A stretch of 64,000 nt of DNA from Haloarcula japonica DSM 6131 (lineage in GTDB: Archaea; Halobacteriota; Halobacteria; Halobacteriales; Haloarculaceae). The DNA lies in assembly GCF_000336635.1 (NCBI RefSeq), contig NZ_AOLY01000042.1:163136-227135 (forward strand), given 5' to 3'. The notes beneath the pieces are model-generated. The model was not told the origin of the DNA. It worked only from the letters and a program-made list of their open reading frames with translations, and made no database searches. Of this stretch, positions 1 to 64,000 are shown piece after piece (within the stretch, counting starts at the first letter, position 1; each line of letters starts with the position of its first letter). Both the position numbers and the translations under genes were made by a program.

Positions 1-437
1 CGGGTTTGAGCTAGTAATAATTACCGATATGATGGAATATTGACTATCGAGATTTCACGCCATCAGGCGATGTTTTTCGGACAGGCTCTGTCCTTCGGCA
101 CACTACTGATATCGCCGGCAAGCAGAACGCTCTGCCACTCAAACTGGGTGTCGATGTCATAGACGAGAAACCGGCGACGGTCTGCCCGATTGCGCGACCG
201 GCCCGGGTCGCGGTCAGTCCGAACGGCACCCAATCAGATTTGCCGGTCACGGCGTGGCTGTCTTCGGCGCAGTCTCCGGCGGATGTCGACGTCGAACTCG
301 ATGGTCTCCAGCACGTCGCCGTGATACAACAACCATACAATATCACCCATCTGCGAAAAATAGTGACACCCATCCGACCACATCAGAAATCCGCTCGGTA
401 CGGGAGTGACAGAGGGTAATTGAGAGAAGAAGGCGTC
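1..437. other. left-edge stretch without a confident gene
   Basis: No gene is convincing here. On the plus strand a frame is open from about 32 to about 418 without a usable start codon, and its third positions are less GC-rich than in neighbouring genes. It could be the tail of a decayed gene. The opposite-strand frame (44-373) has a composition typical of a shadow frame. Confidence 0.3.
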
Positions 438-842
438 TTAACTTTCGGCAGTGGGGGCTGAAGTGTCGGACTGTTCATACTTGTTCTCGAACTCTTGAAT
501 CAGTTGGCCCATCTTCGCGTACCAGTCGTTGAGCATCCGCTGCATCTCGTCTGCGATCTGTGACGGGTCCGTCGGCGAGTAGACGTGGTAGTAGCCGCCC
601 TGGTCGTAGTTGATCTGGTCCTTCTCGATGAACCCCGTCTGGAGGAGCCGCTGGACGGCGCGATATGCAGTCGAGCGCTCGCGGTCGACCGCGTCGGCGA
701 GTTCGTCGACGGTCAGTGGTTCGTCAGCCTCGACGAGCGCCCGAAAGCACTCTTTGTCGAGTTCTTTGAGCCCGTGGAAACATTCCAACAGCCCCTCACA
801 CTGCATATCCCGGCGGAGCTGTTCAGACATCGAATCTGGCAT
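438..842 (-). CDS. winged-helix transcriptional regulator of the sulfur cluster
   Basis: A 134-residue helix-turn-helix protein of the haloarchaeal TrmB/MarR-like kind. The central part (LTVDELADAVDRERSTAYRA) is a classic HTH in which the second helix recognises DNA, followed by a wing containing LLQTGFIEKDQ and a C-terminal helix that probably dimerises. The start at 842 is chosen because a near-perfect Shine-Dalgarno (AGGAGGTGAT) ends 4 nt upstream; a longer frame reaches 896. It is the last gene on the minus strand of the sulfur block, about 140 bp after the YeeE gene, so local control of that block is the simplest role. Its ligand cannot be read from sequence: there is no obvious cysteine pair for persulfide sensing (one Cys in the early MQCEGLLECF segment, another two residues before its end, one in DKECFRA). 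Confidence 0.75.
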   Translation of the reverse strand: MPDSMSEQLRRDMQCEGLLECFHGLKELDKECFRALVEADEPLTVDELADAVDRERSTAYRAVQRLLQTGFIEKDQINYDQGGYYHVYSPTDPSQIADEMQRMLNDWYAKMGQLIQEFENKYEQSDTSAPTAES

Positions 843-846
843 CGTT

Positions 847-856
847 ATCACCTCCT
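847..856 (-). promoter_or_regulatory. strong Shine-Dalgarno for the HTH regulator
   Basis: Read on the minus strand this is AGGAGGTGAT, complementary to the 16S rRNA 3' end, followed by AACG and ATG. It fixes the regulator start at 842 and shows the gene can be translated from an internal position of a leadered mRNA, unlike many leaderless haloarchaeal genes. Confidence 0.7.
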
Positions 857-985
857 CGTAGCCGCTACGCGGTAATAAGACTTGTGTACGGTTCACACAA
901 ATGCACGCACGACCCGGTAAAATCTGCCCTCTGGAGGACGGATGTGTGCGTTCATAACATATCCGCTACAGACCACACCGAATGG

Positions 986-1447
986 CTAGTCTGCACCCGT
1001 CGCGGTTATATCGCGTGTCTCGATCCGGGTTCGCCAGTAGCCCTGGAGATATGCCCCGAGAAACATCCCAGTGAGCGCCCAGAGGATAGTGACGTTGCCG
1101 ATACCGAGGCTCGCGTAGGCAGCCCCCGGACAGATGCCGGACAGCCCCCAGCCGACGCCGAAAATGGCACCACCGATCAGGACGTTCCGGTCGAAGGACT
1201 TCAGACGCCGTTCAAAGGTGTCTCCGGTCAGCGGCGCGCGGCCGAGGAGGCGGGGCGCGAGGAAGAAGGTCACCCCCGTCACGGCAGCCCCGCCGAACAT
1301 CACGAACACCAGCCCGAAGTCCTCGAACTGGAGGAAATCCAGAACGACTTCCGGGCGCGCCATCTGGCTGTACGCGAGTCCGAACCCGAAGACGAGGCCG
1401 CCGACGAGAATCAGCGGCATGAATGCGGGGTGGCGGTCGTCGCTCAC
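986..1447 (-). CDS. YeeE/YedE-family membrane protein (half-size, subunit A)
   Basis: A 153-residue integral membrane protein with about four membrane segments. The signature is GWGLSGICPGAA near residue 115, the conserved Cys-containing loop of the YeeE/YedE (TsuA) family. In bacteria full-length YeeE imports thiosulfate through a line of conserved cysteines; many organisms carry the two halves as separate small proteins, as here with the next gene. It lies 68 bp downstream of the partner half and in the same operon as the rhodanese-persulfide dioxygenase. The inferred role is import of thiosulfate or another sulfane-sulfur donor; the substrate is not visible in the sequence. Confidence 0.85.
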   Translation of the reverse strand: MSDDRHPAFMPLILVGGLVFGFGLAYSQMARPEVVLDFLQFEDFGLVFVMFGGAAVTGVTFFLAPRLLGRAPLTGDTFERRLKSFDRNVLIGGAIFGVGWGLSGICPGAAYASLGIGNVTILWALTGMFLGAYLQGYWRTRIETRDITATGAD

Positions 1448-1514
1448 GTGTCGCTCCCTCCGGTCGCTCCCGTCTGCTCGTTTCGAGACTCTCGCTCCGC
1501 TCGACTCGCGAAGC

Positions 1515-2006
1515 TCACGGACTCACCCCCAATGCGGAAACCAGCTGTGCAGTGATGATGGCGACTGCGAGGAACGTCAGGACGCCGATGATCGACGTTT
1601 TCGACGCTGAGCCGACGCCACAGACGCCGTGGCCCGACGTACAGCCCTTCCCGACGCGTGTTCCGATACCGACGAATAACCCACCGAGGAGGAGTCGCCA
1701 CGGCTGGACGTCCGTGGTCCATGCGCCGCCCTGATAGACGACCGCGTACACGGCTGCCCCGAGGATGATACCGAGCGTGAACACGACGCGCCAGTCACGG
1801 GAACTGACGTACTGCTGGAACCGGGACCGGTCCGAGACGTACGACAGCGTCGACTCCAGGAACGTACTCGCGCCGGCGCTGATGCCGGTGCCGAGATAGA
1901 TGACGACAGTCCCGAGCCCGACTAGCAGGCCACCGACGGCGTAGCGACTGATGCCGTTCGGAAACAGTTCGGCGGTTACCTGCAGTGGGAGTGCCTCAAT
2001 CACCAT
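1515..2006 (-). CDS. YeeE/YedE-family membrane protein (half-size, subunit B)
   Basis: A 163-residue membrane protein and the complementary half of the YeeE/YedE pair. It has about four hydrophobic segments and the family loop GKGCTSGHGVCG near residue 125, with two conserved cysteines expected to relay sulfur during transport. It starts 9 bp after the stop of the persulfide dioxygenase gene, so the two are almost certainly cotranscribed. With the A half it should form a full pseudo-symmetric channel. The family assignment is firm; the transported species is inferred from the neighbours. Confidence 0.87.
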   Translation of the reverse strand: MVIEALPLQVTAELFPNGISRYAVGGLLVGLGTVVIYLGTGISAGASTFLESTLSYVSDRSRFQQYVSSRDWRVVFTLGIILGAAVYAVVYQGGAWTTDVQPWRLLLGGLFVGIGTRVGKGCTSGHGVCGVGSASKTSIIGVLTFLAVAIITAQLVSALGVSP

Positions 2007-2014
2007 TGGCGTGG

Positions 2015-3250
2015 TTAGTCACCCGCAAGGGATTCCTGGCTAGCGGCGCAGTTGTTCGGCCCGAGTTCCAGCGTGAACGCTTCCTCGTCGTCGACGGCGT
2101 TCTGCCCGAGGTTCGTCGCGATGATCTCCTCGTAGTTGGCCGGTCGCGGCGGCATATCTGAGAGGACGAGCTCGACGAACGCGTCCTCGTCCATGGTGAG
2201 CGCGTCCATTTCTTCGACGAGCTCACCGATTGGTGCGGTAAAGGTGCCGTCCTCGGCGGGTTCGGCGGCGTCGCTGAAGTGCGCACCGCCGACGAGCGTG
2301 TCGTCGGGCAGGGGTAGCACGCGCTCTTGAAGCGACTCGTAGAGCATGCGTGCGGCTTCGGGCGCGCCCTCGTCGCCCTCTTCGAGGTCGGGGCGAGCGA
2401 CGCTCTCGATGAGGAGCCCGTCGCCCGTTGCGAGCAGGCTCCCGTCGACAAGGTAGGAGGTCATCCCGGTCGTATGGCCGGGCGTGGAGACTGTCTCGAT
2501 AGTCGCGTCGCCGACATCGAACGTGTCGCCGTCTTCGGCGGTCGTCAGGTCAGCGTCCTGCCGAGCTTGCGAGGCAGGGCTCGTGGAGCTTTGCTCCGCG
2601 GCGTAGGTGACGCCGCGGTCGACGGCGGCCTCTGGAATGACGCCCTCGACGCCTTCCGCGTCGAGGTTGCGAACGCCGGAGATGTGATCGGCGTGGATGT
2701 GCGTATCGAGCGCGTACTGCAGGTCGACGCCGAGGTCGGCGGTGTCTTCGAGGTAGCGGTCAGTGAACGCCCGCAGCGGGTCGATGATAGCGGCCTCACC
2801 GTCGTTGTACAGGAGATAGCCGAGACAGCCCGAGGACGGCCGCTGGTACTGCAGGAGTGTACCGGCACCGTCGTAGCGTTCGACCTCGACGGCCTCGTAG
2901 ATACTTGCCCACCCGTTCATGCCGTCTTCGAGATGGTTGACGTCGTAACCATGTTCTGCGAGCGTACCCGCGACATACTCGCTTGCGCCGCCTTTCGCAC
3001 ACAGGACAGTCACTTCGCGGTCGTCAGGGACCCGTTCGAGGACGTCGTCGATGTCGTCCTCGAGGAACTCGAAGTACGGGACGTTGAATGAGGTGACGGT
3101 CTCACCGCCGATACGCCACTCGTCGTAGTCCGATTGCATACGAGTGTCGAGAAGCGTCACGTCCTCGCCGGCGTCGATACGGTCTTTGAGCGATTCTGGA
3201 GCTACCGATTCAACGTCGATGTCTGGCGTCGGAAAGTCGTCAGCGTTCAT
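2015..3250 (-). CDS. rhodanese-metallo-beta-lactamase fusion (ETHE1-like persulfide dioxygenase)
   Basis: A 411-residue two-domain protein. Residues about 10-120 are a rhodanese domain with the active-site loop LCAKGGAS (Cys84). Residues about 125-360 are a metallo-beta-lactamase domain with HIHADH (184-189), His259 in PGHTTG, Asp277 in GDGLLIESVARPD and His324 in GGAHFSD. The GD-(x)-LLI-(x)3-R-(x)-D pattern is that of ETHE1 persulfide dioxygenases, which oxidise glutathione or thiol persulfide to sulfite. The order is rhodanese first, opposite to the bacterial CstB and PRF fusions. ATG at 3250 is preferred over an in-frame GTG at 3259. It heads the operon running into the two YeeE halves, coupling uptake to oxidation of sulfane sulfur. 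Confidence 0.87.
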   Translation of the reverse strand: MNADDFPTPDIDVESVAPESLKDRIDAGEDVTLLDTRMQSDYDEWRIGGETVTSFNVPYFEFLEDDIDDVLERVPDDREVTVLCAKGGASEYVAGTLAEHGYDVNHLEDGMNGWASIYEAVEVERYDGAGTLLQYQRPSSGCLGYLLYNDGEAAIIDPLRAFTDRYLEDTADLGVDLQYALDTHIHADHISGVRNLDAEGVEGVIPEAAVDRGVTYAAEQSSTSPASQARQDADLTTAEDGDTFDVGDATIETVSTPGHTTGMTSYLVDGSLLATGDGLLIESVARPDLEEGDEGAPEAARMLYESLQERVLPLPDDTLVGGAHFSDAAEPAEDGTFTAPIGELVEEMDALTMDEDAFVELVLSDMPPRPANYEEIIATNLGQNAVDDEEAFTLELGPNNCAASQESLAGD

Positions 3251-3499
3251 GTTGTACACTCATTTCTACCGGACGGATACACAAAAGCATTTGCATGGTA
3301 ATTCACATTCTAAACAATACTATCCACCGGTCTAATTTATATAGGAGTCCAATATACCTCAAAAAAGGTCTAAAAAGCACGTTTAAACAGATACGTGAGC
3401 GGACAGTTGTTTGCATACTGCCCAATAGCCAACAATCTTTTACTTGACTAGGTGGTATTGTGCGATAGCTCCAAGACAATCTAACGGAGCAAATAACCA
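3251..3499. promoter_or_regulatory. divergent promoter region of the sulfur cluster
   Basis: This 249-bp AT-rich spacer separates the minus-strand dioxygenase/YeeE operon from the plus-strand tusA-dsrE pair. TATA-like stretches include AATTTATATAG around 3334-3344 and CTTTTACTTG around 3436. A TAAACAATACTATCC element sits at 3311-3325, about 60 bp upstream of the dioxygenase start, and partly recurs near 4417 and at 25471. No coding frame is credible. Binding by the cluster's own HTH regulator here is a reasonable guess only. Confidence 0.5.
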
Positions 3500-3745
3500 A
3501 TGAACGCTGAATTTGACATCGCGGAGACGCTCGACGTGAAAGGTGCATCGTGTCCCATGCCAGTGGTGAAAACGAAGTCGGCTACCGATGACCTCGACGC
3601 TGGCGACGTCCTCGAAGTGCTGGCGACCGACCCGGGAAGCATGAGCGATATCGACGGCTGGGCCGCCGGCACCGAGGGCGTTAAGCTCGTTGACCAGGAG
3701 GAGGGCGACGACGTGTACAGGCACTACGTCCGCAAGACCGCGTAA
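3500..3745 (+). CDS. tusA: TusA-family sulfurtransferase
   Basis: An 81-residue sulfur carrier. The diagnostic motif CPMP (Cys18) lies at the end of the first strand, where TusA/SirA proteins hold the persulfide. The expected two-layer fold is covered by the whole length and there is no extension. In sulfur oxidation and thiolation pathways TusA takes persulfide sulfur from a rhodanese or DsrE protein and passes it on. Here it is 2 bp upstream of a DsrE-like gene and divergent from a rhodanese-dioxygenase, so it probably shuttles sulfur between them; tRNA or cofactor thiolation is the alternative. Confidence 0.9.
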   Translation: MNAEFDIAETLDVKGASCPMPVVKTKSATDDLDAGDVLEVLATDPGSMSDIDGWAAGTEGVKLVDQEEGDDVYRHYVRKTA

Positions 3746-3747
3746 CG

Positions 3748-4335
3748 ATGAGCACGGACACACCAGACGCGCCATCCGACGATGCGCCCTCCGATGAGCC
3801 GCCATCGCGTACGGAGCTGGCTGCCCGCGTCGACGAACTGGAAGAGGCGCTCGCCGAGGCCACGACCGAGGACGACACGAAGAAGATGAGCATCATCGCG
3901 ACGAAGGGCACACTCGATATGGCGTACCCGCCGCTCATCCTCGCTAGCACCGCCGCTGCGTTCGGGTACGAGGTGACGGTCTTCCACACGTTCTGGGGGC
4001 TGGACATCCTTCACGAGGAACGCTCGAAAAACCTCAAACTGAGCTCCGTCGGCAACCCGAACATGCCGATGCCGAACGCGGTCGCCGCGATTCCCGGCAT
4101 GGACCGTGTGACGACGAAAATGATGGAGAAGAAAATCGCGGACAACGATACTGCGACAATCGAGGAGTTGCTGGAGACGAGCCTCGACATGGGCGTTGAG
4201 TTTCAGGCCTGCCAGATGACTATCGGCCTGATGGACTACGACGAGGCTGACTTCTACGATGGCGTTACCACCGGTGTCGGCGCTGCGACAGCACTTCAGG
4301 ACATGGCTGAGGCCGACATTCAACTTCTCGTCTGA
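3748..4335 (+). CDS. DsrE/DsrF-like sulfur relay protein
   Basis: A 195-residue protein whose first about 45 residues are an acidic coiled-coil-like extension (DELEEALAEA), followed by a DsrE-type fold: KMSIIATKGTLDMAYPPLIL, then a middle segment rich in Met/Pro (NPNMPMPN), then EFQACQMTIGLM with a conserved Cys near residue 156. DsrE-family proteins form oligomers and carry persulfide on that Cys. The gene follows tusA by 2 bp and is surely cotranscribed. The TusA-DsrE pairing is typical of sulfur oxidation modules. The fusion to an N-terminal helix suggests multimerisation or partner docking, which is inference. Confidence 0.85.
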   Translation: MSTDTPDAPSDDAPSDEPPSRTELAARVDELEEALAEATTEDDTKKMSIIATKGTLDMAYPPLILASTAAAFGYEVTVFHTFWGLDILHEERSKNLKLSSVGNPNMPMPNAVAAIPGMDRVTTKMMEKKIADNDTATIEELLETSLDMGVEFQACQMTIGLMDYDEADFYDGVTTGVGAATALQDMAEADIQLLV

Positions 4336-4417
4336 AACGACTAATCGCGTGCAGGCAGCCCCGGCGGACAACTATTTGATTGAATCAGTATGTGCAAAAA
4401 TATTCTGTGGATATTAC

Positions 4418-4433
4418 AATACTATCCAGTATT
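4418..4433. repeat. perfect 6-bp inverted repeat after dsrE
   Basis: AATACT-ATCC-AGTATT is a perfect hexamer palindrome with a 4-bp spacer in the AT-rich spacer between the DsrE-like gene and the convergent thioredoxin gene. It has no U-tract immediately after it, so it is not an obvious terminator; the left part (CAATACTATCCA) also occurs at 3315-3326 in the divergent sulfur promoter region. Confidence 0.4.
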
Positions 4434-4570
4434 ATACGTGGAGCCTGCCTGTGGAGGGAAGCGCTGAGGAAAAACTACTGAACGGAGTCCTGATGAACCG
4501 CTACGGGTCCTCTAAGCTTGTGAGACGGGATTTGCCTCCGCTTCTCCCAGGTGAACTTGCTACCATCGAA

Positions 4571-4852
4571 TCACGCGTATTCTTCGATTACGGAACGCAA
4601 TTGTGCTTCGTCCTGCAGTCCGACGAGTCGTTCGACCAGCTCCCCGTTGGTAAACAGAAGCAGCGTCGGGACACCTCGAACGCCGTACTCGGTGGCGAGC
4701 TTCTGGTTCGCGTCGACGTCAATCTTCGCCACTTTCGCAGCGGTCTCAGCGGTGACGGTTTCGACGACGGGTTCAAGCATCTGGCACGGCCCACACCAGT
4801 CGGCGTAGAAGTCGACCAGAACCACGTCGTGATCGGTAGCCGTATCGGACAA
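4571..4852 (-). CDS. trxA: thioredoxin (start uncertain)
   Basis: A canonical thioredoxin: VVLVDFYADWCGPCQMLEPV carries the WCGPC redox centre, and GVRGVPTLLLF has the cis-proline that faces it. The only ATG/GTG/TTG in frame is a TTG at 4852, which would start the protein unusually close to the first core strand. The frame stays open upstream to 4951 and encodes a segment resembling the N-terminal tail of haloarchaeal thioredoxins (for example LSEPITVDGKAGLSDTA), ending at a stop at 4952-4954. So the real start may be TTG, a CTG at 4948, or the gene may carry a small indel near 4950. It faces the DsrE-like gene and may reduce persulfide intermediates. Confidence 0.85.
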   Translation of the reverse strand: MSDTATDHDVVLVDFYADWCGPCQMLEPVVETVTAETAAKVAKIDVDANQKLATEYGVRGVPTLLLFTNGELVERLVGLQDEAQLRSVIEEYA

Positions 4853-4954
4853 CCCGGCTTTTCCATCGACCGTAATCGGTTCGGAGAGGTTTCTTGATTC
4901 AGATTCGTTGGCACTACCCGGTTCATCTCGGGTACGAAGCTCATCCAGTTTTTA

Positions 4955-5440
4955 TCATCTGATCTCCGCTAACTCGTCAGTCCTCACTCCCCCACTCGGA
5001 CCGGATTGACCCATCTATTTTGCAGACTCTGTGCAATAATGCCTTGCACTGAGGGAGTCCATACGAGACCCAAAACTGGAACTCGACCAGCAGTCGATTC
5101 CCATCCCCGGCGTCACGGCCGATGGTTCTCTCAAACGGTAACTGAGGTCGGACAGTCTCATATATGACACCAAGTCGGTGTTACCTATTGTGTGGGATTT
5201 CACAGATGGATTCGGCTCAGTACCTGTGTCAGTGCTCGGTAATGGTGTACTTCACTGGCCATTAGATAGCCACATCTCTTCCGAAGTACCACATAACAAA
5301 ACATACTCGGCCGACGCGCTACAGTTGCGATATCGACGAGTACCGACCCGACCGCTCGATCCGGAACTCGAAATATCTCTCCGTTCATTCGACAATGTAT
5401 CCGAAGAGACTTTGTTCTGTAGGTACAATACAACACACGA
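4955..5440. other. intergenic, no gene recognised
   Basis: About 490 bp between the thioredoxin and the DUF302 gene. Short frames exist on both strands (the longest 5178-5513 plus) but none has family motifs or haloarchaeal-style GC-rich third positions. It contains AT-rich patches, such as CATATATGACACC near 5160, that could be promoter elements. Decayed gene remnants are possible. Confidence 0.4.
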
Positions 5441-5881
5441 ATGGTACTCCCAATCGACCCGAGCCAGATCGACCCTGAAGACATCGGCGAACAACAGGCA
5501 ACGCTCGAAATGAGTCACGAAGACGCGATCGAACACGTCCGGGACGTGTTCACCGACGCCGGATTCGGCGTCCCTGTCGAATTCTCGCCCTCCGAAATGC
5601 TCAACGAGAAGGTCGACGCGGATCGTGACCCCTACTACGTATTGGGGGCCTGTAACCCAGAGGTCGCTGACCGTGCCCTCGACGCGACGGACAACAAACT
5701 CGGTGCGCTCATGGCTTGTAACGTCGTCATTTGGGAAGAAGAACCCGGACAACAGCGCGTCTATCACGTCTCGATTATGCGTATCGCCCGCCTCGTCGGG
5801 ATGGCACCCGACAACGAGGAGATGGCAGATATCGTCGCCGATACCGGTGAACTCGTTGACGAGGCGTTCCAGAACCTCTAA
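5441..5881 (+). CDS. DUF302 domain protein
   Basis: A 146-residue protein matching the DUF302 fold. An N-terminal helix with HEDAIEHVRDVFTDAGFGVP leads into a strand (VEFSPSEMLNEKVDADRDPY), then YYVLGACNPEVADRALDA, and GALMACNVVIWEE, the usual DUF302 core in which a Cys-rich strand often ends in NVV. Function of the family is unknown; members often sit next to redox, stress or sulfur genes. It is a single unit with the next gene, a methyltransferase that starts 1 bp after its stop. Confidence 0.8.
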   Translation: MVLPIDPSQIDPEDIGEQQATLEMSHEDAIEHVRDVFTDAGFGVPVEFSPSEMLNEKVDADRDPYYVLGACNPEVADRALDATDNKLGALMACNVVIWEEEPGQQRVYHVSIMRIARLVGMAPDNEEMADIVADTGELVDEAFQNL

Positions 5882-5882
5882 C

Positions 5883-6443
5883 ATGGGGTATCACACATTC
5901 GACGCCGGCCGGGCCGACAAGCTCGAGGACGCACAGCAACGGTACCGCTCCCTCTCCGCCGAAGAGCTCCGCTGGGCGCTATCGCCTGAGCGTGACGAGA
6001 CGGTCGCAGACCTCGGGAGCGGGACCGGCTTCTACACCGACGATGTTGCACCCGCCGTCGAACAAGTGTACGCTGTGGATGTCCAGGAAGCGATGCACGA
6101 CTACTACCGCCAAAAAGGCGTCCCTGACAACGTCGCCCTCGTGACAAGCGGGATCGACGACCTTCCATTCGATACCGGCAGTCTCGACGGGGCGTTCTCG
6201 ACGATGACGTACCACGAATTCGCTAGCGGCGAGGCGCTGAGCGAGGTTGCACGGGTGCTCACGCCCGGCGGGACGTTCGCCATCGCCGATTGGGCGGCGT
6301 CCGGCAGTGGTCGCAACGGTCCGCCCATCGACGAGCGGTTTTCCGCTGCCGAGGCCACGGACGCGCTCCGGCAGCACGGATTCACGATCGAGTTCGAGGC
6401 GGTGCGACCGGAGACGTTCCTGCTCGTTGCGAGTGCCGAATAA
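5883..6443 (+). CDS. class I SAM-dependent methyltransferase
   Basis: A 186-residue Rossmann-type methyltransferase. ADLGSGTGFYTDDVA (about 41-55) is motif I for S-adenosylmethionine, VYAVDVQ is motif II with the ribose-binding Asp, DLPFDTGSLDGAFSTMTYHEF is the motif IV region, and VLTPGGTFAIADW follows as motif V. The acceptor substrate is not inferable. The ATG at 5883 follows the DUF302 stop by 1 bp, so the two genes are one operon, perhaps with the methyltransferase acting on a metal, metalloid or quinone-like substrate; that is a guess. Confidence 0.85.
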   Translation: MGYHTFDAGRADKLEDAQQRYRSLSAEELRWALSPERDETVADLGSGTGFYTDDVAPAVEQVYAVDVQEAMHDYYRQKGVPDNVALVTSGIDDLPFDTGSLDGAFSTMTYHEFASGEALSEVARVLTPGGTFAIADWAASGSGRNGPPIDERFSAAEATDALRQHGFTIEFEAVRPETFLLVASAE

Positions 6444-6945
6444 CAGAACTGGCTACTGGTCACGTCATTTTTGCTATGGCCGAGTCTAACGCGGAGCCTC
6501 TGCGTTTCAAGGGGTTCCGCCGTCGTGAACCGGTCGTCAACTGGCGAACAGGCGTTGCCCTGCGCGTTCACGATCGGCGGCCAGCACCGCTCCCAACGGG
6601 ACGAACGGCGTCATCTTGTCTATTCCCATCTCACTATTGTCGACTGTGGCCGTCATCACCGGCTGAAGGTCGGCCAGAATTCGCTGGGTATCTGTGAGGC
6701 CGAGCGGGAGGGGGTGTGAGTGCTCTCACGGAACTCCGTGGCTAGCGCCACGGGGACCCAGTCTGCGGTGGATTACTGTCGCTGTTTTCCCGCGACGAGC
6801 ATCCAATTTCCGGCGGTCGGTTGAGTAACCACGCACGGCAGTCCGTGTGCGGGCAAGACTGTTGGATGGCTAACTCCTTCCTAATTACACGCAAGGGATC
6901 GAATCAACACAGGTTTGAATCCCCAATGGACAGAGGTGAACACGA
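6444..6945. other. intergenic, no gene recognised
   Basis: About 500 bp of relatively GC-rich sequence. The open frame 6471-6719 (+) has no motif I recognise. A hairpin-forming run GGCTAGCGCC-like element lies near 6740-6760. A Shine-Dalgarno GAGGTGA at about 6933-6939 serves the downstream transporter. The region could hold degraded coding sequence. Confidence 0.35.
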
Positions 6946-8361
6946 ATGTCCGATCGTGACTCATGGATATCGAACCTCGGCTTTGTACTTGCCGCCGTCG
7001 GTGGTGCGGCGGGCCTCGGGAACATCTGGCGGTTCCCGTGGCTCACTGCCGGGAACGGTGGCAGCGCGTTCCTCCTCGTCTACCTGCTCGTCGTCGTCGG
7101 AATCGGCGTCCCGGGGCTGCTTGCTGAGTTCGTCCTCGGCCGGTGCGGGCGACAGACACCAACCGCAGCGTTGCGCTCGCTTACCGGCTCCCGCTGGGGA
7201 TCATGGCTGGGTGCGTTCAACGTCCTCACGACGCTCGTCATCCTTTCGTTCTACTCCGTCGTCGGCGGGTGGATCCTTCGCTACACGCTGGTCTCGCCAG
7301 TCGGGACGTACTTCGGGCAGCCCCAGCAGTACTTCGGGGCGATGAGCTTCGGCCTCGAAGCGGTCGCCTTTCACCTGCTGTTCCTCGGTATCGTCGCCGC
7401 GATTGTCTTCTTCGGCGTGAGCCACGGCATCGAACGCGTCTCGAAGGTGATGCTGCCTGGCGTCGTACTAATCCTGCTCGGCCTCGCGGTATGGACGGCC
7501 ACCCAGCCGGGTACGGCCGCCGGCTACGCGTTCTATCTCAGCTTCGACGCCGACTATCTCGCTGCCAACTTCCTGAGCGTTATCGGGCCAGCGGCGGGCC
7601 AGGCGCTGTTCACTCTCTCGCTTGGCGCTGGGGTAATGCTGACGTACGCCTCGTATCTCGACGACAACGCATCCCTTCCGCGAGATACGCTGGTCATCGC
7701 TGTCTCGAACACGTTCATCGGTGTCCTCGCCGGCTTGGTCGTCATTCCGCTGCTGTTTTCCCAGGGTGTCGACCCCGGACAGGGCGGTCCTGGCGCGTTG
7801 TTCGTCGCCCTCGCGACGGCATTTGCGACGCTTCCGGGCGGGGAACTCGTCGCGACGGCGTTCTTCGCGACCGTTTTGATGGCCGCGGTGACCAGCGGTA
7901 TCAGTCTGCTCGAAACGCCGGTCGCCACACTCGTCGACAGTTTCGGCGTCCCGCGACGCCGTGCAACGGTGCTGGTCACAGTCCTGCTTGCGGTCACTGG
8001 GAGCGGGCTGGCACTCACGAGCCCGGTGTTCCAGTTCGTCTCCGGCACGCTCGCAGATCTCATGCTGACCGTCGGGCTGTTCGCATTCACTGTTATCGTG
8101 GGCTGGCTGCTGCGCGGGGAAGCGCTGGCGGAGTTCCGCGCTGGAACCGATCGCTTCGAATGGGTAGCCAGACCGTGGCTGCTGACCGTTAGCTGGGTGC
8201 TCCCCGTCGTCGTGCTGTTCCTGTTGACCAACACGCTCGCGTCGCTCGCCGGAATGTCGCTGGGGTTCGGCGGCCGAGCGCTTATTGCTGTGGTCGGCAC
8301 CGTTGTCCTTGCTGTCGCAGTTACGAGCGGAAGCTGGAGCGACCGACTGAGTTCGAGCTAA
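6946..8361 (+). CDS. sodium-dependent NSS/SNF family transporter
   Basis: A 471-residue membrane protein with about 11-12 transmembrane segments. The first segment has the NSS hallmark GFVLAAVGGAAGLGNIWRFP, whose unwound glycine region and NIWRFP bind Na+ and substrate; the second retains GNGGSAFLLVYLL. Bacterial and archaeal members (LeuT-like) move amino acids or tryptamine-like amines with sodium, fitting a high-salt cell. A GAGGTGA Shine-Dalgarno precedes the ATG by about 6 nt. The gene is a single unit; no binding-protein or catabolic partner is adjacent, so the substrate is open. Confidence 0.9.
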   Translation: MSDRDSWISNLGFVLAAVGGAAGLGNIWRFPWLTAGNGGSAFLLVYLLVVVGIGVPGLLAEFVLGRCGRQTPTAALRSLTGSRWGSWLGAFNVLTTLVILSFYSVVGGWILRYTLVSPVGTYFGQPQQYFGAMSFGLEAVAFHLLFLGIVAAIVFFGVSHGIERVSKVMLPGVVLILLGLAVWTATQPGTAAGYAFYLSFDADYLAANFLSVIGPAAGQALFTLSLGAGVMLTYASYLDDNASLPRDTLVIAVSNTFIGVLAGLVVIPLLFSQGVDPGQGGPGALFVALATAFATLPGGELVATAFFATVLMAAVTSGISLLETPVATLVDSFGVPRRRATVLVTVLLAVTGSGLALTSPVFQFVSGTLADLMLTVGLFAFTVIVGWLLRGEALAEFRAGTDRFEWVARPWLLTVSWVLPVVVLFLLTNTLASLAGMSLGFGGRALIAVVGTVVLAVAVTSGSWSDRLSSS

Positions 8362-8570
8362 ATACACCCGTCTTGATTTTGCTGATATTCCGAGCATATC
8401 TCCACCGAGAGAGCTTTCTTTTCCACTTTGGCTTACTGCACAGCGTTCGCCATCGCCCCTCGTATGCAGTGTAATAATTCCTAAACTCAGTATTGCTGCC
8501 ATACTCACGGAAATGCATTCTATCGGTGATCGCGCCGGGTTTTTTGTTTGTGCCCCCTGTTCGTGGTCGT

Positions 8571-9014
8571 ATGAAACTTTACGAGGATGTTTCGGTTGGC
8601 GACGTACGGCAATCCGATGGATACACTGTGTCGAAGTCCGAGATCGTAGAGTTCGGTGAGAAGTACGATCCACAACCGTTCCACACCGATGAGGACGCAG
8701 CGAAGGATTCCGTCTTCGGCGGGCTAGTCGCCTCCGGGTGGCAGACCGCCGCGATCTGTATGCGTCTCAACGTCGAGAACAGCGAGGACATGGCAACTCA
8801 GGCTGGCGTCGGCGTCGACGATCTCCGCTGGCATCAGCCGCTCCAGCCCGGTGACACGCTACGACTACGAACTGAAATCATCGACAAGCGACCCTCCGAC
8901 AGTGACCCCAGCCGGGGGTTCATCACCACCCGCCACGAAGGCCTGAATCAGGACGACGAGCTGGTTATTTCATACGAGGCGACAGCCATGATCCGCCGCG
9001 AGACCGACGAGTGA
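8571..9014 (+). CDS. MaoC-family (R)-enoyl-CoA hydratase
   Basis: A 147-residue hot-dog fold protein. The hydratase motif is seen as YDPQPFHTDEDAAKDSVFGG, with the Asp and His of the catalytic pair and the FGG turn that follows the long helix. Archaeal MaoC proteins hydrate enoyl-CoA and can feed polyhydroxyalkanoate synthesis, which Haloarcula performs, but they also act in other acyl-CoA paths such as mesaconyl-CoA hydration; this one is too short for the two-domain mesaconyl-CoA hydratase type. ATG at 8571 is preferred over upstream frame extension, which is low-complexity. Confidence 0.88.
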   Translation: MKLYEDVSVGDVRQSDGYTVSKSEIVEFGEKYDPQPFHTDEDAAKDSVFGGLVASGWQTAAICMRLNVENSEDMATQAGVGVDDLRWHQPLQPGDTLRLRTEIIDKRPSDSDPSRGFITTRHEGLNQDDELVISYEATAMIRRETDE

Positions 9015-9248
9015 CGACACAGGCAATGTGTGGTACTTGCCAGTAACGTGGCACTTTCCCGTTTTCAGCCGTGCTCTGGCCCACAGCACCGCTCCCGTCG
9101 GAACAATCTGAGACAGCCCGCGAGATTGCCGCGTACGCATTCAGGACGTGTATTCGAGTCTTAGTCACAAACCAGTACGCATCGGCGAGGCCTGCTGGTA
9201 CCCGCTTATCTCAAAAACGTCCAAGTGGACACACTCTCACGCCTTCGA

Positions 9249-10007
9249 CTAGACTGCGCTGCGTTCCGTCTCGACCGCCTCGACGTACGCCTCGACGACA
9301 TTCTCGATAATCGCTTCTCCGGCCTCGGTTGTCGCCGCTGTCGGATCACCGAGGACACCGTTTTCGGTGATTGATTTGAACCCTTCACTTAGCAGCCGAG
9401 CCGGCGAAATATCACCTTCAGGTCCGGGTTCGACATTCTCCGTCCTGACGAGACCTTCATCGATGGCTAGCACAATCGCTGTTTCGGCGGCTCCGGCGTG
9501 GATTACATCCTGTTCGTACTCGATACCGGCCTTGCTGAGACCCTCATTCAGCAACTGCATGTGTTCGTCGAGGTCGGCGAGCGGGATCACTGAGGCTTCG
9601 AGTTCTCGTGCGATGTCAGGAGCCACGGTTTTGACCGGCCCGAAGTTCCCACCGTGAGTCGGGACGAGAACGATGTGTTCGAAGCCATGGGTGTCGAGGG
9701 ATCTGCAGTACGACCGAATGACATCCATCAACGTCTCGGGTGGAACGGTTATTGTACCGGGGAACTCCATATGATGTCCCGAACATCCGGGGCGAATTGT
9801 CGGGGCGGCAAGAGCATCACCCATTTCAACCGCCATTCGGCGCGAGAGTTCGTCCCCGTCCAGCGTATCCATGTTCAGTGGCAAGTGTCGGCCGTGTTGT
9901 TCGATTGAACCGACAGCGACGATTACCGTCCGTGTTCCGTTGTCGAGGGCAGACTCTATCTCTGGCCATACCATCTCCTCAAGACACACTGACCTGCGAG
10001 AAGACAT
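9249..10007 (-). CDS. creatininase/creatinine amidohydrolase family protein
   Basis: A 252-residue metal-dependent amidohydrolase. GSIEQHGRHLPLNMDTLDG (about 33-51) gives the Glu, His and Asp metal ligands; THGGNFG (about 119) gives another His; and IHAGAAETA provides the Glu in the second metal site. In archaea this family includes creatininase, mycofactocin-like MftE and the FAPy deformylase ArfB of F420/riboflavin synthesis, so creatininase activity should not be assumed. It has no near partner on the same strand. Confidence 0.87.
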   Translation of the reverse strand: MSSRRSVCLEEMVWPEIESALDNGTRTVIVAVGSIEQHGRHLPLNMDTLDGDELSRRMAVEMGDALAAPTIRPGCSGHHMEFPGTITVPPETLMDVIRSYCRSLDTHGFEHIVLVPTHGGNFGPVKTVAPDIARELEASVIPLADLDEHMQLLNEGLSKAGIEYEQDVIHAGAAETAIVLAIDEGLVRTENVEPGPEGDISPARLLSEGFKSITENGVLGDPTAATTEAGEAIIENVVEAYVEAVETERSAV

Positions 10008-10243
10008 TGTTGTCAGTCAACTGCCTTGATGTAAATGCCTGACGAAACCTGAACACGATCTCCCATCAGTCGGCAGCGGACCCGCTGGCTGCCTGCTTTT
10101 CTTGCCGATGAACTTATTGACGGCTGACTGCCACAGCTCACGTGTTGGTTTTGTGTACCAACTCTGACTGCCTTGCACAGGGCGGAGTTCGTCTGAAGCA
10201 CAATTGCTGGCACTCACTTTCCCTTCCCAGGTATAATTCGTTT

Positions 10244-10384
10244 TTACCCCTCTAAACAGTCAGTACAGCGGCCAGCACCGGGTAGCGAGGGCTGACCACA
10301 TTCCGTACACGCATCGAGGCCTACGCTGGAATCCCCCCGTGGGATCGGTATCGTGTTCAGTGCTTTTCGCAATCGCTTCCTCAT
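10244..10384 (-). CDS. 46-residue zinc-ribbon protein
   Basis: A small gene read directly from the minus strand. It starts MRKRLRKALN, a basic helix, continues through TIPIPRG and ends with two CxxC pairs, CTECG and CTDCLEG, separated by about 10 residues, enough to bind one zinc. A TATA-like AT run at about 10402-10420 lies 25-30 bp upstream of the ATG, the spacing of leaderless haloarchaeal transcripts. Small single zinc-finger proteins are numerous in haloarchaea and some regulate lipid or biofilm phenotypes; the role here is unknown. Confidence 0.65.
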   Translation of the reverse strand: MRKRLRKALNTIPIPRGDSSVGLDACTECGQPSLPGAGRCTDCLEG

Positions 10385-10769
10385 GCCATCACGTACTGTG
10401 GCTAATTATTTTAATATTTGGGGAAAATCTGTCTAAGGTGACCCAATCAGTACCCTGGGAGTCTTGAAAACTCTCACTTGTGGTCTAAGTACGTGGTCTT
10501 ATACACGTACAACGACATTTACCCACCGTCAATTCGGTGTGTCAGTCAATACGGGTAGAAATATACCCACGATCACTGCTGTCCGTCAGCGCGGCCTGAC
10601 GATGCCCGCGCTTTCAGTGCCCACACGTTGGATTCTCCTGCAGTTCGGACTCAGAGAGGAGACTGCTTCCTGCATGAGTCGAAGTCGTGTGCTGCCTCTT
10701 GCCCGTTGCGTGGCGCAGTTGGCTGTGCAATCAGTTCGTTCATATGCCACTAGCTATCACCACAGAATA
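10385..10769. promoter_or_regulatory. divergent spacer with promoter and palindrome
   Basis: This 385-bp spacer lies between the small zinc-ribbon gene (minus) and the membrane protein gene (plus). It holds the minus-strand TATA element near 10402-10420 and a perfect 7-bp inverted repeat, GTACGTG-GTCTTATA-CACGTAC, at 10489-10510. The frame continuing the downstream protein upstream to 10464 has Cys/Ser/Arg-rich composition unlike the acidic protein that follows, so I read it as non-coding. Confidence 0.45.
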
Positions 10770-12068
10770 ATGCCCTCCACCGGACAGCTCCTCCGTACAG
10801 GGGATAGCCGTCGGACGGAACTACTCGGCACTATCGTCTCGAATTCGCTTCCGATTGTTGGCGTTGCGTTCTTCGACTGGAGTGCGGCTGCATTGCTGTT
10901 TCTCTACTGGCTTGAGCTTGGAGTCGACTCGGTCTGGGCACTCGTCCGAGCAGTGTTCGCCGGTCGCCCACCGGAGATTGAGACCGACACCTTACTCGTT
11001 GGACCGTTGGCGGAACGACAGTTCGCCATCTCCGTCCCGCGAACAGATTTGCGAGTCTATCTCACGACGCTGCTTGTACTCCCAATTACCGTTCTCATTC
11101 TGGCGGGCGTCTGGTTGTTTACTGGGGCCCTGCTGATCGGTCCACTCCCGGAACCCAGCACGGAGACGGTAACTGGCGTAATGCTTGCAACTGTCGGAAT
11201 TTTCGTTCTGACGGGTGTCACAACGGCACGGAATTACTTCTACAGCGGGGAGTATCGGAAACACAACTCGACGACAGCGTTTCGCGGACTGTTACCACGG
11301 ATAGTAACCGTCTTTTTCGGCGGCATACTCACGCTGACACTGATAACAGCAGCTACGGAGGGGCCTGAAGCGGAACTCGGCAGTCTCGACCCGACTGTTG
11401 TCGGACTGCCGCTGGTACTCATGGTTGTCTGTTTCAAATTCACGTCTGACCTCTTGGGCGTCTACAGCGACCGTCTTGCCGTCTATTTCAATTCGTACGA
11501 TCAGGAATACGGCTGGCAAACGGCCCCGTCGAAAGCACGAACTATCGACGGGTCACTCGCTGATGCACCTGAGCGGGTTCGTCCGGTTCGCTGGGGACGG
11601 GTCATCGGCGGCCTTCTCCGATTCCCAGATCACCCAGGAAGCCTGTTTATTGGTGGCATGGGGCTGCTCGTTGCGGTCCTGTTTGCGATTGGCAGTGCGT
11701 GGGACATCGTTGCCGTGATCGTTGTCGCAAGCGTTGGCATTCCGGTTCTCCTGCTGTGTCTCGATCAGCTATTGCGATACGGGGCGATCGAATACCGAAT
11801 TGACCCTGCCGCTGGTGTGCTCGTCGCATATGATCGTCTGTTTGGAACGGCACTTTGGCGAATCGAGTCGTGGGAGGAACGTGGCCTGCGCGTTACGAAG
11901 ACGCCTCTTGATTCACTGCTTGGAACGGAGACGGTTACTATCGAACACGCTGAAGGCGAGTATATACTGCCACATTTGCCCGATACCGCCTCAGTCGTTG
12001 CGATGTTTGACCGACAGCCAGACCGGGCAGAACAGATACTCCTCGGTCGGGCCGGGGTACTCGGGTGA
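10770..12068 (+). CDS. multi-pass membrane protein, DUF6498-like
   Basis: A 432-residue membrane protein with about eight hydrophobic segments. The N-terminal pattern LPIVGVAFFDWSAAALLFLYWLELGVDS, followed later by FRGLLPRIVTVFFGG and TVVGLPLVLMVVCFKFTSDL, is the kind of conserved, Trp/Tyr-bearing membrane core I associate with the DUF6498 family, where a gas- or ion-related function has not been established. After the membrane region, residues about 340-430 form a soluble tail with a PH-like beta pattern (DRLFGTALWRIESWEERGLRV). ATG at 10770 is chosen because the upstream frame is compositionally foreign. Confidence 0.6.
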   Translation: MPSTGQLLRTGDSRRTELLGTIVSNSLPIVGVAFFDWSAAALLFLYWLELGVDSVWALVRAVFAGRPPEIETDTLLVGPLAERQFAISVPRTDLRVYLTTLLVLPITVLILAGVWLFTGALLIGPLPEPSTETVTGVMLATVGIFVLTGVTTARNYFYSGEYRKHNSTTAFRGLLPRIVTVFFGGILTLTLITAATEGPEAELGSLDPTVVGLPLVLMVVCFKFTSDLLGVYSDRLAVYFNSYDQEYGWQTAPSKARTIDGSLADAPERVRPVRWGRVIGGLLRFPDHPGSLFIGGMGLLVAVLFAIGSAWDIVAVIVVASVGIPVLLLCLDQLLRYGAIEYRIDPAAGVLVAYDRLFGTALWRIESWEERGLRVTKTPLDSLLGTETVTIEHAEGEYILPHLPDTASVVAMFDRQPDRAEQILLGRAGVLG

Positions 12069-12097
12069 GGTGTTTGAGTGGCCTGTGGCGGACTTCG

Positions 12098-12724
12098 TTA
12101 TCTGTCATCGGCGACGGTGTTGTCGGTCCACAGGTCGTAGCCGACGACCAGCGCCATGCCACTCGTCGGAATAATCAACAGCAGCCTGCCAACGGGGGAG
12201 AAGTCAACGCCCGCCATCGAGAGACCGATGTATGCAACAGCCAGTACCGGTGGGACAGTGAGTGCAACACCGAGTCGGGTGCTGTCCGCCCGGAGGTAGC
12301 CAGTGCCCCAGACGACGAGTCCCAGGAGTATGAGCGGGATCGCAAGAGCCCAGATGAGGAATGCGGTGAGCTCTCTCCCGATATCGTTTGTCCCGGCTGT
12401 TGTGAACAACAGCGTTCCGAGCAAACAGGCTCCGGCCCCAACGAGAGCACTGAACGCGAACACGCGCTGTAAGCGAGACATCGACGCGCTGTCACGCCTG
12501 AGTACTGTGCCCAGCCCGATTAACAGCAGCGCATTCGCGCTTATGATGAGTCTCGGTCTGAGCGTCCGTTGTACCCAAATTGCGCTAAACGGCGGTGGAT
12601 TGAACACATACGAATCACCTGGTCTCGGTGTCGGCCAAAGTTCGAGTGGCACTGCGGTGATGAGCAGACAGACCGCACCCAAACCGAGGATTGGACCAGC
12701 GAACCGATATGAGCGACGCCACAT
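12098..12724 (-). CDS. conserved membrane protein, about six membrane segments
   Basis: A 208-residue hydrophobic protein of unknown function. Segments at about 8-27, 58-76, 85-108, 117-140, 149-170 and 178-196 look membrane-spanning, with an extracellular loop between the first two that carries PRPGDSYVFNPPPFS. It begins 6 bp after the stop of the beta-propeller lipoprotein gene, so the pair is an operon. No catalytic motif is visible. Confidence 0.7.
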   Translation of the reverse strand: MWRRSYRFAGPILGLGAVCLLITAVPLELWPTPRPGDSYVFNPPPFSAIWVQRTLRPRLIISANALLLIGLGTVLRRDSASMSRLQRVFAFSALVGAGACLLGTLLFTTAGTNDIGRELTAFLIWALAIPLILLGLVVWGTGYLRADSTRLGVALTVPPVLAVAYIGLSMAGVDFSPVGRLLLIIPTSGMALVVGYDLWTDNTVADDR

Positions 12725-12730
12725 AGCGGG

Positions 12731-13954
12731 TCACTCACCTCCGAGGGCCACGACGGTGCCGTCCGGTGACACGCTCACGATTCCGCCATCGAGTACCGCA
12801 ACTGAGATTGCCTGATACTCGGTCGGATACTGCCATACTGCCTCGCCGAGGCGCGTGGTGAACGCGGTGAGGCCATCATCACGCTGGAACGTGAACACAG
12901 CATCGTCAGCCGCGGCAGTCACCGCGCCACCGATATTGATTTCAGAGCACCACCGGGGCTCTGGTGGCCCGTTTTCGACGCGGTCGAAGGCGAACGTCGC
13001 GCTGGAGGACTCACCCGGGCGCTCGATTGCGTACACGCTATCGGGCGTCACGACCGGGAACTCGAGTGACCGTCTGTCGTCGAGACGCCACTGCTCGGTC
13101 CCGTCTGTGAGTGACCGGCCTATCAGGTCGCCGTACGTGCTGCTCACATAGACGGTCCCATCAGAGACGACGGGATATCCTTCAGATCGGTCCGAATGTT
13201 CCCACTGGACCTCGCCGGTTTCGGCATCCACTGCCGTTATCCGCTCACCGGCGATGACGACGGTACTGTCGGCCACGGCCAGCCTCGTCCCGTCGGCGGT
13301 CGCCGTCCACTGTCGGCGTCCGTCGTCGGTCGACAATCTCGCTATCCCGTCAGTCGTGGGAACGACCAGGGCGTCGTCAGTCACCGCTGGAACGCCTGCC
13401 CCGGCCGTGTCGGTGTTTCGCCACGCAACTGCTCCGTCCGCAACCTCGAATGCAGCGATACCGTTCGCCGTTGCGAGAAAGACGCGACTGTTAGCTATCA
13501 CCGGTGGCGCTGGTTCGTCTCCAATGTCGACCACTGACGGAACCGTCGCCGGTGTGAGATTGTGCCGCCACTGCTCTGTGCCGTCACGGAGCGATAGGGC
13601 GACGACACCGGTCGCCGTCGTTAGCATGACAGTTCCGTCGGCAACGACCACCGCGCTTGCACCGGTGGTTTCACCGTCACCGGACGTTGTTGAAATATCT
13701 GCGTGCCATCTGACCGATGGTGTCGTGGTTTTCAGTCCGACTGGCGCATAGCCTGTGTTCGTTGCGTCGAACCGCGGCAACGGCCACGAGCCGTCGGGCA
13801 CTGTCTCGAAGCCGGTGCTGTCGATATCCGATTCGACTGTATGAGATGGGTCCGGTTCGCCGTCGTCAGGGCACGACGACGAACAGCCAGCGATACCGGC
13901 GACTGATCCGGTGGCGACCATTCCGAGGAATGTCCGCCGCAACGTGGAGGGCAT
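12731..13954 (-). CDS. PQQ-like beta-propeller lipoprotein
   Basis: A 407-residue secreted protein. RRTFLGMVATGSVAGIAGCS is a Tat signal with a lipobox Cys near residue 24, so it should be anchored outside the membrane. The rest is a series of blades with repeating units such as GVVALSLRDGTEQWRHN, GIAAFEVADGAVAWRN, GIARLSTDDGRRQWTA and RITAVDAETGEVQWEH, the PQQ/quinoprotein-type propeller (BamB-like). Without cofactor ligands these are usually scaffolds rather than dehydrogenases. It is cotranscribed with the downstream membrane protein, which it may partner. Confidence 0.85.
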   Translation of the reverse strand: MPSTLRRTFLGMVATGSVAGIAGCSSSCPDDGEPDPSHTVESDIDSTGFETVPDGSWPLPRFDATNTGYAPVGLKTTTPSVRWHADISTTSGDGETTGASAVVVADGTVMLTTATGVVALSLRDGTEQWRHNLTPATVPSVVDIGDEPAPPVIANSRVFLATANGIAAFEVADGAVAWRNTDTAGAGVPAVTDDALVVPTTDGIARLSTDDGRRQWTATADGTRLAVADSTVVIAGERITAVDAETGEVQWEHSDRSEGYPVVSDGTVYVSSTYGDLIGRSLTDGTEQWRLDDRRSLEFPVVTPDSVYAIERPGESSSATFAFDRVENGPPEPRWCSEINIGGAVTAAADDAVFTFQRDDGLTAFTTRLGEAVWQYPTEYQAISVAVLDGGIVSVSPDGTVVALGGE

Positions 13955-14018
13955 CGACTGCTCGTTCTGATAGCTCGATAAAAAATGTTATCTACTACAG
14001 TGTTCGCGGTGGACTGTC

Positions 14019-14216
14019 TCAGGTCTCTGCCTCATATCCCGCATCCTCTACAACGGCGATGAGTTGCTCGGGGCTGACGTCGCCGTCGACAGACACCTGT
14101 TCGGCGTCTTTATCGGCCTCAGCGCCTTGGACACCAGCGAGCGCCTCGATGGCCTCCTCGACGGTCTGCTCACAGTGACCACAACTCATCCCTTCGACGG
14201 TCAACGTCGTAGACAT
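14019..14216 (-). CDS. heavy-metal-associated (CopZ-like) metallochaperone
   Basis: A 65-residue HMA-domain protein. GMSCGHCEQTVEEAI carries the metal-binding GMxCxxC motif (Cys11 and Cys14), and the length covers exactly one ferredoxin-like domain. Soluble single-domain proteins of this kind carry Cu(I) to P-type ATPases or regulators. No copper ATPase is next to it in the window, so the partner must be elsewhere. A TATA-like ATTATTTATTAATG (minus strand, about 14268-14284) lies upstream. Confidence 0.88.
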   Translation of the reverse strand: MSTTLTVEGMSCGHCEQTVEEAIEALAGVQGAEADKDAEQVSVDGDVSPEQLIAVVEDAGYEAET

Positions 14217-14680
14217 AGCAGTTTTGACGAAGCATGCGCAGAACTTCTGGGTTACGACTTACCTGCTAGAACATTAATAAATAATAGTGATAGAATAGGA
14301 TTATTCACCCTCAACAATTCAATACATAGTCGTCTCTATATTAGATTGTTACCACTACTGCCCTCCGTGCTCAACACAGGATAGTATCCAACCGTTCGGA
14401 GTCACGCCCAGCAGCACTCGGTCAGTTTCGCTGCTAGCGGCCCTGATCTCAGAACTCGGTTCTGACCGAGCTACAGTAAGTACTGCTGAGGCGTGTTCGT
14501 GACTCACACAGCCGATTGGAAGCGGGTCCGGTCCAAGAGCGATCGCGGCCGTTGGAACTTTTAAATGGCAGTTGAAGGGATTGCCTTGGTCTGCTCAAAT
14601 CGTACAACGGTCCGTCGAGCCCGTGACAATCGCTCCCGACGGAGAACTGCGTACGGCCTGTATATGACCACACCAGCCTT
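14217..14680. other. intergenic with AT-rich promoter and a palindrome
   Basis: About 460 bp between the copper chaperone and UspA genes, both on the minus strand. The part near 14268-14350 is strikingly AT-rich and probably holds the chaperone promoter. A perfect 7-bp inverted repeat TCAGAAC-TCG-GTTCTGA lies at 14449-14465. No credible gene is seen. Confidence 0.4.
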
Positions 14681-15115
14681 TTAGTCTGACTCGGAAACGT
14701 CAACAGTGAGTACCGGAACGGATGACTTCGTGACGACCTTCTGCGCTGTGCTCCCGAGCATGTTCTTTTCGTACTTGTCTGCCTGCGTTCCCATCGTAAT
14801 CAGGTCGATATCGGCGTCAGCAACGTAGGATACGATGCAGTCTGCTGGTTTGCCCCGCTGGATAGCTGTCGAGACCTCGATTCCTTCCTGTTCCAGCGTG
14901 TCTCGGACTACCGACGTGGCCTCTTCGCCCTCCGTTCGCAGGTTCTCCAGTACCTCGTCCTGCATCTCGTCATCCATCGACAGGAACGCTCGGTCGTCGA
15001 TGACATACAGTGCGTGGACGGTGACATCACGCCCGTCGGCAATGTCGATTGTGTGTTCCAGTACCTGCTTCATTGACGCACTCCCATCCGTTGGAACGAG
15101 AATATCGCTATACAT
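14681..15115 (-). CDS. universal stress protein UspA family
   Basis: A 144-residue single-domain Usp. It opens with YSDILVPTDGSASMKQVLEHTIDIA, contains VHALYVIDD on the second strand, and ends with DLITMGTQADKYEKNMLGSTAQKVVTKSSVPVLTV (in the order of the usual nucleotide-binding loop GxxGx9GS). The first Gly pair is partly altered (GTQAD), so ATP binding is likely but not certain. It stands alone between a sulfatase-fold gene and the copper chaperone. Confidence 0.88.
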   Translation of the reverse strand: MYSDILVPTDGSASMKQVLEHTIDIADGRDVTVHALYVIDDRAFLSMDDEMQDEVLENLRTEGEEATSVVRDTLEQEGIEVSTAIQRGKPADCIVSYVADADIDLITMGTQADKYEKNMLGSTAQKVVTKSSVPVLTVDVSESD

Positions 15116-15234
15116 CGTTCGTACAAATCAAGGTGTCACAAACATCCTTTTCGGTTCTGTTCAGGCATCGTAAACACGGCAGCGGTACCACGATTGTTGC
15201 GGACGATGCTCGGTTCAGACCTGGGTGGCACGAT

Positions 15235-16590
15235 TCAGAGATAGCCGAGTCGCTCCAACCGCGACTTGACATCTATGTCGTCGAAGCCATCGATATCGTA
15301 TTCTGCCATTTCGTCCTCTCCGGCAGCGAGTTGGGTGATATCGAGCGTCTCACTGTGCTCTGCCGAGTCAGCGATAACGTCCGACGGCGGGCGGTCAATA
15401 GGTGTCCCGTCGCTCGGCTCGGACCGCCGGCCCCGCACGACCGCTTCGTACTCATCATCTCCCCACGCTGCGCGCTTGTAGACAGTATCGCCGGGTCCGT
15501 CTTGGTACACGAGCGACGCAGACTGTCGGAATCGGTCCGGTTCGTCAGTGTACTTCTCGGCGTACTCCGCCGTCTGCCCGGTGGGCGGTGCCTGATACGC
15601 AGTCGTCTGCCCATCGGGTGCGACGAACCACCCGGAGTCGTCCGCTTCGCCATCAAAGGTAGCCAGCACGGCGTCGGGCAACCGTGACAGCGTCGCCAAG
15701 GACTCGATTCGCCGCCCTTCGGTCTGCCCCGGTCCGCGGACGACCAGTGGGACGTGAAACAGTTCCTCCTGTGTCCCCATCCCGTGCATGACGGCCGGTG
15801 GCTCTGTGGCGGCCTGTGGCGGCTCTCCGAACCCATCACCGTGGTCCGATGTGATGACAACGAGCGTATCGTCTAAAACACCGCGTGCCTCCAGAGCACC
15901 GATGACCTCCTCCAGAATGGCGTCGGTCTGTCGAACCGCCCCGTCGTACAGCGGTTCGAGTAGCTGCCCGATGCCTGCCGGGAGTTGCTCCCCGTAGACG
16001 CTCCACTCCCATTTGATCGGGAGTTCGTCGTGCATTGCCCAGTAAAAGTCCGCACCCCACTCATCGTAGGCGTCCCGCGTCGCGTACGGCATATGCGCGT
16101 CCATCAGATTCAGGCACGCAGCCCAGGACGCCGATTGCTCGTCGACCCACTCTGTCAGCCTGTCAGCATACCAGAACCCGTCGACACCGTTGCGGGTCTC
16201 GGAGGGGTCGTCAACGTCTGTCGAGTCGGGCCGTTCCGTGACGACGGTCTCGAAACTGTCGCTGAGGCCGGACGGGTGCACTGTGAGATATGGGTTTTCG
16301 GTGAACACGCCGGTTTCGTAGCCCTCCCCGTTGAGGTAATCAAAGATGGTCTGGCCGGGTTCCAGCCGTTCGGTTATCTGGAGTTTGTGGCCCTCAGAGG
16401 GAACACCGGTGAACAGGCTTGTATGGGCCGGCAGCGACCAGCTCGCGGTCGTCCGTGCCTGCGTGTACACCGTCGCCTCACGAGCGAACTCTTCCAGAAA
16501 GGGTGTGGTCTTGCGCCGATGACCTAACAGCGAAGTGTTCGCCGCGCGTACGCAGTCGAGAACGACGAGTAACACGTTTGGCCGACCCAT
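15235..16590 (-). CDS. sulfatase-fold (alkaline phosphatase superfamily) hydrolase
   Basis: A 451-residue enzyme of the sulfatase fold. NVLLVVLDCVRA has the first metal Asp (Asp12), the aligned nucleophile region is SWSLPAHTSLFTG, and VITSDHGDGFGE provides the second Asp-His metal pair. The CxPxR site that is converted to formylglycine in true sulfatases reads SLPAH here (Ser52, Pro54, His56), so Ser replaces Cys and the Arg is lost. Many haloarchaeal members share this and may act on phosphate esters or surface glycans. No signal peptide is seen. A Usp gene follows about 120 bp downstream. Confidence 0.85.
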   Translation of the reverse strand: MGRPNVLLVVLDCVRAANTSLLGHRRKTTPFLEEFAREATVYTQARTTASWSLPAHTSLFTGVPSEGHKLQITERLEPGQTIFDYLNGEGYETGVFTENPYLTVHPSGLSDSFETVVTERPDSTDVDDPSETRNGVDGFWYADRLTEWVDEQSASWAACLNLMDAHMPYATRDAYDEWGADFYWAMHDELPIKWEWSVYGEQLPAGIGQLLEPLYDGAVRQTDAILEEVIGALEARGVLDDTLVVITSDHGDGFGEPPQAATEPPAVMHGMGTQEELFHVPLVVRGPGQTEGRRIESLATLSRLPDAVLATFDGEADDSGWFVAPDGQTTAYQAPPTGQTAEYAEKYTDEPDRFRQSASLVYQDGPGDTVYKRAAWGDDEYEAVVRGRRSEPSDGTPIDRPPSDVIADSAEHSETLDITQLAAGEDEMAEYDIDGFDDIDVKSRLERLGYL

Positions 16591-16910
16591 TGTCAGACTT
16601 TAGGAGGTGTCCACGGCAAAAGTATGTTCTGTAATCCGGATTTTCGATGTCGTAGCGGTGACTATATTTACACGTCCGAGGATATCATCTGACCGACGTT
16701 TGCCACTGATTGCCTCCGCGTCAATAGGCGGCTCCAATTTTGTGTCAGTAAGCCCATGCTCTCCTCCCACTGCCGTCAAAAAGCATCGCCAATACTCATG
16801 CTGTGACACGACATCTTCAATCAATGAGATAACACTATCCTCTCAAAACACGGTAGGCTAGGCTCCGCGGGAGTATATTTTATGTAGGTCGACAGTCTGA
16901 TGGTAAGCAC
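16591..16910. promoter_or_regulatory. divergent spacer with box A for the RHH gene
   Basis: About 320 bp between the sulfatase-fold gene and the RHH regulator. A TATA box AGTATATTTTATG at 16872-16884 is about 30 bp upstream of the GTG at 16911, indicating a leaderless or nearly leaderless mRNA. A minus-strand frame 16600-16824 is open for 74 codons but shows no recognisable family. Confidence 0.55.
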
Positions 16911-17309
16911 GTGGTCAAGTCAACGGTCCGGTTTCCCGAAGCGGTGATGGACTGCGTCGAGGAGATGGTAGCGGAGGGTGTCTTCTCGAACAAGTCCGAG
17001 TTTCAGCGGTTCGCCGTTGAGTACGTCCTTTCGGAAATCGAGGACTACGAACCCGAGATGGTTGATTTCGACGAGCTACAGAAAGAGGTTTTCCAGGACC
17101 CGCCGGCTTCCAGCGGGGCTGAGATATCGCCGGAGATCAACGAGAACTTCTACGAGAACGCTGCGCGCGTCCGACAGTTCGCTATCCGCGGTGATATCGA
17201 GACCGCAGAGGAGTACATCGACACTGCGTACCCCGTCACAGACCCTCGCTGCTTACTGCTTGACGACTTGCTCGAACCCTATCGACAGCGCGAAACCGAG
17301 GACGAATAG
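16911..17309 (+). CDS. ribbon-helix-helix transcription regulator
   Basis: A 132-residue protein. STVRFPEAVMDCVEEMVAEG is the ribbon strand plus first helix of an RHH (CopG/MetJ-like) domain and FSNKSEFQRFAVEYVL is the second helix. Residues 55-132 form an acidic C-terminal part with ARVRQFAIRGDIETAEEYIDTAYP, a tetratrico-like helix pair. The GTG at 16911 directly precedes the ribbon strand, and no ATG is available in frame. Haloarchaeal RHH proteins of this layout are widespread and some control cell division genes, but the target here is not visible. Confidence 0.8.
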   Translation: MVKSTVRFPEAVMDCVEEMVAEGVFSNKSEFQRFAVEYVLSEIEDYEPEMVDFDELQKEVFQDPPASSGAEISPEINENFYENAARVRQFAIRGDIETAEEYIDTAYPVTDPRCLLLDDLLEPYRQRETEDE

Positions 17310-17353
17310 GTCGCTTCCCGGAGCCGATACTCGGTTGAATCTTCTCCGGAGTG

Positions 17354-18427
17354 TCAGTCGTCGTCAGCGCGGGCCTCTGGCGCTTCCTCCGAACGTGGCC
17401 CAGCAGCGTGTCCCTCGTGGGTTAACGCCGTCGCGAACAGTTCCTCCGAGACAGCGGGCACGTCTGTATCCTCGACCGCTCCCTCGGATTCGATGTCGTC
17501 GACTGAGCGCGGGTACTTCCTGAGATCCTTGTGGATAGCAATGCCCGCGTCCGCGCCCTCACCCATCGCGACTGGAATCTGGTTGTGGCCCGGCGTCAGG
17601 TCTCCGACGGCGTAGACGCCGGAGACACTGGTCTCGCCGTGGTCGTCGACGGCCACTGTCCCGTCATCGTTTCTATCGAGCCCCAGTTCATCGGCCAGTT
17701 CCGCGTGGTAGTCCGACCCCAGCATCGGGAAGCCGCCCTTGTACTCCCGAACGCTTCCGTCCTCGAATTCGTACGCTGATAGCCAGCCGTCATCGTCGGT
17801 CTGCTTCCCGGAGAGCTCCGTCGCAACGATCTCGACCGGGTGATTGTCGAGCATCGTCTGCGTCTCGTCGCTCCACTCGGGCTCCTCGCCGCGAGTCAGT
17901 ATATCTACGTCGTCGGTGTAGTTCAGCATAATCATCGCGACGTGGGCCGCGGCTTCACCGGTCCCCATCACGAACACCGGCTCACCGACGAACATGAACG
18001 CGTCACAGTGGAGACACCAGTGCAGTCCCTTGCCGGTCCGCGGCAGCGGCGGGTCCGGACGTTCGTCGGCGAACCCGGTCGCCAGGACGACTCGCTTAAC
18101 CACCAGTTCGCCGTCGCCCGTCGTTACGGTGAATCCGTCCTCGTCCCCGTCGGCGAGTGGCTCGACCGACTCCACGAAGCCTCGCTCGTAGGTTCCGCCG
18201 TAATCCTGCACCTGTTCGCGTGCCGTCTCCAGGAACTCGTTCCCTGAAACGTCCTCGGTGACGCCGATGACGTTGTGTGTATCGGTCATCATCGCAGCGC
18301 GGCCCCCACCGCGGTTGATGACAATCGTGTCCATCCCTAGTCGGGTGGTGTACAGTGCGCTCGTCAGCCCGGCCGGCCCGCCGCCGACCACGGCTACATC
18401 ATAGTCGAACTGCCCATCGGTGTACAT
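17354..18427 (-). CDS. thioredoxin-reductase-like FAD/NAD(P)-dependent oxidoreductase
   Basis: A 357-residue flavoprotein. VAVVGGGPAGLTSALY (11-26) binds FAD, C138-L-H-C141 followed by DAF sits where bacterial thioredoxin reductase has CATCDG, GTGEAAAHVA (155-164) is the nucleotide-binding loop, and GVYAVGDLTPGHNQIPVAMGEGADA is the C-terminal FAD motif. A 55-residue acidic tail follows the core. The missing Gly after CxxC and variant NADPH loop suggest a paralogue rather than the main TrxB, as seen in haloarchaea that carry several such enzymes. ATG at 18427 is preferred; an ATG 6 bp upstream (18433) is possible. Confidence 0.85.
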   Translation of the reverse strand: MYTDGQFDYDVAVVGGGPAGLTSALYTTRLGMDTIVINRGGGRAAMMTDTHNVIGVTEDVSGNEFLETAREQVQDYGGTYERGFVESVEPLADGDEDGFTVTTGDGELVVKRVVLATGFADERPDPPLPRTGKGLHWCLHCDAFMFVGEPVFVMGTGEAAAHVAMIMLNYTDDVDILTRGEEPEWSDETQTMLDNHPVEIVATELSGKQTDDDGWLSAYEFEDGSVREYKGGFPMLGSDYHAELADELGLDRNDDGTVAVDDHGETSVSGVYAVGDLTPGHNQIPVAMGEGADAGIAIHKDLRKYPRSVDDIESEGAVEDTDVPAVSEELFATALTHEGHAAGPRSEEAPEARADDD

Positions 18428-18545
18428 TATCATAAGACACGTGCTCGAGGAATAAAAACAGCAGAACAGCGGCCACTTACACACCAATCTGTCGCTAGTG
18501 AGCCACTTCCCGAGCGATGCGAACGACAGGCTCTGGCCCTCCGTC

Positions 18546-19220
18546 TTACCCAGGACCGAGGGCTGCGATGTCGGCCCCGACCGTCGCCTGTGCATCAGCC
18601 GGGTTCGGATCACTGTCAGCCAGATGCGTCCACTCGTGGGCAGGCAGCGCCGATAGGTGCTCAGTGATCGCCGTGCTGTACGGCGTCGCTTTCACTGTGC
18701 TTTCGCTGTCGCCCCAGATGTGGTTGATGACGGTCATCGAATCGATGCGTATCTCGACCGACTCCGGGTCACACCGTGCTGCCAGTGCTTGCAGCCCGAG
18801 ATGGAGGGCAGCGTATTCGGCGACGTTGTTGTTCGTCCGGGAGCCGACCGGACGCCCGAGTCGGGCAATCGGCGTCTCGTCCGCCTGAATTACGGCCCCG
18901 GCACCCGCCGGACCGTTACTGTGCGCGCTGCCGTCCACATAGAGGACGACCTGTGACACAGTGGCCTCGGCCGTAGTCTGCTGTGATGGTGGCGGGCCTG
19001 ATTCGAGGAGATCGTCGATTGCGGTCCGTATTTCATCAGCAGTGGTCTCCGGGTCGAACAGGCCACCGTAGCCAGCGACGGCAGCATTGATTGCATCAAT
19101 AGCGGGGGTGAGTTCGTACCGGTACAGCGCAAGCAGTTCGTCGACCCGCATCGCCAGCGGCGAGAGCGTCTCCGCTGGCAGACGCTCTCTATCATCTGCT
19201 GGCTGGTTGTGACGGTCCAT
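18546..19220 (-). CDS. rnhA: ribonuclease HI (archaeal type with N-terminal helical domain)
   Basis: A 224-residue protein. Residues about 1-80 are helical and acidic; residues 91-220 are RNase HI with the DEDD catalytic set: Asp96 in YVDGSA, Glu135 in NNVAEYAAL, Asp160 in RIDSMTVI and Asp209 in NPADAQA. It removes RNA from RNA-DNA hybrids. Haloarchaeal RNase HI enzymes with an accessory N-terminal domain are known, though often with a different hybrid-binding domain. ATG at 19220 is chosen because the frame upstream lacks coding character. Confidence 0.87.
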   Translation of the reverse strand: MDRHNQPADDRERLPAETLSPLAMRVDELLALYRYELTPAIDAINAAVAGYGGLFDPETTADEIRTAIDDLLESGPPPSQQTTAEATVSQVVLYVDGSAHSNGPAGAGAVIQADETPIARLGRPVGSRTNNNVAEYAALHLGLQALAARCDPESVEIRIDSMTVINHIWGDSESTVKATPYSTAITEHLSALPAHEWTHLADSDPNPADAQATVGADIAALGPG

Positions 19221-19267
19221 CAGTAATACGTAGCTGCGGATGGCTAAAAGACACTTCGCCGCGACAG

Positions 19268-19408
19268 GCGAGGGATAGCAGGCTGCGCCCCGTGAGTACC
19301 AGTTGCTGACTGCGCCAACGTACCGGTGCACCCATTCGGGGAGATTGTTCAGGGTATCCAGCCGTGGCGCAGAACCTGCTCTCTCGATTAGAAGCGAGGG
19401 ATAACAGG
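19268..19408. repeat. pair of near-identical 15-bp direct repeats
   Basis: The element GCGAGGGATA-R-CAGG occurs at 19268-19282 and again at 19394-19408, 126 bp apart, in the spacer between the divergent RNase HI gene and the 109-aa gene. Both copies are on the plus strand. A role in regulating the divergent pair is possible but unproven. Confidence 0.35.
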
Positions 19409-19440
19409 TCAGATAAGCCGGCACGCCCTCCGGACAGCCA

Positions 19441-19770
19441 ATGAACGTCGATAGGATCACAGTAAGCCACACCGCTATGGAGAAAGCTGACCGATACCTA
19501 ACGCCAGAGCAACTCAAGACCGTACTGCGGGAACACACTGGCTACGTTTGCCGACGCACGTCACCGAACCACGACGACCTCTATCCGAACAACGAATTTA
19601 CACTCCGCGGTGAGTTTTGCGGACTACCGCTCGATATCGTGTTCGCCGTTGAAGACGACCACGTCACAGTCATCACACAGATGTCACAGCACAGCGACAG
19701 CCTGCGCGGACAGTTCTACGAGTACGTCGGTGACACCGCCGAGGACGCCGTCGAACACGCCCGGTCGTAG
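19441..19770 (+). CDS. conserved hypothetical protein, 109 aa
   Basis: A short soluble protein with predicted alpha-beta content: MEKADRYLTPEQLKTVLREHTGYVCRRT is mostly helical, NNEFTLRGEFCGLPLDIVFAVEDDHVTVITQMSQHSDSLRGQF gives three strands. Acidic, GC-rich third positions mark it as a real gene. No family is recognised; the overall layout (helix then strands with a DDHVTVITQM core) is reminiscent of small toxin-like DUF4258/RelE folds but no catalytic residues confirm that. The second ATG (19477) is an alternative start. It is divergent from rnhA and followed by a sugar dehydrogenase. Confidence 0.65.
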   Translation: MNVDRITVSHTAMEKADRYLTPEQLKTVLREHTGYVCRRTSPNHDDLYPNNEFTLRGEFCGLPLDIVFAVEDDHVTVITQMSQHSDSLRGQFYEYVGDTAEDAVEHARS

Positions 19771-19843
19771 AGCGCACGAGTTCAGCGGACTGTCCGCGGC
19801 TAGGGCCGCAGTTAACAGCACCGAGACCGTAGCGGTGGCTACG

Positions 19844-21052
19844 ATGGACAGACGGACGTTCCTCGCTGTCAGCGGACTCACAGTCGCGGGGACACTCACA
19901 GGCTGTAGTGCTCCCAGTGACGACCGCCAAACGGACGGTGCTCCAGCGACGGATTCCGGACAGACAGACGATGCAGCGACTGCTGTGACTGTCGAGACCG
20001 TCACCGATGGGCTCGAATCCCCCTGGAGCATCACGCCGCTGCCTGATACCTCGCAATTGCTGGTCACAGAGCGCGTCGGCCGCGTGGTGCTAGTCAATCC
20101 GACGGACGGCACAGTCACACCGGTCAGTAACGCACCGTCGGTGTACGCGAGCGGACAGGGAGGGATGCTCGATACGGCGTTCCACCCCGAATTTCCGGAC
20201 CCGGCGTGGGTGTATCTCACGTATTCGAAGGCCAACGACAGCGGTGAGTCGGCCACACATCTGGGCCGTGGCCGCCTGAACGTGGCTGACGCGCAGTTCG
20301 AGACGTTCGAACAACTGCATGTAGCAGAGCCGTTCGTCGACTCCGACGGGCACTTCGGTTCTCGTGTCGTGTTCGGTCCCGACGAGCTTGTGTACATGAC
20401 CGTCGGCGACAGGCAGTTCAAGGACTTCGGGCCCGACCACGTCGCACAGGACCTGACGAATGAACTCGGGACGACGCTCCGACTGACGCCCTCCGGCGGG
20501 ATTCCCGATGCGAACCCGTTCACTGACGACCCGAACGCGGCCGATTCGACATTCAGCTACGGCCACCGTAACGCACAGGGAATGACCGTCAACCCCGACA
20601 CCGGCGCTATCTGGCAGACTGAGTTCGGCGAGCAGGATGGCGACGAAATCAACATCGTCGAACGTGGCGCTAACTACGGCTGGCCGGTCGCTGACGAGGG
20701 CTGTACCTACGGCGGCGGCGACCCAATCGGCGTCAGCCACGCGGAGCGAGACGACGTCGTTGCACCAGTGTATTCGTGGGACTGCGGTTCGGGGGGGTTC
20801 CCGCCCAGCGGCGCGACTTTCTACACCGGCGACGCCTTCACTGAATGGAACGGTGACCTGCTCGTCGGTGGGTTGGCCTCGCAGTACCTTGCCCGGTTTA
20901 CCGTCGACGGGCGAACCGTTCAGGAAGCGACACCCCTCCTCGCCGACCGAGGGTGGCGCATCCGTGATGTCGTGGTCGAACCCGAGACTGGGAACGTCCT
21001 CGCCGTCATCGATTCGCCGGACGCACCCATCATCCGACTCCGCCCTGCCTGA
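19844..21052 (+). CDS. PQQ-dependent sugar (aldose) dehydrogenase family lipoprotein
   Basis: A 402-residue exported protein with a Tat lipoprotein signal (DRRTFLAVSG ... LTGCSAP). The propeller is that of soluble aldose sugar dehydrogenases (YliI-type): GLESPWSITPLPDTSQLLVTER, QGGMLDTAFHPEFPD, FGPDELVYMTVGD, YGHRNAQGMTV with a cofactor-loop His, and EFGEQDGDEINIVERGANYGWP. Such enzymes oxidise aldoses with PQQ and need Ca. Whether this host makes PQQ is not evident in the window, so electron acceptor and substrate are inferred from family only. The preceding in-frame extension to 19610 is not coding. Confidence 0.87.
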   Translation: MDRRTFLAVSGLTVAGTLTGCSAPSDDRQTDGAPATDSGQTDDAATAVTVETVTDGLESPWSITPLPDTSQLLVTERVGRVVLVNPTDGTVTPVSNAPSVYASGQGGMLDTAFHPEFPDPAWVYLTYSKANDSGESATHLGRGRLNVADAQFETFEQLHVAEPFVDSDGHFGSRVVFGPDELVYMTVGDRQFKDFGPDHVAQDLTNELGTTLRLTPSGGIPDANPFTDDPNAADSTFSYGHRNAQGMTVNPDTGAIWQTEFGEQDGDEINIVERGANYGWPVADEGCTYGGGDPIGVSHAERDDVVAPVYSWDCGSGGFPPSGATFYTGDAFTEWNGDLLVGGLASQYLARFTVDGRTVQEATPLLADRGWRIRDVVVEPETGNVLAVIDSPDAPIIRLRPA

Positions 21053-21240
21053 ATCGGCTGATTCGTCGACAACCGTGAGGACCGGCGACCTGTGCCCGTG
21101 ATCTCAATTGGCGTTGGAGCGATACACCAACGGTGAACGGGGCCGTCCTGGCCCCATACTCCCACAGATTCCTATCGATTAGACCCGGTTAGTGAGCCCC
21201 GTACCGCGGCATTTTTGCTTCTGAACCCGCTACACTAGCT

Positions 21241-21414
21241 GTGAACCAGACTGCGATTCTGCACGCCGCGTTCGGAGTACTGATCGTCGCAGGGTTCCTC
21301 GTTTCGGCACCACTGAGCTATGGCCTGTACGGGCTGGGGGCTGCGTGTTTCATCGCCGGCATCGTACTTGCACGGCGAGACAGCGACGGATCGGAAGCCG
21401 CGGACACCGTCTAG
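21241..21414 (+). CDS. 57-residue membrane protein
   Basis: A small gene read directly from sequence. It starts with GTG, has two hydrophobic helices (ILHAAFGVLIVAGFLVSA and YGLGAACFIAGIVLAR-type, with LSYGLYGLG between them) and ends in an acidic cytosolic tail RRDSDGSEAADTV. The pattern of coding-type third positions supports it. Haloarchaea have many such short two-helix proteins; function unknown. It sits downstream of the sugar dehydrogenase. Confidence 0.55.
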   Translation: MNQTAILHAAFGVLIVAGFLVSAPLSYGLYGLGAACFIAGIVLARRDSDGSEAADTV

Positions 21415-21520
21415 CCGCGGACCTGCGATGAATGGTGACCAGTGTGGACTGTAGCGATTGTGGGACTCTCGCCGTCCCAACATACCTGCTGTGTGTATGC
21501 ATCGACTGGTGTCTGCCCGG

Positions 21521-21994
21521 TCACGCTTCCTGTAGTCGACCACCGTCGACGGCCACGTTCTGACCGGAAATGTAGGCAGCCGCGTCACTACAGAAAAACA
21601 GAATCGGTGCCGCAACGTCCTCAAATGTGGCCGGCCGCCCGCGCGGGTACTCGGAGACATCCACCACAGTATTCTCGACCGCAAAGGGCGACACAGCGTT
21701 GACCGTAATCCCGTCGTCCTGTGTATCGTACGCCAGTGTGCGCGTAAACTGCAGGACTGCCTTTTTGGCTGCGAAGTACGGGAAGTTCATCGGCACTGCC
21801 CTGTCATCTCGCGCGTCCGCCACGCCGAAGTTGATAATCCGTCCCCAGTCGGCTGACCGCATTGACGAGAGCGCTCGCTGCGAGCACAGATACGTCGAGT
21901 ATAGACACCCTTCAACAGCAGTTTTCCACTCATCGAGGGACAGTAGTACTACCGTGACGAAACGACCCGCAGAACGGGCCGGTGTCGCGGACAT
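21521..21994 (-). pseudogene. SDR oxidoreductase, N-terminally truncated remnant
   Basis: The C-terminal two-thirds of a short-chain dehydrogenase/reductase. It retains SLDEWKTAVEGCLYSTYLCSQRAL, YFAAKKAVLQFTRTLA with the catalytic Tyr-x3-Lys, DGITVNAVSPFAVENT and the end ILFFCSDAAAYISGQNVAVDGG. The Rossmann N-terminus with TGxxxGIG is absent from this frame; instead a plus-strand fragment of exactly that region lies just beyond it (22008-22080). The INFGVAD segment also lacks the usual catalytic Ser. The start at 21994 is only where the frame opens, so I treat it as broken. Confidence 0.7.
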
Positions 21995-22100
21995 CGATTA
22001 CACGGGCATGCAGGTACTTGTCGCCGGTTCGACCAGCGGTATCGGGCGCGAAGCGGCGCTGTCTCTCGGCCGCGGTCTGTTTACTCCTTTCGCGCAATAA
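21983..22100 (+). pseudogene. inverted SDR N-terminal fragment
   Basis: Plus-strand codons encode VADIDYTGMQVLVAGSTSGI then GREAALSLGR, the NAD(P)-binding GxxxGIG start of an SDR, with the ATG at 22008. After about 22075 the frame runs into unrelated sequence and stops at 22100, overlapping the end of the neighbouring methyltransferase gene. It lies head-to-head with the C-terminal SDR fragment on the minus strand, as expected if the N-terminal piece of one gene was inverted in place and about 60 codons between them were lost. Confidence 0.65.
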
Positions 22101-22689
22101 CGGCGACAAGCGGATTGTTTTGGGGTTGCTCTGTGATTGTCTCCGTTACCGTCAGCCCACCTGCACGACAGTACGTCTTGACCAGCGTTGTGCGCTCGTC
22201 CATGTCAGTAACGCGCCACGCCCGGACCGCTTTCGTGGGAAACATCCGGTTCGTGAAGCTGATGACGACACGGCCCCGCGGTGCCAGAATCCGGTCGAAT
22301 TCACTGAATACAGCGCCCGGATACTGGAGATACTGGACCGAGAGCGCGCACAACACTGCATCGAACGCGTCATCATCGAGCGGCAGGGATTGCTCCCGGT
22401 TGAGGTCCTGCACGAACCATTTGTCGAGTGCGTCGTTAGCTGCAAGTTCAGCTTCGTTGAGGCCGTGACCGACAGTCCGACCATAGTCCACGTCCGGCAG
22501 GTGTGAGACCCAACTGCTCATGCAGTCGAAGATTCGGTCGCCGGGAGACAGCACCGACGCGTAGATGTTTGTCAACTTGTTTATGAAGCCATCATCGGCG
22601 TGTGTCACGAACCGCGGGTTATCGTAGAACGCTCCGTCATCGCCTTCATCACGCCGAGACCGCCCCAGCGAGGTGAGAACCGACGCCAT
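22081..22689 (-). CDS. SAM-dependent methyltransferase-fold protein
   Basis: A 202-residue protein with a Rossmann methyltransferase layout: DRIFDCMSSWVSHLP stands at motif I, GRTVGHGLNEAEL at motif II, VQDLNREQSLPLDDDAFDAVLCALSVQYL at motif IV, and ILAPRGRVVISFTNR at motif V. The usual motif I glycines are replaced (DCMSSW), a variant I associate with conserved haloarchaeal and bacterial proteins often labelled methyltransferase type 11, so cofactor binding is likely but less certain. ATG at 22689 is preferred over an extension. Its 3' end abuts the SDR fragment. Confidence 0.75.
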   Translation of the reverse strand: MASVLTSLGRSRRDEGDDGAFYDNPRFVTHADDGFINKLTNIYASVLSPGDRIFDCMSSWVSHLPDVDYGRTVGHGLNEAELAANDALDKWFVQDLNREQSLPLDDDAFDAVLCALSVQYLQYPGAVFSEFDRILAPRGRVVISFTNRMFPTKAVRAWRVTDMDERTTLVKTYCRAGGLTVTETITEQPQNNPLVAVIARKE

Positions 22690-22908
22690 ACTACTGGTTA
22701 GAACTCCATCAAGAAAACCCGAACGGCGGTTAAGCGGTGACTCGCTCCACACTGGGCGTACAGATGCGTCCGTGTGTCGCCGATAGCTATCCTGTGACTC
22801 ATTCCTTCGTCATCCGAGCCAGCATCCATCGGCCGGCGCACCACCCCCGAGTAACTTCCACCAACAGAGGACAACAACAGCGAGTGAGCCGTATACCGCG
22901 GCGTGCTG

Positions 22909-24015
22909 TCAGTCGTCGGCAGGCGTCTCGGCTTCCTCCGTGGGACCGAGCGGTTCCTTGGGCTTGATCGGGTCCCCCGATTCCAGTCCCTTTTCGGCGA
23001 GTGCCATGCTCCCCATGACCTCGATGATGAGTCGGTTGGCCAGCCCGCTGGTGACACCACCGTTGTATGAGCTACTGTCGCTGGTGTCGTAGGCCGGGGA
23101 GACCTCGACCACGTCGAAGCCGAAGTCCTCGGGATCGAGGGCCTTCACGACCTCGCGGACCATGTAGATAGCCTCCCGCGGAACGAGGCCGCCGGGTTCG
23201 GGTTCGCCGGTGCCGGGTGCGTAGGCCGGCTCCATCACGTCCACGTCGAAAGAGACCCACACTGCGTCGGTCCCGTCAGTAGCTCGCTGGACCGCGTCGG
23301 CGACGATATCGTCGAGGTCCATCTCGCCGACATCCATGGAGGTGTACCACTTCATATCGGCCTCTCGCATCTCCTCGTAGGTGTCCGGACCGGGCCAGAA
23401 CCCACGCGGACCGATGAGCGTGTAGTTCTCCCCGGCCATGAGGTCGTCGTCGAAGACGCGCTTGACCCACGCCCCGTGGTCGTACTCGAAGCCGGTCAGG
23501 CCCTCGTCGCCCGTGTCCGCGTGACAGTCGAAGTGGATGAGGCCGATGTCGTCGTAGCCGTTCGCTTCGGCCCAGCCCTTGATGTCGGGGTAGGAAATAG
23601 AATGGTCGCCGCCGATGACAATGGGCGTGGCCTGCTCGCTGATCTCGTAGACCGCGTCCTCGATGTTCAGCTGGCTCTGACGGGTGTCCCCGGGCGAGAC
23701 GGCTGCATCGCCGGTGTCGGCCACGCTAAACGTGTCAAAGGGGTCGATACCAGTCTCGATGTTGAAGTGCTCGTAAGGGGGCGAGGGGACCGTCGAGGCG
23801 GCCCGGACTGCACGCGGGCCGTATCGAGTGCCCGGACGGATAGTCGTCGCCGTGTCCAGCGGCGCACCGAGAATACCGATGTCGACGTTCTCCTCGTCGA
23901 GGGCGTCGCGCTCGACCTCGGGGAGTTTGAGGAACGTCGGGATGCCGCTGAAGATGGGTTCGTTCGCTTCTTTGTGCTTTTCGCCGTAGATGTCGTCGCC
24001 GTTTCGGTCAGTCAT
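22909..24015 (-). CDS. speB: agmatinase/ureohydrolase family enzyme
   Basis: A 368-residue enzyme of the arginase/agmatinase family. GGDHSISYP (His138), HFDCHAD (161-167: His, Asp, His, Asp) and SFDVDVMEPAYAPGTGEPEPGG (Asp257 and Asp259) are the binuclear Mn ligands and substrate loop. Agmatinase yields putrescine plus urea from agmatine and, in archaea, the family also includes formiminoglutamase and guanidinobutyrase, so the substrate is not certain. The C-terminal acidic tail EEAETPADD is a halophilic feature. ATG at 24015 is the first good start; the upstream frame is non-coding. The next gene on the same strand is an AbrB-PhoU regulator 180 bp away. Confidence 0.85.
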   Translation of the reverse strand: MTDRNGDDIYGEKHKEANEPIFSGIPTFLKLPEVERDALDEENVDIGILGAPLDTATTIRPGTRYGPRAVRAASTVPSPPYEHFNIETGIDPFDTFSVADTGDAAVSPGDTRQSQLNIEDAVYEISEQATPIVIGGDHSISYPDIKGWAEANGYDDIGLIHFDCHADTGDEGLTGFEYDHGAWVKRVFDDDLMAGENYTLIGPRGFWPGPDTYEEMREADMKWYTSMDVGEMDLDDIVADAVQRATDGTDAVWVSFDVDVMEPAYAPGTGEPEPGGLVPREAIYMVREVVKALDPEDFGFDVVEVSPAYDTSDSSSYNGGVTSGLANRLIIEVMGSMALAEKGLESGDPIKPKEPLGPTEEAETPADD

Positions 24016-24197
24016 GATATAGTGGTTTCCCGGGCTCGAACTGGTCGAACCCAGCGTGTGTATCGACAAAAGTAGATGATTGAGAACTACGGATAAGCGT
24101 TCCTTCGGATGTGTAAAACCCACTCCTATGACCACGAGTGGACATGTACCGTTGGAGTTTCCTTAAGGAATTTAATGCCGCCTTGCCCCTCTCGCCA

Positions 24198-25235
24198 TTA
24201 CTCCCCGGTGACCAGCGATGGATCGTTCCGGAAGGCCAGATGTGTCGCAACCGAAAGGCTGTCGCGGGCGTGTCTGGCGCTGCGTTCAAGCAGGACCACA
24301 GCGCGCTGGAGCGCCAATAGCGGTTCCGGACGTTCGGCTTCGAGGTGAGCGTTCAGTTCAGCGATCCTGTCGTCGACTAGATCGAACGCGGCGCGGGCAT
24401 CTTCGGTCGCGTCGTAGTCGGGGGTCGTCACCGCCGACCGGGTCGCACTGGCCGCGTCGTCGAGTGCGTCCCCGAGTTCGGTGAGCTTTGACGTAGTCAA
24501 CTGATCGGGCGTCGCCGAGTCGGTCGCCAGCCCCGCGATCTCGATGGCCGTGTCGGCCATCAACACTACATCCTGTGCGACCGAACGGTACCCGATGAGC
24601 GGAAAGCCCGTCTCCAGCCCGACAGTCTGGTTCAGTCGCGGGTTCCGATAGATGGTAAACACCAGACGCAAGAACAGGTAAAACAGTTTCTCGACCTGGG
24701 CGCGGCGGCTCTCCACCGTCTCGACGAGGGCCGTGTCACCCTCGATGAGCGCGGAAATCGCGTCCCCACGTATCACTGCCTCGGTACGACTGAGTCGGCC
24801 CAGTAGCGTCGGGAGATCGAAGTCCTCGGGCGCGACCGAGCATCGCACTGTCACCGTTGTTTCGGCCTGTTCAACAATACCTAGCCCCATTAGTCGGCGC
24901 TCGGCGTTCATGACGGCGGTGCGGTGTTCAGTCCCCAGTGGTGCCGTCGCCTCGACTCTGATGAGCTGTCGACCAAGAACGTACTGCGTGATGATGGCCC
25001 GCTCCAGCGCATCAGCAGTCAGCGCATCGGCGTCGATGGTCGCTTCCACGTCCTCGATAGTGGGCTGTTCGGGGACGACGAGCAGCGACCCGCCATTCTC
25101 GTCGCGCTGGACAATGACCTCGTCACCCTTCGAGATGTCGTGTTGCCGTGCCCAGTCGACGGGCACTGTCACCGCCAGCGTGGACGAGCCCAGCTGCTGG
25201 ACTTTCCGTTTCATTCGAATCGGATCGGGCGTCAC
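24198..25235 (-). CDS. AbrB-PhoU fusion regulator
   Basis: A 345-residue protein. Residues about 8-55 form an AbrB/SpoVT-type swapped-hairpin domain (KRKVQQLGSSTLAVTVPVDW, KGDEVIVQRDENG) followed by two PhoU-like helical bundles (ALERAIITQYVLGRQLIRVE ... AVVLLERSARHARDSLSVA). Haloarchaeal proteins of this architecture are annotated as phosphate-uptake regulators and occur in several copies per genome; here there is no phosphate transporter nearby, but a divergent sodium:solute symporter, so it may sense a different ligand or state. GTG at 25235 and ATG at 25214 are both possible starts. Confidence 0.83.
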   Translation of the reverse strand: MTPDPIRMKRKVQQLGSSTLAVTVPVDWARQHDISKGDEVIVQRDENGGSLLVVPEQPTIEDVEATIDADALTADALERAIITQYVLGRQLIRVEATAPLGTEHRTAVMNAERRLMGLGIVEQAETTVTVRCSVAPEDFDLPTLLGRLSRTEAVIRGDAISALIEGDTALVETVESRRAQVEKLFYLFLRLVFTIYRNPRLNQTVGLETGFPLIGYRSVAQDVVLMADTAIEIAGLATDSATPDQLTTSKLTELGDALDDAASATRSAVTTPDYDATEDARAAFDLVDDRIAELNAHLEAERPEPLLALQRAVVLLERSARHARDSLSVATHLAFRNDPSLVTGE

Positions 25236-25594
25236 CGCACACCACTCCTATGAATTTTCGAAACGTCCATCAATTCTTCTATATCTTATCTAATTAGGAC
25301 GTATTTTCTACTTCCGGTTGAAACAAATTCTTCGCACGCGCAAGAAACTGAACGATGTATAAACACTCACTCAGCTAAGGTATTAAAACAGTCTTAGGAG
25401 TTACGCACCGTACATGTGTCCACTAACATACTCCTACAGTCCATGCTCGTTGCGGGATAACTCTACTGTGTAAACAATACTGTCATAATCGCTTTATGCA
25501 GTGCTCAAAACGAAACTGATGTGACTGAATACCGTCCGGCCCGGAACCAATCTGGGCGTAAAACTGTGGAATCGGGCTACAGAGGCGATGATAG
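25236..25594. promoter_or_regulatory. divergent AT-rich promoter region of regulator and symporter
   Basis: About 360 bp with long AT runs, such as TTCTTCTATATCTTATCTAA at 25274-25293 and GGTATTAAAACAG near 25379-25391. The element TAAACAATACTGTC at 25471-25484 matches the one in the sulfur promoter (3311) at 13 of 14 positions, and CGCTTTATGC at 25490-25499 resembles a box A. No gene is seen. The divergent AbrB-PhoU protein may bind here. Confidence 0.45.
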
Positions 25595-27187
25595 TTGTTC
25601 AATCGTCAACAGTGGTGGTTCGCCGTGAGCGTCATCCTCTACGGGCTCGCCGCCACCATCGTGACGATGATGGCCATCGGGTTCTACGTCGCGAAGAAAG
25701 TCAACGGCGACAGCATCAACTACATCGTCGCCGGTCGGGGACTCATTCTCCCGTTAGCTGCAGCGACGCTGATGGCACAGTCGCTTGACTCGAACGCGAC
25801 GCTGGGCAACACCGACCTCGCAGCAGGCTTTGGTTTCTGGGCCGGCGCGGCACTGCCTGTCGGGCTGGCGCTCTGTCTGTTCCTCACCGGACTGTTCTTT
25901 GCGAAGCCGATGAATCGACTCAACCTCACGACCCTGCCGGACTTCTACCGCCGGAAGTACGGCCGCACCGCCGAGATCGTCGCAAGCATCATCATGTCCG
26001 TCGCCTATGCGTTCCTGCTCGCGGGGAACCTCGTTGCCGGTGGGTACCTCTTCCAGATTTTCGTTGGGACGAGCTTCCAACTGGGTGTGTTCATCATCGC
26101 CGGACTCGTGCTCGCGTACACCGTCGCAGGTGGACTGTTCTCGGTCGCCTACACCGACGTGTTACAGGCGGGCGTCGCGTTCATCGGCTCCATCGCGCTC
26201 ATCGTTTACGTCACGACGAACTACGGCATCACGGTTCCGTCCGGGATGGGGCCGACGAATCTCGGGCAGCTCACTGACCCGAGTCAGGGGGCGTACATCA
26301 ACCTCGCTACCATCGTCGCTCTCGGTCTCGGTGACATCGTCGCCATCGACTTCATGGAGCGCGTGTTCGCGGCCGATAGCCCCGAGACTGCACAGAAAGC
26401 CTGCTTTATCGGAGCCGCCGGCACGCTCGTCATCGGCGTCCCGTTCTCCGTTGTCGCACTGTCGGCGAACCCGATCCTCGCCTCGCTTGGTGTTGAGGCG
26501 GGGAACCAGGCCGTGCTGTACACGCTCCTACAGAACGCTATCCCACCGTGGCTGGCTGCACTCGTCCTCGCCGGTATCGTCGCCGCCTCGTTCTCGACGA
26601 GCGACGGGGCGATCCTGGGAACGTCAGCCGTCATTGCTCGGAATATCGGTAACATCCGCGTCGACGAGGAAAGTACCACCAGCCCGGCAGCCGCCGCGGA
26701 CGGCGGCGTTGACGAGGGCTTCTTCGGCTCGGAGAGCGACAAACTCCTCACCGTCACGCGCCTGATGTCGCTCCCGATTACGCTGCTGGGTGTGTTCCTC
26801 GCGATACGGGTGTCCGCGACCGGGATGTTGCTCGTGCTGGCGTTCGACATCATGCTGGCCGGCGCGTTCGTCCCGCTGGTGATGGGACTGTACTGGTCCG
26901 ATATTGCGACCACGCCGGCAGCACTCGGCTCGATGATCGCTGGCTCCGCCACCCGTCTCGTGCTCTTCGTGATGGTGCCGACGACCTACGCCTACGAAAA
27001 CACGCTCCTGTACATCCCTAACGACATCTTCACCGCCGCTTTCGACGGCCTGCCGACGTTCATCGCCGCCGCGGTGGGACTCGTGGCATTCCTCGTCATC
27101 GCTTTCGTCACCAAGGACGACTACCCAATATACAGCGTCGAGAAACAGAGCAACCCCAACATCGTGGCCGGCGGCGAGGAAGACTGA
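25595..27187 (+). CDS. sodium:solute symporter (SSS family)
   Basis: A 530-residue transporter with about 13 membrane segments. It matches the SSS fold: YVAKKVNGDSINYIVAGRGL, TLMAQSLDSNATLGNTDLA around TM1-TM3, NLTTLPDFYRRKYGRTAEI and AGIVAASFSTSDGAILGTSAVI, the last being the Ser/Thr Na+-binding segment. Members carry proline, pantothenate, sugars, polyamines and others. A TTG at 25595 is the only start before the first helix (GTG at 25625 is a shorter choice), as a stop lies just upstream. Being divergent from the AbrB-PhoU regulator and near an agmatinase makes a polyamine or guanidino substrate attractive but unproven. Confidence 0.85.
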   Translation: MFNRQQWWFAVSVILYGLAATIVTMMAIGFYVAKKVNGDSINYIVAGRGLILPLAAATLMAQSLDSNATLGNTDLAAGFGFWAGAALPVGLALCLFLTGLFFAKPMNRLNLTTLPDFYRRKYGRTAEIVASIIMSVAYAFLLAGNLVAGGYLFQIFVGTSFQLGVFIIAGLVLAYTVAGGLFSVAYTDVLQAGVAFIGSIALIVYVTTNYGITVPSGMGPTNLGQLTDPSQGAYINLATIVALGLGDIVAIDFMERVFAADSPETAQKACFIGAAGTLVIGVPFSVVALSANPILASLGVEAGNQAVLYTLLQNAIPPWLAALVLAGIVAASFSTSDGAILGTSAVIARNIGNIRVDEESTTSPAAAADGGVDEGFFGSESDKLLTVTRLMSLPITLLGVFLAIRVSATGMLLVLAFDIMLAGAFVPLVMGLYWSDIATTPAALGSMIAGSATRLVLFVMVPTTYAYENTLLYIPNDIFTAAFDGLPTFIAAAVGLVAFLVIAFVTKDDYPIYSVEKQSNPNIVAGGEED

Positions 27188-27274
27188 GTAGATACCGCTT
27201 TACCGCCAGCGCTTCCGATTTCACTGTCGACCATCCCACACCAGCCCCGAGTTGACGCACTCAGACCAGTTATC

Positions 27275-27733
27275 TCAGATGAGCCGTGGCAGTCTGGCCG
27301 GCTCTTCGTGAGATGTTTCTCCCATCACTGGGACCTCTTGCCAATTAAACAACCCCAGTCGGAACAGCCGGTAACTGTAGGGCTCCCCGTGTGGGGCAAA
27401 CACGACGAGCGCGAACCGGTCACGGATGTTCCGTCGGTCGGTGCCCGTCAGACCGGACGGCGTCGATGCCGACGTGTGTGAGTGATAGAACACGCGAGGC
27501 TCCGGCGGAACCTGCTCGGTTGCCGTGGCGGCGAATCGACGCCGCGGCCTCGGTGAAACATTTTCGAGCGGCACGTGATCGGTCGCATACAACTGGTCAT
27601 CCTGTAGCGTACACGCGAGGTATCCCCCGGCCTCGTGGGGATGAGTTGCTGCGATATGCGCCGCTATCGCGTCTCGAATGTCGTCGGGAACCGTGAGCGC
27701 TCGGGCCCGATGACTGAAAGGCACAGTACCCAT
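27275..27733 (-). CDS. JAMM/MPN domain metalloprotease-like protein
   Basis: A 152-residue single MPN+ domain. HPHEAGGYL gives the Glu (Glu34) and FYHSHTSASTPSGLTGTD gives two metal His (84 and 86), then Pro-Ser (92-93) and Asp99. In the canonical JAMM motif the Ser and Asp are 8 and 11 residues after the second His; here they are 7 and 13, so the loop is different. Haloferax HvJAMM1 removes ubiquitin-like SAMP proteins (desampylase), so sampylation cleavage is the default guess. ATG at 27751 is an alternative start. It points toward the SSS gene and stands next to the divergent APC gene. Confidence 0.75.
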   Translation of the reverse strand: MGTVPFSHRARALTVPDDIRDAIAAHIAATHPHEAGGYLACTLQDDQLYATDHVPLENVSPRPRRRFAATATEQVPPEPRVFYHSHTSASTPSGLTGTDRRNIRDRFALVVFAPHGEPYSYRLFRLGLFNWQEVPVMGETSHEEPARLPRLI

Positions 27734-27964
27734 AGCAGGTGACCGAGACATAGAGTTGTTTCGGCTGGCCAAACGGTAGTGTGTGGCCACCTCACTGGCT
27801 TCCGGAGCCACAAGCAGGGTTCGCAAGCCCACAGAGATTGTTCTCTATGTGGCGCTACGCTTATGTCGCCGGCCTGTTCATCCAGTTCACTCGCGCTGTG
27901 GCCTGCGGAGTCGGCACGCATTTCGTCGGCGGTTTTATCGGGTAGGTGATACAATTTCTAGCAT

Positions 27965-29395
27965 ATGGTTGACCAGCCTGTCGATGTCGACGCAGTGGGC
28001 GAGAACATCGCCGGTGAGGCACCCGCTGATGAGCCGGAAGCCGTCACCGACGACGCTGTCGTCCACGACGACAACGTTGAACTGGAACGGACTATCGGGC
28101 TGGTCGGTGGGCTGGCAATCGGAATCGGGACGATGATCGGTGCCGGAATCTTCGTGTTTCCGGGGCTGGCGGCCGCAAACGCTGGCCTCGCAGCCACCCT
28201 TTCGTTCGCAATCGGCGGGCTGATCGCGTTGCTCGTAGCGCTTCCGACCTCCGAACTCGCGACGGCCATGCCACGGAGCGGTGGCGGGTACTACTTTATC
28301 TCGCGTGGAATGGGGACGGCGTATGGCGCAATCGTGGGTCTCGGGCTGTGGCTCGGGCTGATGTTCGCCTCGGCGTTCTATCTGGTCGGGCTCGGCCACT
28401 ATGCGAGCGCCGTGTTCGCTGAGCTCAGCATCGCGCTCCCGTTCAGTCCGGTCATCGGCATCGGGCTGCTGTTCGGGGCTGCACTGACGGCACTGAGTAT
28501 CGGCGGCACGGAAAACACCGCAAAGATTCAGAACGTGGTTGTCGGGATTCTCCTCGTCGTGCTCACGGGCTTCCTTTCCTACGGTGTCCTCGACGCTGTG
28601 GGCGTCTTCGGTGGTGGCACCGTGCCGGAGCAGTTCTTCTCCAGGGGGTACTTCCCAGTGTTGACCACCGCTGCGCTCGTGTTCACGTCGTATCTGGGGT
28701 TCGCCCAGGTCGCAACTGTTGCGGGTGAAATCAAGCAACCGGGTCGGAACCTCCCGCTGGCGATGGTCGGCTCGGTCCTGATTGTGACCGTTTTTTACGT
28801 CGTGACGATTTTCGTCGCGACCAGCGCCTTCGGCGCTGAACGTCTCGGGGAGTTCGGCGAGACTGCGATGGTCGAAGTGGCCCGTGACTTCCTTGGGTTG
28901 CCCGGGGCAGTCGCGATTCTGGGTGCCGGTCTGTTGGCGACGTTTTCCAGCGCGAACGCGTCGATCCTCAGTGCCTCGCGGGCTGTATACGCGCTGAGCC
29001 GCGATGCCTTACTCCCCAGAAAGGCGAGCGAAATCAACCTCCGGTATGGCACACCACACGTCGCACTGCTCTCTGCTGGCGGCCCGATTCTCGTCCTCGT
29101 CGCGACTGGCCGGGTCGAACTCCTCGCCGAAGTCGCCTCGTTCCTCCACCTGATTATGTATGGGCTGATGTGTATCGCCCTGCTCGTGTTGCGGCGTCGG
29201 AACCCGGAGTGGTACTCACCCAGCTATAGAGTACCGGGCTATCCGGTGGTCCCGGCCGTGGGTGCGCTCGCGAGTTTCGGCCTGATCGTCTTCATGCAGC
29301 CCGCGTCAATCGCTATTGGCGTCGTTGTCATGCTCGTCTCGTACCTCTGGTACCGTTATTACGCTGGGGACGTGACACTCAAGGGAGATATCTGA
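27965..29395 (+). CDS. APC-family amino acid permease
   Basis: A 476-residue transporter with 12 membrane segments. After an acidic 40-residue N-tail, [22 protein letters not shown] is TM1 with the conserved unwound GIG-(x)-GIF substrate-binding segment, [22 protein letters not shown] follows TM2, and [15 protein letters not shown] is the cytoplasmic loop typical of APC. It is followed at once (2 bp) by a UspA-pair gene; APC-Usp pairs are common in haloarchaea and Usp may regulate the permease in response to ATP/AMP state. Substrate unknown. Confidence 0.88.
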
Positions 29396-29397
29396 AT

Positions 29398-30126
29398 ATG
29401 ACCGACCGTCTATCGATACTCGTTCCGATCCGCGTCCTTGAGGGAGAATCGGTCCCGGAGGGTGTCCCCGAACTGCTCGCCCACGCGCATGTGGTCCTGC
29501 TGGGGTATCACGTCATCCCGGAGCAGACCGCGCCCGGACAGGCCCGGATGCAGTTTGAGGACCGGGCCACGGAACGGCTCGACGAGTACGAGGAGATGTT
29601 CGAGGACGCCGGGGCCACCGTCGAGCGGCGACTCGTGTTCACCCATAACGGCCAGAAGACCATCGACCGCATGATCGCCGAGCACAACTGCATGGCTGTT
29701 CTCGTTCCGAACGCTACAGGGCCGGTCGAAGACGTCCTGGTCCCAGTCCGTGGTGCCATCGGCGTTGACCGTCTCGCCCGCGTCGTCGCCAGTGTGTTCG
29801 GAGACATGGATGCCGACGTGACGTTATATCACGTCGCGGACGAAGACACAACGGACGACGATATCCAGACACTGCTTGGCGGAATGGCGGACCGGTTGGC
29901 GGAGTTCGGCATGGACCCGTCGACTATCGAGACGCGGATCGACCGTGATCAGAACCCCCTTGACGCAATTGTCGACGTAGCTGATGCGTTCGACACGGTC
30001 GTGATGGGTGAAACCGACCCGTCGCTGGCGACGTTTGTGTTCGGAATGCCAGCCGATCAGCTCGCCAACCGGTTTCTCGGGCCGGTGTTCGTAGTCCAGC
30101 GCGAACGCGCTGAAGAGGACGAGTAA
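29398..30126 (+). CDS. tandem universal stress protein
   Basis: A 242-residue protein with two Usp-like halves: RLSILVPIRVLEGE ... LLGYHVIPEQT in residues 1-100, then EDVLVPVRGAIGVDRLARVVAS ... VTLYHVADEDT ... DTVVMGETDPSLATFVFG ... GPVFVVQRE in residues 105-238. The nucleotide loop of the second half (MGETDPSLATFVFG) departs from GxxGx9GS, so it may be a non-ATP-binding regulator. It follows the APC permease gene by 2 bp, so cotranscription with the transporter and a regulatory tie are likely. Confidence 0.85.
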   Translation: MTDRLSILVPIRVLEGESVPEGVPELLAHAHVVLLGYHVIPEQTAPGQARMQFEDRATERLDEYEEMFEDAGATVERRLVFTHNGQKTIDRMIAEHNCMAVLVPNATGPVEDVLVPVRGAIGVDRLARVVASVFGDMDADVTLYHVADEDTTDDDIQTLLGGMADRLAEFGMDPSTIETRIDRDQNPLDAIVDVADAFDTVVMGETDPSLATFVFGMPADQLANRFLGPVFVVQRERAEEDE

Positions 30127-30189
30127 CTCTCCCTGATTCTGCATTCGGTCGGCTGGATAGCTGCCGGTGCTTACTCTCTTGTCATGCCC

Positions 30190-31806
30190 TCAGTGCCCCA
30201 CCGCCCACGGATAGCCGCCCGTTGCCGCGTGGGCGTGGTCGTGTTCAGCGTCCACTGTGCGCTCGTCTGCGCTGGTCCGCACGATGTCGTCAACCCGGAG
30301 GATCTGTGTCACAACAGCGACTGCCCGTTGCAGAGCACTCCTGAACACTGTGGATGGTTCCAGAACACCCGCCGCAATCATATCGTGGGGATGGCCATCG
30401 GGGCCGACACCGACTGTCTCTGAACCACCGTCGTGTCGCTGTTTTATCGCTGTCAGCGTGCTCAATGGGTCTGTGCCCGCGTTCGTGGCCAGTGTCCGTG
30501 GGATGGCTTCCAGCGCGGTCCCGACCCCATCGAAGACGAGCTGTGTCCGGTCCGGTATCCCACGGGAGAGAGCGGCGATGTCCATCGCCAGTGCGGTCGG
30601 CACCGCACCGCCGCCCGGCAGAAACGCGCCGTCGTCGAGTGTGACACGCGTAACGTCGATACAGTCTGCCACGATTCGGCGGACCTCTTCCGCAACGTGT
30701 GGCGTGCCGCCACGGAGCAGCAGTGTTGCTCGTTGTTCCTCGGGGCAGCCCTGCAGCGTGAGCGTCTGTGTAGTCCCGACTGTACGCTGCGTGACCGACG
30801 CAACGGTGCCGGTGTTGTCCGCGGTCAGTTCATCAACGGACATGACTGGCGTGGTTCCCGTCACTCGGGTAATGACATCGAACTCGTCTCGCCGAGTTCG
30901 CTCGACAGGGAGTACGCCCCGTTGAGCGAGCGCGGTCCTGACGGCCTCGTCGATAGACTTCTGGCAGAAGAGTACGGCCGCACCCGACTGCACCACCTGC
31001 TCTACCAGCTCTGTTTTCCGGTCCTGTTCGTGGGCCTGAAACGCGTTCCGCTGTGTCGCGTCTTGTAGCTCCACCGATTCGACATGGTTCGGTTCCTCGA
31101 TGCCGATTTCGGCGTCGACCATTGCGATAGCCGGCTCGTCCTGCGTTTGGATGCTTGGGTGACTGAGAGCGTCGAGGGATGTCGAAGAGGTTTCCAGATC
31201 GACCACCACGCCGTCGAGACAGACGGAGTCCCGGAGTTCGCCGCCGGGGTAGGACTTGAGCGTAAGCCTCGATGTGTCGAACTCAACTGCCCGCAGCGCA
31301 CTGAGGGTCAGTTCGGCGAACCGGTCGGTCGAAGCGTCGTCCCACCGCCCCGTGACGGCGGTCTTCGCGATCTGTGTCAGTCGGTCGTCGTGCCGGCTGT
31401 GCAGGCTACGTTCGTACTGCTCAAGTTGGTCAAGGGCGGTTTCGGCGGCCGTGACGTAGCCGTCGATGATTGTCGTCGGATGAAACCCGTTTGAACGAAG
31501 CGTTGCGGCCTCTTCAAGCAGCGCACCGACCAGCACAACTGCCGTCGTCGTTCCGTCCCCAACGGCACTGTCCTGTGCAGCCGCGGTCTGTTCGACCAGC
31601 CGCCCGACTGGATGCGTGATATCCATCCACTCGATGATGCTTGACCCGTCGTTGGTGACGATGACCGTCCCGTTCTCGCCGATGACCATCTTGTCCAGCC
31701 CGTTGGGCCCGAGCGTTGTTCGGATTGTGTCGGCGAGTTCGCCTGCGGCGATGTGTGTGGTGTTCGGCTCGGCACTGCCATCGTCTTCAGTCGTCTCTCC
31801 CAACAT
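30190..31806 (-). CDS. divergent thermosome (group II chaperonin) subunit
   Basis: A 538-residue chaperonin subunit. Conserved pieces are IRTTLGPNGLDKMVIGENGT, VIVTNDGSSIIEWMDITHP, SAVGDGTTTAVVLVGALL (the Asp that activates water in ATP hydrolysis) and LDDGAFLPGGGAVPTALAM. Compared with the usual halophilic Cct1/Cct2 it is divergent: PGGGAVPTAL in place of PGGGAxEvel, shorter or altered apical segments (QRNAFQAHEQDRKTELVEQV) and a His-rich C-terminus (EHDHAHAATGGYPWAVGH) without the Gly-Met repeats. It is presumably a third, auxiliary subunit that could join mixed rings. It stands alone, convergent with the Usp gene. Confidence 0.85.
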   Translation of the reverse strand: MLGETTEDDGSAEPNTTHIAAGELADTIRTTLGPNGLDKMVIGENGTVIVTNDGSSIIEWMDITHPVGRLVEQTAAAQDSAVGDGTTTAVVLVGALLEEAATLRSNGFHPTTIIDGYVTAAETALDQLEQYERSLHSRHDDRLTQIAKTAVTGRWDDASTDRFAELTLSALRAVEFDTSRLTLKSYPGGELRDSVCLDGVVVDLETSSTSLDALSHPSIQTQDEPAIAMVDAEIGIEEPNHVESVELQDATQRNAFQAHEQDRKTELVEQVVQSGAAVLFCQKSIDEAVRTALAQRGVLPVERTRRDEFDVITRVTGTTPVMSVDELTADNTGTVASVTQRTVGTTQTLTLQGCPEEQRATLLLRGGTPHVAEEVRRIVADCIDVTRVTLDDGAFLPGGGAVPTALAMDIAALSRGIPDRTQLVFDGVGTALEAIPRTLATNAGTDPLSTLTAIKQRHDGGSETVGVGPDGHPHDMIAAGVLEPSTVFRSALQRAVAVVTQILRVDDIVRTSADERTVDAEHDHAHAATGGYPWAVGH

Positions 31807-31840
31807 TAGTGTCGACAGTCCGTGTTGTCTCTAGCCCTCA

Positions 31841-33112
31841 TTACAGCGGGTCGTCAGTGAGACAGACATTACCGCGGTCGGTGCTGTTGTGCTCGATCCC
31901 CTCCGGGGACGCGTCGAAGTCGAACGCGCCAGTCGGGAGGGCCAGCGTCGAACAGGCGTTTGGAACGTCCACGACGCCGCTCTGTCGCCCTTCAACCGGG
32001 ACGGTGCCGAGGATGTGCAGCGCCTGCTGGCCGGTGTATCCGAACTGCTTGAGATAATCGATGGCCTGGAGACAGGCCCGTCGATACGCGGTGTGGGAGT
32101 CGATGTACTTCTGCTCGCCGTCCTCCGTGACGGAGTAGCCACAGAAAGTGACGTAATCCTCGAAGTTCGGCCCGCGGTGGCCCGGCTCGAAGATCGGGTG
32201 GTCGACGCCGAATTTCTCCATCCCGTCTTTCACGAGGTCGAATTCGAGATCGACGTAGGCGGCCATCTCGATAGCGCCACAGAAGGATATCTCGCCGTCG
32301 CCCTGCGAGGCGTGGAAGTCACCGACGCCGAACTTCGCCCCCTCGACGTACACCGGGAAGTACACCGTTGACCCGATGGAGAGGTCCTTGATATCGTGGT
32401 TCCCGCCGTGTTCCCGGGGCGGAACGGTCCGGGCCGCGACCTCCGCGGCTTCTTCGGCCTCGTCGGGGTCCATCTCTCCCATGAGCGCACCGTCGGGTGT
32501 CGGCGGGTTTGCCACGGCTGGCTCTTCCTTCCCGGTCGGATGGTTCGGTATCGACTCGGGGTCCTCGGCGTGCTTGTCGATGAGTTCCTGTTCGCGTTCG
32601 TTCCATGTTTCTAGCAGTTCTTCGCTGGGTGCACACCCTGCGAGGCCGGGATGTATCTTCCCCTCGTACTCGACATCGGGAATGTGGCGCGAGGAGACCG
32701 TGTAGCCGTCGATATCCCAGATGGATTTCGCTGCCTTCGGGAAGTGGTCGGTCAGGAAGCCGCCGCCGTTTTGCTGGGAGAACGTGCCAGTGAACCCGAA
32801 CTCGGAGCGGTCGTTGAGCGGCCCCATGTCGTGGAACTCGACTTTCAGCAGGTCACCCGGCTCGGCACCGTTGACGTGAACGGGTCCTGCGAGATAATGC
32901 ACTTGCGAGAGATCCACGTCGCGGACCTCGTTGGCGTTGTCGTTATCGGTTATCTGTCCGCCAGTCCAGTCGAGCGCTTCCAGTCGCATGCTCTCGCCGG
33001 GGTCTGCTTCGACAACCGCCGGGATGTCCGGGTGCCACCGATTGAACGGGTTCGCACCCGGCTGTTCGTCTGGCGCACTGTCCACATCTACCTCGAACTT
33101 TGTTTCTGGCAT
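31841..33112 (-). CDS. fmdA: formamidase/acetamidase family amidohydrolase
   Basis: A 423-residue FmdA/AmdA-family enzyme that hydrolyses formamide or acetamide to acid and ammonia. Typical parts: FNRWHPDIPAVVEADPGESM, DLSQVHYLAGPVHVNGAEPGD near the start, HPGLAGCAPSEELLETWNERE, PPREHGGNHDIKDLSIGSTV (conserved His-Gly-Gly-Asn), and FGVGDFHASQGDGEISFCGAIEM. ATG at 33112 is preferred over a frame reaching 33142. The gene is separate from any urea or formate module. Confidence 0.88.
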   Translation of the reverse strand: MPETKFEVDVDSAPDEQPGANPFNRWHPDIPAVVEADPGESMRLEALDWTGGQITDNDNANEVRDVDLSQVHYLAGPVHVNGAEPGDLLKVEFHDMGPLNDRSEFGFTGTFSQQNGGGFLTDHFPKAAKSIWDIDGYTVSSRHIPDVEYEGKIHPGLAGCAPSEELLETWNEREQELIDKHAEDPESIPNHPTGKEEPAVANPPTPDGALMGEMDPDEAEEAAEVAARTVPPREHGGNHDIKDLSIGSTVYFPVYVEGAKFGVGDFHASQGDGEISFCGAIEMAAYVDLEFDLVKDGMEKFGVDHPIFEPGHRGPNFEDYVTFCGYSVTEDGEQKYIDSHTAYRRACLQAIDYLKQFGYTGQQALHILGTVPVEGRQSGVVDVPNACSTLALPTGAFDFDASPEGIEHNSTDRGNVCLTDDPL

Positions 33113-33555
33113 TACGGCTACAGTATCGGATAGATTACACATAAGTGTTCGGACGATTGACGTTTATGAATTACAGTTTCCGACGATAGCAAACAGTATT
33201 CAGAGGGGTATATCCGCTAGATAACCACATATAAGCATAGATGAAGAATATAAGTGTACGTGGGCGACAAGAAGATTCAATTTGGTGTCCGATTAGTTTT
33301 GTTTATGATAGATGTGAAGAATCGCCGATTATAGATGATCTTGCCATGGTCTATCACGCATCATCTTGCTGGTGCATGGATCGATTGATCACGCAGAATC
33401 CTCGGAACTCAGCCGGGTCGTGAAAGCACTCGCAGACTGGGAGCTCTGCAGCATTGATACACACTCACAGCCAGAGATTATACGAAAGCAGGCGAACGGC
33501 GGTTTACGAGAGTCACACCAGATTCTCCAAATATTCGAGGGCACAAGCACCGTGT
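33113..33555. other. AT-rich intergenic with a possible coding remnant
   Basis: About 440 bp with no clear gene. It includes AT-rich promoter-like sequence (ATATAAGCATAGATGAAGAA near 33228) and a plus-strand frame from about 33366 containing ELSRVVKALADWELCSIDTH and HQILQIFEGTSTV. The last part resembles the QIFEGTSE end of acyl-CoA dehydrogenases, but nothing else around it fits, so it is at best a decayed remnant. Confidence 0.3.
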
Positions 33556-34233
33556 ATGCGCCGACGGACGGTTCTCAAATCTACCGGTGCGGTTGGAACA
33601 ATCGTTGGAGTCGCCGGGTGTCTCGGCGGTGGTCGCTTCGGCGATTCGAATCCCGATGTTGTCCTTGAAGAGCCTGACCGGGAGTTCGAGAGCAGCGACG
33701 TTCCGTACCTCGCATGGGGCGAGCAGGTTCCGGACGTGAGTGTCGCCACGCCGACCGAATCACGCGAGGTTCGGTTGCGCGATGTCGAAACGCCGGCCCT
33801 CCTCACGTTCTTTTACAGCCACTGCCAAACTGTGTGTCCTGTCCTCATCTCGACCCAGCGGAACATTCAGAGCCACGCACAGAACAACGGCTACGCTGAT
33901 GCGGTCACGTTTTTCCCGATGACCTTCGACCCCGGCCGTGATACCGCAGACCGCCTCGGGGTGTATTCCGACGAGATGAACGTCGACGCCGATAGCGAGA
34001 ACTGGCAGTTCCTTCGTCCAGCGTCGAAGCAGCGGGCGAAGGAGGTCATACAGGATCAGTTCGGGGTAATGTTCCAGCGTACTGACTCTGAGGACATGGA
34101 TATGTACATGTTCACGCATACAGCACTGACGCTACTGGTCAACGCCGATGGGTTCGTCGAGCGTGCCTACCGCTCGAAGTCGCCGGACGAAGAAACCATC
34201 ATTGCTGACCTGAAGACGGTGAGAAACGCGTGA
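33556..34233 (+). CDS. SCO1/SenC family copper-chaperone-like lipoprotein
   Basis: A 225-residue protein. MRRRTVLKSTGAVGTIVGVA is a Tat-lipoprotein leader whose lipobox (VAGC) follows at once; the thioredoxin fold follows with FFYSHCQTVCPVLI (CxxxC copper site), FFPMTFDPGRDTADRLGVYS and the conserved His in FTHTALTLLVNADG. SCO proteins insert copper into the CuA site of cytochrome c oxidase or act as a thiol reductase. The next two genes, overlapping or adjacent, encode a TlpA-like and a CcdA-like protein, so this is a maturation operon for an extracytoplasmic redox or copper protein. ATG at 33556 is chosen for the signal peptide. Confidence 0.87.
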   Translation: MRRRTVLKSTGAVGTIVGVAGCLGGGRFGDSNPDVVLEEPDREFESSDVPYLAWGEQVPDVSVATPTESREVRLRDVETPALLTFFYSHCQTVCPVLISTQRNIQSHAQNNGYADAVTFFPMTFDPGRDTADRLGVYSDEMNVDADSENWQFLRPASKQRAKEVIQDQFGVMFQRTDSEDMDMYMFTHTALTLLVNADGFVERAYRSKSPDEETIIADLKTVRNA

Positions 34234-34757
34234 ACCGCCGGCAGGTCGTTGCGGCGATGGCTGGGCTCGGTCTCACCGGTGGAAGTCTCTGGGTTGCCCA
34301 GAACGGGCTGTCGGGTATCCAGCCCCGGGACACAGACCAGCTTCCGATTCGTGTTGAGACGCTTGATGCGCGCGGTTCGTCGGCAGGCGAGACGGCCGTA
34401 CCGACGCCGGGCACTGTCACGGTAGTCGACCTGTTCGCCACGTGGTGTGCGCCCTGTGATGACCAGCTTGAGATACTCGACAAGATTCGGCCCGAGTACA
34501 CTGACGTGTCGTTCATTTCAGTGACGAACGAGCGGCCCAGCGAGACACTGACGAGGGCTGACATCAGCGAGTGGTGGAACCGCAACGGCGGTGCCTGGAC
34601 TGTCGGCCTTGACCCCGGCAGCGAGTTGCTGGCGGCGTTCGGGGCCGACGGACTTCCGTACATCGCGATTGCCGACGAGAACGGGACTGTCCAGTTCGGC
34701 CACGGCGGGCTTGCCGATGGAGAAACGCTTCGAGACGAACTCGACGCACTGGTGTAA
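34230..34757 (+). CDS. TlpA-like thioredoxin-fold protein, Tat-exported
   Basis: A 175-residue protein with a short Tat-type leader (NRRQVVAAMAGLGLTGG) and a thioredoxin fold with VDLFATWCAPCDDQLEIL and the cis-Pro in GLPYIAIADENG. The WCAPC site marks a reductase of the TlpA/ResA class acting outside the membrane. It starts with GTG whose last two bases overlap the SCO1 stop (GTGA overlap), so translation is coupled. Its electrons would come from the CcdA-like protein encoded 2 bp downstream. Confidence 0.88.
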   Translation: MNRRQVVAAMAGLGLTGGSLWVAQNGLSGIQPRDTDQLPIRVETLDARGSSAGETAVPTPGTVTVVDLFATWCAPCDDQLEILDKIRPEYTDVSFISVTNERPSETLTRADISEWWNRNGGAWTVGLDPGSELLAAFGADGLPYIAIADENGTVQFGHGGLADGETLRDELDALV

Positions 34758-34758
34758 G

Positions 34759-35418
34759 ATGGTTGGCGCTGCCGCACTCGGGACACTCGCGTTCGCCGCG
34801 GGCGCTGGCATCACGACGTTTTTCGCCCCGTGTGCGTTCCCGCTTCTTCCGGGGTACATCGGCTATTACATGCGCGAAAGCGACGGGAATGTCGGTATGC
34901 TGCCACCGGCCACTGCCGCTGCTGGCGGAGCGCTTGCCGCGCTCACCCTCGTTGCGCTGCTCGTCCTCGCACTCGGGCAGCCACTAAAGAACGCACTCCC
35001 GATGTTCGAACCAGTCATCGGACTCGGTCTGGTCATGTTCGGCGTCGTGATGCTCCTGAACCGCGAGCCCGAATTCCGCGTCCCGCTGCCACAGCGACCG
35101 GCGTCGGTAACCGGATTCGGCGTGTTCGGTGCTGTGTACGCGGTCGCCGCAGCGGGCTGTGTCGTGCCGCTGTTCTTCGGCGTCGTCACCCAGGCGCTTG
35201 CACTGCCAGTCCACACAAGCGTTCTCGTCCTGACGGTGTACGCGCTGGGGGTAGCGCTTCCGCTTGTCGGTGTGACACTTCTCGCGGGCGTTGGCATCTG
35301 TATCTGGCACACCGTCGGCACATACCTGCAACGGATACACCAGCTCGCAGCCGTCGTGATGATACTCGCCGGCAGCGGCCAGATTTACCTCGCGGTGTTC
35401 GAACTCGGCGTGGTGTAG
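34759..35418 (+). CDS. CcdA-like thiol-electron membrane transporter
   Basis: A 219-residue protein with six membrane segments. FFAPCAFPLLPGYIGYYM is the CcdA/DsbD-beta first-helix motif with conserved Cys and proline pair, and AAGCVVPLFFG gives the second redox Cys on TM4. CcdA accepts electrons from cytoplasmic thioredoxin and passes them to an exported TlpA-type protein, which is encoded just upstream. The three-gene set is therefore complete for reducing a Cys pair in an apo-oxidase subunit or cytochrome. Confidence 0.88.
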   Translation: MVGAAALGTLAFAAGAGITTFFAPCAFPLLPGYIGYYMRESDGNVGMLPPATAAAGGALAALTLVALLVLALGQPLKNALPMFEPVIGLGLVMFGVVMLLNREPEFRVPLPQRPASVTGFGVFGAVYAVAAAGCVVPLFFGVVTQALALPVHTSVLVLTVYALGVALPLVGVTLLAGVGICIWHTVGTYLQRIHQLAAVVMILAGSGQIYLAVFELGVV

Positions 35419-35621
35419 TTTCAATCGAGCGGTGGATGGCTCCTCGCGAAAACGGCCTGTTCGCTGTTCCCAGCATCGACAGCGACAGAGCAGCGGTCCG
35501 AGTGTGGACACTTCGATACCCAACCTGACGCTGTCTGGATGTGCGTGGCGAATCCAGCGACTCCGTAGCCAAGCTACAGTGAAGCCGCGTCGCTCGTCGG
35601 GGCGGAGGAATAGGTATGAAT

Positions 35622-35743
35622 GGTGGCGGCGAACCGGATTTCCCAGAGGCTCGCGCACTCCAGTACTCCCCGGAACGCTGGTGGGCTTATCTTCCGTGTT
35701 CGGGATGGGTACGGGAGGCAACCCCACCGCTGTGGCCGCCTAT
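35622..35743 (-). rRNA. rrf: 5S ribosomal RNA, solitary
   Basis: Read on the minus strand this is a full-length 5S rRNA of 122 nt, beginning ATAGGCGGCC and ending GCCGCCACC, with the conserved CCCGTACCCATCCCGAAC loop B/C region. I recall it as nearly identical to the Haloarcula marismortui 5S from the ribosome structure, with about two or three differences (a 5' terminal base and AAATCC where AAACCC is expected). The first 10 and last 10 bases pair as helix I. No 16S, 23S or tRNA lies within the window, so it is detached from rRNA operons. Confidence 0.93.
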
Positions 35744-35765
35744 ATCATTACTCTGGCAGCCACAG

Positions 35766-35771
35766 TTATAA
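35766..35771 (-). promoter_or_regulatory. box A for the solitary 5S rRNA
   Basis: The palindromic TTATAA lies about 25 bp upstream of the 5S 5' end on the minus strand, matching archaeal box A spacing. It gives the lone 5S gene its own promoter rather than readthrough from an rRNA operon. Confidence 0.5.
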
Positions 35772-35916
35772 GCGTAGCTACTTGGAGACAGGAACTTCTT
35801 GGACACAGTTCAGCCGCTTAGTAATACAGTATCGAAGCACGGAGGGCGGGACTCGCTTCGGCGTTCTGTTCCGGAGTGGTAACATGCCGTCCCGACCGGC
35901 GGTGCCTGAGTGGTAC

Positions 35917-35936
35917 CTAGGTTCGTTGCGACCTAG
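35917..35936. repeat. 6-bp inverted repeat downstream of the nitroreductase
   Basis: CTAGGT and ACCTAG pair across 8 bp immediately downstream of the nitroreductase stop (minus strand). It may be a transcription-end hairpin, although no clear U-run follows on the minus strand; an archaeal terminator would normally rely on the U-run. Confidence 0.3.
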
Positions 35937-35962
35937 ACGGCGTACCGAACGCAGCTAGCCGC

Positions 35963-36580
35963 TCACTCAAACCGGCCGTTGAAGACGATCTCGTCCAGTG
36001 GCTTCCGACCGCTCGGCTCTTCACGCTCTTTGAGGTCGTCAGGTAGCGTCTCGGGGTCGGCGCGCTCACCGACGGCGACCATCGCCTCGGCGTCGAATTC
36101 ATCTTCGGGGACGCCCAGTGTGTCGTGAATTCGGTCCCAGTCGAAGCCCGCCATCGGATGAACAGCCAGGTCGCGCCGGGCGCCTTCGAGAGCGAGATTC
36201 TGCCACGCAGCGCCGGTATCGAAAGACCGCGTCACAGCGGGTTCGCCGTTGTGGTCGAGGGTGACCTTCGAGAAGACGGCGATGAGCGCGCCAGCGTCGC
36301 GTGCCCAGGAGCGATTGGCTTCGTTCAGCAGACCGAGGAAGGCATCCCACTCGTCGTCCTCGCGGGTGGCGTAGACAAACCGCCAGTGCTGATTATTGAA
36401 CGCGGACGGAGCCCAGCGTGCGGCTTCAAACAACGAATGGAGGTCATCGTCAGCGAGTGAGGCACCAGTCATTGCACGCGGCGACCAGCGATTGACAAAG
36501 AGGGGGTCGACATTGTGGACAGGGTCACGGTATTCAGCAATCTCGTCGTCGAGATTATGGCCGGCATTCGTCTGTGACAT
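35963..36580 (-). CDS. nitroreductase family FMN oxidoreductase
   Basis: A 205-residue protein of the nitroreductase fold. RWSPRAMTGASLADDDLHSLFEAARWAPSAFNNQHWRFVYA has the FMN-phosphate binding RxSxR-like start and the conserved APS-x-FNxQHW; GAAWQNLALEGARRDLAVHPMAGFDWD is the second FMN segment. Family members reduce nitro compounds, quinones or enoates with NAD(P)H; the acidic tail is halophilic. Start at 36580. Inverted repeat CTAGGT-TCGTTGCG-ACCTAG lies just past its end. Confidence 0.85.
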   Translation of the reverse strand: MSQTNAGHNLDDEIAEYRDPVHNVDPLFVNRWSPRAMTGASLADDDLHSLFEAARWAPSAFNNQHWRFVYATREDDEWDAFLGLLNEANRSWARDAGALIAVFSKVTLDHNGEPAVTRSFDTGAAWQNLALEGARRDLAVHPMAGFDWDRIHDTLGVPEDEFDAEAMVAVGERADPETLPDDLKEREEPSGRKPLDEIVFNGRFE

Positions 36581-36821
36581 TATACATCTCTGTTCGGTTC
36601 CCTCACTTATGTACTACTGGCAACATAAGTACAATCAGGTGACACCGATGTTATTTTCGGGTAATTATCAAGTGACATGGCATGAGATAGCACAGGGATA
36701 TACAGCCGATCAACTCAGTGCGCGACCGTTGTCGTATCTTCCAAATTGATACGTCGGAGCCAGTCGACCCAGATCAGAATCGAGGGTCGCGTTTGAACTG
36801 CGACGATACCCAGAGAGTTCC

Positions 36822-38147
36822 TCAGCAGCTAGACGAAGGGACGCCGAGTGAGACGCCGGCAAGGAAGATGGGTAGGCCGGCGATAGCAACGGCGGCGGCG
36901 CTGGCCGTGGCCACGGGGATGAAAAGCACACCCAGCCCAAACGGCGTAGGCAGTATCGGGAGGACTGGTAGCATCGACAGCACAAACCCGATGGCAGCCG
37001 TTTTCATCGCTAACCGACGGTTCCCGTGGCCGACTGCGTATCCGGCCGGGAGAAGCACAAACGCCGGTCCAAGAAGCAACAGTGTTGACACGGGGAACGT
37101 GAACCCGTCTCTGACAACCATCGGCACCGCCGCTATCGTCACTCCGAGTGCGATGCCTGCGCCGACTACTGCGCCGCCAACGACAGTCCGATAGCTTGTG
37201 CGCTCACGGACACGCCGCTGAGAAAGGGCTATTCCGCACACGAACAGCGCAGTGCCACCACCGAACAGCGGTGCCGCTATGCCACCTAACCGCAAAACGC
37301 CCGTCGCTCCGAGAAGCGACAGGACAGCCGCCAGCGCGCCGACGCTGGCGAACACGGCCCCTGAGGAGTCACGGACTCGTTCCAGATCCCAATCGAGCCA
37401 GGCGACGCCCCCGGCGGCAGCGCCGATCAAGAGGGTAAACACCGCTGCGGGGAGCGTGATGTATGCGAGCGCCTTCATCGTTATCACGGGACCGAGCAGT
37501 GTTCCGACTGCGAGTAGACTCAACAGCGGCCCAACGGCCGTATCACGGGGGACGAACGTCACGATACGCCCGTCGTCGAGTTCGGTCAGCGTCATCCGCT
37601 GTCCGTCGTCTGAGAGGGTTGTGCCGTCGATAGCCCGTCCGATTCGCATCCCGTCGGGAGCAACGACAACGAGCCGGTCAGCACCGAGGCCATCGAGGTT
37701 TCGATAGCCGTAGGCTTCAGTAAACTCGCCAGTCCGGACCGTGCCGCCGACGGACTGCTGAGCGAAGTCGGCCTCGCGATAGCGTAGCGTTATGACGCCA
37801 TCGCCGGAAACGTTCGCGCTCAGGAGTTCGGTGTCCCACATCGCTCTGTCGGCGATAGCAGTCCGCAGGCTCTCGTTTGCCCGAAGGCGTGCAGTCCCTT
37901 CCGTGCTAGACAGTTGGTTGTGGACGACCCACGTTGCACTTCCGTTGTTGTTGACGGAGACGGTTGCATTGCTGTGGGTGACAGTGACCGAGACGCCGTG
38001 GGACTCGGCTGTCGATTCAAACGAGTCACCGCAGGCGTCACACAGCGGCCGCGGCGGGGGCGCTGCGCCAGCGGGTATGGCGGTACAGAGGAGCGACGCA
38101 CAGACCAGACAGAGGAGGGCGAGGTGATGGAGTCGATGCGGGGCCAT
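36822..38147 (-). CDS. large membrane protein with extracellular beta domain
   Basis: A 441-residue protein. Residues 1-28 are a signal peptide (LLCLVCASLLCTAIPAGAA), followed by PLCDACGDSF, a CxxC pair, and an extracellular domain of strands (SVTVTHSNATVSVNNNGSAT, TLRYREADFAQQSVGG) to about residue 200. Residues 205-430 hold about eight membrane helices. It resembles conserved haloarchaeal proteins with an N-terminal immunoglobulin-like module and polytopic C-terminus; no enzymatic motif is visible. The third positions are GC-rich, so the gene is real. Function unknown. Confidence 0.7.
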   Translation of the reverse strand: MAPHRLHHLALLCLVCASLLCTAIPAGAAPPPRPLCDACGDSFESTAESHGVSVTVTHSNATVSVNNNGSATWVVHNQLSSTEGTARLRANESLRTAIADRAMWDTELLSANVSGDGVITLRYREADFAQQSVGGTVRTGEFTEAYGYRNLDGLGADRLVVVAPDGMRIGRAIDGTTLSDDGQRMTLTELDDGRIVTFVPRDTAVGPLLSLLAVGTLLGPVITMKALAYITLPAAVFTLLIGAAAGGVAWLDWDLERVRDSSGAVFASVGALAAVLSLLGATGVLRLGGIAAPLFGGGTALFVCGIALSQRRVRERTSYRTVVGGAVVGAGIALGVTIAAVPMVVRDGFTFPVSTLLLLGPAFVLLPAGYAVGHGNRRLAMKTAAIGFVLSMLPVLPILPTPFGLGVLFIPVATASAAAVAIAGLPIFLAGVSLGVPSSSC

Positions 38148-38491
38148 GTAATATACCTATCCTGTCATGTGTTAAGAGGTATCGAATACTCAAACAACGG
38201 TTATACAAACACGGACAGCAGATGACACTTCGGCCAATACGTCTCTGCTAATTATACCGCTCAATACATATCTCGCCTGCGATTCCGGCCGGATTCAACT
38301 TTCGGCGGTATCGGTGTAGTTGCTGAGCGGAGCCGCCGCCGTCTGGGATTCGTCGAGTATCTCTGACGCCCACTTGCCCAAATTGGAATGCGTCCAGCGG
38401 ATAACATCGAATCCGCTGTCAGATCATCTGGCATGTTCTTATCTAGTATAACAGCTTATACGGACAGAACAACGATAGTAGACAGAACGCC
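38148..38491. other. intergenic spacer, promoter-bearing
   Basis: About 340 bp between the divergent membrane-protein and ABC genes. Candidate TATA elements include AATTATACCG near 38250 and TATCTAGTATAACAGC near 38440, the latter about 50 bp upstream of the ABC GTG. No coding frame of merit is seen. Confidence 0.4.
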
Positions 38492-39241
38492 GTGACAGCA
38501 ATCGAGATCGAGTCGCTCCGGAAGTCGTACGGCGATGTGACCGCGATAGCGGATCTCTCACTCAGCATCGACGATGGTGAGTTCTTCGGACTACTCGGGC
38601 CGAACGGGGCCGGCAAGACCACGACGATGGAGATACTCACCGGGCAGCTCAGTCCGGACAGTGGACAGGCAGCGGTGCTCGGTGCCGATCCGGCAACCCA
38701 GCCCACAGCGGTCCGCGAACGAGCGGGGATTCTCCCCGAAAAGGAGTCACCGCCGAGTTTCATGACGCCGCGCGAGTACTTCGACTTCGTCGGTGCGATC
38801 CGAGATATGCCCGGCGATGCGGTGACAGCACAGACCGAGTCGTGGGCCGAGCGACTCGGCTTCACCGAGAAGCTCGACACACTGTCCTCGGACCTTTCAC
38901 GGGGCCAACAGCAGAAAGTGATGATCGCCGGCGCGTTCTTCCACGAACCGGACGTCGTGTTCATCGACGAACCGCTGGCAAACCTCGACCCAATCGTTCA
39001 GGAGCGGGTCAAGCGCTTCCTGCGCTCGTACCGGGACGCCGGCAACACGATTGTCGTCACGACACACGACGTAGACGTCGCTGCCGAACTCTGTTCGCGG
39101 GTCGGTATCATGTACGGCGGCGACCTCGTCGCCGATGTCCGGCCGGCGGAACTCGATGCCGATGTAACGCTCCTCGATGTGTTTCTGGACAACGTTGACG
39201 CAACAGTGGAGCAGGGACCTAAATCACTGACACATGAGTGA
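38492..39241 (+). CDS. ABC transporter ATP-binding protein
   Basis: A 249-residue ATPase of the DrrA/CcmA type. LLGPNGAGKTTTMEIL is the Walker A, LSRGQQQKVMIAGAF the signature, and VVFIDEPLANLDPI the Walker B, then VVTTHD as the switch His. The first residue is a GTG. The downstream permease gene overlaps it by 8 bp, forming a complete exporter-like or lipid/copper ABC pair with no binding protein. Substrate unknown. Confidence 0.9.
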   Translation: MTAIEIESLRKSYGDVTAIADLSLSIDDGEFFGLLGPNGAGKTTTMEILTGQLSPDSGQAAVLGADPATQPTAVRERAGILPEKESPPSFMTPREYFDFVGAIRDMPGDAVTAQTESWAERLGFTEKLDTLSSDLSRGQQQKVMIAGAFFHEPDVVFIDEPLANLDPIVQERVKRFLRSYRDAGNTIVVTTHDVDVAAELCSRVGIMYGGDLVADVRPAELDADVTLLDVFLDNVDATVEQGPKSLTHE

Positions 39242-40667
39242 CGGACGGGCGCGCAGGGTGTTTGTCGAGATGCTCCGGGAGGAGTGGCGACTCCACAGCC
39301 GGCTCTTCCGCGGCAGTCACTTCTCCCTGTTTCCGGTGTTCATCTGCCTGCTCGTTGGCGGCGCAGCCAAGCTTCTCGCCGTTACCGGAACTGAACCGGA
39401 AACCGTGTTCGCCGGCCTCCACGCACTGGTCTTCGTCTTCGGGCTCCACACGGGGTCTATCGGCTTTGTGGGACGGGATGCCCTCCGGAACCTCCTCGGT
39501 GACGTGACGCTGCTGGTGTTCTCTGCCCGCACGCTCCCGCTATCGCAGCATACGCTGCTGGGACTGTTCGTCATCAAGGACAGTGTCTACTACGCAGTGC
39601 TGTTTCTGTTGCCGATGTCTCTTGGAACGGTGCTTGCAGTCAGCGGAGCCGCCGGGCCCTTCTTGGTCGCTGAGACTGTCTCCCTTCTGTGGACGACGCT
39701 GGCACTGACGTTCGTTCTCGGGATGGGTACGACGATTGCGGCCCTCGGTCTCGCTGGCCGTGGCGTTCCCGGACTGGCGTTATTCGCAGCCCCACTCGTC
39801 GCCGTCGGCACAGCGCTGGCCAGCGGTGTCGACGTCGTATCCTACACTCCCTACGGTCTGTTTCTCACTCAGACCCCCCTGCGGGTCGGCACGACGGTTA
39901 TCAGTATCGTCACCGTCTTTCTGCTGGGCGCAACTACTTTTGATGCGACCACGCCCCGTCCCGCCCGAACGGTCGAACCGGCCTTCCGCCGGTGGTGGCG
40001 ACGGATCGGTGACCCCGTTGCAACGAAGAGCCTGCTCGACATCCACCGGAGCGCAGGCGGATTCGGGAAAGTCCTCTTCTCGGCGGCGGTGCTGTTCGGT
40101 GTCACCGCCGTGCTGGTCGATTTCGCCGGTCAGATCACGGGTGTACAGCCGTCGACTGGTATCTCATTCGGTGCGATTCTCGGACTCTCGGGATTCACGA
40201 CCTACAACTGGCTCACGCAATCTGACGACGTGAGCCTATATTTCGCCCATCCTTTCACTGTGAAAGCCGTTTTCGCAGGGAAGTTTCGGGCATTTCTCCT
40301 GCTCGGCCCGCTGGTCGGGCTCGGGTTCTACGGTCTCGCACTCGTCTGGCATGGCGGGTCGGTCGCCGAGGCGGCCATCGGGGCCGTCCTGCTCGTCGGC
40401 GTCGCCTGCTACATCTTCGGCACCACCGTGTACCTCACCGGCCTTTCTCCGAACGAGTTCCTCTTCGATACGGCCCTGTTCGCTGTTTTCGGCGCGGCAA
40501 TGGTTCTCCCCCTGGTCCCGATCCTCATCGCCGGGTTCGCCATCTCACCGCTGTCCGGGACCCTGCTTGCCGCACTCGGTGGGGCTGGTGGCGTTCTGGG
40601 CGCTATCGGCGCCGGCCTTTACCGTCGGTCGTTACCGAAGTGGTCGACGCGGTATCACAAAGCGTGA
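39234..40667 (+). CDS. ABC transporter permease
   Basis: A 477-residue permease with about ten membrane segments and a soluble stretch (RPARTVEPAFRRWWRRIGDPVATKSLLDIHRSAGG) in the middle, typical of two-component ABC-2 type exporters. It overlaps the ATPase gene by 8 bp. The large size and hydrophobic second half (GAAMVLPLVPILIAGFAIS) suit an efflux system for lipids, drugs or copper-site components; evidence for a substrate is lacking. Confidence 0.82.
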   Translation: MSDGRARRVFVEMLREEWRLHSRLFRGSHFSLFPVFICLLVGGAAKLLAVTGTEPETVFAGLHALVFVFGLHTGSIGFVGRDALRNLLGDVTLLVFSARTLPLSQHTLLGLFVIKDSVYYAVLFLLPMSLGTVLAVSGAAGPFLVAETVSLLWTTLALTFVLGMGTTIAALGLAGRGVPGLALFAAPLVAVGTALASGVDVVSYTPYGLFLTQTPLRVGTTVISIVTVFLLGATTFDATTPRPARTVEPAFRRWWRRIGDPVATKSLLDIHRSAGGFGKVLFSAAVLFGVTAVLVDFAGQITGVQPSTGISFGAILGLSGFTTYNWLTQSDDVSLYFAHPFTVKAVFAGKFRAFLLLGPLVGLGFYGLALVWHGGSVAEAAIGAVLLVGVACYIFGTTVYLTGLSPNEFLFDTALFAVFGAAMVLPLVPILIAGFAISPLSGTLLAALGGAGGVLGAIGAGLYRRSLPKWSTRYHKA

Positions 40668-40753
40668 ACTGCAAAAGGGTATCGTGCTCGGAGTCCCGCT
40701 CTGAATATATTCGCACAAAGGTTCTCTACGGCAGCTAGTGATCGATAGATCGC

Positions 40754-40987
40754 ATGGCAGAACAACAACTCGATCTTCGAGAGATTCCGCCGCCGAAGCG
40801 ACACCCGAAGATCTTCGATGCGTTCGAGGATCTGGACAGCGGAGAGGCACTGACGCTAGTCAACGACCACGAACCGACGCCGCTCTATCACCAGATGGCC
40901 GCAGAGGTGCAGTCGTTCGACGCCGAGGGCTACACCGTCGACCGCATCGGTCCGAACGAGTTCATCGCGACCCTCCCGAAAAAGTAG
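40754..40987 (+). CDS. DUF2249 protein
   Basis: A 77-residue protein. LDLREIPPPKRHPKIFDAFEDL then GEALTLVNDHEPTPLYHQM is the full DUF2249 domain, a SirA-like fold that is TusA-related but lacks the CPxP cysteine. Members occur with denitrification, heme and NO-linked genes in archaea, but no such partner lies beside it here. It stands as a short single gene after the ABC permease. Confidence 0.83.
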   Translation: MAEQQLDLREIPPPKRHPKIFDAFEDLDSGEALTLVNDHEPTPLYHQMAAEVQSFDAEGYTVDRIGPNEFIATLPKK

Positions 40988-41185
40988 CGTGCGACTGCAA
41001 GCTGAGAGCGGGGCCGGCTACGTCGATTGAGTGGGGCCTCGATTTCCCGAACGAGAGCGTCGTCCGGGTCCACGGCCAGATCATCGCCTGTAGCGGACAC
41101 CCGGCTGCGATACCCTGCTCGAACGTCGTTGCTCGCATCGCGGTTCCCGAATAGCTTTCCCTGGGCAGTGTATTGATACCGGGAC

Positions 41186-41995
41186 GTGAACCGTCGTACT
41201 GCGAGGGTACTGAACGGCGTGCTGGCGCTATGCTGTCTCGCGCTCGTCTTCGCTGCTGTGTATCCATTCAGTACCGCGAGCCCGCATTCGGACAATCCGC
41301 CCGACGCACGGTTTACCGTGCCCGAGTCCGACGAATATCGGGCGACGGGAGCCATTGTCGCGGATGGCGAGACAGCGTTCGAATTCGAGGGTGCTGTGAC
41401 CGCTGACGGGGGCCGCTACCAGTTCATTGACGAAGGCGATGTTCGAACTGAACAGTACCAGGCGTCAGCGAACAGCCCGGTCTACAGCCGGATAGTCGTT
41501 GACGGTGACGGTACTACCGACCGACGGCAGGACCAGATCCGGAGCGATACTGACCAGAAACTTCTCCGGGTGAACCGGACTCAGGGGACGGTCACATTCA
41601 TTGTCAAGGGGGAGGGCGGAGACATGGCGGACGCCATTTCGGGAACAGCGTCGGTAGTCGTCAGGAGTCTCTACGTCACCGGGTACGAACGGCAAACCGA
41701 TGAATCACAGGAAGCGACCGTGTACAAACCGAAAAACGGCTGGTACGAGGGTACAGAATCGTACCGTGTGACAGAGGCTACGGGCGAAGTTCGAACAGCC
41801 GGTGACACGACCGCTGTTCGCTCTGCGACGGTCACGTGGGACCAGACAAGGCCAGCGGGGACATACGCGGAATCCGTCCTGGTCAGACTGACGAGTGACG
41901 CCCCGCGAACGTACGACCTCTCCTTTGAGTTCGATTCGGGCGAGACGACGGTGAACCAGCCGGCGTGGGTCACTGAGATACGAACCGAAGCGTAG
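41186..41995 (+). CDS. secreted or membrane-anchored hypothetical protein
   Basis: A 269-residue protein with one N-terminal membrane segment (GVLALCCLALVFAAVYPFSTAS) and a soluble, strand-rich exterior: YRATGAIVADGETAFEFEGA, GGRYQFIDEGDVRTEQYQAS, QKLLRVNRTQGTVTFIV. The pattern of charged, repeated strands with RTEQYQ resembles haloarchaeal secreted proteins of the LolA/DUF7537-like lipoprotein-carrier group, but no lipobox is present and the match is only structural. GTG at 41186 is the start. Confidence 0.7.
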   Translation: MNRRTARVLNGVLALCCLALVFAAVYPFSTASPHSDNPPDARFTVPESDEYRATGAIVADGETAFEFEGAVTADGGRYQFIDEGDVRTEQYQASANSPVYSRIVVDGDGTTDRRQDQIRSDTDQKLLRVNRTQGTVTFIVKGEGGDMADAISGTASVVVRSLYVTGYERQTDESQEATVYKPKNGWYEGTESYRVTEATGEVRTAGDTTAVRSATVTWDQTRPAGTYAESVLVRLTSDAPRTYDLSFEFDSGETTVNQPAWVTEIRTEA

Positions 41996-42102
41996 CCGGT
42001 CAGTCACAGTGGCCTGTCGTAGGGGGGAGCGTTGTTTGGCACGACAGCTGTGAAACCGCCTCCAGTGATGCGTTTCGCCGCGAATTGTACTCTGCGAAAT
42101 CT

Positions 42103-42114
42103 TTTTATCATATA
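42103..42114 (+). promoter_or_regulatory. TATA box of the BMP transporter operon
   Basis: TTTTTATCATAT lies 25-30 bp upstream of ATG 42137, so transcription should start at or next to the ATG. This supports the longer start of the binding protein with a leaderless mRNA. Confidence 0.5.
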
Positions 42115-42136
42115 TCGGTAAATAGTATGAACAATT

Positions 42137-43318
42137 ATGGTAAATGGGTCTGTGAACCACGATGCGTCCGAGGAGTCAGGCAGCGAGACGACGCTGACAA
42201 TGGACCGACGGACCCTCCTTGCGTCCGGGTCTGCCGTCGTAGGCAGTACGCTGCTTGCAGGCTGTAGCGGAAACAGTGATGGCGGAGACGGCGGCGGCAC
42301 CGATAGCGATGGCGATGGAAGCGATGGAAGTAATGGCAACGGCGGCAGCGAAACGACGGACATCGCAATCGTCTCGAGCCCGGCGGGATTCGACGACAAC
42401 GCGTTCAACGACCTCGCGCTGGAAGGATTGCAGACGGCCGCCGAGGAGTACGACATCAGCATCAACCAGGTCGAGGAGACCGAGCAGTCCCAGTACCAGT
42501 CCGTCCAGGCCGAACTCGCCCAGAGCGGCGACTACGACCTGATCGTTCTGGTTTCGTACAACCACACGGAGGCGCTGTCCCAGAACGCGCCGGAGTACCA
42601 AGACCAGTACTGGATGCTCATCAACGACTACGTCGACGAGCCGAACGTCACGGGGTACACCTGGGCGAACCATCAGATGTCGTACCTCGCGGGCGTGCTC
42701 GCGGGGACGATGACCACGGAAGACCTGTCCCACGAGGGCGGATCGACAACCCCGGACAGCGCGCAGGTCGGTTTCGTCGGTGGCGTCGACGGATCGCTCA
42801 TCAACGCCTTCGAACAGTCGTACGTCGCCGGTGCCGAGTGGGTCAACGGAGACGTCGACGTAAACGTCGGCTACATCGGGAACTACACCGACACCGACAC
42901 CGCGGCGGACATCGCCAGTTCGCAGTATAACGACGGTGCCGATATCGTCTACCACGCCGCAGCCGCGGCTGGTCGGGGCGTGTTCGAGGCCGCCCAGGAG
43001 AACGGCCGCTTCGCTATCGGCGTTGACGCGGACCAGTCACAGACACTGCCGGACTTCCAGGACGTCATTCTCGGCTCGGCGGTCAAGTACATCAACGAAG
43101 GCACCCGCGAGGTGGCCGCCGCCGTCGCCGAGGATAACTGGTCGACGGTCGCGGGCGCGAACACGCTGGGCCTCGAAGACGAGGCTGTCGACTGTGTGAT
43201 CGGGCAGGCGTTCCAGGGGCAACTCCCCGATGCCGTCGATGCGAACCTCGAAGAGGCCAAACAGGCCATCGTCGACGGCGATATCGAGGTGCCCTGTACC
43301 GCCGCCGGCTGTAACTAA
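42137..43318 (+). CDS. BMP-family nucleoside-binding lipoprotein
   Basis: A 393-residue solute-binding protein of the Bmp/Med family. After a Tat-lipoprotein leader (DRRTLLASGSAVVGS, then LLAGCSG), a Gly/Asp/Ser linker leads to DIAIVSSPAGFDDNAFNDLA, the BMP nucleoside-binding start, then VGFVGGVDGSLINAFEQSYV and VIYHAAAAAGRGVFEAAQE-like core. The family binds purine nucleosides or ribose. It is the first of five plus-strand genes; the ATP-binding and two permease genes follow. A second ATG at 42200 would give a tighter leader. Confidence 0.88.
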   Translation: MVNGSVNHDASEESGSETTLTMDRRTLLASGSAVVGSTLLAGCSGNSDGGDGGGTDSDGDGSDGSNGNGGSETTDIAIVSSPAGFDDNAFNDLALEGLQTAAEEYDISINQVEETEQSQYQSVQAELAQSGDYDLIVLVSYNHTEALSQNAPEYQDQYWMLINDYVDEPNVTGYTWANHQMSYLAGVLAGTMTTEDLSHEGGSTTPDSAQVGFVGGVDGSLINAFEQSYVAGAEWVNGDVDVNVGYIGNYTDTDTAADIASSQYNDGADIVYHAAAAAGRGVFEAAQENGRFAIGVDADQSQTLPDFQDVILGSAVKYINEGTREVAAAVAEDNWSTVAGANTLGLEDEAVDCVIGQAFQGQLPDAVDANLEEAKQAIVDGDIEVPCTAAGCN

Positions 43319-43356
43319 CCACACCTGTTCTCATCAGATGTCTACCCACTTCTACC

Positions 43357-44982
43357 ATGGCCGATAGTGAGCGGGACGACGATCAGGTACCGCCCGATGT
43401 CCGACTGAGCGGGATAACCAAGCGGTTCGGCGACGTCGTCGCCAACGACGGCGTCGACCTCACGCTCGAAAAGGGGTCCGTCCACGCTTTGCTCGGCGAG
43501 AACGGCTCGGGGAAGACGACGCTGATGAGCGTCCTCTACGGGCTGTACGATCAGGACGACGGCGACATCTTCGTCCGTGGGGAGCGTCAGGAGTTCGATT
43601 CGCCGCGGGACGCCATGGACGCCGGCATCGGAATGATTCACCAGCACTTCCAGCTAGTCGAGCCGATGACCGTCCTCCAGAACATCGTTCTCGGCCACGA
43701 ACCGACCGAACGCGGACTAGTCGACATCGAGAGCGCTCGCGCGGATGTCGAGGCGATAACGGACCGCTACGGGTTCGATGTCGACGAGTATCTCGACGTG
43801 CCTGTCCGGGACCTCGACGTGGGCGTCCAGCAGCGCGTCGAGATCGTTAAGAGCCTCTATCGCGGCGCGGAAATCCTTGTTCTGGACGAGCCCACGGCCG
43901 TCCTCACGCCCCAGGAAGTCGAGGGGCTGTTCGACGTGATGGCGGAACTGACGGCGTCGGGCCACTCGCTCATCTTCATCACGCACAAGCTCGACGAGGC
44001 GCTGACCGCCGCGGAGGACATTACCGTGTTGCGCGACGGCGAAGTCGCCGGCACCGTCGACGCCGCCGGCGCGACCGAACAGGAACTGGCGCGGCTGATG
44101 GTCGGCCGCGAGATCGATTTCGACAGGAAGCCACGCGAGACCGCCATCGGCGACCCGGTCCTCGGAGTGGCGGACCTGCACGTCAGTGGTGACCGGGGGC
44201 TGGAACAGGTCAGCGGCGTCGATTTCACCGTCCGTGAGGGCGAGATACTGGGAATTGCGGGCGTCCAGGGCAACGGTCAGACTGAACTGGTCGAGGCGCT
44301 GACCGGGCTTCGCCCGGTCGAATCGGGAACAGTCAGCTTTGACGGGGAGGACATCACCGGAACGAGCCGTCGTGACCGCATCGAGCAGGGTATCGCCTAC
44401 ATCCCGGAGGACCGTCAGGAGGAGGGCATCGTGATGGATTACGACATGATACGGAACTCGCTTTTGGGTTTCCAGACGACTCAACCGTACGTCGAACGCG
44501 GCGTCGTCGACTGGGCGGCCGTCCGGGACCACGCCGAGGGCATCGTCGAGGAGTACGACGTACAACCACCGGACGCGACGACGGAGGCGGCGTCGCTGTC
44601 AGGCGGTAACCAGCAGAAGTTCGTCGTCGGCCGGGAGATAGAACACGACCCGACGGTGATGGTCGCCTCCCACCCAACGCGGGGCGTGGATATCGGGTCA
44701 ATCGAGTTCATCCACGACCGCCTTCTGGAACTTCGGGACGCCGGTCTCGCGGTCGCGTTCGTCTCCTCGAAGCTCGAAGAGGTCCAGAAGCTCTCTGACC
44801 GTATCGCCGTCATGTACGAGGGGGAGTTCGTCGACATCGTCGACCCCGAGGCCGTCACCGAGGAAGACCTCGGCCTGCTGATGACCGGCGCTGATCCCGG
44901 ATCGTCGACGGACCAATCGGCCGCCAAGCGGAGCTGGAGCGACGGCGGCACGCCAGCCGGTGACCGGGGTGATGAGTCGTGA
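43357..44982 (+). CDS. nucleoside ABC transporter, double ATP-binding protein
   Basis: A 541-residue protein with two ABC domains, as in RbsA/NupO. Domain one: LGENGSGKTTLMSVLYG (Walker A), LDVGVQQRVEIVK (variant signature), ILVLDEPTAVLTPQ (Walker B). Domain two: GVQGNGQTELVEAL (typically degenerate Walker A lacking the Lys) and LSGGNQQKFVVGRE with HPTRGVDIGS. It drives uptake through the two following permeases. GTGA overlap (44979-44982) links it to the next gene. Confidence 0.9.
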   Translation: MADSERDDDQVPPDVRLSGITKRFGDVVANDGVDLTLEKGSVHALLGENGSGKTTLMSVLYGLYDQDDGDIFVRGERQEFDSPRDAMDAGIGMIHQHFQLVEPMTVLQNIVLGHEPTERGLVDIESARADVEAITDRYGFDVDEYLDVPVRDLDVGVQQRVEIVKSLYRGAEILVLDEPTAVLTPQEVEGLFDVMAELTASGHSLIFITHKLDEALTAAEDITVLRDGEVAGTVDAAGATEQELARLMVGREIDFDRKPRETAIGDPVLGVADLHVSGDRGLEQVSGVDFTVREGEILGIAGVQGNGQTELVEALTGLRPVESGTVSFDGEDITGTSRRDRIEQGIAYIPEDRQEEGIVMDYDMIRNSLLGFQTTQPYVERGVVDWAAVRDHAEGIVEEYDVQPPDATTEAASLSGGNQQKFVVGREIEHDPTVMVASHPTRGVDIGSIEFIHDRLLELRDAGLAVAFVSSKLEEVQKLSDRIAVMYEGEFVDIVDPEAVTEEDLGLLMTGADPGSSTDQSAAKRSWSDGGTPAGDRGDES

Positions 44983-46109
44983 GCGGTGCGGGGTCGAATC
45001 GGACCCGCGCTGTTCTGGATAGAATCGCCGCTCGGTTGCTCGATGCCTCCGTCGGGGAACGCATCGCTATCGCAGCCGCGTCCATGACGTTGGCGTTACT
45101 GATCGGGTTGGTTGTCGTCGCGTTTGCGGGCTACGACCCGGTACAGTTCCTCGGGAACGTTGCCGTCGGCGCGTTCGGTGACGCGAACGCGCTCGCGCGG
45201 ACGCTGAAGTTCACGACGCTGTTCATCCTGACAGGGGTCGCTGTCGCCATCGCGTTCCGGGCGGGCGTGTTCAACATCGGCGTGCAGGGGCAGTTCGTCG
45301 TCGGCGGGTTCGCGACAGTCATCGCCATTCTCCAGCTTGCACCGTTTCTGCCGACAGGAGCTACCGGCGGCGTTTTGCTGATGGTCCTCGGGACCGTTGC
45401 AGGCGTTATCGCCGGCGGGGCCTACGGGGCGCTCCCGGGCATTCTGAAAGCCTACGGCGACGCGAACGAGATCGTTACGACCATCATGCTGAACTTCATC
45501 GCGACCGGTGCCGTTGGCTATCTCGTCGACGGCCCGTTCCGCGGCGAGGGGAACCGTGCGCCCAACACGGCCCGGATTCCCGAGTACGTCTCGCTCCCGC
45601 GGGTCGTCTTCGACGTGCCCGATTTCTCCGTCGTCGGACTCGCGGTGACGCTTGTGGTCGTCGCCGCCATCGCGTGGGTCCTGGCGCGAACGCGGTTCGG
45701 ATACGACATGGTGACCAGTGGCCATCAGATAGCCGCCGCGACCTTCTCAGGGGTGAACGCCAAGCGGACGGTTGTCGCGACGATGACTCTCTCAGGGATG
45801 GTCGCCGGTATCGCTGGCGCGCTGTTTGCCATCATGATTCAGGGATACTACAGCGACCCCGCCGGTATCGGGACGTACGGGTTCGACGCTATCGCGGTGA
45901 GTCTGCTCGCGGCCAACAATCCGTTGGGTGTCGTGCCCGCGGGCTTCCTCTTCGGTGCACTCGACTCGGCCGGGAGTCACATCAGGATCAACAGCGACGT
46001 GCCGGTCCAGCTGATCGACGGCATCATCGGTCTCGTCGTCCTGTTCGTCGCCGTGCCGGAACTGTTCCGCATGGCCGCCGAACGTACTGGCCTGGGTGGT
46101 GAGAACTGA
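44979..46109 (+). CDS. nucleoside ABC permease, first subunit
   Basis: A 376-residue permease of the ribose/nucleoside class (BPD_transp_2). It has eight to ten membrane segments and the loop GVFNIGVQGQFVVGGF, the EAA-like contact with the ATPase, and NPLGVVPAGFLFGALDS near the end. GTG at 44979 overlaps the ATPase stop by 4 bp; its own stop overlaps the next ATG by one base. Confidence 0.88.
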   Translation: MSGAGSNRTRAVLDRIAARLLDASVGERIAIAAASMTLALLIGLVVVAFAGYDPVQFLGNVAVGAFGDANALARTLKFTTLFILTGVAVAIAFRAGVFNIGVQGQFVVGGFATVIAILQLAPFLPTGATGGVLLMVLGTVAGVIAGGAYGALPGILKAYGDANEIVTTIMLNFIATGAVGYLVDGPFRGEGNRAPNTARIPEYVSLPRVVFDVPDFSVVGLAVTLVVVAAIAWVLARTRFGYDMVTSGHQIAAATFSGVNAKRTVVATMTLSGMVAGIAGALFAIMIQGYYSDPAGIGTYGFDAIAVSLLAANNPLGVVPAGFLFGALDSAGSHIRINSDVPVQLIDGIIGLVVLFVAVPELFRMAAERTGLGGEN

Positions 46110-47152
46110 TGGATTTCGATGACCGCGGAACACGACTCCGACTCGGAGCGGCAGTCGGGACGGTCGTGCTGGCACTCGCAGCAGCCGTCGCGCTCGGCTG
46201 GCCTCTCGCGGATATCCTGACCGTCGGGTTCGTCGAGCGGACGCTACAGGCGGCGACGCCCATCGCACTGGCGTCTATCGGCGGCCTCTATGCCGAGAAG
46301 AGCGGCGTGTTCAATATCGGTCTCGAAGGGTTCATGATATTCGGGGCGGCTAACACCGGCGCGCTCGTGTGGCTCCTCGGCGGCGAATCGCCCACCCAGG
46401 CGGACCTGTGGGTGGCGATGGGACTCGCTGTCGCACTCAGTGTCGCGTACACGGTCCTGTTCGCCGTCCTGCTCATCCGATACAAAGCCAATCAGATCGT
46501 CGCAGGGCTGGCCGTCTGGTTCATCGGGCTCGGATTCGGGCCGTTCACGGCCGTGCTCGTCTGGGGGAACCGCAACAGCCCGGGCCTCGTGAGTATGGCT
46601 GACGTGACCGTGCCGGGCCTCGCCGAGTTGCCGGTCGTCGGTCCGGTCCTGTTCGACACGTCGCCGCTTGTACTGCTGACGATACTCCTTGCGATTGGGG
46701 CCTGGGTGTTTCTGTACCGGACCCGCTACGGCTACTGGCTGCAGGCCGCCGGCGAGAACCCCGAGGCACTGGACACCGCCGGCGTCAGTGTCAATCACGT
46801 CCGGTACGCGGCAGTGATTTTCTCGGGTGCGATGGCCGGCCTCGCCGGTGCTGTGTTGCTCGCTCACTCGGGATCGTTCACAGGAACGGGCCAGACGATG
46901 GTCAACGGCCGCGGCTGGATCGGTATCGTCGCCTACCTGTTTGGCAACTACAATCCGCTCGGCGCGGCCGCCGCCGCGTTGCTGTTCGGGGGCCTCGACA
47001 TGCTCCAGATCCAGTTCCAGACTGTCGGCATCCAGGTCCCGAACCGGCTCGTCAATCTGTTCCCGTACGCCGCTGTCGTCGTCGTACTCACGGTCTGGAG
47101 TTCGACGCGGATGCCGTCAGCGCTGGGCGAACCCTACGAGAGTGAAGACTGA
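46109..47152 (+). CDS. nucleoside ABC permease, second subunit
   Basis: A 347-residue permease of the same class as the previous gene. SGVFNIGLEGFMIFGAANTG is the family loop and YNPLGAAAAALLFGGLDMLQ a conserved near-terminal segment. TGATG overlap with the preceding gene shows tight coupling. The four-gene set lacks nothing needed for import. Confidence 0.88.
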   Translation: MDFDDRGTRLRLGAAVGTVVLALAAAVALGWPLADILTVGFVERTLQAATPIALASIGGLYAEKSGVFNIGLEGFMIFGAANTGALVWLLGGESPTQADLWVAMGLAVALSVAYTVLFAVLLIRYKANQIVAGLAVWFIGLGFGPFTAVLVWGNRNSPGLVSMADVTVPGLAELPVVGPVLFDTSPLVLLTILLAIGAWVFLYRTRYGYWLQAAGENPEALDTAGVSVNHVRYAAVIFSGAMAGLAGAVLLAHSGSFTGTGQTMVNGRGWIGIVAYLFGNYNPLGAAAAALLFGGLDMLQIQFQTVGIQVPNRLVNLFPYAAVVVVLTVWSSTRMPSALGEPYESED

Positions 47153-47284
47153 GCGCCGTAGAGACTGGGCGATACAGGACGGAGCGTCGAAATTCCGTTG
47201 ACACTTCCTTGACAGGCTGAACGTGCCACGTGTGGCGTGTGTATGGTCGGTCTTTATTCCCTCCCCTGTGAACACTTGGGCAGT

Positions 47285-47836
47285 ATGGCATCCTACGACG
47301 CGTTTGACCCGGCTGTCGAAATCAACGGGCAAACGGTACTCACAATAGTCGAGGAAGCGATGGGGAAGTTCTCAGACGAGTACCGGAAACGGGCGCTAGC
47401 AGCGCTCGCTGCGGAAGGGATCACCGAACCGGCGGCTGACGAGTGGTACCCACAGCAGGCTTGGCTGAACGCGTTCGAGACGATTGCCGATGACCTGCAA
47501 CCGCACGTCCTCGACCGACTCGGCGAACAGATCCCGAGCGTCGCGGACTGGCCGAACGACTTTGATACTGTTCCGGAGGGGCTCCAGTCGATAGACGAGG
47601 CCTACCAGCGCAATCACCGTGGCGGGGACATCGGACAGTACCGCTTTGAATCCGTGGCCGAGCGGACCGGCGAGGTGACGTGTGAGAACCCGTATCCGTG
47701 CCCGTTCGACCGTGGCCTCATCCGGGGCATCGCCCAGCAGTACGCACCGGTCGATGCGTTCGTCTTTCTCGAGGAAACGGGCGAAACGTGTCGTCGGAAC
47801 GGTGACGATGCGTGTACCTACACCGTCTACTGGTAA
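47285..47836 (+). CDS. V4R-like C-terminal-cysteine protein beside the nucleoside transporter
   Basis: A 183-residue soluble protein. The C-terminal half shows the pattern CPFDRGLIRGIAQQYAPV ... ETGETCRRNGDDACTYTVYW, with cysteines at 133, 139, 169 and 177. This matches the small-ligand or metal-binding V4R (4-vinyl-reductase) and the related ATC-hydrolase domains, where late Cys residues in C-(x)3-GD-(x)2-C-(x)-F-like order are conserved. The N-terminal 110 residues are helical. ATG at 47285 is chosen because an upstream frame looks non-coding. It follows the permease by 130 bp and is convergent with a GbsR regulator. Function unknown; a ligand sensor is inferred. Confidence 0.6.
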   Translation: MASYDAFDPAVEINGQTVLTIVEEAMGKFSDEYRKRALAALAAEGITEPAADEWYPQQAWLNAFETIADDLQPHVLDRLGEQIPSVADWPNDFDTVPEGLQSIDEAYQRNHRGGDIGQYRFESVAERTGEVTCENPYPCPFDRGLIRGIAQQYAPVDAFVFLEETGETCRRNGDDACTYTVYW

Positions 47837-47844
47837 CGCGGTGA

Positions 47845-48348
47845 CTACTGTTCGTAGGTCTCAAGCGCCTCGCGGAGTTCGGCAGCCGAGTACTCCGACG
47901 CGAGCTGTACGATCTCTTCTAGGTCTTCGTACGTCTCGCGGAGGTTCTGAATGGGCTCTTGCTCGCGAGCATCTTCCGGTACCTGTTCTTCCGCCCGGCG
48001 GATGGTCCTGAGCGTCGTCTGGACTTCCCGCTGGATGTATTGCTGGAACACGTCCTGTAGGATGAACCAGACTTCGCGTTCAGCCTCGAACCGGACTCGC
48101 CTGCCGCCTCCCGTGGACGACCTGCGGTGGATGAGGCCGACACGCGACAGCGTCCGCGTGACGTTACTCACCGTCGATTTCGCGTAGCCCGTTTCGTCGA
48201 CGAGTTCTGGGATGGAGAGAGGGTCCGATGCGAAGTACAGCACGCCGTAGATTCGCCCGGCACTTCGGCTGAGGCCGTACACTTCGGCCGATTGCTCCAT
48301 CGATTCGATGACGCGTTCGCGTGCGACCGCGCTGTCGTCATCACTCAT
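47845..48348 (-). CDS. GbsR/MarR-family transcriptional regulator
   Basis: A 167-residue regulator. RSAGRIYGVLYFASDPLSIP then ELVDETGYAKSTVSNVTRTL is a MarR/GbsR winged helix, followed by RRSSTGGGRRVRFEAER, the wing, and long helices (VWFILQDVFQQYIQREVQTT) that dimerise. GbsR proteins sense choline or other osmolyte-related ligands; haloarchaeal members are diverse. It converges with the V4R-like gene and may control the nucleoside transporter. Confidence 0.85.
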   Translation of the reverse strand: MSDDDSAVARERVIESMEQSAEVYGLSRSAGRIYGVLYFASDPLSIPELVDETGYAKSTVSNVTRTLSRVGLIHRRSSTGGGRRVRFEAEREVWFILQDVFQQYIQREVQTTLRTIRRAEEQVPEDAREQEPIQNLRETYEDLEEIVQLASEYSAAELREALETYEQ

Positions 48349-48484
48349 GCATCCGAACTGGCTGCCCTGTTTGCCGCGTGTCCTGCTGTGTCATATCTCC
48401 GGCTATTACTTCCGTAAGTATTAAATTGTTTGATTGGTTTGTTCGGATTGAGCCGAACAAACAGAAGCGAACTCCCTACAACCC

Positions 48485-48838
48485 ATGGCAAGCGTCTTCC
48501 CCCATCACCCGCCGGTTGACTATGCACCCCGAGAACAGACGAACGTCGTAGTCAACGGTACCGAACCGACTGACGTCCTTCAGATTCTCTCGTCAGAGGC
48601 CGCCCAGGAGATACTGGGGGCGGTCAGGAACGAACCGCGGACCGCATCGGATATCGCCGACGCAGTCGACCGCTCGCTCCAGAGTGTATCCTATCATCTC
48701 GACCGCCTCTGTGAAGCTGACCTTATCGAACCCGCCGAAACGTGGTACTCGGAAAAGGGGACGGAGATGACAGTGTACGCCCTCGCCACGGAACGACTCG
48801 TCGTGCAGTTCGGTGACAGCGCTGACCGGTCTGTGTAG
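48485..48838 (+). CDS. ArsR-like winged-helix protein
   Basis: A 117-residue small protein with DVLQILSSEAAQEILGAVRN, then RTASDIADAVDRSLQSVSYHLDRLCEADLIEPA, a standard winged-helix HTH, and a short wing (EMTVYALATERLVVQF). No metal-binding cysteine set is seen, so it is ArsR-like in fold only. ATG at 48485. The kinase gene follows on the same strand 118 bp later. Confidence 0.8.
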   Translation: MASVFPHHPPVDYAPREQTNVVVNGTEPTDVLQILSSEAAQEILGAVRNEPRTASDIADAVDRSLQSVSYHLDRLCEADLIEPAETWYSEKGTEMTVYALATERLVVQFGDSADRSV

Positions 48839-48956
48839 CGTCACCAGCTGTTTCGAGCATTGTCTGTTTCCGGAAGTTTCCGTCAGGAATAGCTCCGTTT
48901 TCGCTGTCGAGACAGGAGACAAACAGACATATTCGACCGCTTCTCGTACGCCGAAT

Positions 48957-49832
48957 ATGGATGACGGGACGGGCGCGGAACGAACGAAGGCGACAGTGTT
49001 ACAGCGGGTTTCGAGCGTACTAGACGCCGACGCTCACGACGCGACGGAGCTCGACGGCGGGGAAGTCGGGTCGGTCTACCGTGTGTCGTTTCGCGACCGC
49101 CCTGATGTGGCGGTGAAAGTCGATGACTCACCGCTCGGAATCGAGGCAGCAATGCTTCAGTACCTCGGCCGTGACACGCCGCTCCCCGTCCCAGACGTCC
49201 TCCACGTCGAACCGGAACTGCTCGTGTTGTCGTTCGTCCGCGGCGACGGCCGATTCGGTGAACGGGCCGAACGTGACCTCGCGCGCCACGTCGCGTCTCT
49301 CCACGATATCTCGGCCGACGCGTTCGGCTTTCCGTTTGATACCCTCTCGGGACCGTTCAGCCAGCCGAACCCGTGGACTGAGTCGTGGATCGATTTCTTC
49401 CGCGAGCAACGGCTCCGCCCTTTTGCAGATGCCGCACGGAACGATGGAACCTTGCCAACCGCGGATTTCGACCGGATACAGCGACTGGCGGAAACGCTCG
49501 ATAGTCGTCTCGTCGAACCAGCCAAGCCATCACTCCTGCACGGTGATATCCGCCCCGGAAACGCTGTGGTTGCTGACGGAACCGTACGGGCCGTCCTCGA
49601 TCCAGCTATCTACTTCGGCCACGCTGAAGTTGACCTGGCGTACGTCGACCGACTGGATTCGATGGGTGCTGCCTTCTACGACGAATACCAACGGCACCGT
49701 GACATCTCCGCGGGGTACTTCGAAGAGCGACGCGATGTGTACGTCGCCTTTCACGCGCTGGAAAACGTCCGGTTTTTCGGCGAAGACGGACTCCCAAGGC
49801 TCGACAGTGCGCTAAACCGTCTTGGTCTATAA
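48957..49832 (+). CDS. APH/fructosamine-kinase-like phosphotransferase
   Basis: A 291-residue kinase-fold protein. ELDGGEVGSVYRVSFRDRPDVAVKVDD gives the glycine loop and Lys, LLHGDIRPGNAVV the catalytic HGD-(x)4-N, and AVLDPAIYFGHAEVDLAYVDRL the D-(x)-A metal region, typical of fructosamine-3-kinase and aminoglycoside phosphotransferase relatives. FWNPW-like NPWTESWIDFF is a fructosamine-kinase feature. It could deglycate proteins by phosphorylating ketoamine. ATG at 48957. Confidence 0.85.
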   Translation: MDDGTGAERTKATVLQRVSSVLDADAHDATELDGGEVGSVYRVSFRDRPDVAVKVDDSPLGIEAAMLQYLGRDTPLPVPDVLHVEPELLVLSFVRGDGRFGERAERDLARHVASLHDISADAFGFPFDTLSGPFSQPNPWTESWIDFFREQRLRPFADAARNDGTLPTADFDRIQRLAETLDSRLVEPAKPSLLHGDIRPGNAVVADGTVRAVLDPAIYFGHAEVDLAYVDRLDSMGAAFYDEYQRHRDISAGYFEERRDVYVAFHALENVRFFGEDGLPRLDSALNRLGL

Positions 49833-49862
49833 AAGCCACAGATAGTGGCCTCGATGGCCGTA

Positions 49863-51242
49863 TCAGTCAGCCAACGAGATGTTCTGCCGGAGGTCGTCTT
49901 CGATTGCCTCCAGCGTCCGACCCTTCGTTTCGGGGACGTAGCGGTAGACAAACAACAGCCCTACGAGGCTACAGAGGCCGAACAGCCAGAACGTCGCAGA
50001 GGTTCCGACACCGTCAGTGAGGACAGGGAACGTCAGCGACACGAGGAGATTCGCACCCCAGTTCGCGACGGTGACGACACCCATCGCCGACCCACGAACC
50101 GAAAGCGGGTATATCTCTGATATCAGGAGCCAGAAGACCGGGCCGAGACCGATCGCGAAGAAGGACACGAACAGCATCAGACTGATCGTGGCGATAATGC
50201 CGAGGCCCCCGCTAAGACCGGGCAGGTAGAATACGGTACCGAGAATGGCGAGCGTCGCAACCATTCCACCGACACCGACGAGGAGCAGTCGGCGACGACC
50301 GACACGGTCGACGAGCATAATCGCTACGACGGTCATCACTACGTTGATCGTCCCGATACCGACTGTCGCAAGGATCGAGGCCACACTTCCGAGGCCGGTG
50401 GATTCGAGAATCGTCGGAGCGTAGTAAATGACCGCGTTGATACCGGTGATCTGCTGGAACACGGCGAGTCCGAGCCCGACCACGAGCGCTGGGCGGAGCC
50501 ACGGGGCCAGCAGGTCCCGGACGCCGGTTTCGGACTGTGTCTCGACGGTCTCCTCGATCTCGTCGAGCTCTTGGTCGACGCCACTGGATCGCGTCCGCTT
50601 GAGGACGGCTCTGGCCTCGTCTTTCCGCCCGTGCTCGAAGAGCCAGCGTGGACTCTCGGGCATCTTCAGAATGCCGATAGCGAGGACGACGGCCGGGACC
50701 ATCCCGGCACCGAGCATCCAGCGCCACGCACCTGCGTCGGCGAACGCGTAATTGACGAAATACGAGAGCAGGATTCCGGTGGTCACCATGAGCTGATTGA
50801 GCGAGGTAAGCCCGCCGCGAATGTGCGGCGGCGCGATCTCTGAGATGTACAGTGGGCCGACAATCGACGCGAAGCCGATAGCGACGCCGTCGATAAGCCG
50901 ACCGGCGACGAGGACGGGGACGGTCGGCGCGACGGCCATCGTGAACGAGCCGACGAAGAACACGATGGCCGCGATGAGGATGAGACGACGGCGACCGAGG
51001 CGGTCGGCTAACTGGCCGCCGACGGCCGCACCGGCCGCGGCCCCGGCCATCGCGCCACTGACGATGATCCCCTCGACGAGCGGCGACATGACGAACGAGT
51101 CCTGGATGAACAGGAACGCGCCCGAGATGATCCCGGTGTCGAACCCGAATAACAGTCCGTTCAGCGCGGCTAACGCGGAGACGACGTAGACGAACCGGTC
51201 GCCGTCACCGCGGAGGACGTTTCGTATGGTGGCTGTGGACAT
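49863..51242 (-). CDS. MFS sugar porter
   Basis: A 459-residue 12-helix transporter of the sugar porter class. Marks: LADRLGRRRLILIAA, GRLIDGVAIGFASIVGPLYI then SEIAPPHIRG, PESPRWL, FQQITGINAVIYYAPTI (the QQ-sugar contact), LVDRVGRRRLLLVG and PETKGRTLEAIE at the end. These define monosaccharide or polyol/proton or sodium symporters. It is a single gene, convergent with the kinase gene (which ends 30 bp away) and downstream of the binding-protein block. Confidence 0.9.
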   Translation of the reverse strand: MSTATIRNVLRGDGDRFVYVVSALAALNGLLFGFDTGIISGAFLFIQDSFVMSPLVEGIIVSGAMAGAAAGAAVGGQLADRLGRRRLILIAAIVFFVGSFTMAVAPTVPVLVAGRLIDGVAIGFASIVGPLYISEIAPPHIRGGLTSLNQLMVTTGILLSYFVNYAFADAGAWRWMLGAGMVPAVVLAIGILKMPESPRWLFEHGRKDEARAVLKRTRSSGVDQELDEIEETVETQSETGVRDLLAPWLRPALVVGLGLAVFQQITGINAVIYYAPTILESTGLGSVASILATVGIGTINVVMTVVAIMLVDRVGRRRLLLVGVGGMVATLAILGTVFYLPGLSGGLGIIATISLMLFVSFFAIGLGPVFWLLISEIYPLSVRGSAMGVVTVANWGANLLVSLTFPVLTDGVGTSATFWLFGLCSLVGLLFVYRYVPETKGRTLEAIEDDLRQNISLAD

Positions 51243-51350
51243 CTGTGTAAAATTGACTCGAATCTGTGTAAAAGTCTTTCCAAGTCTTTTCGCACGACGG
51301 CGGAGCCACTGAGAGATACCTGTGGCAGGCCGTGCCGAAAAACGGTGCCG

Positions 51351-52550
51351 CTATTCGTCTCTACCGTCGGTGATAATTGTCGCGAGGTGCTCCCGGTCGA
51401 ACAGGTGCGCCTCTGTAAATTCTTCGGGGAAGTACTGCTTCGCGTACCGTTCAATCATGAATAGGTTATGCAGCGGGCCGGTGTAGATTGGGCCGCCGCG
51501 AAACACCCTGTCATTCTGGACGGCCCGCAACCGACTGCCCACTTCGTGGTCTTTCATATAGGCGAGTACTGAGTTCTCGAACTCCTCTCGGGTCTTCCCC
51601 TCGCGATGGTATCGCAGAAGGAGTGAGTCCGGATCTATCTCCAGCAACGTCTCGTAATCGAGCGATTCCGAGCCGGAGTACCCTTCGACGCCGGTATCGG
51701 CAAAGGCGTCGGAAATTCCGAGCGTCTGGAAGTGTTCCTTGTTGGCTCCGTTCCCGCTGATCCGATACGGCGTGAACGCTTCCGGTTCCTCGCCGGCGAA
51801 CATGAGCGCGGCGTTCGGTCGTTGCTCCGATGCCGGGAGCCGAGCCTGCACCGTTTCGACCAGCTCGTCATGTATCGAGCGGATCGCCTCGAAGCGCGCC
51901 CGTTCCTGAACCATTTCAGCCACCTTCTCGAAGGCCTCGTACAGGCTGTAGTACTGGTAGTCGTGCCAGTCGTCAGTCCGCCGGAAGATGAGGTTCCCGA
52001 GAAACGGTGCGACGTTCTCCCGAATCTCTGTGAGGTCCGACTGATTCCACGCCCCAAGCCAGTCGATAAGCGCGTTGGGATCGATGAGGTGCAGGTCTGC
52101 GTCCATCTCGTAGAACGGTTCCTTCGAGACGCCGTCGTTCCAGAGCTGTGTGAGCCCATCGAGGTCAATAGACACTCCATCAAGTTCCTCGTAGTGCAGC
52201 GTCTTGTATCGTCCACGGTACCAGATCGACTGTACTGCATCGCCGTGACCGAGCGCGACCAGCATGTCGATGTAATCCGCGGTGAACGGGGCGATTGTCT
52301 CGGGCACAGTTTCGAACTCGACGGTGCCGACTGGCTCCATCGTCACCGAATACGGTCCGTCGGAAGTCACTGGCTCGGTAGCGCTCGGTTCGGTATCCGT
52401 GGTACTGTCGTCGGTCCCGGTTTCCGCAGATTTCGGACTGCTGTCGCCCGAACATCCGGCGAGTAATCCACCGAGGGCGAGTGTCCCACCGCCTTTCACG
52501 ACTTCTCTCCGCGTCGGTCGTTCGAACGTCGCTCCGTCCGGGTCAGTCAT
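51351..52550 (-). CDS. siderophore/iron ABC transporter binding lipoprotein 1
   Basis: A 399-residue Tat-type lipoprotein (TRREVVKGGG then LLAGCSGDS) with the FecB/periplasmic-binding fold: YSVTMEPVGTVEFETVPETI, DYIDMLVALGHGDAV, PFYEMDADLHLIDPNALID, and LEIDPDSLLLRYHREG. Its ATG overlaps the stop of the next gene upstream (ATGA), so it is the last of three cotranscribed, homologous binding proteins. No permease or ATPase lies nearby; a shared transporter must be elsewhere. The pocket is not identifiable here, so siderophore versus heme or cobalamin remains open. Confidence 0.84.
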   Translation of the reverse strand: MTDPDGATFERPTRREVVKGGGTLALGGLLAGCSGDSSPKSAETGTDDSTTDTEPSATEPVTSDGPYSVTMEPVGTVEFETVPETIAPFTADYIDMLVALGHGDAVQSIWYRGRYKTLHYEELDGVSIDLDGLTQLWNDGVSKEPFYEMDADLHLIDPNALIDWLGAWNQSDLTEIRENVAPFLGNLIFRRTDDWHDYQYYSLYEAFEKVAEMVQERARFEAIRSIHDELVETVQARLPASEQRPNAALMFAGEEPEAFTPYRISGNGANKEHFQTLGISDAFADTGVEGYSGSESLDYETLLEIDPDSLLLRYHREGKTREEFENSVLAYMKDHEVGSRLRAVQNDRVFRGGPIYTGPLHNLFMIERYAKQYFPEEFTEAHLFDREHLATIITDGRDE

Positions 52551-53728
52551 TCGAACTCACCCGTGACGATATCGGCGATTTGCTGTCGGTCGAAGAGTTC
52601 GGTGTCGGAGGTTACGTCGCCGAAGATATCTGGATAGAGCTGCTGGGCCGCCCGCTCGGTCAAAAAGAAATTGTGAATCGGACCCTGCCGAAGGTAGCCA
52701 CCGCGATACACGCGTCCGTTCTGTACCGCGGTCAGTTGACTGCCGACGGTGTGGTCCTGCATGAACCGCAGGACGGTCTCCCGGAACTCGGTCGCAGATT
52801 TTCGCTCGTGGCCGCGGACGAGGATAACGTCTGGATCGACCGCTAGAAGGGTTTCGTAGTCGTACTCGCCCCGGTTGGTCGTACTGAGGTTCTCGATATC
52901 GGTTCCGGCGAGCGCATCGGTAACACCGAGGTCACGCCACTGCTTCTTGCTCGTGCCGTTATCGTTCAGTCGATAGGGCGAGAACGACTCCGGTTCGTCG
53001 GAGCCCTCGAACGTAAGGAGGACGTTCGGACGCTCCTCAGCTGGCGGGAGCTGACTCTGCAGGTCCGCAATGTAGTCGTCGTGTAGCTGCCTGAACGCCT
53101 TGTACCGTGCCTGTTCCTGAAAGACCTCCGCGACCTTCTCGAAGGCTTGATACAGCGTGTAATACCGGTAGTCGTGCCACTCGTCGGAGCGACGGAAGAT
53201 CAGATTCCCCACGAACGGGGCGACGTTTTCGGCGATCTCGTCGACGTCCGACTGCGACCAGTCGAACCAGTTGACGAGCATCTGTGTGTCATAGAGATGG
53301 ACGTCGCTGTCGAGTTCGTAAAACTCCTCTTTCGTTCGGACTTCCGGATACGCGTCAATCGTCTCCTGGTCGACGGACACTCCGGGGAGTTCATCGTAGA
53401 CGTACGTGTAGTAGCGGTCCGCCCCGCCGATACCTGTGAGGCCATCGGCCTGCCCGAGGGCCACGCCCATATCGGCGTAAGTGCCACCGTAAGGGAGCCA
53501 TCGCTCGGGAACCGTCTGGAACGTAACGTCGCCCACCGGCTCCATGGTGACAGTATAGGACTCCGTCCCAGTTGCCGTGGCTGTCTCCTCATTCTCGGCT
53601 GTGGTGGACTCTGTGGCAGTATTGCCGGAACATCCGGCGAGCAAACTGCCGCCCACAATCAGCCCGCCACCCTTGATATAATCTCTGCGTGTCGGCTGTT
53701 CAAGCGTCGGTTTATCGCCGTCAGTCAC
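52547..53728 (-). CDS. siderophore/iron ABC transporter binding lipoprotein 2
   Basis: A 393-residue paralogue of the flanking proteins. Leader TRRDYIKGGGLIVGGSLLAG ends at the lipobox Cys; the core shows YTVTMEPVGDVTFQTVPERW, YADMGVALGQADGLTGIG, EFYELDSDVHLYD and LLAVDPDVILVRGHERKSA. GTG at 53728 overlaps the upstream stop. Of the three it resembles protein 1 most: NVAPFVGNLIFRRSDEWHDY here against NVAPFLGNLIFRRTDDWHDY there. Confidence 0.85.
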   Translation of the reverse strand: MTDGDKPTLEQPTRRDYIKGGGLIVGGSLLAGCSGNTATESTTAENEETATATGTESYTVTMEPVGDVTFQTVPERWLPYGGTYADMGVALGQADGLTGIGGADRYYTYVYDELPGVSVDQETIDAYPEVRTKEEFYELDSDVHLYDTQMLVNWFDWSQSDVDEIAENVAPFVGNLIFRRSDEWHDYRYYTLYQAFEKVAEVFQEQARYKAFRQLHDDYIADLQSQLPPAEERPNVLLTFEGSDEPESFSPYRLNDNGTSKKQWRDLGVTDALAGTDIENLSTTNRGEYDYETLLAVDPDVILVRGHERKSATEFRETVLRFMQDHTVGSQLTAVQNGRVYRGGYLRQGPIHNFFLTERAAQQLYPDIFGDVTSDTELFDRQQIADIVTGEFE

Positions 53729-54975
53729 TGTCCTTCACCCGTGATTATGTCAGCCACCCGCTGGCGGTCGAACAGCTGTTCCTCGACGGGGATTTCGGGG
53801 TACGGATCCCCGTCGACGTAGCCCGGCCATTCACCGAACTGGTCGGGGTACAGCTGTTTCGCGGTCATCTCCGTCTGGAACAGGTTCAGGATCGGACCCT
53901 GCCGACGGGCACCTTGTGCGTATATCCGCCCCTCTTGTACAGCGGTGATCTCTCTCGTCACCTCGTCGTATTCCAATTGCGACCGTATATCGGCGAGATT
54001 GTGCGACCCCGCCATTGGCCCGAGAACGAGCAGTACGTCCGGGTCGGCTTCGAGAAGCAATTCGGAGTCGAGCGTGATGTTCCGTCCGTTGTCACCGTAC
54101 CCGTCACCGACAGCATCGGCTAACGCATCGGTCGCACCCAGCGGGCGGGTGTGAGCAGCGTAGTAGCCCGGATAGTTCAGTTTGTAGCCCCAGATTTTCT
54201 CGTCGGATGTGGAGAACAGGACCACGGCCGCGCTCGGCCGCTCACGTTCCGACGGAAGGCCCGCCCTGATAGTCTGCATCATCGAGTCGCGGATAGATAC
54301 GAACGCCTCGTACCGTTCCCTCTCCTGAAAGACCGCCGCGATCTTCCCGAAGATTTCCCAGAGCGTATAGTATTCGTACGCATCGGCCCAGCCTGACGGC
54401 GGGTCCTGCTGCGTGCCGCTGAGCGTGTTCCCGAACCACGGGCCAACGTTCGAGCGTATCTCTTGGAGGCTACTGTCGTCCCATCTCTCGGCTGTGGCAA
54501 CCTTCGCTGGGTCCGCTATATGAACGTCGCTGTCGAGTTCGTACAGTTTCTCCTTTGACGGTGGCCACGAAGAGTACAGCCCGTCCCAGTCGACTGAGAC
54601 CCCCTCGAGTCGGTGGAGGAACTTCTGATACAACGATCGGTGGTATTCGGGCGCGTGCATCGCGTTGATCGCATCTCCTCGACCGAGTGCGACCAGCATG
54701 TCCACGTGGTGACCCAGTATCGTGAACACGTCCTGGGGTACTGATTCGAACTCGACAGTTCCCACGGGCGACATTGTAACAGCGTATCCGTCGCCAGCCG
54801 CTGTCGGTTCAGCCTTTGAGGCTGACTGGCTTCCTGTCCCCGTCTGAACCGGGTCTGGTTCTGAACCGGACTGGTCTACACAGCCCGCTAGCAAGCCGCC
54901 ACCCACCACCACGCCGCTATACTTCACGTAGTCACGTCTTGTCGGGGCCTCGCAGTTCGTGTCATCTCTCGACAT
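53725..54975 (-). CDS. siderophore/iron ABC transporter binding lipoprotein 3 (first in operon)
   Basis: A 416-residue lipoprotein, the promoter-proximal gene. Leader TRRDYVKYSGVVVGGGLLAG then Cys; core YAVTMSPVGTVEFESVPQDV, HHVDMLVALGRGDAINAM, KLYELDSDVHIADPAK and LLLEADPDVLLVLGPMAG. It is the most divergent of the three (SNVGPWFGNTLSGTQQDPPS replaces the RR-DWHDY segment), suggesting different ligand. Its ATG at 54975 lies next to the candidate iron box at 54981. Confidence 0.85.
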   Translation of the reverse strand: MSRDDTNCEAPTRRDYVKYSGVVVGGGLLAGCVDQSGSEPDPVQTGTGSQSASKAEPTAAGDGYAVTMSPVGTVEFESVPQDVFTILGHHVDMLVALGRGDAINAMHAPEYHRSLYQKFLHRLEGVSVDWDGLYSSWPPSKEKLYELDSDVHIADPAKVATAERWDDSSLQEIRSNVGPWFGNTLSGTQQDPPSGWADAYEYYTLWEIFGKIAAVFQERERYEAFVSIRDSMMQTIRAGLPSERERPSAAVVLFSTSDEKIWGYKLNYPGYYAAHTRPLGATDALADAVGDGYGDNGRNITLDSELLLEADPDVLLVLGPMAGSHNLADIRSQLEYDEVTREITAVQEGRIYAQGARRQGPILNLFQTEMTAKQLYPDQFGEWPGYVDGDPYPEIPVEEQLFDRQRVADIITGEGQ

Positions 54976-54980
54976 AAATA

Positions 54981-55031
54981 TTAGGCCAGCCTAAAAATAT
55001 ATAACTGCTTCGGAATTTAGGCGCACCTGAA
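54981..55031. promoter_or_regulatory. two palindromes resembling DtxR/SirR iron boxes around a TATA box
   Basis: TTAGGC-CA-GCCTAA at 54981-54994 is a perfect inverted repeat between the promoter TATA (AAATATATA, 54996-55004) and ATG 54975. A second, imperfect one, TTTAGG-CGCA-CCTGAA, lies at 55016-55031, upstream of the TATA. Both share TTAGGC half-sites and resemble the DtxR-family consensus. They would let an iron-bound repressor block the promoter of the three binding-protein genes. Centres are 36 bp apart, about 3.4 helical turns. Confidence 0.6.
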
Positions 55032-55269
55032 AACCAACTCTTGTACAGATTTCGGCCGGTTATCTCAATTGCTGGTCGCTTGCTCAGCTTTCATCGCAGA
55101 CCTACTCATGGACAAAACGACCTCCGTGCCGTCCTCTCGAATCGGCTCTGAGTCAACGATTGATAGCCGTGTCAAGAGCGACCGCCCCATTCTCGCCATA
55201 GGAACAGCCACAACAGCGGTATCGGGGGAACGTACAACAGTAAAGTGTCCTTACTGTGGACACACTAGT

Positions 55270-55743
55270 ATGGCTGACGAGGAAATCGACGACGTGGACA
55301 GGGCAATTCTGTACGCATTACAGGAGGATGCTCGAAACATGTCGTCCGGGGACATCGCAGAACGAACCGATACGTCCGACAGCACCGTCCGGAAGCGCAT
55401 TAACCATCTCGAGTCCAGCGAAATCGTCAAAGGCTACAGCGCTGATGTCGACTATCAGCAGGCGGGCTATCCGCTCCGGATGCTGCTCTACTGCACTGCA
55501 TCGATCCCCGAGCGAGGCGATTTAATCCCCGAAATCCTCGATATAGACGGTGTGGTATCGGTTCAGGAACTGGTCACCGGCGAGGAAAACCTCCTCGTGA
55601 CGGCCGTCGGCGAATCGGATAGCGATATCACCCCTGTCGCGCAGGCACTTCTCGATATGGGCTTGACGGTGGCCGACGAAGTACTCGTCCGAAGCCACGA
55701 GACGACGCCCTTCGGTAAGTTTGATTCCGGAAACGAGAGTTAG
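55270..55743 (+). CDS. Lrp/AsnC-family regulator divergent from the binding proteins
   Basis: A 157-residue regulator. IDDVDRAILYALQEDARNMS then SGDIAERTDTSDSTVRKRIN is the HTH; GYSADVDYQQAGYPLRMLLYCTA, IPEILDIDGVVSVQELVTGEENL form the RAM ligand domain. Upstream, in frame without a good start, the DNA encodes VKCPYCGHTS, a possible CxxCGH zinc-ribbon-like extension, so a longer protein from an unusual start (TTG at 55069 or ATG at 55108) cannot be excluded. ATG at 55270 is preferred. It faces away from the binding proteins across about 300 bp. Confidence 0.78.
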   Translation: MADEEIDDVDRAILYALQEDARNMSSGDIAERTDTSDSTVRKRINHLESSEIVKGYSADVDYQQAGYPLRMLLYCTASIPERGDLIPEILDIDGVVSVQELVTGEENLLVTAVGESDSDITPVAQALLDMGLTVADEVLVRSHETTPFGKFDSGNES

Positions 55744-56172
55744 CTGAGGACGGGACTGCTGTCGCAGGGCCGTCTCTCGGACGACTGCGTGCCCAGGGAC
55801 TACACGGCCAGCCAAGTCGTCGAAGTGACTGCCTCAGTTTCCATATCGGTCTGATTTTCGAGTGGCTTCATCGAACGGGTTGGTAATATCACCCCTGCTC
55901 ACCACGTGACTACTCTCTGATTAGACCACTGTGTGTACGCGTGATCAGGGACTCGCCGTCGATGGATTTTGCCGATAGGGGCCTCGAAGCCCCGCGAAAA
56001 CACTTTGAAGGTAAGTTCCGACTGATCGTCGCTGAAAAACATAATGTTCTATAATCTACTATTTTAGGAACAAATTGGTAGTATAGAAGGATTTAATAAC
56101 CAGTCCGTTCGCACTAGGGATGAAGACAACCAGAACCGATCAATCACAGTCTGTGATCGGTCACGAACAACG
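55744..56172. promoter_or_regulatory. spacer and leader of the dabB-dabA operon
   Basis: About 430 bp. The 3' part of the regulator is followed by a GGGGC-CTCGAA-GCCCC hairpin at 55978-55993, AT-rich sequence with box-A-like GATTTAATAACC at 56091-56102, then a strong inverted repeat at 56135-56161: ACCGAT, a 4-nt bulge CAAT, CACAG-T-CTGTG, ATCGGT. The latter ends 11 bp before the dabB start. No gene is seen. Confidence 0.5.
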
Positions 56173-57660
56173 ATGTCAGGACACAACTCATCAAGGACGG
56201 TCGGATCACTCCCGGACACGACGGCTGACTCGTCGCTCGTGCCCGTCGCACTCACATGGCTCGTGTGGTCGATGTTTGCCGCGAGCATTGCTGTGCTTGC
56301 TGTCCGGGTCCGAACCGGGTTCGTCTGGGAGATACCCGGCGCGGTCGCCATTGATGGGCTGACCGTTCTGATGTGGGTGGTCGTCACCTTCTTCAGCGGT
56401 ATCGTTCACAGCTACTCGCGCCGCTATCTGGCGGGCAGTCGCCTCAAAACACCCTTTTTCGCCACCGTGTTCGGCTTCACCGTGATCGTGATGGGGCTGG
56501 TGGCGGCTAACCACCTCGCCCTGTTCGGGGCGTTGTGGCTCGCAATGGGACTGCTGATGGCGAAACTCATCGGTATCGTCAGTGGCTGGGATCAGGCACA
56601 GGCTGCTGCCACGGTCGCCCGCAAGTACTTCATCGCCAGTAGCACGCTTCTCGGCGTCGCGCTGACAGCACTGTGGTGGGCGACCGGTGCGACTACGGTC
56701 TCCGGACTTACGACTGCTTCCGACTCACTCGGTGGCCCGGTGTGGCTGGTCGCCGCAGGCGCACTCGTGCTCGCAGCGATGATTCAGTCCGCCCTGATTC
56801 CGTTCCACGGCTGGCTCCTCTCCTCGATGACCGCACCGACGCCTGCCTCAGCCCTGATGCACGCCGGGTTTGTCAACGCGGGCGGCATTCTGTTGACTCG
56901 TTTCGCGCCGGTCATCTCCGTCGACCCCGTGCTCATGCTCGCAATCGTCGGCGTCGGTGGTGCTAGCGCCATCGGCGGGAAACTCCTGAAATCGGTTCAG
57001 ACTGACATCAAGGGCAAACTCGGCTGTTCGACGGTCGGACAGATGGGATTCATGATCATGCAGGCCGGCCTCGGCTTCTTCGGGGCTGCTATCACCCACC
57101 TCATCCTGCACGGTTTCTACAAGGCTTACCAGTTCCTCAGTGCTGGCGGACAGGTCGAACACACTACCCCGAGCGAAGGGACGCCACACACCATCGGAAT
57201 GACGACGAGCATCGTTGGCGGCGTCATCACACTGCTGACCGGGCTCGCCGGCGGCGCGGTGTTTACAGTGCTGACAGGGAAGGGAACGCATGTCGACAGC
57301 GGGCTCCTGTTGACCTTCTTCGTGGTATTCACGACGCTCCATGCGGCCCGCAACGCCGTCCAGCACACTTCGCTTCCGCCGGCGGCCCGTTACGGGGCTG
57401 TCCCGGTAGTCTTCTTCCCGGCCATCGTCATCTACGCCGCAGTCTACACGGGCGTCTCGGGGCTCATGCCCGTCAGCCCAGCAACGACCGAACTGACGCT
57501 GCTCCACGGCATAATCGCCGTCTTCTTCGTCGGCATCTACATCGGCATCGAGACCGGGATCCACGAGCGTAGCCAGCGCCTCTACGTGGCGCTGCTTAAC
57601 GCCGGCCAGCCGTCGGCCGACACTATGCTGACCACGACGGAGGACTACAATGAGTACTGA
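56173..57660 (+). CDS. dabB: DabB, proton-conducting membrane subunit of inorganic carbon complex
   Basis: A 495-residue protein with about 13-14 membrane segments, homologous to antiporter-like complex I subunits. Signals: IPFHGWLLSSMTAPTPASALMHAG (family TM7-8 segment) and SVQTDIKGKLGCSTVGQMGFM (the conserved Lys-bearing region), but with no other complex I gene nearby. Its partner dabA overlaps its 3' end by 11 bp. In the DAB system DabB couples cation flow to hydration of CO2 by DabA. ATG at 56173 begins a short Ser/Thr-rich tail before the first helix; the start follows the leader palindrome. Confidence 0.86.
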   Translation: MSGHNSSRTVGSLPDTTADSSLVPVALTWLVWSMFAASIAVLAVRVRTGFVWEIPGAVAIDGLTVLMWVVVTFFSGIVHSYSRRYLAGSRLKTPFFATVFGFTVIVMGLVAANHLALFGALWLAMGLLMAKLIGIVSGWDQAQAAATVARKYFIASSTLLGVALTALWWATGATTVSGLTTASDSLGGPVWLVAAGALVLAAMIQSALIPFHGWLLSSMTAPTPASALMHAGFVNAGGILLTRFAPVISVDPVLMLAIVGVGGASAIGGKLLKSVQTDIKGKLGCSTVGQMGFMIMQAGLGFFGAAITHLILHGFYKAYQFLSAGGQVEHTTPSEGTPHTIGMTTSIVGGVITLLTGLAGGAVFTVLTGKGTHVDSGLLLTFFVVFTTLHAARNAVQHTSLPPAARYGAVPVVFFPAIVIYAAVYTGVSGLMPVSPATTELTLLHGIIAVFFVGIYIGIETGIHERSQRLYVALLNAGQPSADTMLTTTEDYNEY

Positions 57661-60055
57661 ATCCGCCATCCACGACAGCATCGACACCGCAGCGACCACC
57701 GTCGGCTCCCTCTGGCCCATCCACTCGTTCGTGACGGCAAACCCCCTCGCTGGGTTCGAGAACCAGCCGTTCGGTGAGGCGGTCACACAGGCAGCCGATC
57801 TGCTGGGTGGCCGTGGCTACCCTAGCGCCGAGACGTTCCGTGCAGCGCTAGAGCGCGGCCAGATAGACCCGGAGATTCTCGACGCGGAACTCTCCGAGGC
57901 CGGCTACGAGGATGACCCAGAGATACTGCTCGACCACATGGCCAACACGGCCGATGCAACGGACAGTGATTCCGATACCGCCACCGACCGCGTCGATCAG
58001 GTCCTGACGAAATGGCTATCGGCGTTCCTCGACGAGGGGAGCGCCCACTGGTCGATGCCGAACCGCGAAGCAGGGTTCTACACCGCCTTCCGCGGCGTGG
58101 CCGAACACGACGGCGATATCCCCGACGAGGGGATCATTACCGATCTGCCGGAGACGCCCAGCGAGACCATCGAAACAGTGCTTGCGCCGCACCCGGAGAG
58201 CCAGTGGGTGCCCATCTTCGAGGAGCAACTGGCTGCCCTGCCGGGCTGGACGGGACTCATCAAGCAGCGCGCCGATGACGAGGGTGCGTGGCAGTCGGCG
58301 TACCCGATTTCGCTGGCGGGGTACCTCGCGGCGCGTCTGGCCCTGCTAGATGCCGTCGATGCTGCTATCGCTCCCTCGAACACCAGCATCGATCCGGACC
58401 CGACCGCCGAACTCGCCGGGGCGTTCCTGCGCGCCTGGGAGGCGAGCTACCGCGGTGACCTCGTCGAGACCGTCTCGGTGGAGAGCCAATCGCTCGCAGA
58501 CAGCGACACGTCGGGCCGCCCGGACGCCCAGATGGTCTTCTGTATCGACACCCGCTCGGAGATCATCCGCCGCCATATCGAGGCCACGGGCGACTACGAA
58601 ACCCACGGCTACGCTGGTTTCTTCGGGGTTCCGATGGAGTACCAGGGCTACGACACCGACGTGTCAGTCGACGCCTGCCCGCCGATTCTCGACCCCCAGC
58701 ACCACGTCACCGACGTTCCGACCGACGACGACACCCGAGAGAGCCACGACCGCTTATCTGGTATCCGTGAAACCGCCGACGAAATTATCGAGACGCTGGA
58801 GGCCAACGCCGCCACGGCCTACGGCTTCGTCGAGACTGCCGGGAGCGGGTACGGCCTCGCCCTCGCGGCCCGTACGCTTGTCCCCGGACGCGTGCAGGAA
58901 CTGTTGGATGTGGCCGACGACTCGGTGCCCGATGAACACGAGTTCTGTGAGCCGCTCGTTCACCATCAACACACCTACACCGGTGATTTGCCGGTGGGGC
59001 TGACTACCGATGAGAAAGTCGAGTACGCCGCCACCGCGTTCGACCTGATGGGCTGGGAGACGTTCAGTCGCCTCGTCGTCTTCACCGGGCACGCCAGCGA
59101 GACGACGAACAATCCCTACGATTCGAGTCTTGACTGTGGTGCCTGCGCCGGCAACCCCGGCGGCCCGAACGCCCGCGTGCTGGCGGCGATCTGCAATGAC
59201 ACCGAAGTCCGATCCGCGCTCCGCGACCGCGGCTTCGAAATCCCCGAAGACACCGTTTTCCTCGCCGGCGAACACAACACGACGACCGACGAAGTGGAAC
59301 TGTACGACAGCGATGTGCCCGAGAGCCACACTGACGACCTCGAACAGTTGCGCGCCGATCTCGCCACCGCCCGCGAGAACGCGGCCGCTGAGCGTGCCGA
59401 GTCGATGAGGAGCGACGCATCGTCGGGGGTCAACGAGACGGAGCGCCGCGCCGCCGACTGGGCTGAGACCCGCCCCGAGTGGGGCCTAGCCGGCAACGCC
59501 GGTTTCGTCATCGGCCCCCGCGAACTGACGAGCGGTGTCGACCTCGACGGTCGCGCCTTCCTCCACTCGTATGACTGGTCGGCCGATCCCGACGGTGAGG
59601 CGCTGGAGGCGATACTCACCGGCCCAATGGTCGTCACCCAGTGGATCAACACACAGTACTACTTCTCGACGGTCGATAACGCCGTCTACGGGAGCGGCTC
59701 AAAAGTGACCCACAACCCCGTCGGCAACGTCGGCGTTTATCAGGGCAACGGCGGCGACCTGATGACCGGCCTCCCGCTACAGTCGCTGATGGCTGCCGAC
59801 GACGACCCGTACCACCAGCCGCTCCGCCTCTCGACGGTCATCCACGCGCCCGTCGACTGCGTCAACGACGTCCTGGCTGACCACGCGGAACTAACGGATC
59901 TGCTCGACAACAACTGGCTCTCTCTGACAGTTGTCGACCCTACGCAGGACCACCGTGCCTTCGAGTACGAGCATGATTTGGAGTGGTCGCCTGCGTCTGA
60001 ATTATCCGAAACCGACCTCGCGGACCCGACCGCTCCTGCGGTCTCTGACGACTAA
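57650..60055 (+). CDS. dabA: DabA (DUF2309), zinc hydration subunit of inorganic carbon complex
   Basis: An 801-residue soluble protein matching DabA. The zinc set is visible: Cys298 and Asp300 in QMVFCIDTRSEIIRRH, His481 in VVFTGHASETTNN, and Cys496 in SSLDCGACAGNPGGPNAR. The spacing His to Cys of 15 equals that of the studied Halothiobacillus protein (His524, Cys539), and the CxD matches Cys351/Asp353. NPVGNVGVYQGNGGDLMTGL and QPLRLSTVIHAP are the conserved C-terminal segments. It should hydrate CO2 to bicarbonate, drawn one way by DabB-linked cation flow. Acidic loops (ATDSDSDTATD) show halophilic adaptation. Confidence 0.9.
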   Translation: MSTESAIHDSIDTAATTVGSLWPIHSFVTANPLAGFENQPFGEAVTQAADLLGGRGYPSAETFRAALERGQIDPEILDAELSEAGYEDDPEILLDHMANTADATDSDSDTATDRVDQVLTKWLSAFLDEGSAHWSMPNREAGFYTAFRGVAEHDGDIPDEGIITDLPETPSETIETVLAPHPESQWVPIFEEQLAALPGWTGLIKQRADDEGAWQSAYPISLAGYLAARLALLDAVDAAIAPSNTSIDPDPTAELAGAFLRAWEASYRGDLVETVSVESQSLADSDTSGRPDAQMVFCIDTRSEIIRRHIEATGDYETHGYAGFFGVPMEYQGYDTDVSVDACPPILDPQHHVTDVPTDDDTRESHDRLSGIRETADEIIETLEANAATAYGFVETAGSGYGLALAARTLVPGRVQELLDVADDSVPDEHEFCEPLVHHQHTYTGDLPVGLTTDEKVEYAATAFDLMGWETFSRLVVFTGHASETTNNPYDSSLDCGACAGNPGGPNARVLAAICNDTEVRSALRDRGFEIPEDTVFLAGEHNTTTDEVELYDSDVPESHTDDLEQLRADLATARENAAAERAESMRSDASSGVNETERRAADWAETRPEWGLAGNAGFVIGPRELTSGVDLDGRAFLHSYDWSADPDGEALEAILTGPMVVTQWINTQYYFSTVDNAVYGSGSKVTHNPVGNVGVYQGNGGDLMTGLPLQSLMAADDDPYHQPLRLSTVIHAPVDCVNDVLADHAELTDLLDNNWLSLTVVDPTQDHRAFEYEHDLEWSPASELSETDLADPTAPAVSDD

Positions 60056-60344
60056 GCCGGTCCGACCAGGCGGTATCCGGAGCCGCTCTCGGCCGGTAGC
60101 TCTTCCGAAGAACCGCTATTACTGCCGATTTGGATCCATATAATTGGAGGCAAAAAGAGAAGCCCCTCATTCGAAAGACATTATATTCGAGAATATATCT
60201 GGATTGGGCATATATACAGCTGCGTATGGCAGATAAAACACTAAAACCCAAGAAATCTCCTTCGAGTGGGATTTTTCTTGTACAACGTGGATATCGGCAA
60301 CTGAAAAACAGCGATCCGTTCTCGTTCTTCTCCTGTAGAAGGGG
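60056..60344. other. AT-rich intergenic between dabA and LLM gene
   Basis: About 290 bp with markedly lower GC than its surroundings. A plus-strand frame (60130-60348) lacks any motif. It is probably the convergent 3' region of the two genes and may hold terminators; no conserved element is identified. Confidence 0.35.
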
Positions 60345-61373
60345 CTAGCGCGGTGTGAGGCCAACACCGTCTGCGAGCAACTCATGGGAGCGGAGCGCGT
60401 CAGCGTGGTCGCCGACGACGTGCTGGATCATCACCTCGTCGACTCCGACGCGATCAGACAGCTGTTCGAGAAGGGCATCGAGTGTCTCCGGACTGCCGGA
60501 GATGGCTCGTGGCCACTCACCGGCATCCAGCGTGGCAGGCGTCGGTTCGGGCACCGCTCCGAGTTCGTCGATCGCTTCCTCGACAGATGGAGTCGTGCCA
60601 ACGACCCCTCGCTCCATCCGCTTGAACGACGCTTCGGCCACGGCGCGGAGCCGCGCCGCTTCCGCGTCGGTCTCGGCACAGACCGCGTTCACCGCGACCA
60701 TTCCCTGTGGCTCGTCGACGCTGCCGGCCAACTGCGAGGATTCGAAGTGGTTCCGGTACTCCTCAAACGAATGGGTGGCCAACTCCGGTCGAATGAACGC
60801 GGCGAAACAGTAGCGCAGGCCGAGTTCGCCGGCCAGCGCGGCGCTCGACGGACTTGATCCGAGGACCCACGGCACAGGTGTGTCCGCATCTGAACGAGGG
60901 ATTTCGAGATCACTGTACGCGTGTCCGTCCGGGTAGCCGTCGTAGAGGTGCGAAACGACGGCTTCGATTTTTTCGGCGTGGTCTTCGTCGGGGTTCCGGA
61001 CACGGCGGTCTGTCCCGAGTGCTCGGTCGACGGCTGGAGAGCCGTTGGCTCGTCCAAGCCCTGCGTCGATGCGTCCCGGAGCGAGCGCGTCGAGAGAGCC
61101 GAACAGTTCCGCGACTTTGAACGGGCTGTAGTGGTTGAGGAGGACCGCCCCCGATCCGAGCCGGATCGAGTCGGTTTCGGCGGCGAGGTTGCCGAGCAGT
61201 ACCTCGGGTGTTGTTCCGGCGAGCTTGTCCCCCATCCCGTGGTGTTCCGCTACCCAGAACCGGGAATAGCCGAGGCGTTCGGCCTGCTGGGCTGCGTCGA
61301 CGGTGTTCGCATACGCGTCAGTCGCAGTTCCATCATTCGGGACCGGAGAGAGATCAACGATTGAGAGGTCCAT
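60345..61373 (-). CDS. LLM-class flavin-dependent oxidoreductase (luciferase-like)
   Basis: A 342-residue TIM-barrel oxidoreductase of the bacterial luciferase superfamily, MsnO8 type: LSIVDLSPVPNDGTATDAYA, RFWVAEHHGMGDKLAGTTPEVL, RLGSGAVLLNHYSPFKVAEL, GRIDAGLGRANGSPAVDRAL and VPWVLGSSPSSAALAGEL. It uses F420 or FMN; haloarchaea have F420. Substrate unknown. It stands alone. Confidence 0.87.
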   Translation of the reverse strand: MDLSIVDLSPVPNDGTATDAYANTVDAAQQAERLGYSRFWVAEHHGMGDKLAGTTPEVLLGNLAAETDSIRLGSGAVLLNHYSPFKVAELFGSLDALAPGRIDAGLGRANGSPAVDRALGTDRRVRNPDEDHAEKIEAVVSHLYDGYPDGHAYSDLEIPRSDADTPVPWVLGSSPSSAALAGELGLRYCFAAFIRPELATHSFEEYRNHFESSQLAGSVDEPQGMVAVNAVCAETDAEAARLRAVAEASFKRMERGVVGTTPSVEEAIDELGAVPEPTPATLDAGEWPRAISGSPETLDALLEQLSDRVGVDEVMIQHVVGDHADALRSHELLADGVGLTPR

Positions 61374-61795
61374 ATCCGCTCACAACCGTTGCGGGGTATA
61401 ATCGTTCGGCTACTAACAGTGTGTGGGTATCTCACTCGGGCATGCCACTTTGATGGACCGTCCTATCTAGGCATACTAAATATACAAAAACCAATATTTT
61501 TGAGAAAACCTACGTTAGACAGAATACTTCATTTCGCTTTAATTGTTATGTTGATACTGAGTGTCGCTCGGAGAGTGTCTACTTCAGGCCCTGCTGATCA
61601 TCCAGAATCCCAAATTGATGGGATTCAAACGTCTTCAACCCACACTTTCATACAATACACCACCTCATCGATTACTTCAGAGGTGTGCCAGGGTCGTTCG
61701 TACAACGGGTTGATAGAATTACTACCAAGATCCAGTAATATTTATTTGGGTATCATACCGGGATCTTCACGATAATTTTCCCAATGCAGTGTCGG
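61374..61795. other. AT-rich intergenic, no gene recognised
   Basis: About 420 bp with conspicuously low GC (ATACTAAATATACAAAAACC near 61475, AATATTTATTTGG near 61737). The plus-strand frame 61389-61775 has no haloarchaeal coding signature. The low GC suggests inserted or decayed DNA. Confidence 0.4.
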
Positions 61796-62827
61796 TTACG
61801 AATCAAGTGATATCATCCCCTTGACCGCAGTCGGCTCCATCGCTCGGCGGAACGCATCGTCAATGTCTTCGAGTTCGGATTCAAAGTCGACTATACCCTC
61901 GACGTCGACTTCACCGTCGGCCAACAGGTCGACAGCCGCGTCGTAGGTGTTCTTGTACCGGAACGAGCCGTGGACGTCGATTTCGTTGTCGATGAGCTCC
62001 AGCACGTCGAGGGGGACCTCCGCTTCGCTTGCCAAGCCGACGAGTACGACCGTCCCGCCCCGACGGACCACGTCGAGTGTCGACTGTATCGACGGCTCCG
62101 CGCCGGAGGCTTCGACGACCACGTCGGCACCGACGCCGTCCGTGTATTCGGCGACCGACGCGTTGAGGTCCCTCTCGGTGACGTTAACTGTCAGGTCTGC
62201 GCCCCGTTCGTCGGCGAAGTCCAGCTTTTCCTCTACAACGTCGGTCAGAATTACGTCAGTCGCACCGGCGGCCCGTGCGGCCTCCATCACCATCAGCCCG
62301 ATCGGCCCCGCTCCGGTTATCAGCACCGTATCACCGGTTCCGACATCGCCGCGGCGACAGGCGTGGATGCCGACGGAAAGCGGTTCGCACAGCGCCCCTT
62401 CGGTGGTGGAGACGGACTCCGGGAGCGTGTAGGCGAAGTCGGCCGGCCACGAGACGTACTCCGCGAATGCGCCGTCGTGTGGCGGCGTCGCCATGAACCG
62501 GACCCCTTCACAGAGGTGGTAGTCGCCGCGCTTACAGTGGGCACACCGGCGGCAGGGAACACCGGGTTCGAGCGCGACGCGGTCACCCGGTTCGTGGTCG
62601 GTAACGTTCTCGCCGACTTCGACGACTTCACCGGCGCTCTCGTGGCCGAGGATCAGCGGGTCCTCGACGACGTAATCGCCGATACGACCGTGTTCGTAAT
62701 AGTGGACGTCTGAGCCACAGATCCCGACGTCACGGACGGCGACGAGTACCTCGTCCGGCCCGGGAGACGGTCTGGGACGGTCCTGCAGTTCGAACTCAGT
62801 CGGCTCTAGGAGTACAGCCGTTCGCAT
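61796..62827 (-). CDS. zinc-dependent polyol/alcohol dehydrogenase
   Basis: A 343-residue medium-chain dehydrogenase of the sorbitol/xylitol/threonine type. GICGSDVHYYEHGRIG has the catalytic Zn Cys, GHESAGEVVEVGENV the His-Glu pair, CRRCAHCKRGDYHLCEGV the structural zinc site with four Cys, and ITGAGPIGLMVMEAARAAG the NAD-binding loop with ILTDVVEEKLDFA after it. It oxidises a sugar alcohol or sugar acid. ATG at 62827 is preferred over GTG at 62839. The next gene on the strand, the dehydratase, precedes it by 69 bp, and they likely belong to one sugar catabolic operon. Confidence 0.89.
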   Translation of the reverse strand: MRTAVLLEPTEFELQDRPRPSPGPDEVLVAVRDVGICGSDVHYYEHGRIGDYVVEDPLILGHESAGEVVEVGENVTDHEPGDRVALEPGVPCRRCAHCKRGDYHLCEGVRFMATPPHDGAFAEYVSWPADFAYTLPESVSTTEGALCEPLSVGIHACRRGDVGTGDTVLITGAGPIGLMVMEAARAAGATDVILTDVVEEKLDFADERGADLTVNVTERDLNASVAEYTDGVGADVVVEASGAEPSIQSTLDVVRRGGTVVLVGLASEAEVPLDVLELIDNEIDVHGSFRYKNTYDAAVDLLADGEVDVEGIVDFESELEDIDDAFRRAMEPTAVKGMISLDS

Positions 62828-62896
62828 ACGTGTGGGCACGTGACATAACCATAAAAATACACAGGGTGGGTCGTCACGGGCTGGTACTACGCCAGG

Positions 62897-64000
62897 TCAC
62901 CACTCCGCGACGCTCCCGTCCTCGTGGTGCCAGACGGGGTTGTACCAGTTGACCTGTGTCTGTGCCTGTTCGCGGATGTGGGCCTCGTCGATTTCGATAC
63001 CGAGTCCGGGGCCTGTCGGTCGCTTGACGTACCCGTCCTCGAAGCGGAACGTCTCCGGATTCTCCAGGACTTTGAGCCGTTGGCTCGTCGTCGGAGCGTG
63101 CAGGTCGAGGTCCTGTTCGTGCATTACGACGTTCTGTGCGCAAAAGCCGACCTGCAGACTCGCGGCGAACGCGATGGGACCGAGCGGGCAGTGGGGAACG
63201 ACGGCCACGTCGAACGCCTCCGCCATCGATGCGATCTTTCGCATCTCGCTGATGCCGCCGACGTGGGTCACGTCGGGCTGAATTATCGACACCCCGTCGT
63301 CGACGAGGAGTTGTTTGAAGTCGTAGCGCGAATAGAACCGTTCGCCAGTGGCTATCGGCACGGTCGTCCGCTCGGCGATGTCGGCAAATGACTCGTCCTG
63401 TTCGGGGAGCAGCGGCTGGTCGATGAACATCAGATCGAATTGTTCGAGACGCTGGACGAGGTCGGCGGCCATCGGTTTGGAAACGCGGCCGTGGAAGTCG
63501 ACGCCGACGAAGGCATCGTCACCGACGGCGTCCCGGATTGCCGCCACGCGTTCGACCGCATGGTCGACGGCGTTGGGCGTCTCAATGGGTCGGAACTCTC
63601 TGGCGAAGTTGAATTTGAACGCTCTGTACCCCCGTTCACGGTCTTCTTTCGCGGCTGCGGCCACGTCTTCGGGATCGTCGCCACCGAGCCACTGGTACAC
63701 CAGCAGCTTATCCCGGACGTGACCGCCGAGCAGCTCGTGCACCGGGGCGCCGTAGTGTCGCCCCTTGATGTCCCAGAGCGCGTGGTCGATGCCGGCCAGT
63801 GCGCTCATGAGTATCGGTCCGCCGCGGAAGTAGCCGCTCTGATAGAGCTTCCGCCAGTGGTACTCAGTCCGGAGCGGGTCGGCCCCGAGAAGGTATGCCT
63901 CGATGAGCTCGGTGACGGCGGCTCGAACTGTCTCCAATCGACCCTGCACGATGGGCTCGCCCCAGCCGACGATCCCCTCGTCGGTCTCTAGCTTCAGGAG
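62897..64000 (-). CDS. galactonate/gluconate-type dehydratase, 5' end cut by the window
   Basis: At least 367 residues of an enolase-superfamily (mandelate racemase/D-galactonate dehydratase) enzyme; the frame runs open off the right edge, so the start lies beyond. Core parts: GIDHALWDIKGRHYGAPVHE, AFKFNFAREFRP, DDAFVGVDFHGRVSKPMA (Asp metal ligand and His), MFIDQPLLPEQDESFADIAE, VPIATGERFYSRYDFKQLL (Glu ligand; the GERFYSR pattern is that of galactonate dehydratases) and IQPDVTHVGGISEMRKIA. It dehydrates an aldonic acid to a 2-keto-3-deoxy acid; gluconate, galactonate or another sugar acid cannot be told apart by reading. Confidence 0.87.
   Translation of the reverse strand, partial: LLKLETDEGIVGWGEPIVQGRLETVRAAVTELIEAYLLGADPLRTEYHWRKLYQSGYFRGGPILMSALAGIDHALWDIKGRHYGAPVHELLGGHVRDKLLVYQWLGGDDPEDVAAAAKEDRERGYRAFKFNFAREFRPIETPNAVDHAVERVAAIRDAVGDDAFVGVDFHGRVSKPMAADLVQRLEQFDLMFIDQPLLPEQDESFADIAERTTVPIATGERFYSRYDFKQLLVDDGVSIIQPDVTHVGGISEMRKIASMAEAFDVAVVPHCPLGPIAFAASLQVGFCAQNVVMHEQDLDLHAPTTSQRLKVLENPETFRFEDGYVKRPTGPGLGIEIDEAHIREQAQTQVNWYNPVWHHEDGSVAEW

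Follow-up and report, generated by a model that had tools for sequence, protein, structure and literature searches.

A probable DAB-type inorganic-carbon system and its linked Lrp/AsnC-type regulator in haloarchaea

Introduction

Two overlapping genes of a heterotrophic haloarchaeon, dabB and dabA, raise the question of whether such an organism possesses a genuine DAB-type inorganic-carbon system, and what need for bicarbonate the system would serve. The locus lies in the window, the whole stretch of 64,000 nucleotides of DNA that was analysed, and the positions given below are those of the window. The original prediction regarded DABs as a bacterial system, a view that the literature had already overtaken. 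Halobacteria have been named among the DAB carriers (PMC10880623), DABs have been reported in Euryarchaeota (PMC13144422), and HVO_2410/HVO_2411 of Haloferax volcanii are annotated as dabAB, a CO2 transporter predicted by homology (PMC8305020). A literature search found no experimental work on archaeal DABs. The dab genes are present in 110 of 174 haloarchaeal genomes and, in a larger draw, in 235 of 391 Halobacteria; they are a common haloarchaeal trait and no surprise.

The dabB–dabA gene pair

The membrane subunit DabB, a NuoL/Mrp-like protein of 495 amino acids (PF00361, PF00662), is encoded at 56173..57660 on the forward strand. The cytoplasmic subunit DabA, a beta-carbonic anhydrase (CA)-like catalytic protein of 801 amino acids, follows on the same strand at 57650..60055. 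In a profile search, DabA matches PF10070 over its whole length (747 of 747 positions) with 900.8 bits, the cut-off being 25 bits, and its reading frame has no internal stop. Both frames are whole and share 11 nt (57650-57660), in agreement with the prediction of an intact, overlapping pair. The start proposed at 56135 has to be moved, as this position is no dabB codon but falls in the leader, 38 nt ahead of the gene and in another frame; the ATG is at 56173. The nearest solved structure to DabA is DabA2 of H. neapolitanus (9rd0_A, E = 1.4e-110), and the nearest solved chain to DabB is DabB2 of the same complex (9rd0_B). Such similarity to a complex of solved structure settles the fold. At the level of sequence, chance matches of DabA and DabB are excluded by the scores.

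Many NuoL/MrpA-type profiles also match DabB, and genes of this kind are often annotated accordingly. DabB could thus be a subunit of complex I or of an Mrp antiporter, with dabA as an incidental neighbour. This is extremely improbable: all of the NCBIfam matches fall far under their cut-off (the best reaches 200.6 vs 380 bits), the overlap of approximately 11 nt with dabA is kept in nearly all relatives compared, the closest solved chain is DabB2, and nuo or mrp partners are absent at the locus.

The assignment to a Haloarcula-type host is upheld by DabA, which is 91% identical to its counterparts in H. sebkhae, H. argentinensis and the H. marismortui plasmid pNG700, with which the neighbourhood is syntenic. 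Three tandem genes for Peripla_BP_2 substrate-binding proteins (PF01497) are located at 51351-54975 on the reverse strand, and these stand beside dab in pNG700 too. Halorubrum sp. CSM-61 carries two different dab loci (L011, L035), whose DabA proteins are 77% and 73% identical to that of the window.

Zinc site and proton path

The segment C298-I-D300-T-R302 of DabA (58541..58555, forward strand) contains two of the zinc ligands and the dyad residues. It aligns with C351, D353 and R355 of H. neapolitanus DabA2 (9rd0) and is invariant in 92 haloarchaeal loci. The other two ligands, H481 and C496 (59090..59137, forward strand), align with H524 and C539. The ligands are spaced 2/181/15 here vs 2/171/15 in DabA2, so the four ligands with near-standard spacing are indeed found. 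E395 (58832..58834, forward strand) aligns with Glu444, a residue of the membrane “finger” with a role in the proton path (PMC13144422). In DabB, the residues S226, H230, K280, S286, H309, H313 and K317 align with the DabB2 proton-path residues S256, H260, K310, S316, H339, H343 and K347.

Mutation of these seven DabB residues and of the zinc-site residues impaired DAB2 (PMC13144422). Across the 92 haloarchaeal loci, the zinc-site, proton-path and finger-Glu residues are invariant or nearly so, and a further 20 loci of greater divergence show no change at the DabB proton-path residues either. All residues at the zinc site and along the proton path whose mutation impairs DAB2 are kept without change, or almost so, in approximately 110 haloarchaeal sequences. 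The gene pair very probably represents a genuine DAB-type inorganic-carbon system, with homology and co-occurrence pointing to transport. Because of the residue identity with DAB2, hydration of CO2 would be its chemistry.

Ion pairs of DabB and the coupling ion

The ion pairs of DAB2 (R182, D185/K235), which adjust its coupling, are missing in this DabB. The alignment places I154, S157 and Q205 at these positions, Q205 (56785-56787, forward strand) replacing K235 of DabB2. Position 235 is Gln in all haloarchaeal sequences that have a letter there (91 and 20 further). Replacement of R182, D185 and K235 by Ala in DAB2 lowers the growth yield by 30-60% without abolishing growth, and the mutants still complement (PMC13144422). 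These ion pairs are a modulating feature of DABs, not a defining one. Proteobacterial DabBs mostly retain the charges, with Ala at 235 in Leisingera; Nocardia DabB retains two of the three residues, and the one Staphylococcus sequence compared retains none. With the three residues lost, coupling or ion choice in the haloarchaeal DabB could differ from that of DAB2.

It is conceivable that the same complex is Na+-coupled, functioning as a Na+/bicarbonate symporter, as proposed for staphylococcal MpsAB, and drawing on the steep haloarchaeal Na+ gradient. The shared loss of R182, D185 and K235 in haloarchaea and the Staphylococcus sequence, against their general retention in proteobacterial DabB, is consistent with this, as is the rescue of Na+-sensitive E. 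coli by MpsAB and not by DAB2 (PMC13144422). Na+ coupling is nonetheless unlikely. The intact zinc site makes CO2 hydration the parsimonious chemistry, every proton-path residue and the finger Glu are retained, the comparison comprises a single Staphylococcus sequence, and no residue is known to mark Na+ use. The preferred reading is a CO2-hydrating complex that most likely uses H+. As a natural variant without the ion pairs, haloarchaeal DabB can serve as a comparison for the unsettled question of H+ vs Na+.

Complementarity with carbonic anhydrase

Genomes were classed as CA-less where they have no recognisable beta-CA (PF00484), and the search for other CA classes covered gamma-CA only. By this definition, beta-CA is present in 359 of the 391 haloarchaeal genomes and absent from 32. 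A few weak PF00484 matches may represent a degenerate beta-CA-like relative found between the regulator gene and dabB. The dab genes are carried by 31 of the 32 beta-CA-less genomes vs 204 of the 359 beta-CA-positive ones (Fisher P = 1.6e-6). The best CA is canonical (CxDxR...GHxxC site) in all 20 of the dab-less genomes sampled. Among the 87 dab genomes for which a best CA was listed, 38 have this CA gene no more than 6 kb from dabA, which forms a further link between the two functions.

Such a pattern might stem from phylogeny, or from carbonic anhydrases that were overlooked, rather than from shared function. The genomes are related, the losses of CA cluster in certain genera, and roughly one in two beta-CA-less genomes encodes a gamma-CA-like protein homologous to one in the window genome. 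This explanation is quite unlikely to account for the signal, which holds when labels are permuted within genera (31 dab genomes among the CA-less observed vs 26.4 expected, P = 0.0006). There are 14 genera with CA-less genomes, 13 of which have dab in all such genomes. A single genus (g13) contains four genomes with dab and no CA, five with CA and no dab, two with both and none with neither.

The gamma-CA-like homologs weaken the case for DAB as the sole source of bicarbonate in the genomes that have them. As a full explanation of the beta-CA-less genomes, gamma-CA was rejected, as no more than about half of these have the homolog and the window-genome protein (G000:C39:8638-9147; L112/L176) has Asn at the expected third zinc His. 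A beta-CA-like gene is located between the regulator and dabB at L096:3666-4331 and L205:203-907, and also at L009, L011 and L128. Its product retains the Cys and GHxxC and has lost the Asp/Arg dyad (e.g., CSMSS for CSDSR), making it a possible sensor or pseudoenzyme.

By this distribution, DAB and CA would stand in for each other as sources of bicarbonate in haloarchaea. In the Firmicutes, MpsAB and CA are known to be interchangeable (PMC8552792), and no archaeal report of this type was found in the literature search. The window genome has one canonical beta-CA (L134) and a second CA (L135) with a non-canonical active-site pattern, so the phenotype of a dab deletion could be masked. High-salt proteins may also fail to fold in E. 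coli. For these two reasons, the lack of a low-CO2 phenotype together with failed complementation of E. coli, put forward as a refutation of the pump, would be a weak one.

The methylaspartate-cycle question

Propionyl-CoA carboxylation consumes bicarbonate, and the marker of the methylaspartate cycle, glutamate mutase (PF06368), is present in the window genome. Both points favour the earlier suggestion that the pump mainly serves this cycle and propionyl-CoA carboxylase. Over 174 haloarchaeal genomes, the marker and dab show no association, with dab present in 39 of 64 marker-positive vs 71 of 110 marker-negative genomes (P = 0.74). In one family (f4), dab is found in 47 of 62 genomes and the marker in only two. 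A main role in the methylaspartate cycle is thus very unlikely. Of the original proposal, the role in bicarbonate supply is backed by the CA/DAB complementarity, and the pathway offered as its reason falls away. The need for a bicarbonate pump looks general rather than pathway-specific.

The linked regulator and the promoter element

A regulator gene lies upstream of dabB at 55270..55743 on the forward strand (157 amino acids). Its reading frame is open from 55069, and the start adopted here follows the one annotated in H. marismortui. The N-terminal helix-turn-helix (HTH) is of the AsnC type (PF13404/PF13412; 42.2 bits for PF13404 vs a cut-off of 27). The C-terminal half has no Pfam match, AsnC_trans_reg (RAM) included, even at E up to 1, so the term “Lrp/AsnC-type” refers to the HTH only. 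Orthologs, defined by 64-100% identity and set apart by a clear gap from paralogs at 55% or less, are present in 109 of 110 dab genomes vs one of 64 dab-less genomes, and lie within 8 kb of dabA in 108 genomes. In the one dab genome that lacks an ortholog (G021), dab is at a contig end. Wherever the flank of a haloarchaeal locus is long enough, the regulator is upstream and on the same strand; a few of these loci are duplicates of each other. An amidohydrolase gene (PRK07213-like, below the cut-off) is often placed between the regulator and dabB on the opposite strand (L096:2502-3518 and approximately 36 other loci).

The only dab-less genome with a regulator ortholog (G129, 70% identity) is also devoid of beta-CA. 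At this locus (L202:5623-9061), the regulator adjoins an anaerobic CO dehydrogenase (CooS, TIGR01702) and a CooC-like ATPase, a context that hints at a response of the regulator to CO2/C1 status.

Upstream of dabB, a conserved block at 56032..56093 of the forward strand consists of AAcCATAATGTTCTATAATg, a spacer and CGAACgatTTGtGAAtAtAgatAGATTT, and runs into TTTAATA (56092..56098, forward strand). This TATA-like box has a conserved position and is read as the putative promoter of dabB. The element, whose core is AACATAATGTTCTATAAT at 56038-56055, is the proposed regulator site. The element matrix scores above 12 in 93 of 106 upstream regions and shuffled sequences never score above -20.8, a contrast that is somewhat overstated, since these loci also served to train the matrix. 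With respect to the start codon, the element begins approximately 156 nt upstream (IQR 153-159), and this position is fixed across divergent loci, a feature independent of the training bias. The core matrix finds a match in 82 of 99 loci. The exact 18-bp core occurs once in the 4.28-Mb genome, and there are three sites with three mismatches, which by our own estimate is about the number expected by chance.

Loci with the most divergent regulators are mostly without the element (motif in one of six). Motif presence tracks the divergence of dabB just as closely as that of the regulator, so binding of the element by the regulator is something that we infer. The placement of the element upstream of the TATA-like box suggests activation. 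No Rfam match to a structured RNA was found in the dabB leader. In one genome (G037:C1; L203/L204), the regulator is 56 kb from dab, and the promoter element nonetheless precedes dabB.

Proposed mechanism and significance

In the proposed mechanism, CO2 would diffuse into the cell and be hydrated at the buried zinc site of the DabB-anchored DabA. A flow of ions through DabB, most likely of H+ driven by the membrane potential, would gate this site such that the reaction proceeds only towards bicarbonate, giving an energy-coupled (vectorial) carbonic anhydrase. The pump would do the job of a free CA, but against a gradient, and would supply cytoplasmic bicarbonate in a heterotrophic haloarchaeon for general carboxylations, namely those of biotin carboxylases and PEP carboxylase and the synthesis of carbamoyl phosphate. 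Its own Lrp/AsnC-type regulator would act as a local activator of dabBA under CO2 or bicarbonate shortage, most likely by binding to the conserved element immediately ahead of the TATA-like box.

A wider and more tentative proposal, held with less than even confidence, is that haloarchaeal DABs form a distinct branch. The branch would combine altered control of DabB coupling, with neutral Gln in place of the K/R-acid ion pairs and possibly Na+, with a regulator of the Lrp/AsnC type that is dedicated to a single target and responds to inorganic-carbon or C1 status. In many haloarchaea, the pump would take the place of beta-CA, and the regulator would be re-used beside CO dehydrogenase in a lineage with neither dab nor beta-CA.

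The role of DABs in heterotrophic archaea becomes testable. If CA is dispensable only in the presence of dab, the haloarchaea would constitute a set of natural knock-outs for the study of bicarbonate supply. With its one predicted target in the genome, the regulator would be an archaeal switch responsive to CO2/bicarbonate, and genetically tractable species, Haloferax volcanii among them, would allow it to be tested. Reports of the CA/DAB complementarity, the regulator linkage, the conserved element or the ion-pair loss in haloarchaea were not found, which is weak evidence of novelty, as most subscription journals and all bioRxiv preprints lay outside the search.

Comparison with known systems

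A close relative is the DUF2309/proton-conducting subunit pair of H. marismortui pNG700 (RR_RS02435/RR_RS02440), which is syntenic, has the same upstream regulator and differs at the sequence level only (DabA approximately 91% and DabB approximately 93% identical). The Haloferax volcanii pair is a class-mate known from homology annotation, with no essential difference; Haloferax DabA sequences are mostly about 75% identical to that of the window.

With DAB2 of H. neapolitanus (DabA2/DabB2; PDB 9rd0/9rd8/9rd9; PMC13144422), the locus has in common the gene pair, the fold families, the zinc-site and proton-path residues and the finger Glu. Overall identity is low, however, the haloarchaeal DabB is without the ion pairs, and the window host is a heterotrophic archaeon with an Lrp/AsnC-type regulator at dab. 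MpsAB of S. aureus likewise belongs to a non-autotroph and is interchangeable with CA in that literature (PMC6689103, PMC8552792). The DabB ion pair is missing from the Staphylococcus relative compared, as in haloarchaea, and Na+ coupling has been argued for MpsAB (PMC13144422). The Staphylococcus plasmid locus examined has no Lrp-type regulator annotated directly upstream. Among the few plasmid-borne loci that make up the bacterial comparison, those of the proteobacteria (Leisingera, Rhizobium, Pseudoalteromonas, Pantoea) share the dabB-dabA order and usually have a divergent LysR-type regulator, whereas the haloarchaeal regulator is co-directional and of the Lrp/AsnC type.
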